From positions 4,132,501 through 4,196,500 of the forward strand of contig JAZARR010000221.1 in the NCBI GenBank assembly GCA_037389465.1: a DNA stretch of 64,000 bases, written 5' to 3'. Of this stretch, positions 1 to 64,000 are shown piece by piece. The position numbers and the translations under genes were made by a program. Numbering within the stretch: the first letter of the stretch is position 1; every line of letters begins with the position of its first letter. This stretch comes from Baylisascaris procyonis (taxonomy: Eukaryota; Nematoda; Chromadorea; Rhabditida; Ascarididae). Under the pieces are notes generated by a model that searched no databases, had not been told where the DNA came from, and saw nothing but the letters and a program-made list of their open reading frames with translations.

Positions 1-3000
1 AAAAATTAGAAGCGACCGAAACGCTGACAACAACCTCATCATTCGACACTGGTTTTTTATATGAGACCATACCGCCGACTGGACCGACATGAACGGCCGA
101 ATCGGTACGCTCTTGATTAGGATGTGGAATCACAACCACGTTGCCTCCTCCTAAAATCAAATGCACATTCTGCGAATCAAATGGCTACCGCAATGTAATG
201 AAACACGGGTATACGGGATATTACAGGCCCATCTGAGGCCATCAATCTTGTCACCGGTCAACAGTAAGCTGAATACGCAATATGACCGTCAGCCAGCCTA
301 TTTTCCACACTAATTGAAGAGATAAATGCCTTTCGAGAGCAAGTGTAGAAGCGTGCCATAACAGTTGACTTGATAGGCACTTTTGCATTCTGCTCATGTG
401 ACTAACTTGGATCGCCCTCACATTTCCTCTCGAAATCTCTCCGTCCCTCTGCCTCTATCTTTAAATGTTGATTCTCCTCTAATTCGCTCAGTACTTTGCC
501 CTATCAACCATGCTTGCATATAATATTGCTTGTGCAGAATAAATCTTTTGCTTCTAATTCACCGTATCCTGGGAAATCCGATCGAATAAGCCTACTTCCG
601 TTAGATTTCGCATACAATCGTTCACATTAGGGCAACGGCTTATCTACTTGTGTTTCTTGCCCTTCTGATAGTTCAATTCGGGAAACATTAAGCTTGCCGC
701 TAAGCAATTCAATCGATATAATTCCCACCATAGGAAAACTTCCTATTCTATTTATCGTTTTTCGAAAAGAGTTATAGGCATTTAAAAGTACGAAAAAATC
801 TGTACGATTTCACACCAGCTGAGCATAAAACGATCAACTTTTTGTAGAGAATCTGTATTACTTAGAATAAGAAGAATAAATTAGAATATAGAGGCATTAT
901 AATGCATACTTTAATATTTGTTGACAACTTACTAAAACCTAAGGGCAGAAAAAAATAGATCATTGTATACAATAAAAATTTCATGTAAACCTCACCAACG
1001 GGAAGCGTGAGCAGGTCTTTTTCGGGAGGTGGCCGAGAGAAATCTACATCTGCGTTCAACTCATTGAGATGACTAACCGTCGCCTTCGTCAAATCATTCC
1101 ATTCACATATCATATCCTCTTTCCTAAAAATAATTTAAAAAAAAACAGTCCTTTCGAGTGCGTAGAAACCAATATCGGGCAGCAAAATTGAAGCGATCAG
1201 ACGGAAACGCACGAGAAGACTGCCTAATAGAACAGAATGGCATAAGTAACCTCAAAAAGAATATGCCAAGAATCAATAGAAGGTTTTTAAGTTTCACGCT
1301 CTTCCACCGTAGAAGATAGTAAATTATGAGGGATTAATGCTTTCAGATTCGTTCCCATCGATGAACATAATAATCTGCACATCTAAAAGTTTCCACAAAC
1401 TTCTTACATTTGTTTTGCAATTTTAGTGATGACGTTGTCACTCGGATTCCAGCGTCTCACAACGAAACCATTGATATTGTCGGTCTCTCGATCAAGCGTA
1501 TACGAATGTGCGAACACATATGCATCTGGATCAGAGGCACTGACCACCACATCGCCTAGTCTGATATGACGTGCCGCATCAGTATAGTGCGCCACACCAC
1601 CTCCAACACCCACAATGAAAACATGCTCTACATTCTGGAAGTTACCCAGAAGACGTGTTGTGATCGAACCAGCTGATGTCGTCGCTTCACGAGTATCTCC
1701 TAAAAACCTCATTCTTACCATCTAACGATCACTCACATCATGTATACTCATGGAAATATTTCATTGCCGCAATGTCGAGATGAGTTCGCAAGAGGCTGGC
1801 TCAAGCTCGAAGAATGGAGTGTAGGCCCTCTTGATAAAATTCTGGTGGATGAAATGAGGCCAAGCCAAGTTATGAAACATTCTGGCGCAAAGGCAATCTT
1901 CAGGATTGTTCGGATGCGAATGCAACAAAGGACACCAACATTGTCATTATAATTTACCATCACGTTTCCAATCTCTTTCCAAGAGAAAAAAGAAATACGA
2001 CTGTTAGTAAAATATATGCTTTTGCAAATTTCTTTGATTCTGGACAAAAGATTGAATAGATGCTCAATGTTAACAAAATCTGACTTATATAAGAGGTCAC
2101 TAATTAAAAAATCCAGTGAATATTTGTGATTCGATGATGTCAGTCGTCATAGAAGTTAAGAACCACAAAAACGCACAAACAAGCTAGCTACGATGTCACG
2201 ATATTCCTTCTGCAAAATATGCAAATGCACGCACAATCTGTATTCTTATATGCTGCTCGGCTAAAATTTGAGCAACAGCCCCAGCTGCCTCAAGTTCAAG
2301 AGCATCTCATGTTCTTGAACCACGCTAATACCCCCAAATCAAAAAGAATCACCTGCGAACCAACAATTTCACCAAACGCGATTTGTTATTTTCAATGACA
2401 ACCAATACAACAATAAAGCATAATAGATCTTAATGAATATTATAAAAAAGCAAAATTAATGAGTAATGTTGATGCTGCAAAACACTATGTTCACCCTCAT
2501 AAGGCTTTTAGAAGAAAACTGCATTTGAATGGGACCGTCCATTTCCAGACAAGAAACTGAATTCAAAAGGAGAGAGGGGGAGTGAATAGAGGACAATATC
2601 CGATGGTTTATAGCACATTCGGCCTATACAATTTCCTTATTTGATGTGCAACTTATCTGCACAACTAAACAGCAACAATGACTGCAAACGACAGTTCTAA
2701 CCAATGGCAGCCAGTTTGGTGGCAACAACACGGTGCTTTCCAATACATCCGAGTGTGTAGACGTTCGAATCCCCGCCCGATCTATAGCGATGCACTGTAG
2801 TGCTATCATCGATGATGGCGTCAATGCATTGTTTCTCCACAAATAGACATGTGATGATAGCCACCGTTGGTGAATGACGATCACGGGTCAACGTACCACC
2901 AGCAGGTTTTGATTCATCAACTGAAAATAACTGTAGACCGTCGAGATATTAAAACCGTCAGCAAGCACAAAAATATGAGCAGTGTAATGTGTCGTGACAG

Positions 3001-6000
3001 CGATTATTGAATTATTTGCGCAAAAAAAAAAGGAGAAGAATATGACGAAAATGAAAGAAAGAGAAAAATAAACGATTTGCCATGCATCGAGAGGATTGAA
3101 GGTGACGGTTATATACATAATATTATGAGAGAAATTAATGAAATACTGATTAAAATTGAAAAAAACAAAAACAAAAACAATAATGAAGATTTAAGATTGC
3201 CTAATTATGGAGGATCAGATGATTTCATTACTGACTGATAAAGAATTAGTGATCCATAAGACTGGGCTCAGACAATCGAGTAAACTTTGAAGAGAAAAGA
3301 GTGGCTAACACTGAGAGGGAGATGACGGAAGAAGAAGAGCATCGATGTATTGCAAATTTTTCTCAGATTTTTTTTTTCGCTGTTTTCCTATTTCAACGAA
3401 GAATTTACGATGCCGGGAAAAGAAAATTCAAAAGGACGCAGGATGCTGTTAGTGATGTCAGCATTCAGAAAACTGCAAAGAATTCACAATAAGAGTAGAA
3501 AATATCGCTAAACTATCTCACAGCAAAAAAAATCGAGATGTTAAAGTGATGCGCAAATATCAAGCTTTGAAGCCGAATCACCCGTCAACCAATGAATTAT
3601 ACCTTTGATAGCGTCAACTCTAATCCATTCATTCTGCAATTTCTGCACCACTCCGAGCACTTCCAGTTCATGCAGAAACTCCTCAACTTCCTCAACTGTG
3701 CATCGCAGAGCTCTGTAATTCAACAGATCATTCAAACACGTAACAATTCGATGCCCCTTAATCCTACGAAAGGTGCTTAGCCGAAATGGTGTGGTCGCCT
3801 TCTAGTACAGAAGGTTCAGCTCACATTCAACTACTAGCATCTCTTAACAATACGCCACCATAATCGTTCATAAAGTTTCCCTTTGAGTTTTCAAAAAACC
3901 TCGTCTGAGAGAAGTGCACTTCGATGAATGACTGAATAATTTCCAAATTGACAGGACGAGAAGATGAGAAAAACCAACTCGGCAATCAGCTGCACAGAAA
4001 GTCCGTTTGGGTAGGCATGTTCGAGAACATCCTGAACATGAGCTGCAGTAACACTCTCGACCTCTGAGCCCGAGTCTAAATAAATTAATAAACTTGTTGA
4101 AAGATTCATTGCAAACACATAGCTCCAACTAGAACAATCGGCCCTATTACCTGAAAAGAAAACAACTTCTTATCAAAGAATTTCTTACTCCCTTTAGCAC
4201 TGACCTTTTTCATTACAACATTCATACACATTCATATAAGTCATTAGATTCAGCTCAGCAATGAAAAATTGCATCTCCCAATGGCCACTGACTACTCGAC
4301 TGACTACTCGATAGCTTTCTTACTACGTCTAATGATCTCTAACCATTGTAATCTACCTGCAAGTTTCGTTGGCCGGTACTAAAGGTATGTGGTCAACGAA
4401 TATTTCCTCTGCTGTCCGACATTTTTGTATATCAAGCTAACGTAAACTTCACTGCAAAATTTACACAAATGCATTCGCTGGCAAGTATCATTCGGCATAG
4501 GAAAAACTAAACAAAGTGCGTATAAAAAAACAATACCATATTCTTTGATATCAGGCATTTGAATGGCTTCATCGTCTTTGGCGAATTGCATATCAACTTC
4601 AATTTCACGAAGTGGTAAATAACCACCTTGCATCAGCTTGAGGATACGCTTCAGAAACGTCACATAATCTGCAGAATTAATGTTAGATAATCTCCATTGT
4701 TCTTTGAATTATTTACTTGCAAAAACAAAATGAATTCACTCAATCGAAAGTAATTCTCTGCTCTCAAATTTCTTGACGAATTCAGTGGCGTACAAAAAAA
4801 GGAAACTCCTTTCCAAATCCCTTTCTATTTTTTATATAGAGAAACCACTAACAATTGCTTTTGTTCGAAATTATCTATAGAATTTGCAACTTTTTTTTCG
4901 AGTCTTTTTGGGAACCACCGAAAATATTACATCTTTAAGTGCAACAATAAACGCATCGAGTGAAGTTTCATTTTGCAATATTCCCTATATATTTCCCATT
5001 CTCATTAATAAAGTCACTTCAGTTACCTTTAAGAAACGAGTTGACGAGATCTTTGAAGAATTGCTGTGCAAGCGCATGCTTCTGAATGAGTTCAACATCG
5101 TCAAAGAAACGAAAACGAAGTTGACGGTTCTCCTGAATTTGTATCAGTCGTTCAGCAATATCATCATAGTTTACATTCCACTAATTTCTCCATGAATCAA
5201 TGCGAAGAAAAACGAATTCAATAACGATGTGTTTTTCTTTACTAAAAATGGGATGAAAAACAATTGATAATTAAAGCAATTTTTCCCTATTTGAAATAAA
5301 AAATTCCCTGAAATCGAAAAAAGAGAAAAATGAGTTGCAAAAATTTTCATTACTGCTTCATTTTTTTCAGAAATCACACAAATGATGAAAGACTCAATTA
5401 TCTAATCACAAAGTGCTTATAATTCGTTGTTTTATACAATTGGAAACATGTCTAAAGAAAAAAGGAAAAAAGATATTCAATAAAGAGAAACGATGGAAAT
5501 GATGACAACAAAATAAATAAATAGTGATTACAAAAATCGGGTACAGAAAAAAGTTTTCCCTTAGCGATTAATGCAAAGTATATATCACACATACATAACA
5601 GATAAGTATAACTTACCCTGAAAAGACAAAGAATGAATATATTTAAATTTCAGTTTGAGAGAGTAATAATAAATCAAGCAATTGTATTAGTGAATAATCA
5701 AATCTTGAATTAAGTAACTGAGCAATTAAGTGATAAGATATCATTGTACCATTAAAATTCCACTTTGAAATAACTGCAACAAGCCTATCGCGATAATGCG
5801 CAAAAATTGTGACATAATATTAATTATTTCCACCACTTAAAAAATTAAAGTTAAATAATTTTAAGCGATTAAATTAAACCGCTATTTAATTAAACGATAA
5901 ATGATTGCCTGTTTCCTGTTGACTCCATCGGATACCCACACAGAAAAACTGAGCGCGACGTCGCATTTCGCTGCTGTAAAAATTCGTTTACAAAATAAAA

Positions 6001-7149
6001 TACACCAGGCATATAAATGAAAGAAGCGATGAGTGGCATGAGGAGATGGGAGTTGAGGGGAAGAGGAGTGCGAAGTGAGAAAATTTTCCATCCTTTTTCG
6101 AAGTTCATTGAAAAAAGTTCGAAATTGTAGACTGTAGCTGAAATTCTGATGTTATCTTTTAAACTTAGAAGAGGAAAATACTATTCTATCTAATATATTT
6201 TCTTTTAATTTCTGTATAACAAGAACATATCCATTAACCTATCCTCTTCCTCTACCCTTGCTACCTTTGAGATTTGAATGATATTTACAGCATGACAGGT
6301 CTATATGTGGAAATTTAGAATAAACTAACTAGACCAAATAAACAAAATTCTGTCTAAAGAAGAAGAAGATAATTTTACGAATAAAGAAATAATGCTTAAC
6401 ATGCAAATGACCTAATTAACAGACATCATTGACGAACAAGTTGCAAATAAAAAGAAAGCAAGGTAACTGCACTTAATTACTACCATCAATGCGACTCATG
6501 CACTAATGTTCTTTTTTCACATTTTATTATTCATACAACTAAAAGTACATCGAAACATCATACTACACGGAACGTGGCTAAGAAAGCGTTCATATAACTG
6601 ACTAAAAAATCAATACGTCTAAACTTTTATTTCACCATAGATAGATCAAGTCCGATTTACTGCAAAAATAGGAATGAAGCCACGAAGAAGCAAGCGAAAC
6701 CTTAAATGTTCGTTATTTTCCTTACCTCAAGAAAATTAAAGTTGAAAGAACAAAAACCATCTGTTGTGTATATATTCATATTCATAAATTTACAGCTTGA
6801 AAGCTGGGAGGCTAAAAACGTTAACAACATTACTATTTGAGAATGGTGGAGAAATTTATTCCACAAATAATGAACCTGAAAGTGAAAAACAAAAATCCGA
6901 ATTTATTTCAACGTTTTCTTTTCTCTAGTAGTGACAGAAAAAAGAACAAATTTTAATATTTAAAAGTAATGGTTATTTATTTGAGAACTTAAAAACACTC
7001 TTGATTAATTACTCATAAAATAGACAAACAATCCTCGAATATTTTATGGCTGACTTACATGGTTTTTCATCGGACAGTTTATTAATGATGATGCCTGTAT
7101 GCTCGCCTCCAGCAATATGTAACACATGAACCTTCTCGAGATCACTCAT
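1..7149 (-). CDS. Winged-helix-like / nucleoside phosphorylase-domain protein, 3' end truncated by window edge
   Basis: Exons in transcription order: 7149-7059, 6760-6726, 5180-5027, 4668-4537, 4075-3975, (3931-3900 tentative), 3712-3603, 2920-2702, 1699-1408, 1123-991, 169-1 continuing outside. All have GT-AG borders and matching phases; the exons from the ATG to 991 sum to 433 codons. The ATG at 7149 (MSDLEKVHVL) is the first in frame after a stop. The first ~150 residues are mostly helical and unrecognised. A winged-helix-like part follows (GLSVQLIAEL, then VEEVEEFLHEL and NEWIRV). The C-terminal half is a PNP/MTAN-type fold: TVAIITCLFVEKQ strand, NVYTLGCIGKHRVVATKLAA, glycine-rich FIVGVGGGVAHYTD, LGDVVVSA, and HVGPVGGM near the edge. 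The family acts on nucleoside N-glycosidic bonds; whether this member is catalytic is not shown. Fusion to a winged helix suggests a nucleic-acid- or protein-binding role (inference). Donor at 990 (GAG|gtttac) was chosen over a stronger gtgag site because only it keeps frame. Confidence 0.85.
3900..3931 (-). CDS. Tentative 32-nt exon of the winged-helix/phosphorylase gene
   Basis: The exon ending at 3975 leaves phase 0 and the exon starting at 3712 needs two incoming bases, so direct joining gives an early stop. A 32-nt segment bounded by ttattcag and GAG|gttttt restores the frame and adds eleven residues (SFIEVHFSQTR). The intron before it would be only 43 nt. Alternatives are a 5-nt micro-exon (3904-3900) or a true frame break. 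Confidence 0.4.
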
Positions 7150-7366
7150 CCTCAAAATATTTCAGCAATCACAATGAGTGGAGATGATAATAGCAGCAAT
7201 AATTCAATTACTTAAGGCATTATTACAGTGATAATGCTCATAGCCAATTGATAAGATCTATATTATTGAAATAAAAAATAGCTGGTAACGGTGAATGAAT
7301 GGAATTTAAAGGAATCAAGAACTTGTTAATATGCATTCTGCATGGAACATATCCGCATGAGTACGC

Positions 7367-7371
<5 letters not shown>

Positions 7372-7423
<52 letters not shown>
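7372..7423. repeat. (TA)n microsatellite
   Basis: About 52 bp of uninterrupted TA dinucleotides in the upstream region of gene 1. Confidence 0.97.
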
Positions 7424-7431
<8 letters not shown>

Positions 7432-8163
7432 GTCGTAACGAAGCAACGATTGGGACGAATCCATATGAAACGACGCATTGCTTGTAGACAGTTGCGAATA
7501 CCGAAACAATAAAATACTATAAGAATAGAGCTTACCTTGATATACGCACCACGTTGTGTTCAGTGCTTTGAATGAGAGGAGTGAGCACCACGAGACCTGA
7601 GTCACTTGGCGTTTCATTACTGGCAGATACCATTATGCGACTGTAACTTATCTAATATTACTATACTTAACTACAACAAACACGGTGTTATAACCGCAAA
7701 CGCAATCAGTAATCATCAAATCAATAATCAATAAAATATTAAATACGATAAACAGCAAGCAACAAAGATTTCTTCCATATATTTTTTAGCGGTAAGCAAT
7801 TTTTGCACACATAGAGATAATGCTAAAGTAGGCGTGCATAGTTTAGAAGTTACACGAGGGATGTCGGTTATTACATGTTAAGAAACATATAAGTTCAGAA
7901 TGCAATAAAGCCCATCAACTACCAAAAAATATGAGGAAATTTTATATACTATTAATGAGCACTGCAACTGAAAATGAACGGACTCGCAGTGCTGCCTGGA
8001 CTCGACTCAACCTTTCAGGCACCATTCTACCATCACAAAATCTGTTATGAATACCTAAAAAACTATGGTTACCAAGGAAACCTCAAGAGCTATGCAAGAA
8101 AAAAAAAACGCACGCAGTATGACTACGAATTGCAAATGGCACTGGGATGTTCTATTACCAATT

Positions 8164-8186
8164 CCCTCCCCCCCCTCCCCTCCCCC
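8164..8186 (-). other. G-quadruplex-type tract (C-runs on plus strand)
   Basis: On the plus strand there are four C-runs of 3, 8, 4 and 5 bases separated by single T residues. The minus strand therefore carries four G-runs with one-base loops, a canonical G-quadruplex motif, about 1 kb upstream of the start codon of gene 1. A regulatory role is only a possibility. Confidence 0.75.
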
Positions 8187-8592
8187 TACACTATTGAGAA
8201 ATGGGTCCTGAATCGTCGTCTATTTTTATCTAAACCTAGGCATAATTGTGAGAGAGACTTAGCAGCCAATAACGATATATTCATTATAAAGATGTGATGA
8301 TGAAACCCAAGCATTAGCCTATTCAAAGAGGACGGAAAGGATGGAAGTGCATGTGCCAGCAATCGTTAATGCACTTTTACAATTGTGCATCTATCTCTGC
8401 GGGGGATACGCACCATGTTGCCCGAAAGACGACACTTAATCCACATCACATTCGAATACGCAACATTTTATCGGTTTCATCAACGCCTCAAAACGAATGT
8501 TATAGTGGCTATGCCTTTTTGTCTAATGTTCCGCTTGAAAGCTCGTGAAGGAACAAAGTTAAAGTTCACTGTAATTTGCATAAAAAAGGTGT

Positions 8593-8702
<110 letters not shown>

Positions 8703-11053
8703 GTACGCACCGTCTCACAATAGCTTCAGTAAAAATAGCATTAAATTCAGGTGATTCGCATAGATGAGCACTTGTGATTCCCTTTGGAACATTTTAATTT
8801 GGTCGCAACCTCAGTTAACGAAAGAAGAGCGAAAATATTAGATGGGAAAATCTTTTTTCACGGTTTCTTTCTCTTCGTTTTCTTCTACATTAGTTTTTTC
8901 TATCCGGTTGCCATCTTACCTCAACATATCACATATACCCCATCACCCAATGAGTTTAGCAGGCTGACAAAAGCAAGATAATCAATGAAACCATAGCAGA
9001 TCTTCTTTGAAACATGTTGCTCAGCGTTACGACTCTACATCGCTAAACGATCTCGAGTATCTAGTTTTGAGATTGTCCATCAAGACCATTCCTGGCGAAT
9101 GTTTATGATCTCAGCCGAAATAGAAATTGCGAAGAGAATGATGGCGATTAAAAAGCCAGTCAAGCCATTCGCCCCACCCCTAATTTTTTGGCTAATCGAG
9201 GCTCAGATTGATATAAACAAAGATTCGATCAGCCAGTGGAGAAAATTGATATATTCAGATGTTATAAAAGCTTTCAATAGGAAAGAACGAAAACATTAAG
9301 CCATTCGCCACATATAAGCACTACGACTATAAGCAATCGCGATACGCAACAAACATTAAATTCTCCAGAAAATTTTCAATTTTTGTGTGGTGCGTATGGA
9401 ATGCTTCAAAGCATCTTAAATCTTATAACAATATTACCGACAATTTCCGCGAAGTTAGCAAGGCAAGATCATCGATACAAATAGTAGAAGAACAAAAAAA
9501 CACGCTGAGTTTTCGAATGATGGGTAAATGACATCAAAGTACCTACATGCTATTTCACTAACTTCGATTCATAATGGACCTACAGGCTATATCACTACGA
9601 TCCACAATTCGATTTTATACTATTTACTTTAAATTTTCTTTTCGGCTTTTCGAGCTCAGATTATGTTTTTTGTTTTTCGAGTGTTACTTAGCGCTATCGA
9701 AGATATCATGTGAGGTTAGATGTGTCTTGGTACTGATAACGTCCAGAATATGAGATTTCCTGAGATTCATAAAATGCTCGCACTTACAATGGGTGCCGCT
9801 TATCTGAATTCTTTACTCCAAATAAACAAGTGATTAAGGAAAAGACAAAGAAACATCTTATTCCGACAACGTGTATAATCAATGCAGTAAAACGACTTGT
9901 TGAGAAAACAGCTACACAGAGAAAAGCTTGTCTCTGCAAATGGCTGAAAAGAAAAATTAAAATATTCAGGCTTGGTGTCGAAAAAAAAAACCACGGAAAG
10001 CATTCGAAACATCGAACTAGATATACAGTCAAGTCACAAATTACGGATTCAAATTTTCTCAGCAATACTTAAGTTTTAATTAATATTAGAAAAAATACTC
10101 CCTCAAATCGCTACAGTGGACACCTTCTCGCACGAAACAGTAACACTTGAAGGCTTTATTTTTAGATATCAAAAATCATCCAGATACATAAGATTTGAAG
10201 AATCCTGAAACAATGGAGTCGACGATTAGAAGGCCGATTTCTGGAAGGGAAACCGCAGACACTGCGCAAATTTCATCTGAGGTGATAAAACTTGGTCTGC
10301 ATTCGCCATTTGTTGAAATCGAGGTAGCCTCATCTTCAATGAAATTTGATCATAAAACACTGGACTCAATAATTACAATGTTGACTTCTTGAGAAAGTTG
10401 ATGCAGACGGTCTATGCACCTTCCAGGATGCTTTATTTGAGCTGAAATACTAATCTAGACAGGAACTAAGCGAACAGGAAAACTAATAAAAAGAAAAAAA
10501 TACCATTCAGAAAGGAAAATGGATCCGAGAGAAGAAACGTAGAAAGAAAAGTAGAGAAAATAGAGTCAAAAAGTAATATTTGACTGCATGCGTCCTGAAT
10601 TATAGCACAACACATATTCTGGAATGGGATGCAAATGGCAATGAAAATTGGATTTCCGCTGAATACGCGCTCACTCTTCTAAAAAATGATTGCACTTCCT
10701 CAGTCAGGATTAATGAAAAAATATCGATACCCTTTCCAGAGAAAAAAACGACAAACATAACCGGATGTGACTCTTTTTCTTATAGGAAATCTTCTGGCTT
10801 CCCCTTTAATGATTCACTCCTTCTCTATCAGATCATCAGCTATGTGAGAATATTTTCGACGTAAACAACTGCGAAATTATCACAAGGAAAGTAAAGAAAC
10901 GATTTAGCGTTCATTGTATATTTGTCTGGGGAATTATTTTCAGCATTTAAATTTTTGTTTCTTTTTTTTGAAGCAACTATGAATCATGCGGAAAAATTTA
11001 CACCGTCCCCTTAGAGTGAGGAATGGTTGAATGCCGCATCGGCCTTCGACTAA

Positions 11054-11093
11054 CCCCCTCCCCCCTCCGGACTCCTTTGCCCCCCCTTTCCCC
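11054..11093. other. C-rich pyrimidine tract
   Basis: C-runs of 5, 6, 7 and 4 bases lie within 40 bp of otherwise AT-rich sequence. One spacer is 14 nt, so G-quadruplex potential on the minus strand is weaker than at 8164 or 19668. Confidence 0.6.
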
Positions 11094-13090
11094 TTCCACG
11101 TCGGTCGTCGTTCACGTTTCACTGAGATGCCGAAAGGGGAACCACGATTCCGCACTGGAAATGTTCCCTCAGTAGAGATGCAAATTCATAAATGCGCATC
11201 ACATCTTTTCGTGCATCATAAAGACAGTGGTGCCCTTGAAACGATAAGCGCCAATTCAATTATAGAATTTCCACATCTGAACATGTTCCCTTTTCTCTGA
11301 TTCTCTCATTCGCAAGTTCATTACAGCACAGAGTGCCACAATGAGGCAAAATGAGGCCTAAATGACATTAGTATGGTGAATGCCTAAGTGAGTTGAAGCA
11401 CACAAAAACAACAACGTCGACTTGATCCAGACAAGAGAAAGACTGTAGATTTAAGGGCTGCAAAAGTGGGACATAATCCACTTCCCCTTGGTTGTCAAAA
11501 TTTGTGATCGAAAAAAAATGGAATAACTGAAATCAATGAATAAACCAAACACAGGACGAAGAGGTAACAAAACAATTTAATAATAATTTTCTTCTATTGC
11601 GTTCCAATGCTAATCGTCAATTTCTGGACGCGCATAAAAACATGGAAGTGAGATGAGATTCATGGCACCCAATGTTTTTGTCCATTTGGAGCCGAAAATC
11701 ACCAATGCTTTCTAATGTCAAAGTGTTTCACTTTGAAACAAAGAAGAATTGAAAGTACTTCAACCGTGCCCGAAAGTGAAAATGTCACATCACTCCTCTG
11801 ATCAATGCACCCCCTTTCCTTCCAAAGAAAAACTCTCATCAGAAAGGTTATTTTTCCCATTTCGGTGGGAAAATTTCTGCACATATTTATTTCATCGCTC
11901 AACTGTGAGCAAAATCATTCATTCCCAGAAATTCTTTGCGTGAATGGATGCAGTGACGCGATGCTAATGAAGCTGCTATAACTTTAGAATATGGTGATAG
12001 TAAAGTGGAAATTTGTCAATAATAAAAATCAGGTTTTGACTGAATAAATTCTGTGATATAACTTATTAACGAAGCATCTTTGTTGCATTGAGTGGATTGA
12101 ACTCGTATACTTATTGATCGTCTTAGTTAATAGGCGTCAAAAAAATTTTTCATTTTTTGATAGAAGGAGAAAATGGCGAAGATTTCAAAGTTTTTCTGCT
12201 CTAACCTAAAAGAACTTGGTAGCCGTATTCGAATTTTGCATATCGAGATGCAAGGAAAAGAAAACTAATGCTTTTAAGGGAGTCAAACTTGCATTTCCAA
12301 CCATTTAAACTTGAAAAATTCTACTCATATTTTGCAATTTCGCTGCTCAAGAGATGAATGAATATTCGCAACTCAAGTTTAAAGTCAACGATTTTTCCTG
12401 GAAATCCTTTTTCTGCAGCCTCAGGCGTTATTTTAGCGTTTCCTTGCCTGACCGGATGTCTATAGTTGCGTTATGAAGGAAATATGATAATAAATCGAAG
12501 AAATTAACCAAAAGAAATAAACGTGAAAAAAGTGATACTAAACAGAAAATATATTTTTTCTATTATTTAAGCCGTTAACGACAATAAAGACTATCAGCAA
12601 CTGTGGAAGGAAGTTGTGTTAAACAGTGCGCATTATGCAGGAAACGCCATTGTGAAGGTACAATAGGATGAACGATTGCAAAGTGAACGACAAAAAAACT
12701 TTTCCTTTCATAAAAGCCAACGAAGTGATTGTGAAGTGAATTTACAAATCGTACTTAGAACCTCGAATTTAGAAGGAAAGGGAACGATTTTGAAAAAAAA
12801 GAGAAAAAATTCACAGTTTGAATTTCTTTTTTGCAAAGAAGGTGTTTTTTCTTTGAATAGTACGTTTTCCAAATTTAGGATTTTATGAGAAAATTGGAGA
12901 GAAGTGTAAATTAGTGAAATTAAAGGACATGCGAAAGTATACGTACAATAAAATCACAGAAATTATATATTCATTTATAGAATCATAAAGTTCTGAAAAC
13001 TAGAGATTTATAAAAAAATATAATAAAACTACATGTATGTATTACAAAAAATTTCATCACCTTCATATATAGCGACATACCATTAATTCG

Positions 13091-13194
<104 letters not shown>

Positions 13195-13261
13195 GCTCGC
13201 TGCATGAGACTGCGGTGCAGTTGGCGGCAATTAAGAAACAAACAATGATTACCGAGCGCAC

Positions 13262-13350
13262 TCGCGCATAATTCGATCAGTTAGAGCATCTGGCCAGCAG
13301 CTAGAGCCTCCGCCAGTCAGCCAAAGACTTCTGGTTCGAGTCTCTGTGAT
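13262..13350 (+). repeat. tRNA-like remnant (decayed tRNA gene or SINE head)
   Basis: An A-box-like segment (TCGATCAGTTAGAGCATCTGG) is followed about 50 bp later by a B-box-like segment (TGGTTCGAGTC), the spacing of an internal RNA polymerase III promoter. CTGGC and GCCAG could form an anticodon-type stem with an oversized loop. The T-stem does not pair well and no good acceptor stem is seen, so it is unlikely to be a functional tRNA. Confidence 0.4.
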
Positions 13351-16300
13351 CAGTGTTTCTAATCGCCATTAAATAAGTGAAAAAGTGATTTAAATTTTAA
13401 CACAAAAGAAAATGACATGGAATTAGCAAAAATAACGCGCAATTGATTGCAGCATGAATACAATCGTAACATCAATTGCAAAAGCATGCCAAAGAGCATG
13501 AAGAGATCAGCACATTTGCATTGCGTTCAACCGATCAATCAGATTTGTAATTTGTGACCGAATTAGAATATTTGCTGAACGACGCCCTCATAAGTGAACT
13601 AATCTGACCGCTTATATAAATCGTCTAAAAAAAAGTCGTTTTTTTAATCAGACCGACAAAAAATGTAAATCTGAGTGCAGTGAAGCGCATCGAAATTTTT
13701 GGCATTCTTGAAATGCTTTTTCCAAACACGAGGAAGAGTGCATAACAGAAGCCATCCAAGAACATAGGAAATACTGAAGATTGTATATCCTAACAGGCAA
13801 ACGGATTACGGTCGTTATGAAAACTATCGTAACTCGCTGAATGACAGAAAGAAGTAAAAACGCTGAAAACTACAGTATGAGCATTTCCAAATTGTAATGT
13901 GCTAGAAGAGCTAAAAAGCGCAAACACAGTTGAAACGACAAGACAAACAAACAAACGTAGACGCATTTGCACAGATTTTTCGTTGCAATAATGCGATTGG
14001 CAAATGCTAACTCATGCAAGCGCATAATAAAAAGAACGATAGCAAGGAGGAGCCTATCCTTTAAAATTAAAGAAAAAAAAGTTATTCTGGCAAGCTTGAT
14101 TTCAATTACCCCCTTTCTCAGCTTTAAATGTTTTTGCCTTCAAAAAGAACTCTCTCTCATTATAGATGCCCAGCATAGTGATTCATCGCACCACTTTAGC
14201 TCTAACATTTCCCGTCAATAACATCTCACAAAGCAAGCTAACGTTTCGATTCAATGCCACATTTCACTCGCCACATTACAGCACAATAATAAACGCATTC
14301 GCATGATGTATCATGCAAAAAAATATTTGCAGATGGATCGTTCTTGATAGAATCTATATGCAAAAAAAAATTTTGCCAATCGATCAACACATGAGAGAAA
14401 TACGATTCACCACCGATCAGCCAATAAAAATAATCTAATCTAAGCGATATGATTGCAGCAATAATAAAATAATTCTTCGCAAATATAAACATAGTGGATT
14501 ATTGCTGCAATACGAGTGATACAAAGTGGAACCGAAAAAGAATGACATATGAAAGAACAAATAACCAATCAGCTCATTTTACATCGATGAAAAGTAAACG
14601 AGAAAGGAAATTAGTGAGAAAAAAATCGATGATGTGAAAATATAACTCGAAATATAGGAGTTTCGTTAGCTTCTTCAAATCAACGATAAAATCATTTCAC
14701 ATTATAAAGGAAAATGCGAATTTTTCAATCACAATAATACCTAATAAAGGGTCGAAAATAAGAGAAATAACGATAAAATATTTGTTGAAAGAAAAAAAAA
14801 ATCAATAAAATATTATTTGATGAATTATTTTAATTAGTTTGGTTCCAGCTGAAAAAGATAGAGAAAAATTAAAAAAGGAGCGTTGAAAAATATTCTGCAA
14901 ATAAACACATCTCCACCGTATGAGAAATGCTGATGGTCACAAATATGAAATATTGTATAATCAACTCAAGTATGCAGGTTCATTTTCAAGGACACAGCAC
15001 CACTGATGTGCTATAAATACTTCAATGATGAGATGGGCGCGTAAAACATTTGAATAACTCGACTTTTTTTTTGCTCCAATAAGCCGCATATGAAAAATTC
15101 ACAATCAAGTATTCGAAAAAAAAGACGAAATATTTTCAGAATTAATCAATAATATGCACTATATCTATTGTGATTAATATACGTTATATATGATTGATAA
15201 ACTAATAGCGTAATTATACTAAGTGAATATGTTGGATTTGTTAATTTTCAGCTAAAAGAAATTACTTTCTTGGATAGACAATTCGTTGTGCAAAAGATTA
15301 TCGTATGCTAATTTAGAGCACTTTAAAGTGACCATTGGTCATAAAAGGGATGACCATTTGCCATGAAATTGGTTGATGCTAACCGAAAAAAATAGATTAG
15401 ACCTATAGTCCACTTAATTTCAACTTCTTTGCTTTCCAGGTTTACGAATTGAAACTCCGGACGGATGAAGAAACGTTTTATTAAAATTTTAGAGAAATTA
15501 TGAAAATGTAAGTGTGATTTATAATCAATATTTTACAAACTGTAGTTCATAGAAAAAATAAAAAACCTCACTAATGGCGAACAATACTGAACGGCGCATA
15601 AAGTGAAAAAATAGAGCACAAAATTAAAAAAAAAAGGCAATTTAAAACGATGAACACGATAGAAAATATTAGGAACTACCGAAAAGAAGACTATTTATAA
15701 ATGGCACTATAAGCGCTACGATCAGTTCTGCTCTATATCCATTCAACGCAGGGGTACTATTCGTTGTATACGATTTCTCTTTCTACTCTTCGACTACAAG
15801 CTAAAAAACTGTTCTACCTGTAACGATGCATTCAGTAATTTGTTTTTCTTTGTACAAGTATATATGCCTTCTCATTGTGCAGCTGTACAACTAACACTCG
15901 TAAAAATTGTGGAATCGGTGAATCAAAGCTTTTCATCAAAAATTTTCCTTCGCTATCAAAACCGTCTACCTCCTTTCACTATCTTCCCTCTCCACTCTAA
16001 AGTTTCCTTAGAAAAGGTCGACAACGCAAACCGTTGCAAAAATACTACAATTAACGGAAAAATTCAAAGCAAGCATCGCCTACGAGGCAGGCAACACAAT
16101 GGTGGATGCCAGCATGGTAATGCACTCAAATGGAGGCAATGGCTGCATCGCATCGTGACACACGTATATCACCGTTTCGATCTTGCTGTACACATTTTCA
16201 CTCTCACATTCAAAATTTAACAGCACTCATCCATAGTCAGCATCATCATCATCTCTGTAGCACCGAAATAATTGTGGAAATTCGTCGGTTAAATTAAAGT

Positions 16301-16833
16301 TGGCGTGTTATGTATTTTGCAAACTAGTCAACACTTACATTAATCATAAAAAAACAATAGAATATGCTTGCTAATGTGTTTTCTAAATTAGTGAGTGCGC
16401 AAACTGACTGTGCAAATTCCCATTCAAAAAATTCCTAATCAAAAAGCAAAAATTCCCGTCAGTTTAAAAAGTTTTCATAAATTGTATGGCACTTCGAATT
16501 CATCAATAAAAAACAGGCAAAAAAAGCATTGCAAAGAAATTGGCAATGCATGAGCTTTTACACCTCCCTTTATTTGAACAACCAATTTCGTTAAGCTGCC
16601 AGCAAATAACAGATATTTGAAATAATGCATTTATATATTTATAAACCCGGGTGGCTACGAAAATCTTCCTGAAAAGATTTTTTTCATTTTAAAATATACC
16701 AGTGAAAAACGTGTGCAATTTCTGCAACTCTAAATGTCGATAAATTTTTCTTAAGCGAATGGACCAATATGAGCTATTAACCGACCACAATTAATAACTA
16801 GTTTCAGTGGCTCCCAAGTTGGAAGTGCCATGC

Positions 16834-16853
16834 AGACAGACAGACAGACAGAC
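16834..16853. repeat. Short (GACA)n microsatellite
   Basis: Five tetranucleotide units. A related sequence with a similar left flank (GCTCC...GAAGT...GTAGACAGAC) recurs about 100 bp downstream, near 16919-16955, suggesting a diverged local duplication. Confidence 0.7.
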
Positions 16854-19667
16854 CTCCAGACATACACGATCATAGATGCGATGACATCTAAATGCGTTTT
16901 TGTAAAGCAAGTTTGCAGAAGCTCCTCTGAAGTGGAGGTACTGTGTAGACAGACCCGATATGTGCATTTACGGTCCTTCGATTAAATCGAACAGCCTAGC
17001 CGACGTGTGGAGGATCGACGGTACTACGGCTCATATATTCTTTCTTATGCGAACGATGGAATTCACTTTTTCTCAATCTTTTTTTGTGCAAAAAGCGAAA
17101 GCAAGGTGTCGTTGCAATAGAGGCGAGTTTGCAAGGTCATTTTAGAATAGTACTCACTAAATCTCATTGCTGCAGCTTTCCTGACTAGCGAATTCAGATC
17201 AGACAATAGAGATAGACAAATACATATGTCAACAAGGGTTGAACATCGCTACAATGCACTTCTTGTGGGAATTTACAAAAGCAGTATAAAACCAGCCCAG
17301 AAATATTTCAAAACAAAACAAAGTCGACGTGAATTGTTGTTTCAACCACTACAACATCCGAATCATTATTCCTTATTTATATCCAAAAGAATTTCAGGAA
17401 GTTTGCAAAATTTTCAGTGTAAGCAAACAAGAAGAGAGGGAATAAGAGATAGAATAAAGAAAAATAGCGCTGCAACAGCTTCGATGATATACGACTGTTG
17501 TGCCACACACACATGCAGGCGGCTGTTCTCTGGCACAATAAAGAAAAGAAACAAAAAACAACATAGTCAAATTCAAGACTCAGGAAGAGGGAAGACAGGG
17601 CGGAAGAAAGGGAGGAGAGGAAATCAGGGAAGAGGGAGAAGCTTAAACTTCATTGTCGAAGTGAAGCGGAGAAAGCAACACAGAAGCATATTTCACTTTT
17701 TTAAGCAACGCGTTTAACGATCGATTTCATTCGCTTGATATAAAGCAGAAAGAGAGGTCTCTCTACCTCTGAATGTTTCACTCAATTCTAGCAATATTTT
17801 GTTCGCGGCAAAGGATCACTGGTCAGAAAGTTTTCAGGAGACTATAATGTTTATATAGAGAGTATATCCACTTTGTAAGTCCCCTTCCTCTCTATTCAAC
17901 GAATAAAATTACGGTTTATTTGAAAGCAAAGAGTAGAAATTACCTATCGAAAAGTGGCGAGAACGATGTTGCTTGCAGCAGGCGTTAATGGCAGGTCAAT
18001 GGGGGCAATGCACTTGCCGCTCGTTGTAATAGCTACATATAAATGAATCAAAGACGCAGACATAAGCAGCACTCATCAAACTTTCGTCAACAATTTAAAT
18101 AGGTATATGAAAGAAAACAAGTGCGGAAGCGTGCAGCAAAGACAATGACTTGAACTTTCGATTAGTTTCTCAGTCGGATTGATTAGATTTTTAGACATTC
18201 GTAAACGAGGAAATTTGTACATGCAAATTTACCAAGTAAAATCCACCTCTAACCTACTGCAGAAAATATAGAAAATGTGATCGATGGGAACAGAAGTGAG
18301 CCTGTGGGTAATCTCATGCCATCCTATAGGCCAGATTACGCCCATCATACTCGCAACCACAATGATTCGAGAAGTGAATTTAGTGAGTAAGCACAAACAT
18401 CACATCCACCACTTTCGTGAAGTATCAACAAATAAAAATACATGCGCAAGTGCGCACTCATATTTTAATGGAAACCACCGTTTCCATCGGTCATTTCGAC
18501 CAGGCTAGGCATAAACTATATGCAGATTCTTAGTCACTTTCAGGTGATTACAACTGCCTTCAAAATCGATGAATCGACTTTAACGAACGTATAGGAAACA
18601 ATCTAAGGTGTGAGTTCGATCAAAACCTCTCCAACTTTTGCTTTAACGGTTCCCGAGCTATCAGATAGATATAAAAATACATAAACATAAACGCATACGC
18701 AGAACCTTACAGATATAACAACGCGCTCTATAAATGCAAATGCAAATTTTCCAAAGCGCATAAAAAGCTGAAAATGCACTACATGCAGGAATTTTAGTCT
18801 GAATTGACTTCAGACGCTGCAACTTACTCGCTATGTCTGGATCAAAAAAAAAAAAAAAATAGAAAAGCCTTTCCATAATTCACTCAAAACTGAAATTCAC
18901 ACAAACCATTTTCTCATAAAAGGAAGGTTGCCAAGCCCAATTTTCAGGTAGCTTCAGTCAGATGTACGCTTTGTAGATCGGCCGATATAGTGCGTGAAGA
19001 CGTAAAGCATATGTTTCAGAAAGTATATATTAACGTTTCGCTTAATGAGGCTATTATCGGGGCCGAACACCTTAAACTAGTGTAATTAAACAGCTAATTA
19101 GCCAACTTTGACGAGGCTGCTTCTGATAGTGGCCTCATGAGCCGAATCGCGGGCACAAACCTTTCGGAACAAGAGCTCTCATTCCTCGACCACGCTATGA
19201 TATTCAAAATTTTTGCTCAAATTTTTTCCTCATGGATGAGCTAGACGAGCTTCTAACTTCAAATTTTTGAAAGGTCAACTTATTCACTGTTATATGACGG
19301 TAAAAAGATAGCTGCGGGCTGATGCAGAAAACTAGTGACCGTTCCTGATCACAAGTGAGTATGAGCATAAGAGCAATATTAAATGAACACGAACTGGTTG
19401 ATACTAGCTGACAACTGGTTGTCAAAAAACTTTGATCCCACTTGACAATTGCAAAAAACGTTACTAATCGCCGCTATCTTTGTGTGAACGTGTGCTGCAA
19501 CAGCAAAAGTGCAAACAGCTCATCTGTTTGCAAGCAAATATTCGTATCGAGTGCATTCTCTCACCATTCGAAAGCACATCGCTGGCCTCTATGTATGAAT
19601 TAGGCAAAAGGCCGGCAATACTATAAAAACTCGCTTGTCCTCCTCTTTCCTATTTGTGCAAAATTGT

Positions 19668-19688
19668 CCCCTCCCATCCCCCCTCCCC
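19668..19688 (-). other. G-quadruplex-type tract (C-runs on plus strand)
   Basis: C-runs of 4, 3, 6 and 4 bases are separated by 1-2 nt on the plus strand, giving a canonical G-quadruplex motif on the minus strand. Confidence 0.75.
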
Positions 19689-20580
19689 TTAACTCGCGAC
19701 AATTGGTTCGCAAGGATCCCTCTTCAAGCTTCCGCTACAAAACCGATATGAACTGATTTTCTGTGCAGTGAATGATTCAAATCTAAAATTATCTCTGAGC
19801 GCCTCCATCAATAAACGTGCAATAAATTGAAGCTATCTCAAGACATGACTTCAACTTACGATTCTGACAGCCACACTCAAAACAATTAAGAACAAAAGAG
19901 AAGCATTAATGGCGGAGTTTTATCACTACGCTGAAGATGCAAAAGAGGAAAAAAATTGGACGGAGCGCATACGAAAACATCTGAACCCTCGTGCGAATGT
20001 CGCTTCCCATGGGCTCGCTTGGAGCTTAAATTTTCTGAATTCCTGTCCCCTGATTCAAGAGCACGATTCGAAGAGCTCTGCTTCGGGTGGCGAAGAGGAT
20101 AGAAGGCGCTAAAAACTTTCGCCTTCTTCAACACCCCAGATGACACACCGTAATCAAGCCTTTAGCATCCACTTTACAATGGCAACTTCTACTAGCCTGA
20201 TTAGTGGAAGATAGTATAACTGCATGCGAATCACTGCAGCTTATATACGAATTCGATGGTTATTATATAATTTTAAAAAATAAACCACAGACGTTCCCTT
20301 TCATAAAAGAAAGACATAGATAGGGACTCACATCAACGAATAAAAAAAAAAAAAGAAAACCTGTGTTTCAACTCGAACATGAGGGAAAAAAAAAAATAAA
20401 CAAGAAGAAACACCTAAGTGAGTTATGAAATGTTCGCAAAACTGATAAGATAACGAAGCTGAAAAGATCTCTGCATCGCCAACTAGTGCATCGCATCTTT
20501 AACAATATCGAACAATAAGGCACATATAAACTACAACAGAAAAGCCGTAACCACATCGCGGTTTAACTGCTAACCGCTAT

Positions 20581-20785
20581 GGTTCGAACCGGCCCTCGCT
20601 AAGACGACATTTCATCTAGACAGCTAGAAGCACAATGATTCCTATATGCGAATACGCTCTCGTTTAATAGGCACCGACCTTTGCCTCAAGGCATTTATAG
20701 AGAGTTTGCTCTGTCTTTTAGTTATCGCTTCTCTGTTCTGCCCGAAAGCAGTTGACTTATAATTTATTGACCACCCCTTAGAATA
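20581..20785 (+). mobile_element. SINE-like element, copy 1 (tRNA-type B box head)
   Basis: The element opens with a B-box match (GGTTCGAACC) and shares its order of segments with the copy at 60768: an AGCTAG block, a CGCTCTC block, a 40-bp core (20671-20712) nearly identical in both, and a block ending TTTATTGACCACCC. Same strand, about 200 bp. The A box, left end and any target-site duplication were not resolved. A tRNA-derived SINE is the best reading (inference); a short DNA element is possible. Confidence 0.6.
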
Positions 20786-21764
20786 GTTTTGTGATGCATT
20801 CTTATAAATGCATGTGCGTGACATATGCGCCACATAACAGCATTATGCTATGACGGAAATCGAATAATATAACTCCGTAGAAAAACAAGCAAACAGATGG
20901 GCACAATTGCTTCTCTTTGCACATTTCCCTCCCCCATTATGCGCAAATATTCTCAAATATAAATTAAATAACTCGTTGAAAATATTGGCAGTGAATGTGC
21001 TTCTAAATTTCAACTTGCCACGCTGAAAAATTCACTCAAATAGTTTTCTCAATAAATCTTTAATAATTCGCATTCCTTTGAAATCGATCAGTTTTTGTAA
21101 AAACTCAAGATAAAAAGGAGGAAGGTTCTTTCCACTCGAAACCCAAAAAATAGTGAAATAAATTCAATTGGGAAATTCGACGGTTTTTTTGAATATCAAT
21201 AATTCAAAAAATACTTAAAGAACCAACACAAAATTTAGGTGCAGGAAGTGATACTACGATTTGAATTATATCCATTTGATATCGTCAACGAAGTTTTGAT
21301 TAGTCGTAAGTTGACACTGTCGGGCAGATTGATTAGTATATATGCATATGCACAAATATCATGCCACTATGATGCGCTTTAGCATTAAACAATCATAGAG
21401 AATTGATAAGAGAGAACGACTACTTCCTTTTTTTTTGCGATAGGACGATAAAAGCAACAAGTTGACCTACGACAACATCCGACAAGAAAACAAGCCAACA
21501 AGTGCATAAATGCAACAGGTAACGCGAATAACATCCGTTCATCAACGAAACGTTTTTGCATTATTAATGAGAGAATCAATAGGCGCAGTGAACACCGAAC
21601 GCAACATTCTATTGTTATAAGCGACATCCGTAATCATGGAAATTCTCAAAGAAAAACTCCTGATATATGGAAATTTTTGTGAAATGCAGCAATAAGACAC
21701 AAAAGAAACATGCAAAACCAGAAAAAAAAAGAATTGCAAAAATTAATAATGGTTGTAAAGAACT

Positions 21765-21870
21765 ATAAAAAGAACTATAAAATTAAACGTTAATAAACGC
21801 TTTTAATATAAAGAATCATAAAAAGAACTATAAAATTAAACGCTGATAATCGCTTTTGATTAGCGATTTA
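21765..21870. repeat. Tandem duplication, 53-bp unit
   Basis: ATAAAAAGAACTATAAAATT begins a unit at 21765 and again at 21818, followed in both by an AAACG...ATAA..CGCTTTT segment with a few differences. Confidence 0.8.
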
Positions 21871-22425
21871 AACAAGGCAAAAGGGAAGGGTGAAGTGAAA
21901 AAATTCTCCACACATTTTTATGTATAGCGGTTAATTATTCGAGCAAGATAGGAGAAAAATTAACGAGACTTTCAAAATTCGCAAAAAAAAAGGACAGCAA
22001 AAGGTGGTCAGTCACCTGGTTATGTTCCCTCTCAAGTGCAGAATGATTCAACAGAAATAAAACACAATGACAGTAAAAAATCATCAGTCGAATGGCAGCA
22101 GAACTGTTTTTTGCAAGGCATCACAGAATATCGTCAAATTCTTTTTTTTTTTAACAGCATAAAAGATCTCTTCAATCAAAAATTCATCCCTCAACATTTC
22201 ATCCTTTTCAACTTCAATCCCATCCTTGCTACAGGAGTAGCTCGACAATCTGTAGGACTCATCTGTACATTACTGTGGTAAAACTGGAGATAAGAACAGC
22301 TGAGATGGGGGGATGGCAAGGGTTGAAAACAACTGTTCCATGGACGACTGCGAGGTGATAAACCATAGTATAGAATGTATGGCGATGGAATGCGGGAAAA
22401 GCAATGACTAATGATGACACGTAAG

Positions 22426-22497
22426 GTGGGTGGCAGCTAGCGAACAATGGATCGACACGCAAGAATGGGTGGCAGCAAGCGAACGATGGATCGACTT
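22426..22497. repeat. Tandem duplication, 40-bp period
   Basis: A 32-bp segment with the cores GGGTGGCAGC and ATGGATCGAC occurs at 22426 and 22466 with a few substitutions, inside a locally GC-richer stretch (about 22.3-22.7 kb). Confidence 0.8.
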
Positions 22498-22901
22498 CAG
22501 GGCACAACGGGAAATCACAAACGGGCAACACAAACAGCGACGCGTGCACTCATCGCGCCCCAAACTGTGTGCCTTGTAAGTACGCGAGCCTGACAGCCAT
22601 CACCTATCGCGCACGCACGCAACACTCGGTTAATCATCTGCCGTTCATCGTCGGTTATATCGACGCATAATCTCTTCGTGACAGCTGTCATAACAGCCGA
22701 GAGGCAAAGCGATCAGATGCAATCTGGCCAATTTTAAATAAAACTTAGCATTTCAAACCCTTGACAAGTAACATTTTTACGTCATCCTAAAAGTTTCTCG
22801 AAAAACACCTTTTGTTTTGAAGGGAAGGTGAATTTTTTGGATGCTCTTTAACCTTTTGAAGATGAGTACTCCACCTTCTTAAGGAATTTTCATGGGAGGA
22901 G

Positions 22902-22903
<2 letters not shown>

Positions 22904-22961
<58 letters not shown>
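22904..22961. repeat. (TA)n microsatellite
   Basis: About 58 bp of TA dinucleotides. Confidence 0.97.
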
Positions 22962-22963
<2 letters not shown>

Positions 22964-24434
22964 TTGTCCTAATAATGTATTTTTACTTCAGAAAAACATG
23001 AAGAAACGGTGGAATAACAAATGTTTTTACTTCCGTAAGTTTTCACAAATGAGAGCACAGTTGATTAATACGGAAATATTTCAAGCCTTTTCAACTTCTT
23101 ATGCAGTTTGTCGGTATTGCAACTAATTTTCATAGCTATTACCGTTCATAAAATGGCCTAGTCGTACTAAGAGATTCCAACTTCATGATCTCGCTGAATA
23201 ATTTAGTTGAAGGCTTATATTGAACTGATTGAGTGATAGGAACAACAACGATGTGAGGAAGTAGTTAGCGGAAGAAATCGCTATGCTAATTTATGCTCAA
23301 AATCAGCTTATACCTTCTTCTAAGGTTGAACGATACGTGCTTATTGAATGCAAACACAGTGCTAGGTATCACTTAATAAATGTTCATGGTTTGATGTCCT
23401 CTGCAAACTGCCCCTCACTATTACTGCAGACATGTTCTTCCGTTCCTGCAGATATGAGGTCAATATGTGATAATAGTGAAATCCATTTTCCCTAGCCATA
23501 AACTGGAATCCTTGTGGGGATGCTTCGAGTATGGCATCATCGGACATCCGATTACAGTATCCGATCATAAGGTACTTGTTCTACGGAAACCTCAACAGAG
23601 AACAAAGAAGGTTTTGTCCCAGTCAAAACCCGATAGCTCCTTATGCACGGATCGTTCATGTCTTTTTGACTCTCACCAAATGGAGTTAGAATATGACATA
23701 TCGCAAAATGCACTATGACGATACAATCCTGCTAAAATAGCTTCTTTTTTAAAATATGCTCAGAGCATAAAACACAATCACCGCTGGTATGCTATTACAA
23801 AGTTGAAATAAATTTTTTAGAACTTATTCTTTTCCACATTCGAAATATATGAATTACATTTCAATGCATTTTTGCACTAATACATGAGACACGCAATAAA
23901 ATGATGGTACTGTATTTGTTTTTTAGATTTTGCATATTTTCTCATCTCTGAACAAAGCAGAGATGGGACCGATTTTTGACTATAGACATGAGGGAAGGGA
24001 AGAAGATGTGGCCATGTTGTATAATCATCGCATAATGATGCACCACCGAAATCGTCTGTACAATATATAACCTTGCTTGTATAATAATTGCTTAATGCAA
24101 AATCATGTATTTCCAATACTTATATGGTATACATCCACCACTTAATTGAACTCAATGCTATCGAGCAAATTTTTTGAGGTGAACGGATAGAAAAGATGCA
24201 GAGGTAATGATTTCCTCGATAATCTCCACTAAAAGTATGTGGAAAAATTGAAGTTTCATCAAAAACATACAAAATTTCTTTTAATTTGACCGAAATTGAT
24301 CTAGTGTATTTGTCCGAATTTCCTTAACTTCAAATATAAAACATCCCTGGTTTTTCTTTCTAGACTAATAGAATTGTCAATAATCCCACTCGTTTGCCTC
24401 CTTCTCCCCTCCACCGCACTCAAAAAGGATCACA

Positions 24435-27400
24435 TTATGAAACTGCACATATAGTTTTGTTTTTGAGTTTTTTCAAAAGCTTCGCTCTCTCTGCTGTCAT
24501 TTGTTCGTTGTTGTTTGCGTCACGTATTTCCAGAGCAGCGCATATTGCCTCAAGAAAAACCTTCAGCACGCCCGACTAAAAATGTCAACATGTTTGGAGA
24601 ATTTACATCACGCTTAATACTACAGGTTTCTGTCAGGGAAGTTAATCAATAAGATGTACTAGATCGATTCATATAGGTTTCTCGTGTAGAACTACTAATT
24701 CCTTCAGGGGCTCAGAAGGTTATAGAGAGGGCCAATGTGGAGTCAGGGATGATGGGGAAGAAAGCGAAAGTCAACGTAACTTTTCTCCTTATATCATAGA
24801 TAGGATGGATGAAGGTTCAAGCTGCCAAGGGATCAGTTGTCAAGTTGGCTAAGACTCTCGAATTTCCTTAGTACTAAAAATGGTTCCTACTGCTACTGTA
24901 AATTGTGCTAGGCTTCAAGATTTTATGTAGCCAAAATGTGCGTAGATTTTTCAATTAAAAAATGCGTGTTTGTTAACGCCACTGATGTTTAACCGACCTT
25001 ATCACGAAATGTGCATTCGACGAAGGAGTATGCACCAATTTTACGAGCCATAGCCTCACCCTCATCTTTAGTGACCAACTTGAAGAGTTCGAGTTGATCC
25101 TCTGGGTAAAGTTGTCGAGCTAACTTCTCGATTGTCTTCGGTTCATTGCGTAGGTCAATTTTTGTTGCCGCAAGTACTATGGGCACATTTTCTGGACACA
25201 AGCCCAATTTTATTTCATCTGCCCACTGTAAAGAATCCTGGTTTATGCTAATGAAAAATATTGAAGACGAATATGTTTCCAATAATCGGAATAGCTCACT
25301 CAGGTATATGATAGGAAAAGAGAAGGCATTTTGATTCGTTTTAACGTGATAGATGGCACCTTGGCTCTCTAATCGTTCAGGAATATAATGTTTCCTGATA
25401 TGCTATACTGTATTTGCCTTACTAAAATGCCTACACACCGACGGAAATCGATTTTTTGAATGCACACAGGTTCATGAGAGCAACAGTTATTTCACCATCA
25501 GAACTTGAAATCGAAACACAAACAATAATATCACTGAAAACAGAGGCTATAAAAATAGCTTGCAAGACGCACAGCTATTTTGCATATGTGCATAAGTTTA
25601 TATTAAGCACTGTTCATATAAGATTGTTCAACTTAATCGCGGCATGCGTTGAATTATAGGTATAAGTTTCATGCGGTGCACTGTCTATAATATAGTGCTC
25701 CTCTCAACGAAACTGGTTTTTGGTCACAAAATCTGCTCTTTTCAAATCAGTAATTAGCTGTCATTGAGGTTATCTAATTAGAGGGAGTCAACATCGCGGT
25801 TAAATTTCCACTTTTCCCTTTTTCCAACGGTTAATTCCAAATTCCAAAGTAAATTTCCAAAAAAAAAGGTAAACATGAATGACAAATTACCAAACTTTCA
25901 AAGAATGACGAAGAACTTAGGAGTACATCGAGCCTTTGGCGTGATTTTAAACCTTCCACGATCCATCGGATGGATTAACTTTTAGACAGAAAATATAGCG
26001 GTCTTAAAAGCCGTTTTTCACGGGAGTCCTGGCAGAGAAGGATGCTGCAGGAGGAATATAATTAAAAATTGGGAAAGCCGAGGCGTAGAAAAGAGGTGTA
26101 AGGAGTGAAGTGACTACTTATTTTGGGCACATGACATGTTCAGAGGAATAAGAAGGTAATGAGCGTAGCTAGACAGTGGCGCTACCCTCAACTGTAACCT
26201 ATCAAACCTTTGGTGTGATGAAGCAGGACATCAGCACAACAAATTATTACCCGATTTTCGGCGTTTCTGAATGAATTACGGCATCCGACCGAATAGCAAA
26301 TAACAATCACATGAACTCCAACGTAAGTCAGTTGACGAAGACGATCATATTCTTCCTGAAGTAAAAGTTACGAGATCAACAAAACATTGATATACTGAAG
26401 AGTAAAAATTACCTGCATCATTCTAAGTTCAAGTCCTATGCGATGATCAGATCTTTGATTCAAGACGAGAATTTGCGAGGACAAGAATATCATAGTGACC
26501 GTAGAACGTTCAGGAAGTTAAAGTACCGAAAAAAAAAGAAACTACGAATCTATAATAAGATCTCAACTGCTAAAAAAACACATAATAATGTTGCAGCCTG
26601 AATCATCAGAAACACAGTAGTTTGGCAGTTAATACAGATGAGAAGAACCTCATCAATGATTCTGCGGGGTGGAGGCGAGACGAATGAAAAATCCTGAATT
26701 TTTACACAGCATTATTACACTGAGCATCTTCTATGCATCCGTTGCTTAACTAGAGCCACGTAGAAACAATCTTTTTCATTTCTTCTCAGAAACGAAGCGC
26801 TTTCATCGATAACCTCAACAAGATGTCCTTAAATATTCCCTCACTACCACTCTAAATCAAAGCAGTATCATACGAAGAACAAAGTTTTAAATTTCTTTCT
26901 AAAAATCCACTATTTTACTCTCAAAGAAATATGCATAAAAAAATGAAAGCTAGCATGTTTCATACTTCATTTTTTAGTTTACTTGAGAGGAATGCTCACC
27001 TTTCCAGGTGAATCATATATTTCCATGAAATGTGGGTAAGCAACTGGATGTGATAATTGACAACCATACACATCAATCACCTGGATATAGTTGAATTCAA
27101 TCAAATATATCAATGAAGTGTTTGTTTCAAAGTTTACTGCGAAACGCGATTAGTCTATGATAACGAAATTAGCTTACTGTTTCTAAAAATCGGCAAAACT
27201 GCTGTGAATTTCAATGACTGTAGCATCATTTTTGGATCATACGAGGTTACAATACCTCAAGGTTCTTAATCGAGAGGGGAGACGACAGGTGAAGGTTATT
27301 CGAGGGACCCGAAGTATGTCTTTCCGGTACTGATGGAAGTATGTGGCCTATAGAACGAGGCGCTCAAATGGAGAATGCGTGGAATTCTAAGGTTTTGAAG

Positions 27401-29991
27401 GAGAGGAGAGGTCAAAGGTCACAGGGAAGGTAAAACTATGGAGATTTTCGCGGATGCATTCATATCTTCAATGGTTCTGAGTGAATAGAAAGAGAAATTG
27501 GAGCGTTAATTTTCCCTTGAATATTTAAACGAGTTTGGCTGGAATGGAAAAGCGGATGGGGAAGAGGAAGCGGAAGTAACCCTTCTTAAGGGATCATTAG
27601 AGGTACTAGAAAAATTGAGTGCAAACTAGCTGATTTCAATTTCTTTCTTTTTCGCAGAACTATATAGAGAACTATATTTTACTCATTCAAGACAAGGAAT
27701 TGCAATTTTTTTTTTCAAAAAACGAAACAGAAGCGGATATAGTAATGTGGTTATTTCAGCAAGCAACGTCCAAACCAATGATTTCTATATTATTATTGCC
27801 CAATATCATATAGACCCATCCTTATGTAGTGGTCATATTCAATATAAGAATTTCTATTAATGCACTAACAATCTAACAAGAGCAACCAATTTCTTATAGT
27901 AATCGTATTATGCAACTTCCTATAGTTCGTTGCGTTATACACTGAAGCGAGAAAAGTATTGGCGCAATGATGTATTGACTGCTTCTTTATCATACCGCCA
28001 AATATTTTTTTCGCTTTCATTTCGGTTTGAAATTGTACGGAGGTCATTTCGATTTTAAATAGGAGAGTTTGATTTTTTCGACGTTGAACAGGATAGCGGT
28101 AACCATATGCACCCACAATTCAGTGCATCAAAGCTTGTAGGACTCCATACGATTATTGATTGATAGCATTGAGGTTTTTGGGATATTGGGGTAAAATTAG
28201 GTTAATACTAGGTCGAACTGACCTAATATTCCAAACAAGCAATAATAACTGTTGCTGATAGTCGTTAGCCAACAGATATAGGTTATTCTGCCAAAACTAC
28301 AGAATTCGTAACTATTCAATAATAAATGGATCGTTTCTTGACCCGATCAGTGATAACATATCTGTATTATTTAAAAATGCTTGATGGACTTATACTGTCG
28401 AATTACTATTAAGTGCTATAAAATGATACTTCTACCAAAGGTGTAAAAAATCACCTGTATATGGGAGGTATTGGTGGATTAAGATTAGCCAAAACGTTCC
28501 CCCTCAAAACTCTGCTATTCTGACTTGCGGAATTCTCATTCTCGAGTTCGGCAATCATTGGCCGCTGACCGAGATGGAAGAAGTTATGAACTTGTACATC
28601 GGTGTTAAACAAAGCTAAAGTACTTAATCTTATTTCCTCATCCTTAGCTGTTCTAGGCATTCTAAGTTTTTTTCTTTTCATCGATACTATTATTAACCTA
28701 TGTGGTTAAATGAAATATGCGTCATCCAGCTGGTGCCTTATTTATGAATTCATATTTGCCTTTCCACCTTCTCTCCCATTCCCTATTCGAAGGAGGGTAC
28801 TATTAATAAACGTAGATCCGAAACAAATTGAGTAAATAAGTTAATAAATTAAAAGATGCGCTCTTCGCTTCATCTCCCCTCATTCCGTCTATAAGCATCT
28901 TTTCAGTGTTGCTTTTCTCTTGAACGAAATTCTGACTACGATCCTATTCCATCCTTAAGGAACTTCATTGTTCCAATGGTGACTTTGTTTGTGGAAGTTT
29001 TAAAGACACTATATTTTCATAAGAATAAACGAACTGTTGGCTCATAATCAGTCAAAGGTGACGAGCATCCGATAGCCGTTTTGATCATTGTTGTCTTTCC
29101 AACACCTGCATCACCCACAACAACACATTTTATCTTAAGGACTGGCTGAAAAAAAAAATCAATTATGAAAGCAACAAGATTAGCATGTTTTGATTAGCAC
29201 GTTGGATGAGAACATCACAATGAGTGCGAATGAAATATCGAAGTGGGATTAAGTGCATTTTTGGAAGCTAGCCTACTAGTTATGAACTTTATTGTAGTTC
29301 GCCAGTGAATTTCTGTAAATTGGGAGAGATATGTTGGAAGCGCATTTAATGTTGGTGACAGATGTGACCTTCTTCTTGCTATGGCTTTTATTGTCGTTAC
29401 TTAAACAATCGAAAAAAAAAGAATTCCAAAAAACACTCTATTTCAGAAAACCTGCAAAAAAAGAACACGTAACGCATCTGATGTGAGCGGATTCTTAATG
29501 TACCTGCAATATAGCCTTAGGCATTGGGAATTTCACGAAAATTGTGCAAAATTATAAGAAAAATATGATTTTTCGTTAAGACATCTTATTGATACATTAA
29601 CCGAAACCTGAAAATCCGACAAGCAAGCCGTTGGCTCAGCATTTAATAACATTGGTGCGACGCTAAAATCAAATGCAGAAAAAAGACAGGTATTTGTGGA
29701 TTATTTCAAAACTCTCTTTAAAAGTGGCAATGACACTTTGTCAGTCCTTTCATCAAATATCAGAGAAGCTGTTGATGATATACACGTCGCGTTGCAATTC
29801 CCACTTAAAGCTATAAGAAATAGAACAATCAAATTGTAAAAATGCAACACCGTAACCTGATCGACAATGTTTCTGTTCACATCCGTACGGGTACTATCTT
29901 CATTTGCACCTGTACCGATATTGCCACTACCTTTATCACTGGACCCAACCTCATTAGTTTTATTCTTCTGGACACTCGGCCCTGAAGGCAT
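24435..29991 (-). CDS. Rho-family small GTPase with substituted catalytic residues and CaaX box
   Basis: Six exons: 29991-29857, 29145-29035, 27080-27000, 26355-26251, 25225-24998, 24575-24435; GT-AG borders, every intron phase 0, 266 residues. Residues 1-45 are a polar Ser/Asn/Gly-rich extension. The G domain follows: P-loop GDAGVGKT (56-63), switch I ending DYEPT (Thr82 matches Rac Thr35), switch II DSPGKEEYDRLR (105-116), TKID base-recognition motif (165-168), ECTFRDK in place of the usual ECSA. The C-terminus is basic and ends CAVS (263-266), a CaaX box whose final Ser favours farnesylation, so membrane attachment is expected. Relative to Rac1, Gly12 is Ala58, Ala59 is Pro107 and Gln61 is Lys109, which should strongly reduce GTP hydrolysis (inference from Ras/Rnd knowledge). 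Likely partners are Rho effectors of actin and polarity. It resembles atypical nematode Cdc42/RhoU-like members; orthology is not settled. The donor after exon 2 (ACA|gttcgt) is weak. Confidence 0.92.
28451..28681 (-). other. Open frame inside intron 2 of the Rho-like gene, unassigned
   Basis: A 76-codon frame on the same strand has coding-like composition (AKDEEIRLSTLALFN, AELENENSASQNSR) but no clear role. Including it in the GTPase would split the G domain after switch I, so it is not part of the main transcript. It may be chance or an exon of a nested gene. Confidence 0.15.
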
Positions 29992-32900
29992 ACGTCACTA
30001 CCAATACTTTTAGTACTTCGAATGGGCGAATAGAGAAACGCCCACACAGACAAGTATAAACAAGGAAACTGTTTCTGCCGTTGACATTCGACGAGGAGTT
30101 TTTTCTCCGAGCATATATGTAAATTTTTTGAAGATATTTGAAGATATTCCGAAATTCAGAAACTTGCATCGATAAATGTTATAATGTTGCTTGAAAGTTC
30201 CCTTACTAAACGGTTCGCCTTGGAACCTAAAGCCCTGCCCAACCTCCACCAAAGCTAACTGACTCTAAACGGATCTAACCCGCACTTTTCAAACCTGACC
30301 AGAAACTCTTCCTCCAAGAAGCATTCAAGCACATAAGATGAAATCAGGTCGCCGCAATGTTATTCTACAAGAAGCGCAAATAATCTCCAACCTACTGTTT
30401 CTTTCTATTATTTTCTCAAAAGTAAAACGGAACTTCTCATTTGCCTGGTAGATTTTATTTAGTGACAGCATGCAACATTGTTGCAATATCCTGAACAACC
30501 TGGAATGATAAAAGTCATAAGTTAGGTGTTTCGAAAATTGCGTTGCATCATATCACTGATAAAATGCAAGGGATGTGACCCGCCTGTATTTATTACAACT
30601 GATAATCATTCAAATGAAACGTTGATCATATAAAAACAAAGAACCGAACATGAATATGACTATCATATCAGAGAAATAAACATACTGCTGGATACAAATA
30701 TAAACGAAGCCTAGATCCGTACCATCCTTTAAATTCCGTTCTTATTGCATAAACTTAGCGGATGATCGATTTCATGACTCTCCATCCTCTTCACATATCA
30801 CCTTTTCTGCCACGAAACCTCGACCTCATATCCACCTGAAATAAAATAGCACATATGAAAACGTTGCATTAATTTCTCTTATTGATAAACTATGAGATAA
30901 GTGGCAAGCACCAATTTTCTTGTGAAGTGAGTTTGAGCCCGAACATCTCGAACTTCAGCAGCTCAGATTCTTTTACACACCAATATTCTAAGCTTCAAGA
31001 AGCTCCAAGGCAACACCCATCAAGATATAACAATTAATGTAAAGAGGATCCTAGAGGCCATACCAGTAATCGTTTAAAGCTTCAGTCACTGCAACTGAGA
31101 TCAGTAAATCTAGCTAGAACTTAATGCTCAGCTGACCACAAAAATTCTGCGACATGACTAAATAAACGAAAGAATTTCTTCTGGAATTAAAAACGTTTGA
31201 TTTTCTAACAGTTTTAATACAACGATTATATAAAATTATGAACGGGCGCATTGATACATATTTGTTATAGAAAAGGAAGTTATCAACATAAGTATTCTTA
31301 ATTTACACTTAACATCCTCAGAAACTAACACAAAAATTTTCACAAAAACAACTGCATTATGTATTTTCACCGTGCACGTCAAATGAACAAGAAAACCTTA
31401 CAAAAATCTTTGTTATAATGTTACTTCTTATGTCTCTGGACTGCTAAAAATTCATGGTAATTGATTCATGGTAACACTCTTCTTTGAAAGATCGACCGAA
31501 ATTCACTTTGAAATTTAAATGGCTGTGTTGCTGTTGGTACGAAGATTAAAATAAGAAAACGAGAACCGAGGTTAACAACTGCAGAAAAAAACAGCCAAGT
31601 TTTTTCGACCCGCCAACTTATCTTTCAATAAAATTTTTAGACATTAACTGATTTTTGCCTCTGCAACCAATTATGTGCATAGATCACAAAGATCAGTGAA
31701 AAAAAAAAGCGAGCAAAGCAAAACCAACCAAAGATCTTTTGCAATCAGAGAAGTTAGATAGCAATACAAAGCATCGATGCGGCACAGAACCATCGGTAGC
31801 ATTGATGCAATCCTTCGCTGAACGCCGTTCCTTTTGCACACAATCCGATTCCTGAAACAAAAAAAATCATTCAAAATGGAGGTGGATATGCCTGTGATGC
31901 TAATAGTCAATTATATGAAGCAATTTCTACCCCAATATTTGATTCTCAATTCCAGTAACGCAAAACAACAACGATTCGCCATTGGATAAGAGCCTGGGTA
32001 GCAAATGCTGAGCTAAAGTCCTTCTCCTCCTTAGTCCTCCTCCATCTACATCCAATGCTTTCCTCCCCGAAAAGTTATCGAATATTTCTGTGACTCTACC
32101 TCCGCAACCTTGTGGGAAATTCTTCACACCAAACCCTGTTCAAAATTCGATTTGAGTGGTTGATTTGAACGGAAGAATAGCTACTAAGTATTCTTTCGTG
32201 ATTCGCTGTACCCGCTACTGAGCTATAAAAGTGATTGATTGGCTCTTATCGCATCGACTTATCGCAAGAAATCCCTCCCTGCTTTTACTCCCCGCCTCTT
32301 AACTCTCCCTCTTTTAAGCTAGCATAGTTGACATGAAATCTGTCAACTAGTGAAATAAAAATATTAACACGAAAGAAAAGGATGTGAAACCGTTAAACTT
32401 GTGGATGAAGGGCACTGCGATGTCTCCAACTACAGGTTTCGTGCTTTTGATGACCGCGTCATGGAATGTTCAACCCTCTCAACAGCAAAATGAACAACGA
32501 TGCGAGCAGACTGGCTTCCCCGAAATTAAACAGGGGACAGGTAAGTGCTACATGGACAGGATTATTGACGGAAATACCCTATGGAGGAAAACAAGCAGTC
32601 GGAACTGAACAGTATCGGTACGATTATTCAAAGACTCACGAGAGCAAGGGTATGTTATGATTTAGAATCGGATTGCTTATCCAATATTTATCTATTCTAG
32701 AACCTCTTTCACAATTTAAAAATTATTCGGCTGTTTAAAAAGGAAGAGAAATAAGTTTTTTTGTCAACTTTTCGGTAGAAGTTCCAGAAAGATTCCAAGA
32801 AAACTGAAAACACAAAAATTCCACAAAATCGAAACATAAAAAAGTGATAACCTACACTTTATAATCCTGGTGAAAGAATATAAAAAAAAAAACATGGCGC

Positions 32901-35403
32901 TGTGTACGAAAATACTAGTGCTATGATGTAGAATCGGACTTCTAGCAAATAATAAGAGATGCAATCACCTTAATGCAACGTTTCAGTTCCTGTCGCAGTC
33001 GGTCACATGACCTGCCACTCGATTGCTGTGCTGCTACCGCTTCATCTGCGAATTCCTTTTGTGATGCTCTCGAATGGATCGATGACATAAACTGTAACAA
33101 TAGAAACTATCATGACCAGTAGTGAGGATATCATAGTCACCCAGGCTACAGAACTCACATCATTTAGGACAGGACATACGAACGTTTCGATCCTCAAAGC
33201 GAGAAGGGAAGCGTAAGCTATTTCAAAGTTTCAACTTCGGAACGTTATAAGCTGACGAAAAATAAGCAGCGAAGGTTAGTTCAATACGCACTCTTCGAAA
33301 AATAATACTTCACTTTTGCGGGAAAAATTCCATAACGTTTATCTACGGAACAGATTCACTGTCTATTCAAGACCGCATCCAAAAATCTCACTTATGCCAG
33401 CAATCGGCCGGACTTGCAAATTTGCATATGCAAATTCTCCATCGGTTTCAGCTCTTGCAAAGTGCTAGGGACCGATCGGTTAGATCAAAAATGAGTAACG
33501 ATGCAGAACACGCTCAATATACGCCACTGTTATACTTTCTGGCACAGAAGTTGAAACTGTCAAACAGACCAGTGTGCATCTAATGAAAAGGTATAGCGAT
33601 AAGGCATTTAATATTGGCAAGCAAAGCCTTGAAAAAGAATTCATTTCATTACTTTCGCCATTATGAAATCAAATATTTCAAGAACTGACCCTTCCTACTC
33701 CCAAGACGAAAAAACGTCCCTAAGCAGGCTGCACACGATATATGCGCTTTTGTGTTTCAGCTTCTCAAGCTCATCATTTGCTCAAGCTCCAAAAATGCGT
33801 TTTAATTTAAAATAAATTAGTTGTGGAAATCCGCTATGGAAGGATCGTTTGTGGCCACTGCTCGACCGAGCGCACGATAAAAATTTGCATACGTAAATTA
33901 CCTACCGTGTTCATATGCAAAAATGTCTCTAAGACATAACCAGTCAAATAAAACGTCACACATAAATTACGTCTATTAAAACGCAATAGCGCACCTTGTG
34001 TATTTTATGAGCTGACACTGTTAAACCGATGGGTAGATTTGTGATAAGATGTTTTGCACCTTACTCATTACCAAATCTCCCTAGCGCTGATAGTAAAGAA
34101 AACAATATTAAGGTTCACAGGTACAGGTACGCTATAACGATGTACTCGACCACGCAAATATTCGTGCACTTAAGTTGCTACAATCTCGGCTATTGGTGAA
34201 TTTGCTACTGTGAAAGCAACAGCTCATACAGGACTGCTGTCATTCGATGATCGACAGGAGGTAGCGCTATGTCTTCGGCGTTAAGAAGGAGGATGAGGGG
34301 GAAGGTGGGGCTACGCTGGTCACGATCCAATAGCTTCATGCATTAGATTCCACAATTTAATGCACGAAGAACTTGATGTAGCACCTCGTTCTCACAAAAC
34401 TTCACTGAAACCCATTCATATCTTTGTGTTGCCGTAGCTCGCAATTGTGCTGTGCGCGAATTGTTGCAATTTGAAATGATAACAATGTCAAGTGCAGAGA
34501 TATACCGAGAAAAAACTACCTCGCCGAAACCTCGAGCTCTAGCGGAGGCAGACGACTGGTACTAGCAGAATGTCAAAAACTGAAGCGATGGCTTTTGCAC
34601 AACATCGTAGAGTATCAGATCATCACCAGAATGAAAGATGTTCTTTTTGAGAAGCTTCCACTAAAATGTTTCTTTCAGAAAGGAAATTCATCCCTGCTGT
34701 TTCTCATCGATGTGCTTTAAGGCCGATTTCCTTGTCCCATCCAAAAAATCCCTTTTTAACGCCAATGAAACGGTGGTTAGTGCATCGCCGAAAACGTCGG
34801 TGCATATTTATTCACCGGGCACAAAATAACGCGCTGCAGAATAATGTCCTATAAAACTCGTTCGGGCAATTGAATTGTCTAAGTGGGAAATTAGCATAAA
34901 ACAACGTCCATTAAAGGAACTAATTCAACGCTCAAAATAGTTTAGCTCAAGGAGGAAGCCGTAAAATACGTTCAGTACAACTCATCATTGATGACCACCA
35001 ACCTTTGTTTACGTATAGCCATAGATAGAATTACCAACAAAACTCCAGCCATCAACTATTCATCAACCATTATTTGAATCAAGCTGCATATGGATGATTA
35101 AGCTGTAGCATATTCCACACTGCCTAACCCTAATCCTTGGATAAAGACAGACAATTGAAATTCCATGAAACACTATGCAGAGACAAAGCAATCTTTGTGA
35201 CAGCAAATCACTGAAGTAGAAAGTAGTGCATTCAGTTAAAATAACATGAGTGGTAAAACAAGCGCACAAGACTGCCACCATATGTGAATTGGCATTACGT
35301 GAGCCTTTACATACTTCCTGCAGTTCCAGAACGATGAGTTTACCTTGACATGTTGCAGCGGTAATGCAATGTTTTTCGGCCAAGATGGAGGAAAAACATC
35401 AAA

Positions 35404-35893
35404 GGGGTAGTCGGCCTAATCGTCCGGGAAAAGTGGGCTCAGCAAATTGCTTCCTCTCAGCTGCACTCCAGCAGCATTAGCATTCTTATCTTAAATCTAA
35501 ATAAGAAGTCAATCTCAAGGTCATACAGGTGTAGCCCCAACTTCAGAAAATAAAAATAACGAGAACAAGGAATTCTATGAATACCTCAGTCAGGCAGAGA
35601 AAGCCAAGACCACTTACACACTTATCACTGGGGACTCTAGCGCAAAGCTGGGTAAAGGAAGACCTGGTGCGAGGTTTGTGGGAAGTGCGGCATTGGTGAC
35701 CAAAACGACAGTGGAGAGCAGCGTAGCCTTGTTGGCGGAGAGCTGGGGATATCACATCGGAAACAGTTGGTTCAGGAAGAAACCTTCATGTAGATGGATA
35801 TGGATATTAGCCAGTGAGGAAACAAGGAATGGAGTCGATGGGCAGCCTGATCAGGACTGTAGTATGTTCCTGTTGCAGTACACGTGCGCTTAA
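35404..35893 (+). mobile_element. Decayed RTE-type non-LTR retrotransposon fragment (endonuclease domain)
   Basis: Translation gives GLIVREKWAQQIAS and an N-L-K-V-I-Q-V run, then after a one-base deletion near 35532 APTSEN, EFYEYLSQAEKA, LITGDSSAKLGKGR, GYHIGNSWFRKKPSCRWIWI and SEETRNGVD. This order matches the apurinic-type endonuclease of RTE-clade LINEs, where the catalytic GDFNAK motif is here GDSSAK. An internal stop and the frame break show it is inactive. No reverse transcriptase part was seen downstream. Confidence 0.8.
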
Positions 35894-35922
35894 CATGCAG
35901 TTTTATACTTTCAGCGGGTGTA

Positions 35923-35957
35923 TGACGTCACTGGTTAAGGCTGGTTAAGTGACGTCA
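35923..35957. promoter_or_regulatory. Pair of CRE-type palindromes
   Basis: Two perfect TGACGTCA octamers (35923-35930 and 35950-35957) flank a direct repeat of CTGGTTAAG. CREB/ATF-family bZIP factors bind this octamer; function here is unproven, and no gene start is nearby. Confidence 0.4.
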
Positions 35958-37396
35958 CTCGTATCAGTCGAATACTGTGAAAGATTAAATGGCCACAAAC
36001 AAAAAGTTCTGTGAATTACGAAAGCTTTAACACAGCAGCTGTCAAATGCGTGTTTTATTTTCAAAAGTCTTATCTGCAGAGAACTCAATAATTGGCCGAA
36101 AAGGTGTAAACAAATTATCCTACATAACATCTTTCCCTGCATTTCCATTCGCATAAATTTTCTCATCTCTTAAATCGCCGCAAAATTATATCAAAAAATC
36201 ACATGAGAAACGAACAGCATAGTTAAAGTGATGTACTTCAACATCCGTAAACAATGTCGTTGAGATGTTGATTTCTGCTGAGATATTCAAAAGTGCTGTA
36301 CTACTCAAATGCTTATTTCTGCAAATCTGCAAAAGTTCATTTCTACAATTATCAAATCCAAAGAAAAGTCGAAAAGGTATTAAACATTGAGTTATTACTG
36401 CATGATATACAAGGTCATTTGAGCATCGTGCACAGCATTTAACGTCCATTGGTACTCCGGATTGACACGTATTGAAACATATTTCAGTCGGTGAGTAGAA
36501 CTAAGAATACAGATAGAGAACAGTGGATAATATTTAGTGGTGCAGGAAATAAAAAAATTGAACAATACCCAACATCAGTGGAACAAAATGTGATATCGAA
36601 GAAGCGATATTGTTCACTTTTGGATCAAACGACAGCAGAAAATATTTTCTGATAATTTAACTATCAGAATTTATAACGATGCAAATTTAGCCTACGATCT
36701 TCGGCTTATTGTCGCATTTTAATTAACTTTGGCTGAAATTTGCATAAAATGTTTTAAGCTTTTACATTGACTTCCGAATTTAGTGTTTTCTAATTTTGTC
36801 TTTAAATGCGGTTGGTCCAAAAATCGTTGTTCATCGGATTTATTGTCATTTCTCTTTGCTCACTTAAAGGTGTGTTATCTTCGATTGCATTTGCATATTT
36901 TTTGCTGTTGAGAAAACAAATAACAAGATTCAATCGAGTGCAAATGATATTGCATAGACGTTGAAACGTTTCACGCGACTGACCCATTTGCTGAGCATTG
37001 ATGTGATCACTGAGTGCGAATTTGCAATGTTTTCGTGAGCAAATATCTGAACAAAGGACTAAATTATTTCAGGTAATTGTAGAACTACTATAATCTGCTC
37101 TGAAGCTCTCACGTGCAGTGAGTTTCAACGTGATGCTTGGCGTCTGAAACGGGCGCAGGTAGCCATTTTAATCAAACATAAACAGAACGGCACTTCCAAC
37201 ACTCAGTGAGTTGTCTTTATCATCTGCTGCTTATATTAGTTGTTTCAATATAGAAGCCGTTTAGGAAGTACGAAGAGGCTAACATATGCAAGACATATGA
37301 TAGCATTCAACATGAAAGGAGTTGTGCAGGCAATAATGGAGTTGCTGCATCAATTTATTAGATTTATGAGTGATGACTATTCCGTGCCAACTATTC

Positions 37397-37454
37397 GGTG
37401 CTAGCGGTGATCAGATTCAGCATCATTTCGACGCAAAATTTGATCACCGGCACC
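37397..37454. repeat. Imperfect inverted repeat (hairpin of about 58 nt)
   Basis: GGTGCTAGCGGTGATCAGATT on the left pairs with AAATTTGATCACCGGCACC on the right with two or three mismatches or bulges, leaving an 18-nt loop. Confidence 0.6.
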
Positions 37455-37758
37455 CTATCCCTTCCCTCTCTTAGCCCTTTTTAATTCGAGGAATACAAAC
37501 CAGCGCAACACTATTCGTGTTCAATATCGATGAGATCAAGCCACCATTTGCAACGCAAATTAACATGGTATTACACCTGCGGCGGAAATGACTGTTGATA
37601 CAGTACCTTGTCTTGCTGCAATGAAGTTTCGAGTGTGTGCTACCAACTTGACATGTTGGCGATTGAGATGGCTAATGAGAATCCTTCATCATAATTTTCT
37701 TTGTTTTGATGACACGCTATGAAGTGATGTCGTAGAAACGAACATTTCGAACAGTGGA

Positions 37759-37918
<160 letters not shown>

Positions 37919-40511
37919 CAGCTATTTCATAATATCAGTATAAATTCGGCAATATTATTCAGCTCGTCGTCGTTAACTACGGACTTAGATGCACTTCGCT
38001 TCCTGCCATCTATGTGTACAGATCACCTCAGCGCGGGCTTTCTTCTCAATGATGCAAGTGACCATTGGCCAATGACGTGTTTGTGGTCTGGTAACGAAAA
38101 AAATGCCACCTGTGCACCAGGCCCAGCGATTGATGCACCTATCAGTTATATTGCACCTATCAAATGGAGACAACTTGTCCGTGTGAGCATATATCTTACG
38201 CATTTAACTGTTCACATCAACAGATTTCTAAAATGGTTAGCTTGTTAGAACACTATAACAGCCAAAGTAAGAAAAAAACAACGGAAAGTGTATTATGCCT
38301 TAAGAGGTATGCGATTTTGCAATAGACTTTCGATAACTGTGAAAAATAGCTGAAAATTAATGGAGATATGTTTTCAAAAATTTTCATGAAATAAGAATGC
38401 AAATAATTTCTTTAATATTAATAGTTCGGTTCAAAATAAGGTGCAAATCTATTCTAAACCCGTAGTTATTTGAAACGTTTCATATTTCATTGAGATAATT
38501 TATTTCCGTCCCGGTTTACGAGCACCAAACAGGCATAGCAAATGCATTATAGGCACAGATTGACTATTACTGTAGTGATATTTTGTGAACTATAAAAGAA
38601 TATTATAAAGATGTTTTCCGTGGGAGGTTGTTATAATGAGAAGAGGTTTTTTTTTGGTTTAATTAACGATATTTGGTCAGTCGGCACCACTGAGCCAATA
38701 GCTTCAATAATAAGGTAAGCTGCATATATTTACATTAAACTACATATAGCTCATCATGAACAATTTCAACAAACAGCTATTATTGCAATCATGCAAATAT
38801 TATTGCATATAAAGCACAGAGTTACTTACTATTCTATAAACGTACTGGTATTACTGCAAACACAAAGGTGTATTATTGCAAGTTATCAAATGTGATTTGA
38901 TAAAAGCTATAAGCACTTGAAAGCCGTTGAGAAAATGAAATTTCCGATGTTACTCTCGCAATATTTGATCTAATAAAATCGATAGCTTTTATTGCATTCT
39001 TCTCGATTGGAGCCGTATGATATGGAACGCAGATCAAACTTTTATACCTCGTTTATATATGCGAACATATAATATTGCTTGAATTTGGACTTTGCAGAAA
39101 TTACGCATAGAAATCGGATGTTCATCGGAGCAAATTGAAAAAGCCAACACGGTTGGTTGATATTTATATTTTCAATTCTATGAAATGGCATATGGTAACA
39201 AAAGTGCTTGAGATTAGGCTGTGAACCAACATAAACGTTTTCGGAATCATGTATTTATGAGAAATTTGTAGCGAAGGCGACATATTCTACGGAGCCATAA
39301 GAACGGGAAGAAGGGGGGGGAGAGATGGTGATCAAGGAAAACTAGAGTCGTGAGCATCGTGGGAACTATTTTCACCCCGTCTATATAAGGTAAATATTTC
39401 GGTACAAAGCGTGTTATTGCACATGTCAACGACAATGCGACAGGTTTTTAAAACAACCTTCGACGCTGTTTATGCGTCTGTCGTACGAATCATCATGATC
39501 CAAGTGTGCTATAAATTCCTCGAAGACTAAGACTGAACCAACAACCCTTGATTAAGGACAAAATTTGAGCAGAAATGAAACGACGTATTCGTTGCTTAAG
39601 GTGTGCCCTTTATTAGTGGGCATTGCAAATCTAGACATCTGTAAATCATTTATCGCTTAATAAAATTGGACGATGTGGGAGGGCGCTGCTTTCAATTATG
39701 AGACAAATTTGTGGACGAAGGAATAGTTTGAGGCAATTTTTATGAGATCAGACGTTGAATGAGGTAATCGATGCTAATTTAAAAATTATGTGTAACAATT
39801 AAATGAAACATGCGAAATTTTGAAAAGTACCTTTATAAGGAAATTACGATGTTACTAATTGATATTATATTATTGCACAGATAAATTCTTTCATTGATTT
39901 TCTACTGATATTTCGTAAACAAATCTTTCAACCAAAACTTTTAATGTTTACTGACGATATATAGTCATTAATGAATAGATAATGCAAAGATTTCGCAAGA
40001 GGAGGACAAACCGTGAATATCAATAAAACAATGTTCTTTAATGGCATTCCTTGTGGAGAAAGCTGTCTGATACTGACGCAGGAAACTTCTGGTGCAATAA
40101 TGTGCTCGCACTTTCACCCCAAAATGGTACAGTGCTGCAGTTGGACCGCTTTTTGAAAATCGTGATGACACCGATTATATTGCAATCACAGGACCTGATG
40201 CCTTCCCCTACCCCAACCCAAACACACAGCCTTCCATGGCAGGCACGGGAACTTATTCCCAGTTGCAGTGAGCAATCTCCAGTGCATGTGGCATGAAATG
40301 GGTTTGTCAGCACGCAACATGAGATGCAGAGAAATGTGCGCAATATTACAGAGCAGAGAAAAACACATTTCACTGAACTAAAGCGAAAGATGAGTCGCTG
40401 CGAGGTCGTTTCCCACATATATGCTTCTACTTTTATGCACGCTTGAAAAGGGTTATAGAGATCTATTTATTAATTTAAGAGTCTTCCACAGCTGAGGCCC
40501 CTAGTTTCTTT

Positions 40512-41014
40512 TTATTTTGGTCTTTCAAGAAAAGGCACTTCAGTAATGTTGTCCTTAGTACAAAGGTGGCGCTCTATGGCGTAATAGGGAAAACTGCATC
40601 TAGTACCGCCGACCAGTTCCAAATCCACATCAGATCCCTTAGATAAAACCTTACGCAAATAGCTATTTATCTGAATCTCCATACGATCCCCATAAATGCA
40701 ACAACTGTATGGCATTTGTATGCCTTTAGGTCATCTTTAAGTGCCGGTTGCAGTCTATGAGTTATGCAGCTCGCTTTTCTCGAAAATTGCAAAACAGGCC
40801 CCAATGTTTGGTGCCTCTCCTTGGAATCATCTGTTTCGTTCTCACCAGACTCAAACGCATCGTCATTTGAGCTTGTAGATTTTTCGTCATCTCCGCCACC
40901 TGAAGTGCTTAGAGTTGTTTGGTCTTTGCAATCTACACTTCGTACTATATACTTTTCGCTAAAATTTAATACAATACTGCACTTCTGCATCACTTTCCAA
41001 AGATAAAACTGCAC
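40512..41014 (-). other. Unassigned coding-like fragment, possibly a broken gene
   Basis: Two overlapping minus-strand frames look protein-like. The first runs from about 41014 to 40670 and includes SEKYIVRSVDCKDQ, a Ser/Asp/Glu-rich linker (SGGGDDEKSTSSNDDAFESG) and LQFSRKASCITHRLQPALKD. The second (40715-40512) includes SYLRKVLSKGSDVDLELVGG. They are offset by one frame, so they are either two exons or one frameshifted relic. Possible splice sites exist (ttttag at about 40963, strong donor gtgaga near 40847). I do not recognise the family. Confidence 0.3.
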
Positions 41015-42124
41015 TGTAAATGTATGCTTCTTGTCACCCTATGCCTTTACACTATTGTATCTTAGTTGGCACACGCATAAGTACAAGACAAGAGATGCAG
41101 TACTTTTTGGTACGATGACATCAGTGTTCTCTGCAGACTAGTTTTATAGTTGAAGTTATTGTTTTAATTAGAATTATAATTCCTATTATTTGTATCCAAG
41201 AGTTGTCTATCTATTGGAATTCGTTTTCAATATAATGTATCTTCAAAATGAACACCTTTATGGCATTTTTGTATGATTTATTTTACTCAAAATCCTTTCA
41301 TTGTATAGATTGCGGCTATCATTTTGTTGTTTACAGATTGCGGAACTGTACATTTGCAAGGAGCGTTGCTCACATGCAGGAATCGGATATATACCATCAA
41401 TATTTATCATGAGTACAATGCTGCTCTCGTGGGCACTTCTTCTACTGCCACCTTGATCATTAATTCCCCTTAACGAATAAATATGCACTTTGAGATGTGT
41501 CTCAATATTCAACAACTAGCACTTTTTTCGGTTAGAATATCCCCATTATCCCAGCTAAACATTAAAGCGAGCATTGCAGTTCGATTATCATACCCCATAG
41601 ACCTCCACTGCAGTCAAAAAGAGGGAGAAGTAGATAGAGCAAGCCAAAACGATATGAACGCATATCTTCGCTTCGCTATCACTCATTTCCAAGGCTAAAT
41701 TAGTTTTGCCTCTCCTCCAAACTCTACTTCAATTCCAATTCCTTTGATGAGTTTGATCCTTTATTCAGCATTTCCTTAATTTGAAATATGAGACCGAGAA
41801 AGGCGAAAAGATAACGACTGCGGCGATTTGATCGCATATCGCAATCGATCGGAACATCGATCGGATAAACATCTCACTTAAACTCTCTCTTAAAGTTGCA
41901 TCGATAAATTGATGCAGGCCGACGTTGTTGAGTATGAAATTATCATAGCCTTGTCGTTACAGCAGGTGGTGAAAAAAGAATCGATTCGAGTTCGATATTC
42001 GTTTTCATGATCATTCAACAACTATGGGCAAATTTTCACATTTTTCTGATTGTTTTGCACGTCAATAACTTAATGAGGAAATCATGCACGAAATTTGGCA
42101 GCACACGGATCACCACTCATGCTA

Positions 42125-42240
42125 TATGTATGTAAATGTATGACGTGTATGTGTCTGTTCTGTTTGCATATATACTTGTATGTGCATATGCGTATGTGTA
42201 TGTCTGTCCATGTCTATCTATGCAAATGCATGCTTATGGT
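42125..42240. repeat. Degenerate TGTA/TGTG-rich low-complexity tract
   Basis: ATGTATGT, GTGTATGTG and TATCTATGCAAATG-like units recur without a strict period. A similar tract lies at about 50010-50095. Confidence 0.5.
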
Positions 42241-43908
42241 ACACAAATGTGATCAATCGCTGAACGCACTTATGAATCAGTGGAGTTTTCAATGAAACAT
42301 ATTTAGCTTTATCGGTTAGGCTTCACTTAATTAGACACTCATATTTGTGACATAACCGATTAGTGAGAAATACGCTTCCAAATATTGAATTTTAATGGAG
42401 GTGAAGTTTCTAAATACAGTTTATGTAAATCGTTGATGCGTTCATTTTCGTCAGAATTAAATAATGGAACATGAATAGCACTCAATAAAATTATGCAAGC
42501 AAACCCATCATTAGCGTTTCATTTGCACATCTACTCATATTTCTCTCATTTTGTGATGGCGAAATGCCAACGGGCATTGACACAAGATAATTCGACCAAA
42601 GATGCGCGAGCTTATTTACTCGTGAAGCTATTTTTTTTTTTTGTTGGTCGCATCGTTGCAGCTTTCGTGCTAATCCCTTCAAATTTAATCGTTCATTTCT
42701 TCGCCTCATTAAATATGCAATCATTTCATACATTTCTTGTTTTCTATGGAACATTCATTCGTGAATCTTTGCGTACTACACTTCACTCTCTATGTGTGTT
42801 ATATTCTTCAAATATTCAGCAATATCACCTCTCTCAACGAAAAGATATACCATCTCACTCGTATTATCCCGCTTGCCTAATCTACTTCTTAGCACGATGA
42901 TACGTTCTTGAATAAACAACTCTTTTACTATGCCAAACAAAAGGAAGAAATTTCGTGCAGCAGAAATTTTAACCGATGTTTGCGATGTACTTCGTGCAAT
43001 GATCGTTTCGTGCAATATAAAGTATCTGATTACCTGGCTTGATCGAATCTTGATCGAATCCAGGATGATTTAGTGCTGTAGTATGAGCGAATAATTGAAT
43101 TTAGTTTAATGATGTCTGCGAGCGAATGTCTATATGCCTCATCTTAGTTCCATCTACAATCCTGCTAACTACCTACATAATAAATACAACCAAGATGTTT
43201 ACGTTCACAATCATATGCAGTCAGAAAGGTGCAATTCTACAAATTGAGGAAGTGTGATTTTCACACACAACCTCCCTCCCTCCGCCATATAACGTAACAG
43301 ACAGTGTGAAAACTTTTCTTCTAGAAAAAGGCAATTAAACAACGGATTCTAAAAACAGTAGGTTTCAGTTACTGAACGACTTCGCGATAATATGGGAGAA
43401 TGCATCCAGGATGCCATGGGATGGATCTGTGAGGCTCCGAACCGGGCAAAGTTAATGAATGGATCAGCAAGACGGGTCCCAACAGTGCTGCGCTAATCTT
43501 GATGAGCGAGGGGATTTTATAAGAAAAATGGTACAGAGAGCATTCTCGCCTCACAGTGTTTCCTCATGCCGGAACCCACCGTCCTTGTGGAAGTGAGCGG
43601 CACAACCTATTTGATGTTCAAGGAGTAACTGGCTGCTGATAGGATGGAGATACTGACCTACTTAAGAACTAGTTGTTGACTAAAGCTCAATGTCTTATCG
43701 GAAATGAAGGGTTAAAGACACTCCGCGTGCCTGGAACAGGAGCTCGAACGATTCAGGATGGAAAATGACAACATTTTAAGTTGTCAACGGTGGTTTATGC
43801 GTAGTCGTAATCGCTAGAAAGAGACGAATACCAATGCTTCAGGTGAACAACAAAAAATGGACAGGATCAATTGGCAACCTCAGCAGAAACCATATGATTT
43901 TCAGTCTG

Positions 43909-44012
43909 CCAAAATCGGCACTCTAAGAAATTTGTCTCGCTGGAGCATCGTGAATGAAGCTTTGACGTGGGCGGAATGGCCAAAGTCTCATTCAGAAGTG
44001 CCGATTTGTGCC
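43909..44012. repeat. Inverted repeat in a GC-richer island
   Basis: AAATCGGCACT (43912-43922) is exactly inverted at 43997-44007, with imperfect pairing extending to about 20 bp, around 74 bp. The surrounding 43.37-44.10 kb is GC-richer than its neighbours but has no long open frame; a decayed non-autonomous DNA element is possible. Confidence 0.5.
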
Positions 44013-44154
44013 TGACTGGAATCAGCGCTCACTTAGCCGTCAATCTGCTAATGCCAAATCAATGGCCTCATGAAATCTAATGTTTCCGCCGGAACTTGCA
44101 AGGAAGCGAGACGTTCTTGTTGGTTCGTTAACGTCTATTTTATACCTCCATTCA

Positions 44155-44280
44155 TTGGAGATATAAAATATGCATATATTTGTAATGCATATAAAATACG
44201 CATATATCTATGATGTATGTACCTTAAATATGTATATAAAATGTGCATATTAACGCATATATCTAACGTATAATTTTATT
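44155..44280. repeat. Degenerate AT-rich tandem repeat
   Basis: Units resembling GCATATAT followed by ATAAAAT recur four or five times with variable spacing. Confidence 0.5.
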
Positions 44281-45360
44281 CATAGATAAATGTGTTTGCT
44301 TTATATATCGCTTTCTAATGATTACGGCAATATTTATTGAATATCATATACGTTTTTGCAATTACTTGTCTTATTGATGTTCATGCACCATTTTATCCTC
44401 AGTTCGAGTAACAAATTTTGATCGCAAAAGTTCTAGATGCTCCACAACAGACATACGAACCTCTATCAGGACATTTAGTTGAGATCATTAAAGCATAAAC
44501 GATGAAATTAATATATAGAGTAATTTACTCCATTTGATGCACTCGTTTTTCATTGAATTCTTCATTAATGGGCTTATAATAACTGTTCGGTATATCATGA
44601 TCGACTTGGACGGCTATCCATGTCGTATATGATTGGCAATGAGAAGTGAATCATTACACTATTGTGGTTATCGTGTGTTATTTGAACTAGGCAAAGAATT
44701 CTAAGAAGCACATATAGTGCAAAGCAACAAATACGATTCTTTTTCATTCATAGCGATGAACATGAATCAACATGCATGCAAAGAATAGCAACTAGCCATA
44801 ATTGATTGGCCAAATTTATGAGGTCAAATCAGGTAGCTAGCAAATAAACGAGAAGTGATTAAAGAAAGCGCTAATCACATTCTCCTCTCTAATTACGTCA
44901 AAGAAACCCTCTCTTGAATAATATTTTGCGATACGCTAATAATCTTTACTCTTACGGCAACCGCTCTAAACAACACGGTCGGAAAATCGGGAAGAATAGC
45001 CCTAAATTGAGTGCAGTTTTGATCTCTCGAATTAGCAAAACATTTCATAGCTAGTACTTTCGTGCTCATTAGGTGAGGATGTTTACTTCTTGATCAAGAC
45101 TGAAAATTATTCCGTAATTAACTGATGAGAGATCTTTCTGGAGCGAATGAAAGGGTGGAATTCAATTTAGAGACCAGAAATTATGGAAACTGCACTTTCA
45201 GTCATTCATTATATCACTATCATTCTACCATTGTTGCCATTATCAACAAAATAAAAAGCTACGATTAGCAGACACTTCGCCCACCCGCTACAGTCGCTTG
45301 ATACGCACTATGATGAGCGAAAGCTGTTCTCATAGAAATTAGCCAAATTTGCCAATGTAC

Positions 45361-45504
45361 TGGGTAATATACTTTCATCATATTCTGCAATTTGTCGGCA
45401 TTGTTTTTCGCATAGCTGACGTTTATTGAGACTACAATTCCCATTGGAATATTATTGAGGTACTTAGGAAATTTTGCAGTTTCCACTCGAACAATTTGTA
45501 ACAG
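45361..45504 (-). other. Coding-like fragment, weak resemblance to core-2 branching glycosyltransferases
   Basis: The frame reads through AKFPKYLNNIPMGIVV and then YAKNNADKLQNMMKVYYP before a donor-like CCA|gtacat at 45361. The layout loosely recalls the FP-x-A-x-S...LL..IY-P segment of GT14 glycosyltransferases. No acceptor or continuing exon was found. A second coding-like frame (47614-47375, CDNGHILLDGHIF, NMLALNDIPMAK) lies upstream on the same strand and could belong to the same relic. Confidence 0.2.
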
Positions 45505-47292
45505 TTTGCAGCATCAATAGGATGAGTGTGTTGATCATAATCATCAGTTTTAGACCAACGGGCAGCTAGCGGGAAAAAAGGAAATTTGGGCAAAGATGAG
45601 ATGGTAGATGTATAAACGATCTTTTGATCATAAGCATTAAAGTCATTCCATCAAACATTCAATAAATAGAAAATATACCTGCCGCAAAGTAACAATTCAT
45701 TTAATAAAAGACAGTAAATTAATTTAGAAGAAACGATAGGTAAATGACGAATAAGCTTCACTGATAACATTTGTGCAGCTGTCTCTGTGCACATCGTTCT
45801 CCGATAGGTTTATTTCCGAAGTGTTTGCATTCCGGCTGGTCTATCGACTCATTCATAATTGCTATGCACTTATTGTTGAAACTGTTCAATTCATCTATTT
45901 GATTTTACTTTGTGGCTAAAGCTTTGTTCATAGCTTTTTATTGCGATAAAATGCAATTTTATTCATCGCAATTATTCGCTCATCTCTTCCCAAATTCTCC
46001 GAATCATTTGGTTCTTCTCATTTCCTTTTCCTTTTCCTGTTTACGATGGACCTATGCCATAAATATTTCCAACAACTTTGTGCCGAAAAATTTACTCTTT
46101 GAAACAAAAACATCTGTATTACACAAGACTTTCGAATTATTTATTGTGAACATGTTGAGTTCGAGATGTAGTACTTTTTTTTAAAGAACAGAAAGTCATC
46201 TGAAAAACTGAGAAGATTCCACCGATTGCTGCAAAGAACGCAAGAAAGTTTGAGGATCAAATTCAAGCTCTATTTCCGCTTTTCGCTACAGCCTGCAACA
46301 CGCTCTTCCACCTGTTCATATTCACGTACACCTCCAATACGGTGTATCTCTGACAGTCTCCCGCATGAGGAACGATGCACTGATCCATTGCCTCCTTATT
46401 AGCTTGGCTGCTGCCCATTTTCTTAGAAAAACCCGAGGGCTCATTTTCAATGATCTAATTTTAGACGTTGTTTAAAAATGACTCCTAGGAAGAGCGTTTG
46501 CATATTGACTAAGTTGAGAATTGATGATTTTCTTGCCAACTCATTTCCTATTGGTTTGTTGCAATTACTTTAATTATGTTTTGTTTTAAGCTCTCAAAGT
46601 CTCGTATTTCTTTTTTTTTTCGCCCACTAGGCAAAGGTTGCTGTTGATTAAATTTTTCAATAATGCTGATGTGTTTTTTGAAGTGTTTATTATTAGTTCC
46701 GGAAAGATCATTTAGTCGCTATTGTGTCTTAAAAATATCCTCTATTTTGAAATAATTATAGAAAGAACTAAAAGTCGGCTTTAATAGTCTAATATCATAT
46801 CTTCACTCTTGTGTTATATGAAGAATAAATAAGCATCCTTTGGGATGGGAAATTCATTTCGCATTAAATTTTCTCATCAAAAATTACACTCACATTTCGT
46901 GATGCTTATGGCGCTTTTATTTAGAATTGCTATGTAATGGAGTGTTTTTCTAAATTTCTTCGTCGATTTCTCTAAGCCATTTGGCTAATCCATAATGCTT
47001 ATAACAGTTTCCTTTAGCTTATGCTTCAGGAATTTTACAATCACCGTTTCTCTATTGTTCAGTATTTCGATTTTTCGCTTCACTTTCAATGTTGATTGCA
47101 TACGGTAGATGGGCGTTTCGAAATTTGACTATGTAATGGTATATTGTTTAGATTGGATGAGGATTTTACAAAGAAGAACTTTATGATTCAATAAACAACC
47201 CCTTACTTTGTAACTAACACTCGTTGATGTGTAACAGCTGCTGAGTTATTGAGATTTACTTCAATCTTTCCAGCGAGTAACCAGTAAGAAGT

Positions 47293-47414
47293 ATCGCCAA
47301 AAAACTGACACATTCAAGACTTCTTAAATAAAGTACAGAAAGTGGAAAGAAACATCGCTAAAAAACTGACACATTCAAGATTTCTTAAATAAAGTACAGA
47401 AAGTGGAAAGAAAC
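47293..47414. repeat. Tandem duplication, 61-bp unit
   Basis: The unit starting ATCGCCAAAAAACTGACAC at 47293 repeats at 47354 with only two substitutions seen, indicating a recent duplication. Confidence 0.95.
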
Positions 47415-50400
47415 CACTCATCTATCGATAGCGTACCTCCAATTATCAATGCATTAAGTTTTGCCATTGGTATATCGTTTAACGCCAACATATTAACACC
47501 ACTCTTGTCGTTCTGAGAAACGACTGCGTATTTCTTGGAACGACTAAAAATATGACCATCTAGCAATATGTGACCATTGTCACACATTTTGTCCTTTTCG
47601 ATATATTTAAGCATTTAGAGGTATAGAATATGAAAAACCCATATCGTATATGAGGAGAATAGCGCATAGAGAGAGAAATTGAGAGAGAAGAGAGAAAAAG
47701 GAGCCCTTTAAAAAAAAAAAATCCGTTAAAATACATTCATTCACCAGGTCAAATTTTTTTCGATTATGTGAATTTATTTTTGTTCTAAATTTTGATCGCA
47801 TTAATCGATATATTATTGCTAACATATGTTGCCACCTATAGCATCTTTTCATTGCAACACATATGGCGTATCGAATAACTGCTGAATGGGTACTTTAGCA
47901 ATCGAAATCTAGTGAGCGATTCGAACTTACAATGTAATGCGATATGTCATTTACAATTCATTTAAAAAAATCTTTTTATGATTTCTATTATACAATTTTT
48001 ATATTCTGTCTAGCATTTTCCAGCAGCTTCTGTCTCTTTTCGCTCCCTACAAACTTATCTACAGATTTTCATAGTGTTGCTTATATTGATTTAACAAATG
48101 CTTATTTGTATGTTGCTTGTGAATATTGTCGACTTAGAGTGCAATTAACGTTTTCTTTTATTGCTTTGCAGCGAATTTCTGATTAAACTGCCAATTCTTC
48201 CAAAATATGATATCGAACTTCTATATTTTCTCCTCTGTGATCGGATTTGATGAATGTTCTGCTGGAAAATATTTTCCTCCTCTTTTTTTTTATTGACGCA
48301 ATGATCGACACCCAGGCAATTCGAAAAATTGTTAAATGCGATATTTTCTTGTGTTTCGAAGCACTGCCATGTGTGTTTATTGTAAACCTTAATAACCTTC
48401 ATATAATGATAAATTATGAGGTAAAACTTCTGTTTTTGCATGTAATAGGCGTCAAGTTTGCTTAAGGTTTCTGAATGTTCTTCTTTTTAAACCTCTATGA
48501 TTATAGAATAGTGAGTTCTCAAAAAAAAAGGCATTCCAAATAGCGAAACATTGCATTTTGAGGTATTTAGCATAACACAGCTTCAGATTTCGATTTTGCG
48601 CGATCAGTTAGATTGTCGTTGCAAAATACGCATTTCGCAATACTATCGCTTCAAATCTTTTTTTCATTTTTTGATGCATGCACAACTTAAGAATCTTAAA
48701 ACTAAAATAGTTGGGGCAAATTTTGGTGGTCACGTTGCCTAGAAAATGGATATCCCCGAGTTTCTCGGATTTTCGAGGTCTTCAGAAATACAAAGAGAAA
48801 TGAAAAAGTGCAGAGAGAAAACTAGAGATTCAAAAAAAATCACCTTTTTACTGTTGTAGATGAAAAGCAATAGTCTCACTATTCTTAATTATCCATCATT
48901 TATTTTACTGATAATAATGCGTTATATATCGATTTATTATTATTCAACAAAAGTTTAATGGGAATCATTGCCGAATCTGCATAGTAAATAGATAACATAT
49001 TAAAAAAAATTCAAGAATTATTCCTAAAAATATAATTTTTTATTGAACGAGACTATTTTTGACACTTCAATTATGTTATTTTGCCTTAGCGAAAGTAATT
49101 TGAAATGCTTTAAATCCTTTGTTGGGATGTTCATATGCAAAGCTATGCCTGGATAAATTTGGACTCATCATGGAATCGATGAATTTTCATCCAGGCTATC
49201 GTGCTATCCCGAATTATTCCAGTTAGTGTCAAGTCTGGATATGCATCCATAATAATTATTCCTTGACTGTTTTCAAGAATAGCAAATACTTCTTTTGAAT
49301 GCGCTTGGATGGGTAGCCTAGTGAAGATAATTGGCTAGGCCGTGAAGCTTGGCTTGTCGTTTCGCATATGTCACGTTGCTCAATTAGACCATTAAAGAAA
49401 GCGATTGCAATCGACATTTTAGAGAGCATCGAACAAATGCAATGCCTATTGCTGTTGTTTTTATCATAGAATATGCCGACGATCATCGATCAGAGTAGAT
49501 ATCGGGTCGATTTGACCGAAAATAAAATAAAGAACGTTTTGGTTTCCGATCTAAATGGTCATTCACTTCCCTGTCTACTGATCTCCTCCTTCCTCATCCT
49601 TCCCCCCACTTGCTCATAAGGAAATGAGGTTGGCCGAAATCTTTCAGAAAGTAAGTCGCCAACAGTCCTTGAATAACCATGGGATGGAATAGGAAAGTTC
49701 AGCAATTGTGGAAAAATTATCAGAGATGCAAAAATTAATGCAGCTGTCGCTCATTCCCTGACCAACTAATGTGCGTCGTTTTTTGAGTTACTCAAATAAG
49801 ACCATTCTTGATCTTGTATCTCAGATTTCACCTCAAATATGCAAAAAGTGATCTCCAGTAGTTTGTCAAATATAAGACCTCAAGGTTATATGACAATAAT
49901 GATCAACAAAATTCGAAAAACTCGCGAGGGCATATCGGTATGTTGGGATGCCATTCGGGGAGTATCGGTGTCATTGTCTCACGAGTTGTTTCGTATGCGG
50001 CCGCAAATAAATGTATGTCTTATGCTTATCTACGTGTTCTTCTGTCCACATGTATGTCTGTAGATGTCTCTGTGTCTGTTTGTGCCTTTCAATGTTGTAT
50101 ATATTAGCCTTTTACGAGTCTTTGTATGAGCATGTGAATATCAACTATTATTCTCCTGAATAACTGACATTTAATTGATTTGACTGATATTACTTGTTGA
50201 CAGCCCTCTATGTATGGGAAACGGAAAAGCAGCTTGAATATTTCGAATAGATTTTCCTCTTCATAAAACACATGAAAAACCAGAATGCAATTCGCGTGCC
50301 ATGAAATAAATGAACGCTTGAGATTGGAAACGAGTGAGGGGGAGGGGCAAGGATGAAAGATGTTCATTTCGTCCCACGCTGTTACAGATTTCATAACTTG

Positions 50401-50630
50401 TAAAATAGGCTGCGAATTTCACACGTTCTTCTCGGGCTGGAAAAACTATGTGACTTGTCCTTCCAAATATCTAAGTCACTCTATTTGCCACGCGTATCAA
50501 ATCTGCATATTTTTTAGAGTTCATTCAAGCTGTGGCTTGCTTAGCTCTTTGGCCGAGCGAATATAGCGGACGAATACGGTGAAAGCAACAAGATGGCGAT
50601 TCTCTCAGTTTGTTACCTAACGAGCTAATG

Positions 50631-50631
<1 letters not shown>

Positions 50632-50728
<97 letters not shown>
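50632..50728. repeat. (TA)n microsatellite
   Basis: About 96 bp of TA dinucleotides. Confidence 0.97.
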
Positions 50729-53700
50729 TTATTACTCAGAACTCCGTGAGCACCTTCCGTTTTTGCCGGCGTCCTGCTATTGGCGAATATGAACATATGA
50801 AAAGCAAGCTTTTAACGTTCATAATTGGCGAATTTTCATGCAGTGAACGCCGGAAATGTTTTGTGACATTATTTTTAAAAGAACCTAGGTGTCCTTTCTA
50901 CCTTCGAGCAAAGGGAAGCATAAGCTATTTTAATCCTCTTTAAGGGAACCAATAGCATCTTTTGCGGCAACAAATCATCACAAGTACTTACGTGCATCAT
51001 TCGATAAGAGGAACTGTCATTGCCAGATGTTGGAACCTATTCCGTCCTTAAATCAACAAAAAATACGAACAAATCTCTCTGAGAGTGCTTCTTAGCTAGT
51101 TACATTAATTTGTTAGCATCGCTGTTTGCATTCAATTCGTTTCATTCCTTTACAACCGGAAAGAATTCAGATAGGATTAATTTCATAGATACTTTTTCAT
51201 ACAATTTCATACAGATAGGATTTTCACTTCATTTGCAATCGTCATGCTTGCGACGATAGATTCAGAAAAGTTTCGCTTACCTTTTCGCCTATTTACGTTT
51301 ATTTAAGTCGACAACTTTTCTATTGCAATCAACGATGTTTGTCTTCAAAAAAATTAAAAGAATTAGGCGCTATATTCTAGATTGCCACTGTTCCAAATAT
51401 TTTGTTTCTATTTCGCTTTTTCCTTTTTCATCCATCCCCCTGGGGATTTAGAGAATCATCATAGGTGATGAAAGTCGCAAAGGCACGTTCTTTTGACAAA
51501 ATCATTAATGCACGTCTCAAATTTTCTCACTGTTAGTGCCGAAGTAAGGGGTGCAATTACGTATAAATATAGAATTACTAATATCGCGAGTGCCGTTGTT
51601 GGTGTTTTTGCTCTGCACTTGTCCAGTGAAATAGTAACTCTAACTCATGACTAGACGACAATTTCAATTCAGGCAACTGTCTCCAACAAGTACATTACGG
51701 TTGCATTTTCAGACCTGTTAAGCTCGATATTATGATTTTCGTCGAATGTTTGCTACGCTACTCGTGTATTCTAAAAGTAAAATTTAAAATGTGGAAAATC
51801 TGCATTATTTTGAAGAATTATTACATTGCATCCCAACACTTCCATATAGCATTCTAGATAACAATGGTGTATTGACAGTTTCTGCTCTCAGTTTTGCACA
51901 AAATGGAGTAAATTTCCCCACTAAACCTAATTAATGCCTTACGCTTTTCATGTTGCTAGGTGGGGAATTTTCTTGACAACACAATATTTGCCCCGTTACC
52001 CAATTTTCGGCAATGCATTTCTCATAGATTCGCTTTGTAGCGCTTTCGAATGAGCAAGGAAGATGGCTGCCCAACATATCCCTTCAGTGCTCAACAAAGT
52101 GCAGCAGGCGTGGCGGTAGAGGTAGCAATTGTTGGCTACATATAAATCTCGCTTATTTTGTCACCCTAGAGTGCCTTAGGGAATGCTATTTGAATTGGCT
52201 TCGAGGGTGTGTCAATGTAAATAGGTAAGGTCAATGTCAGCTTATCGAACCTTTGCCTTCGTTTCCTTAAATGAGAACGACAATCAAATAAACTACGTAA
52301 AGTGTCTATTTGCTATCTGGGCGGTGTTAAAATTTCTTTTTACATTACCATCTGGAAGTCTTTGAGGACCATAAAGGATATAAAGTTGAAAAAATAACAT
52401 AAAAATTTCTCAACAGTGCGTTTTTTCTCAGCATAAATGATGAAAATTTGAAAAAAAAAAAACTTGATGCAGGTGATTCCTTCTAAAGTATGTCAGATTT
52501 TAAAATATTTTCTATTCATTTTCCTTCCTTAACCTCCAAAGTCTATTCTTTTGCCTCTGAAGCCTACCATTCCCTTTATATGGGGGCGTTCTAATGTTGT
52601 CTATGTTTAATACTGATCGTTTTATCTATGTACACTTAGAGAACTAATCGAATTAATTTTTTACATTTTTTTTTTCTTTTTCTCTAATCAATACATTAGA
52701 AAAAAAACATCTTATCTGTTAAAACTGTGGTGCATTTTGTGTTTACAAAACGTATTATGACAACGATTTGTGCATATGTGTATATATATATGCTTGTGTC
52801 TATCCATCGGATAGTTTCAATATGGGGCCACTGACGTTAAAATTATAAAATTTGGTGCATATAGTGTACACCATAAAATAGCCTCATACATCGTCTTTCA
52901 TTTTTCTCTTTTATTCTAAATTCTAGAAGAAATTTCGAGATATTGACATCGAGAAAAATTTTTATATACATTTTGCAGCGATCGGTTCTTCCTTCCGCGC
53001 CGATCACATCACGAAAATATTGAAATTTGATGGGAAATTTATGCGAGCTGTCTTGTTGATTAAATTATGAATGCATTATTTTGCATAATTTTTGCTTCGC
53101 TTGGACATACGATAGATTCGGTGGACATACAGTAGCAGTCTTTGGCAGCTAGTCAGCTGATCAAATTGCAAAAAATCCATAAAGTATGTCTCTTCCACTG
53201 TTTGAGGAATCATTTAGATACATATCGCCTGCATTTTTATACGTGATTTTAACTGTGAATTTTCAGACCGCAAATTTGGCATGTAATCATGCGCTTCTCG
53301 AAATTTTGACATTTTTTGCTGCATATTGCATCCTCGTTTATTATTTGAAAAATATTTTGAGCGGTCTGATAGTGGGCATGTCGTCGTGGGTAATAACTTT
53401 AAATACAGAACTTTCATACGGCAGTTGGCATCGTTTATGATTCCAGGAGTTGAAGCACCTAAGGGATGCCAAATGGAGGTATTTGAAGCACCTTGTAATG
53501 CTATCAAGCCTTTTCTATTGTAAATTTATAAGCCCGCAAATAATATATGCTAAGTACTCTGTAAATTTTTGAAAAAAAAAGGGTCACATATGCTTTCCCT
53601 GCCAATATGTATTTCAAAATATACGCGATATTGAAAAGCTGTCACGAGATAGTGATTTTGAACAATGTTGCTGGGGAATATCCATTGGATTTTCCTTAAC

Positions 53701-54608
53701 TTCATCTCAAAACAGTTAACTTCAAATAGTCACATTTGCAATCATTTTGCATAATTTTCATAAATTTACGTTTCATATTCAAGCAAAATGGTTCATGTAG
53801 TTGAAAAATTTTTTGTTTCAAACGCTGCCAAAAAATTTTTCTTCTTTTCGAAATATGCAATATGCAATTAACGTTGAAATTGGAAACATTCGATTTTCTT
53901 GCGTGTTTGCATTGCGCTTTTTGTTTAACAATATGGAAATGTGCGCGTATACGTCAACATTGATTTGCGCCACCAAACATCAGGAAGCCTAAAGCGTTGA
54001 AATATTGCATATGCAATACTTGATCAGAGGGACTCGAATTCAACTTCATCCATTAACTGAGAAATGAGTTTCATAACTTTTACTATGAAGTTAATTACTA
54101 ATCGATTTCCGCATATTACTCTCGCTGTAGTATTCATTAATAACCAAACTCAGAAAAGTGACTAATATTAGATAATATGTTATGTTAAAAGTTAAAAATA
54201 ACGTCTATATATCATTGTGTATCACTTGGGCGGAAGAACATTCCACACATATTTTTGGCTCAAAATTACTCAAAAAATTTCACTCAAAAATTAGACATTT
54301 TGATAGTTGCATAGAATTTGATCATTTTAGGGGCCTCGCAGGTTGTTCCTCTAATTCTAGTGGTGTATCTTTATTCAGGAATTCAAAAACATCGTGGTCG
54401 CCCTTCTGATGCGTTTCTTTATTACTTTAGCTGTCGTTCAGCATTGTTCTATAAAATGCGCACTCCTGAATCTGAAAAAAAGAGCTCCGGATTCAGAAGC
54501 ATCGTTGTCGCATTCAACTTTTTTTGTGTTAAACGACGATTACGCGTGAAAGTGATTGTGAATTCGAACAGAAGTACCAGCAAAATGACCCAATTCTAGA
54601 GCGAAGGT

Positions 54609-57600
54609 ATGAGTTCAGCGAACGAGTATTGCCTGTCCAAGCACGAGATGCAGCTGTCGGGCAATGAAATTGAGCGAATCGCCTATGGCTATGTGGTGCC
54701 ATTCTTCATAGTTTTTGGCACTTTGGGCAATATTGCTAGCTTGATGGTTCTTGTGTCGCCGCCAATGAGAAGCAGGTGCTACATTTTATTTCGAAGCACT
54801 AGTCATCTCTTTGCAAACACTTTAAAATCATATAATATCATTCACGCCTTTCAATATTACCACATTTGAAATTCATTTCGTCTTTTTTTTGAGACAAAAT
54901 TGAGGCAAATTTGGACAAAATTATGTTACTATTATTTAATAAGTTCAGAATACTTCACTATACAGTCAAAATAATGCGGCGTAAATACATCACTCCGTTC
55001 CTATACAATATATGTCAACATCGAAGACCGCACATTTGCACTACGGCATTTTAACAGCGAAAAATGGTTAGAGGCAAGCAACAAGGACTTTGCTGCTTTA
55101 GTAAGATATCATCTTCCTTTGATCACTCTATATCATCAATTCATGATATTTTTTGCACTCATCCTTCTAAACCCGTCTCAGTCCCTTCAATTTCCCCAAC
55201 GTCTCCCCTTTTCCGGCGCGAGTACCCTATTATTTCCTAAATCCGCTTAAGATAATGCATTCACTATCACTATAATCAAAATTGATGTTCTATATTAGCT
55301 AATCAAAATTCATTAATTTTTTGATTGTATTCAAATAACAGTTAGGATTGAATTGAATGTATGTTAAGTTGCACAGTGAATTGAACATCAGTTAATTACC
55401 GAATCTGCAAAGAAAGTATAGTACAGAATCTAGTGATAGAATCGCATGCCGCGTTGCAAGTGTTCAATTGATAATTTCTGAAAAGCTTCTTTATTGGAGC
55501 TTAAATAGAACATCTTCTTCTTTAAATTGGTGTGCAATTCTGAGAATAGTAGCAGAGAGAAAATGCCAATTATGCTCACTGCAATCCAATATTTCACATT
55601 GCAATTGCATCTAAGAATATGAGCAATATTCATTCAACTTGCATAAGAAACTTTTTATGCTGTATCTTTTTAGACCTTGCTAAGCTGTCTAATATGAAAT
55701 AAGCATTTTAATTTAATGCTTTATTCGAAAAGGAAAATTGCTTTATGTCTGATTATGGTCATAAAGATGCATTATTATATCGAATAGATAGTTGTCTTCA
55801 TTTTCTCGTTGATAAGTCGAAAGATAGCCAGTCAAATTCAATAAAGTGATGCAAATCTGTCATGAATAAACCCCATATCAATATGCACCGTCTAAAACGT
55901 TGGTATCACATCATGTAACTTGAAATTAGAATCACTCAATGTTGAGTACAAAATTGTGATTCATTTCTCTGGTGCGGTTTATTTGTGCTATAAACTGTCT
56001 TCCTCCTCCCCTTTCCAAGCAACCTGAATTTACTACACTATGTCAAAAGTAGTCTGCCACTATCGTTCTCGCATGTGATCAAGACCTTAAATTCCTGAAC
56101 CTACCATAGTCAACTGGAACTCTAAGAAGATCTTCTTCACATTCAGTTAAAATGAATCAATAATATGCACAACCATCAATGAGATACTGTAGAATCACTT
56201 AACTGAAAGGCCATTATTATGATTGTACTGTAGCAGGTGTTGAATGCGTTGAATTGTTCTCCTTTCAGGTCACGAAGTTTGTGCTTTCTCGCAATTGTCG
56301 ACATAATTTTTTTACTTTTGATTCTTCCACATTCACTTGCCAATTATGAGATTTTTGCCCATAATTATTATTTTCGACAAATTTATTTAAGCACTAAAGT
56401 TAATTTATTGGCGTTATCGAATTGGATATCAGCAAGTGCGATTTGGTAAGTGATTAATTATTCGTTTCTTGAAGAAATGCGTCATAAATTTTTAAAAAAT
56501 TTTGTTGTGAAAAATTTGTTTCAATATTTCATCCATAATGCTCATTGAGATTGGGCATTATTTTAATCGGACTGATATCGACATCCGTTTCCATGAATAT
56601 CAACTTCACTAGTCATTGCTGATCCGATATTTACGCTCACTAGAGGATGTGCATATCGTGCTCGCATTGGTGACCTAAAATTATTGTTGGGTTTCTTTGA
56701 AACTTTGATGCGTAAGCGAAACGATGCCTTGTGCGATGCTTGAGTGCTTTTTTCTAATTATTTTCAAGCTTCGTTCTTTGTTAGCTGCCAATTTTCACTC
56801 ATTTCTTATGCGTATGGGGATCCCAAAAGAGTTCGAGAATAATATGCTTCTTCTGTTATCTCATACTCATTTATGGATTCTTGAAAATTGACGTCGGCTA
56901 CTCTACATCACATTTGGTGTGAACTTTCAATCAGCTTCTTCGGCAGATTTGACGAAAGCATTTCACTATCGACATTTCGGTGGGCTTTATCCATGTCGGA
57001 GGCAGATCACAAGATGGGCAGACGAATGTATATAGGCATAACGATGTCACAGTTTCATCGACACTGACTTATCGCTGAAATACCCCACCAAATATCTGCG
57101 CTGTATACGATTTGCTAGTGGGAAAACATATCACTAAAGATTCACAGTGACATGCTTAGACCATAAATTAGAACAATCTTCTCAAACGCCTTCGAATAGT
57201 GGGGTATTGTGGATGTCATGAGAGACCTATAACCGCATAGCTATGATTCCTTCAACATTTCATTATTGGTAAAGTGGGAAAACCCACTCCAGGCTTCTTT
57301 TGTGAAGCTATCTTGATGCTCTGATTCGAAGAATTTTCCCAATATTTTCGAAAATTGTGATGACACCACCTTTACTAATTCTCGTCACTGCCCTAGCGAA
57401 CTTCACCCGTGACGTCATTTACATTAATCGATGTAGCTGCTTAGAGTTTCTGGTACTTATCTAATCCCATTCATCACACTAAAATTGCTTCACATACAAT
57501 TCATCCCCTAACGGTACTTAATGAATAAATCACATGAATCGCCCAATCTAATATCAACCAGGAAAATTTATTCGTTCATTCTGAACAGTTCAAATTTCTC

Positions 57601-57916
57601 GAATCTGAATTTGCATAGATCACCTGCAGACAATTCCAGGTGTCGTAAGAATTAATTTGAAATGATGCCAAGTTTGCAGGTTGGTATTATTGATCTGTTT
57701 GGAAAGACTACTTGGGGTACGTTATCCTTTACTAGTTAAAAAGTACTCAAGTACTGGTGATAAGCGATGTGCCCTACTCACATTTGCTTTTATTATTATT
57801 ATAACTGGTCTTCTTACTGTCTATACACATATCAACTACTATACACTTATGAGAACGTTCTGCAATGGAACACAACCGCATGCATTCTTCATTGCAATCG
57901 ACTCAAAGACGTAAGT

Positions 57917-57996
<80 letters not shown>

Positions 57997-60900
57997 TATA
58001 CTTCTATTTCTTTGAAGATCGGTAATGGACCGACATTTACAAATTTGCTTTATAGTTTCTTCTTCGGTTTTCTAAATAATAAAAACTCGGTAAATAATTT
58101 TATCGATGGGGAGTGATCGATGCGATTTGAATCATTTGAGGAATTCTTGTGAAAGGGAGCAGTGTTAACACGAGTGCCGGTATCCCTCAAAACCGGGCCC
58201 ACAAATAAAATAATGAGTGGTTTATGCGGTAGATGGACTCTTTATAATTGCATCGTGATAAATAACTGCAATTTATTTATCATCGTATATAGGGAAATCA
58301 TACCGATGAATACATACATCGCGGGCATGAAAAATAGAGATTTTCACTCAGGCAAAGATGAAAACGATTTAGACGTCTCACGAAGGATATATAGCATCAT
58401 TATGTGAGTCAAAAGATTTTACAGATGGCCAGGGAATCGTACAAATCCGAATTCGATATGGCTACAGCGATTTGCATATTGGAGCACTCATGTGCACGCA
58501 ATGCTTGTTGTCTTTATACCAACGGTGATTATTGTCGTCGCTAATGTGGCACTACTTGTGACACTCAAACAAAGGTAACGCTTATGAGTCGTGAGGCAGT
58601 AAGGTTCCATACTAAAATTACCAAATGTCTTTGTGTAGAAGTTGCAATGGACTCATTTTTTGCAAACGAATAACGAAGCATTTCAGTTGATAGGCAGAAT
58701 GTATGCTTTTAATATGTCCTCCTTAGGGCCAACTAGTTCTAGACTCATCAGCTAAAGAATAAATTATGCATTAAATGCTTTTTTGTGATCCGATCGATGC
58801 AAGATGGGTGTGTTTTTTAAATAATAAAACTGCTATATTTCCTTTCGAAGTTAATGAATGAATGCTGATAAGGTAAAGAAGGTCACCGATGATATGCCTC
58901 ATAGTCATCATATTTGGTATCTCAAGCTTCAGCGATTATTGTGTTGAAACTTCCGGACAGGTGGGCATATACGAGTGCCTACGCATGGATCAGATGTCAC
59001 CATCATGCTCTATTGCAGTCCAGTTTGTAAAAATACTTAGAAAGACTTGGTATAGATACTGACACGTGTTGAAACTTAAGTAAAAGTTGGATATCTGTTA
59101 GAAATGCACTAAACCAGTTCTTGGGAACTTATTCCACTAAATGCTTGTCCGAAAAGATAATGAAATGGAACTGGGCTCACCGATGAATTCGAGCCATTAA
59201 AGATGGCCACATTTTAGGAGTTTAGAAAACCTGGCTGAAATCTAAATAAATTGTATTGTTGCTAAAAGGGGCTAAATTCTTATACGTCCTTGAGTGCTGC
59301 ATTTATCTCAATTTTTTTTCTATTCCTAAAAACATTAATTAATCGATACGCAATGAGCAATTAAGCAGTCTATATTCGATGAAATAAAAGAATATATCGA
59401 TAATTCTATCGAAAATTTAGGAGTCATTTACTGCTGTCTTTTCACGGTCATTCGCAATCAACTGATCTACTCACTTCTCAGGCGAAGATCGAACATAAAA
59501 TCACATGTGCTGTATGCGCTATTGTTACATGCTTTACGATCACACAGGTTCTTTCTTGTCGTTGTTTATTATGACGTCATCTGATCGCTTTGGATTTTTT
59601 TAAATGCTTCGCTATATGGCAGAACAAATAACTCATCAGAAATAACAATGTTTGTTGTGAAGTAATTGGATGCTAATTTTATGCATTATAGATCACGTCG
59701 GATAAATATGCTAATTAAAAACATCAAAGACCATAACGGATATAAATTGAAAATGTGTTAGGATGAAGATTATATTGAAATAGGATTGACTTGAGCCGCG
59801 ATAACGAAATATCTCATCATTTAAGAATACCAAAGTTGGCGACCCTTAGATTAGGTTGATTGAAACGAATCAATCGAGAGGTTTTGAAAGGGCCTCAAAT
59901 GCGAAATTCTATTAATTCATGTGAGGAAGTTAGTAAATTCAATAAGCTGTGTGCATTTATATTAAACGTGACAAAGTTATATTCAACAAGTTGTATTAAA
60001 TGCTCATCGTTATGCAGATTTGTGAGAATGCTAACAAGCGCATAGTAACGGTTTTAATGCAAAAATGGGTCGATTATTCATACAACAAAGTGGGAATTTC
60101 ATATTTCGCTGAATTCTTTGTCGTTCTTTTTCTGCTAAAATCTCACTTGAAAATAAATTAAGAGTCGGTTCTAATCCCATCGTATAGAGAGCATACCCTT
60201 CATGTGCGATCACCGAAGAATTTATAATTTATGAACTGAAAAATGTGAGATTGGACGAAACCTGACCTAGGCATAGACATTGTACCATCTAATGGGCTGA
60301 ATCGAAAAAACTACCAAACTTCGTCATAAAAAACGATTATTACAGTTACAAAACTATTGCTGCAAGAGATCCATTGCTGTAAAAAAAGTATCATTGTAAC
60401 AATTATGTGTCTAGTTATATTGTCCACAGCTCGTTACAGTAATAAATCTATGTGCCAGACTATCTGAACGTTTGTTTCAATACAAATGCAGTTCATCAAG
60501 ATTTGTCCTCGGACCCCGAAGGGTTCGCAAATTTCTCCTCTTTCGAGGCTCGACCAAATGCTTTGCAATCTGACAATAAGTCAAGTGGCCGAGGTTTTTT
60601 ATTAAGTCTCAATAAATTCAACAATAATAAGGAGGAGGGGATAATTCAACGGCTGGGTGAGATGTCGCTCCGAGAACACCTTAGAATGAAAGTGCCATCT
60701 CCGTGCCAACGAGCACCGGGAACTCCTCATGCCTAACATATGTTGCCGCCGGAGTGCGCACATCTACGGTCGGAACCAATCCTTGCAAGAACGATATCTC
60801 ACGTGAAAAGCTAGATGCACGCTGTTTCCTGCAAGCAAATGCGCTCTCCTTTCATGCGCACCGACCCTTGCCTCAAGGCATTTATAGAGAGTTTGCTCCA

Positions 60901-62621
60901 TCCCATGATCATCACTTTTCCGCTCTTCCTAAACGTAGTTGATCTACGATTTATTGACCACCCTTTAGAACTGTATAAAATATCACTTTCAGTAAAAAAA
61001 TTGTGCTTTCACTATTCTGTTAAGCAATTAGTGCCTTCGTGAAGTTATCCCCCACAAATCTTTTTAGTACATATGAGCTGTTATTTCATCGTTTGCACTT
61101 TATATTTTCCTCGAGATTTGTCCCCCACAAAACATTTCAATGAATGCAATCGATTCTATAATTATCTAGATGTTTGCAGGCTCCATCAGCAATCGTTCCG
61201 ACAACGTTAGGTTATTTGGCGTTCGGAGCACCAATTTGGAGGCACAACTTGGTATAACCTCATTGCTCAGTCTTTTATTACAGTTGCAAATTAAATTGTT
61301 ATTAATCCAGAAATAAGGAACATTATAGGAAGAGAAAGGATATCGAGGAATAAATAATTGCGAGTGGTCAAAAAGAGCAAAAAAACTAACAATTCAAAAA
61401 CGCAACAAATGTTGCAATAAAGCGCGCCAAGCAATTGTTCATAATATGTGTTATTTTACTTATAATGGATGTATGTATTAAATTTGACTGTGTTATTCTA
61501 ACGCATTTTTATAGTCAATAAAGTGCCCAACGACTTTAATGCGCAGAAATTTTGCGCAGAAATTGAAATTTGTGCAAAAAAAAAAATTCTTAATGCGTAG
61601 AAATTTGCGCATTTAATTCGAAGAAATATGCACTTTTTTTTTTCTTTTTATCTAATGCATTGTTTGCCATTTATAAATACTCTGACCGAAGCGATAAATT
61701 CAAACAAAAATAATGATAACTGGCCTATCAAATATATATGTGCATTATATATGCTTTTCTAATTGTGTAAATAACTGCAGCAAATTCTAACCAATTGTAT
61801 GGTTGTAATAGGAAAATCGCTCAATTTCGCACTATTCTGTCTTAGTTCCGATACATTTCGTCAACGTCTTATTGAAGTATGTCGACAAAAATGGCGATGT
61901 CAAACTTCAAGGTAACTGCTAAATTTTTTGTGGTTTCATTGCATATCTTATAAAAAGGTCTCGGAAATAAACAACGCTTAAGTGAGTAAGGTTCAATCGT
62001 CCTTAAAATAACAAGCATAATTCAAATAAGACGATTGAGTGCTTAGATATAAACGCAGCTGAAAAATGCAAAGATGACAACATGAAATAACGAATAAAGA
62101 GTGATCGGTCACTAAACGATGGAAACGGTGTAATGACCCTTAACCATCAAGACAAGAGAATTAAAACGCAAAACAAGCGCACATCGTAAGTAAGCAATGC
62201 CTTTTAAGTTCACTCATCAGCTATCAAATAGTGAAAGTTGTCGTTGAACTAGATAGCTAAGTTTAAAATGACAACTAAACGAGATATAAAATATGCGCTT
62301 AGTAGCTTTCACAGAATCGCTTTCGATGTATGTTGCTCATTCTATTGGAAACATTTGTTTCTAAGAGGAATGCAACCATGGAAGTTTTGTTGAAATCTGC
62401 ATATGCCCAGAAAGATGTATAAAATTTTGATGTGCGAGATTTTATTGAAGGATTGAAAAAAAAATTGAAGATAATCTTTTACTGAGTGTTCTCTTCAAAC
62501 AAATTGCAAGTATCTTAATAACGATTGCTTACATTACAGTGTGTTGGAATATGAACAAGATATGCACAAGAAATTGAAGGAAAAACACAGTGCTACGTCA
62601 TTGCGATGTGAATTGCAGTGA
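54609..62621 (+). CDS. Class A neuropeptide GPCR, FMRFamide-like peptide receptor type
   Basis: Nine exons: 54609-54775, 56269-56445, 57680-57910, 58425-58574, 58933-58960 (small, less certain), 59482-59547, 61180-61251, 61781-61911, 62540-62621. All are GT-AG, phases match and the total is 367 codons plus TGA. TM1 has GTLGNIASLMVL (Asn41), TM2 LAIVDIIFLLLILP (Asp67), the TM3 end reads CLERLLGVRYP in place of DRY, TM4 is an Ile/Leu/Thr-rich stretch, the second outer loop has CNGT and NRT sequons, TM5 is VFIPTVIIVVANVALLV, TM6 HKITCAVCAIVTCFTITQAP, and TM7 GKSLNFALFCLSSDTFRQRL, where NFALF stands for NPxxY. This matches nematode FMRFamide-like peptide receptors; the ligand cannot be named. It would act at the plasma membrane of neurons or muscle. 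No Cys is seen at the usual TM3 top, so the standard disulphide may be missing. The 28-nt exon supplies DYCVETSGQ in the third inner loop. Confidence 0.9.
57410..57417. promoter_or_regulatory. CRE-type octamer in receptor intron 2
   Basis: A perfect TGACGTCA, preceded by CCCG. A second lies in intron 6 at 59572-59579. Chance occurrence cannot be excluded. Confidence 0.25.
57921..57992. repeat. (TA)n microsatellite next to a splice donor
   Basis: About 72 bp of TA dinucleotides beginning ten bases after the exon 3 donor (GAC|gtaagt) of the receptor gene. Confidence 0.97.
60768..60971 (+). mobile_element. SINE-like element, copy 2, in receptor intron 6
   Basis: This copy is colinear with copy 1 at 20581. 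It has a decayed B box (GGTCGGAACC), the AGCTAG block at about 60809, the CGCTCTC block, the conserved core at 60858-60898 and the TTTATTGACCACCC end. Same orientation as the host gene. The stretch just upstream (60452-60767) is open in one frame but has no recognisable domain. Confidence 0.6.
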
Positions 62622-62652
62622 AACAAAGTGATGAAAAAGTTTTAAGCTTCAG

Positions 62653-62872
62653 GCAAATCACAGCGATGACAGGCTATACACATACCAACGGCAGTTCAAG
62701 GAAGCCGACGATAGTTGAGGTGACTTCTTGCAGGACTGCACCCAAGAAGCATCGGCCACATCTGCGAGAGACAAAATCTGTGCGCTATTCGTTACCTTCA
62801 TTGCATAAATCGGGCGCCCGTCGTCTTACGGTACCACCTAGAAGGGCGGTTTCAATCGACACCGAAAAGTGA
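62653..62872 (+). CDS. Possible alternative C-terminal tail exon of the receptor
   Basis: An open frame ends with a stop at 62872 and is rich in Arg, Lys, Ser and Thr, for example RPHLRETKSVRYSLPSLHKS and LTVPPRRAVS, as expected of a receptor tail. Splicing from a donor at 62617 (CA|gtgaaa) to an acceptor after cttcag at 62652 joins it in frame and gives a 439-residue receptor instead of 367. The intron would be only 35 nt, below the usual nematode minimum, so retention (stop at 62621) or a real ultra-short intron both remain open. Confidence 0.4.
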
Positions 62873-64000
62873 AACGATGCTTCGACGAGTTTGTGACTTT
62901 GATTAGCAATGTAATTTTTGCCTCATATTCGATGCCATGACATGTCAACAGTCTCCGCTATTCATTCCTTGGTTTCCGTTTTGCGGCACTTATCCTTCAA
63001 TCTTTTTTTGTTATCCTTCATATATACGAAAAATTCCTTTTGTTTGCGATCCTTTTATTGACGCTTTGTGATCGACTTTCAATAAGTTTACGGCTTTTTG
63101 CCTTCGTGTCATACGGTCTGTGCAGTATGCGATAATTGTTGTTCGGATAGCCTCATCTTTTGAACTTAGCTATCGTTGTCACCGGAGCTCGAACTAACCC
63201 ACAAAAGTTTTTGACCTCCGGTAAAATTGTTTTCGCTTCCGATTATGATCAATGTGGTAGTTACAAATTTTCTTTGCAAAAATGCATTACGGCAACCCCT
63301 TATATGCACGCGCTCGTGCATGTCGCTATCTGTCCGTCGGCTCCACTTGAGAACCACTGAAATTAGAACTACGAAATTTTGAAGGAAAAATTTTGAAAAT
63401 GACCGCTCATCTGCTGCATTGGTCAATCGGATTCGAAACAAGCTCTAGTTATTCAAGTGTTAAAAAGCTTTGCGTATCACGCTAATAGATGTGGAAGATT
63501 TTGCATAGGCAATATTCTGCAAGGTTTTCATGAAATCAACAGTCAGGTAAGTCGAGGAAAGGAAAATGCATTTGAACCATACCATCTGTTCTTCCATGCT
63601 TGTCTAATTCCCTTCCTCTGAACGGAAGATAATAATGGGAACATGAATCGTGTGCTAATTTCCACAAAATTCAACGCTACATAATGTTTTTGTATCGCTG
63701 AACAGTACCGCAAGCAACTGAGACCAGTAAAGTCAAATCCTTAAAACCTCTCATATGAAGATTTACCGAAGTGGCAATAAAGATAAATTTTCAAAAACCT
63801 CTTGCCACAAATGTCACAAATTTTTAATGAGTTGTAAGAAGTCCTCTATAAACATTGACATTTCTGCTTTGAAAATAATGCACATTAGTTCGATTCCAAG
63901 AAGCAACAATAATAGAAGCCTCATCGAGAAAATTTCATCTCTTCACATCTATTAGTGTACCTTTTCGAGAGTGATTGCACAATTGATGTGCAGAGTAGAA
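62873..64000. other. 3' flank of the receptor gene, nothing recognised
   Basis: Probable 3' untranslated and intergenic DNA. Short open frames on both strands (for example 63160-63441) overlap each other and lack domain signals. Confidence 0.5.

Follow-up and report, generated by a model that had tools for sequence, protein, structure and literature searches.

The window, a 64,000-nucleotide stretch of a Baylisascaris procyonis contig, carries on its minus strand a gene that runs from an ATG at 29991 to a TAA at 24435 and consists of six exons separated by five GT-AG introns, all in phase 0. This coding span, and the length of 266 residues given in the original prediction, were both borne out by the gene model and by spliced alignment to the Ascaris suum protein F1LB57 (P0001), which recovers the same 266-residue product; the two proteins are 87% identical. 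A PET191/COA5 gene lies upstream. The donor of exon 2 (GTTCGTTT) is weak, and the exon boundary matches the A. suum protein. The codon AAG for Lys61 directly precedes the donor of exon 3. An open frame, the five GT-AG introns and the conservation of orthologues make a pseudogene unlikely. Five other open reading frames of the window gave no match in Pfam (E 0.01). The parts of the gene are as follows.

29857..29991, minus strand: exon 1, ATG and N-terminal extension, residues 1-45
29035..29145, minus strand: exon 2, residues 46-82, P-loop and switch I to Thr35
29092..29115, minus strand: P-loop GDAGVGKT, Ala at 12 and Gly at 13
29044..29067, minus strand: loop CSSPLTDY, lacking an aromatic residue before Tyr32, where Cdc42 has Phe28
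27000..27080, minus strand: exon 3, residues 83-109, remainder of switch I through DSPGK
27000..27014, minus strand: DSPGK, start of switch II, Pro at 59 and Lys at 61
26251..26355, minus strand: exon 4, residues 110-144 (EEYDRLRQLTY...NAENR), based in part on A. suum P0001
24998..25225, minus strand: exon 5, residues 145-220, Rho insert, TKID and ECTFR
25154..25165, minus strand: G4 motif TKID, kept
25004..25018, minus strand: G5 motif ECTFR in place of ECSAL, Phe at the position of Cdc42 Ala159 and RhoA Ala161
24435..24575, minus strand: exon 6, residues 221-266 and the stop codon TAA
24438..24449, minus strand: CaaX box CAVS at the C-terminus

The protein matches Pfam Ras at 1.1e-27 and Cdc42 in the PDB at 7.6e-34, which rules out a chance P-loop match. 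Cdc42 ranked first in the PDB search and Rnd was absent among the 60 matches listed. The nucleotide motifs G1, G3 and G4 are present, as is the small-GTPase fold, which was predicted for the Ascaris orthologue P0001. The predicted structure is a Rho fold, with a TM score of about 0.9 (target length) to RhoA, Rac1 and Cdc42 chains. The alignment also spans the Rho insert of Cdc42 (strand 5/helix 4), to which the ascarids add eight residues. In the same prediction, pLDDT falls below 50 in the N-terminal extension at residues 1-4, 6-23 and 29-43.

Positions 12, 59 and 61 of Rho proteins are treated in passages of two reviews (PMC8305018, PMC9029563). As originally predicted, the window protein reads Ala12 in GDAGVGKT and Pro59 and Lys61 in DSPGK (G12A, A59P, Q61K), and it keeps the effector Thr35 (YEPTV) and the CaaX box CAVS. 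The claim that base recognition is kept holds for TKxD (TKID) but not for the G5 motif, where SAL has become TFR. Besides this G5 change, four substitutions did not figure in the prediction: A13G, which accompanies G12A in the P-loop, Phe37 to Ile and Asn39 to Val in the effector loop, and Ser instead of Phe at aligned position 28.

Six orthologues (P0001, P0002, P0006, P0087, P0089, and P0091) come from Ascaris, Parascaris, and four species of Spiruromorpha in the genera Onchocerca, Setaria, Dirofilaria, and Thelazia. They thus cover two nematode infraorders, Ascaridomorpha and Spiruromorpha, of the suborder Spirurina. In the counts that follow, the window protein is included and two Dirofilaria isoforms are taken as one. 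Position 12 is not Gly in any of the five proteins in which it is readable, and position 61 is not Gln in any of the seven (six Lys, and Met in Setaria). Position 59 is Pro in the window protein, A. suum, Onchocerca, and Setaria, Ser in Dirofilaria and Thelazia, and Ala in Parascaris. Across these sequences the triple change reduces to a conserved double change at 12 and 61, and the Ala59 of Parascaris indicates that position 59, although claimed as a hydrolysis site, can vary freely. Together with the Ser59 of Dirofilaria and Thelazia, it also disposes of Ala/Pro/Lys as a fixed signature. The G5 Ala is gone in all seven proteins, replaced by Phe, Cys, or Ser, and aligned position 28 is likewise non-Phe in 7/7. 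A Phe lies one residue away in Onchocerca and Dirofilaria and may stand in for Phe28; the alignment has no such neighbouring Phe in Setaria, Thelazia, or the ascarids. The Spiruromorpha proteins carry an acidic residue, Glu or Asp, at position 40. Conversely, GxxxxGKT, DxxG, Thr35, and TKxD are intact wherever full-length models cover them, and a CaaX box ends five of the six proteins with a readable C-terminus (CAIS, CALL, CFIS, and CTVC in addition to CAVS). The exception is the predicted C-terminus of Parascaris P0002; the Thelazia model stops early. Between the window protein and A. suum, 180/191 residues of the G domain are identical versus 28/45 of the N-terminal extension, with complete identity in the P-loop (8/8) and switch II (17/17).

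Among 191 other Rho-type proteins that we fetched, Gln61 is retained in 187, Gly12 in 181 (with one gap), and the G5 Ala in 181, with Phe at this last position in none. When positions 12, 59, and 61 and the G5 Ala are taken together, 173 of these proteins show no change, 12 show one, and six show two or more; each of the seven orthologues, window protein included, shows three or four. P0079, from the scorpion Centruroides vittatus, resembles the window protein in having all three hydrolysis sites replaced (Glu12, Asp59, Lys61), but keeps the G5 Ala and Phe28. The metagenomic protein P0076 is changed at all four sites like the window protein (Ser12, Thr59, Asn61, and G5 Ser), but keeps Phe28. 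As it is identical to Cdc42 at 79/187 positions and to the window protein at 69/187, it is no nearer to the window clade.

A maintained hydrolysis-deficient Rho protein predicts a conserved loss of Gly12 and Gln61 together with retained nucleotide-binding residues and CaaX box, as seen here, and to this extent the sequences support the proposed GTP-locked state. In addition, CDC-42 and a CHW-1/RhoU-like protein have genes of their own in this genome. However, with the G5 motif and position 28 also changed, the GTP state may come from fast exchange too. In passages of two publications, RhoA A161P (PMC9029563) and Rac1 and Cdc42 F28L (PMC9029563, PMC6321241) are given as fast-cycling. A mainly fast-exchanging protein of the RhoU/RhoV kind, GTP-loaded through a loose grip on the base while cycling continues on residual hydrolysis, would account for the loss of the G5 Ala and Phe28 in all seven proteins. 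We consider it unlikely, as the fast-cycling class is described in the same review (PMC9029563) as classical at positions 12, 59, and 61, unlike the window protein, and the loss of Gln61 is conserved. Because changes at the G5 Ala and Phe28 of human Rho proteins speed nucleotide exchange, the window protein appears, by analogy, to join both human atypical classes, GTPase-deficient and fast-exchanging.

The Caenorhabditis elegans RhoU/RhoV orthologue CHW-1 shares Ala12 with the window protein and has been proposed to be partly constitutively active (PMC4514874, PMC5982818), but in the passages of these papers that describe it CHW-1 retains Gln61 (PMC4514874) and has neither a CaaX nor a CXX motif (PMC5982818). 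One of them reports that it behaves in distal tip cells as a partly active protein whose activity A18V or Q69L increases (PMC4514874); in the other, axon defects amount to 24% for the wild type, 23% for A18V, and 29% for A18G (PMC5982818). The similarity of these three values implies that Ala12 on its own is not cleanly activating. Cycling Rab proteins also tolerate residues other than Gly at position 12. The window protein is not CHW-1 itself: it has Lys61 and a CaaX box, and a separate CHW-1/RhoU-like locus (L010/L011, with GDAAVGKT and DTAGQ) lies elsewhere in the genome and groups with RHOU with support of 99/95 and 100/100 in two trees.

A pseudo-GTPase or scaffold that binds nucleotide poorly, its P-loop and switch II residues having drifted after the enzymatic role was lost, would explain why multiple nucleotide-site positions changed together. 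It is quite improbable in view of the intact GxxxxGKT, DxxG, Thr35, and TKxD motifs and of the identity of P-loop and switch II between the window protein and A. suum.

For the phylogeny, we built a 34-row tree that includes seven hand-picked proteins of the 191 and human CDC42 (the domain of P0018), and a 25-row tree obtained from it by removing nine long, redundant, or partial rows (RHOH, RHOD, L008, L009, Acanthamoeba, Mycena, Komagataella, L005, and Thelazia). The orthologues form one clade with 100/100 support in both trees, Thelazia being present in the larger one only. The forks that place this clade have bootstrap values of 27 and 47%, so that the trees do not settle a Cdc42 ancestry; with these weak deep forks, a grouping with Cdc42 is not rejected (p-AU 0.26, 25 rows), and neither, formally, is one with RhoU (p-AU 0.056 with 34 rows and 0.072 with 25). 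Both trees nest Rnd in the RhoA group and leave the window clade outside it. Grouping the clade with Rnd alone is borderline with 34 rows (p-AU 0.052) and rejected with 25 (p-AU 0.0078), a value that is no independent test since the smaller tree derives from the larger; the 25-row tree does not reject its placement with the entire RhoA/Rnd group (p-AU 0.15).

For gene structure, we compared the window gene with 11 other Rho loci of its genome (12 stretches), excluding five weaker loci at six places (C144:5144618, C144:5179127, C80:625098, C227:1954124, and C74:1484415 with 1483146). Two of its four domain introns, at Cdc42 residues 97 and 163, lie in phase 0 at the same codon boundary in CDC-42 and in a CDC-42-like paralogue, L012, and in no other of the 11 loci; none of its introns is common to the RhoA-type loci among them. 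The chance of such a two-intron coincidence is about 1.7e-4 for a single comparison, a value uncorrected for the 11 loci. Cdc42 is also the best PDB match. CDC-42 differs in retaining the canonical residues; L012, a possible orthologue of CRP-1, carries Gly12 and Asp61.

Vertebrate Rnd1-3 (RhoE) share with the window protein the Rho fold, the CaaX box, replacement of Gly12, Ala59, and Gln61, and an expected constitutive GTP state. That Rnd changed the same sites to other residues is correct for RND3 (Ser/Ser/Ser; PDB 2v55) and RND1 (Val/Ser/Ser; 2cls) against the window protein. RND3 retains both the G5 Ala and Phe28, and RND1 the G5 Ala with Tyr at 28, whereas the window protein has lost both. 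Descent from a GTPase-deficient branch shared with Rnd is highly improbable: the common sites, the Ser12 and Ser59 of Dirofilaria that recall RND3, and the p-AU values of 0.052 and 0.15 speak for it, but the rejection with 25 rows, the position of Rnd within the RhoA group, the PDB ranking, the CDC-42-type introns, and a review passage describing the group as absent from worms and flies (PMC4319381) speak against it. The independent origin originally suggested is favoured by the introns and by one of the two tree tests.

We regard the window gene as encoding an atypical, lipid-anchored Rho protein that has Cdc42 as its most likely ancestor, is conserved in Ascaridomorpha and Spiruromorpha, and has no normal GDP/GTP cycle, a reading to which we assign a probability of roughly 0.65. 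The altered protein is real and conserved, and is probably an independent non-cycling Rho protein. The phosphate-, Mg-, and guanine-binding residues of G1, G3, and G4 are kept, and Gly12 and Gln61, which hydrolysis and RhoGAPs require, are replaced wherever an orthologue can be read at these sites. The protein would bind GTP and hydrolyse it very slowly or not at all, RhoGAPs would have no effect on it, and a loosened grip of G5 and position 28 could allow reloading with GTP without a GEF; together these properties would keep it GTP-bound at steady state. It would then signal constitutively from membranes, probably always on and governed through its abundance or location instead of by the customary off-switch proteins, with output set through transcription, prenylation, phosphorylation, or turnover. 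With Asn39 replaced, Ile for Phe37 in the window protein, and Glu or Asp at position 40 in Spiruromorpha, it probably engages other effectors than Cdc42 does. More tentatively, this Spirurina lineage of Cdc42 ancestry, having lost the hydrolysis residues at 12 and 61 and loosened its guanine grip at the G5 Ala and Phe28, might be in a state that GAPs and GEFs need not set and could not set; bound nucleotide would then act as a structural cofactor, and the only switch left would be the amount of protein, its prenylation, or the way the CaaX exon is spliced.

The best-known non-cycling Rho proteins are vertebrate Rnd and RhoH. If a separate origin in parasitic nematodes of the Ascaris type and filarial worms is true, loss of the GTPase cycle would be a recurrent evolutionary outcome. 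The family would also offer a natural experiment with joint changes at hydrolysis and base-contact residues, and would mark a worm signalling protein distant from the human Rho proteins compared here.

The Rho-family gene has exactly the extent originally predicted, as these positions coincide with the ends of a single coding sequence of six exons encoding 266 residues:

24435–29991, minus strand: Rho-family gene, with exons at 29991–29857, 29145–29035, 27080–27000, 26355–26251, 25225–24998, and 24575–24435 (spliced alignment)

All five introns have GT-AG ends and lie in phase 0; the donor of exon 2 (GTTCGTTT) is weak. All exon boundaries are backed by the guide protein, Ascaris suum F1LB57 (P0001), which is 87% identical to the window protein and whose spliced alignment to the window gives the same model. 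A. suum entries of this F1L type are presumably derived from transcript sequences.

The residues named in the original prediction of a GTP-locked Rho protein, that is, the replacements Ala12, Pro59, and Lys61 together with Thr35, the TKxD motif, and the CaaX box, were all recovered in the 266-residue model and its alignment. The list lacked the changes at G5, position 28, Ile37, and Val39. The P-loop carries Ala12 followed by Gly13, and switch II Asp57, Pro59, Gly60, and Lys61. The effector region reads Tyr32, Thr35, Val36, Ile37, Asp38, Val39, and Tyr40; aligned position 28 is a serine, with no aromatic residue ahead of Tyr32. G4 is TKID, G5 is TFR in place of SAL, and the protein ends with the CaaX box CAVS. 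As G1, G3, G4, and Thr35 are intact, the window protein is expected to bind nucleotide.

Protein searches identified orthologues in A. suum (P0001), Parascaris univalens (P0002), Onchocerca ochengi (P0006), Dirofilaria immitis (P0087, with a shorter isoform, P0088), Setaria digitata (P0089), and Thelazia callipaeda (P0091). They span two infraorders of Spirurina, Ascaridomorpha (represented by Ascaris) and Spiruromorpha (Onchocerca and Thelazia). Neither C. elegans nor any other non-Spirurina nematode appeared by name, in an exact-word search, among the best 120 of 1336 matches, many of which are nameless. The window protein and its orthologues form a single clade, supported at 100/100 in both the 34-row and the 25-row trees (the latter without Thelazia). 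Within the clade, Ascaris and Parascaris form a pair (92/85 and 97/86, respectively) to which the window protein is external, marking the source of the window as an ascarid nematode.

The three-site change is conserved in this clade at two of its sites. At position 12, the window protein and its Ascaris and Parascaris orthologues carry Ala, those of Onchocerca and Dirofilaria Ser, so that all five readable proteins are non-Gly (the exon is absent in Setaria and the Thelazia model is broken at the site). Position 61 is Lys in six proteins and Met in Setaria, hence non-Gln in 7/7, window included. Position 59, however, varies: four proteins have Pro, two have Ser, and Parascaris has the normal Ala. 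The G5 Ala is replaced in all seven, by Phe (three), Cys (two), or Ser (two). At aligned position 28, three proteins have Ser, three have Ile, and one has Ala; the Onchocerca and Dirofilaria orthologues have a Phe one residue further on. CaaX boxes are present in five proteins, window included (CAVS, CAIS, CALL, CFIS, and CTVC); P0002 terminates without one and the Thelazia model ends early. Between the window protein and A. suum, 180 of 191 G-domain residues are identical, as are switch II (17/17) and the P-loop (8/8), versus 28 identities over the 45 residues of the N-terminal extension. From this comparison, the unusual nucleotide site looks maintained rather than drifting.

The background consisted of 191 fetched proteins (what remained of 199 once the seven rows of orthologues and fragment P0003 were set aside), a set skewed to query-like proteins, many of them RhoG. 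Of these, 181 retain Gly12, 185 retain Ala59, 187 retain Gln61, and 181 retain the G5 Ala; none has Phe at G5. All four sites are unaltered in 173 proteins, while 12 have one altered site, 2 have two, 3 have three, and 1 has four, against three or four in each orthologue of the window clade. The protein altered at all four, the unnamed metagenomic P0076 (Ser12, Thr59, Asn61, Ser159), retains Phe28 and is closer to Cdc42 (79/187 positions) than to the window protein (69/187). A Cdc42-like protein of the scorpion Centruroides vittatus (P0079) has Glu12, Asp59, and Lys61; P0082, with three altered sites, is a short piece whose end is poorly aligned. Judging from this background, such changes are rare but not confined to the window clade.

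Eleven other Rho loci were fetched from the window's own genome (272.8 Mb, 293 contigs): a normal CDC-42 (L001), a Rac (L002), a second Rac-like gene, perhaps MIG-2 (L003), the RhoA-type L004, L005, and L007, the divergent RhoA-type L006, a RhoU/CHW-1-like gene with GDAAVGKT and DTAGQ (L010/L011), and three divergent loci known from homology-guided models only, L008 (Glu61), L009 (Ser12, Ser at G5), and L012 (Asp61, CDC-42 introns; perhaps CRP-1). L005 and L007 are near-identical, and no first exon of L005 could be located in the sequence retrieved. Besides the window gene, 4/11 loci have non-canonical residues at 12, 61, or G5.

The domain introns of the window gene, all in phase 0, precede Cdc42 residues 36, 62, 97, and 163. 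Of the 11 other loci compared, only CDC-42 and L012 likewise have introns before 97 and 163. The intron before 62 recurs in L003, L009, and L010/L011. The chance of at least two of four introns matching a three-intron gene is ~1.7e-4 for a single comparison, uncorrected for 11 loci. The top PDB match is also Cdc42. From these shared introns and this match, a Cdc42 ancestry is the best reading, and the proposed origin independent of vertebrate Rnd is likely, not proven. Deep branching is weakly resolved in the trees, and the 25-row set was picked after seeing the 34-row tree. Forced groupings with L012 alone (p-AU 0.40, 25 rows), RHOH (0.35, 34 rows), CDC42, L001, L012, and the scorpion protein (0.26, 25 rows), or the whole RhoA/Rnd group (0.15, 25 rows) compare with 0.056 (34 rows) and 0.072 (25 rows) for RHOU/CHW-1. 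Grouping with Rnd1/Rnd3 is rejected with 25 rows (22.7 log units worse, p-AU 0.0078) but only borderline with 34 (19.2 log units, p-AU 0.052).

Directly upstream of the Rho ATG, on the same strand and across a gap of ~800 bases, lies another gene:

33030–32969, 31851–31729, and 30835–30800 (approximate exons), stop near 30791, minus strand: PET191/COA5 gene (spliced alignment, Pfam)

Its spliced-alignment score of 130 compares with a maximum of 44.4 over nine control searches, and it matches Pfam PF10203 at 8e-24. The Parascaris Rho entry is labelled "Cytochrome c oxidase assembly factor 5", as if the gene models of that species joined both genes; the label suggests merged models or a possible operon. 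A minus-strand frame at 24177–24239 matches 14/21 residues of the alternative, CaaX-less C-terminus of P0002. The window has ATA at the site of the A. suum Val codon, which would presumably supply a GT donor, so that a non-prenylated isoform may occur only elsewhere or may reflect an error of prediction. TA-type simple repeats, translated as IY runs, occupy 7318–7632, 8370–8720, 12986–13276, 22866–23126, 37736–38245, and 50629–50940.

No title describing this nematode family was found among those listed from a mostly open-access literature, the CHW-1 papers being nearest, and the available part of an Ascaris reproductive-tissue transcriptome study (PMC9768952) does not mention it. As a nematode precedent, CHW-1, with Ala12 only, perturbs distal-tip-cell migration when expressed; A18G abolishes this effect and A18V or Q69L strengthens it (PMC4514874, available part). 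In axon guidance, wild type, A18V, and A18G give similar defects, and ectopic lamellipodia arise in A18V only (PMC5982818, available part).

Modelled with AlphaFold2 (mean pLDDT 79.8; <50 at residues 1–4, 6–23, and 29–43), the A. suum orthologue has a Rho fold, with TM ~0.9 by target length against RhoA, Rac1, and Cdc42 chains; the model is silent on catalysis. Given Ile37 and Val39 in the window protein and Glu/Asp at 40 in the Spiruromorpha proteins, effector use is expected to differ from that of Cdc42. According to the available portions of the cited texts, human Rho proteins retain Gly12/Gln61 except Rnd and RhoH, which are GTPase-deficient as a result (PMC8305018); RHOE position 61 is Asp in one account (PMC9029563) and Ser in the PDB sequence. 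Atypical fast-cycling Rho proteins are classical at positions 12, 59, and 61 (PMC9029563) and hydrolyze GTP normally (PMC6321241); F28L (PMC9029563; PMC6321241) and RhoA A161P (PMC9029563, table) are listed as fast-cycling. Combining both types of change, the window protein would stay loaded with GTP by hydrolyzing it slowly and reloading readily, and would be insensitive to GAPs and perhaps also to GEFs.
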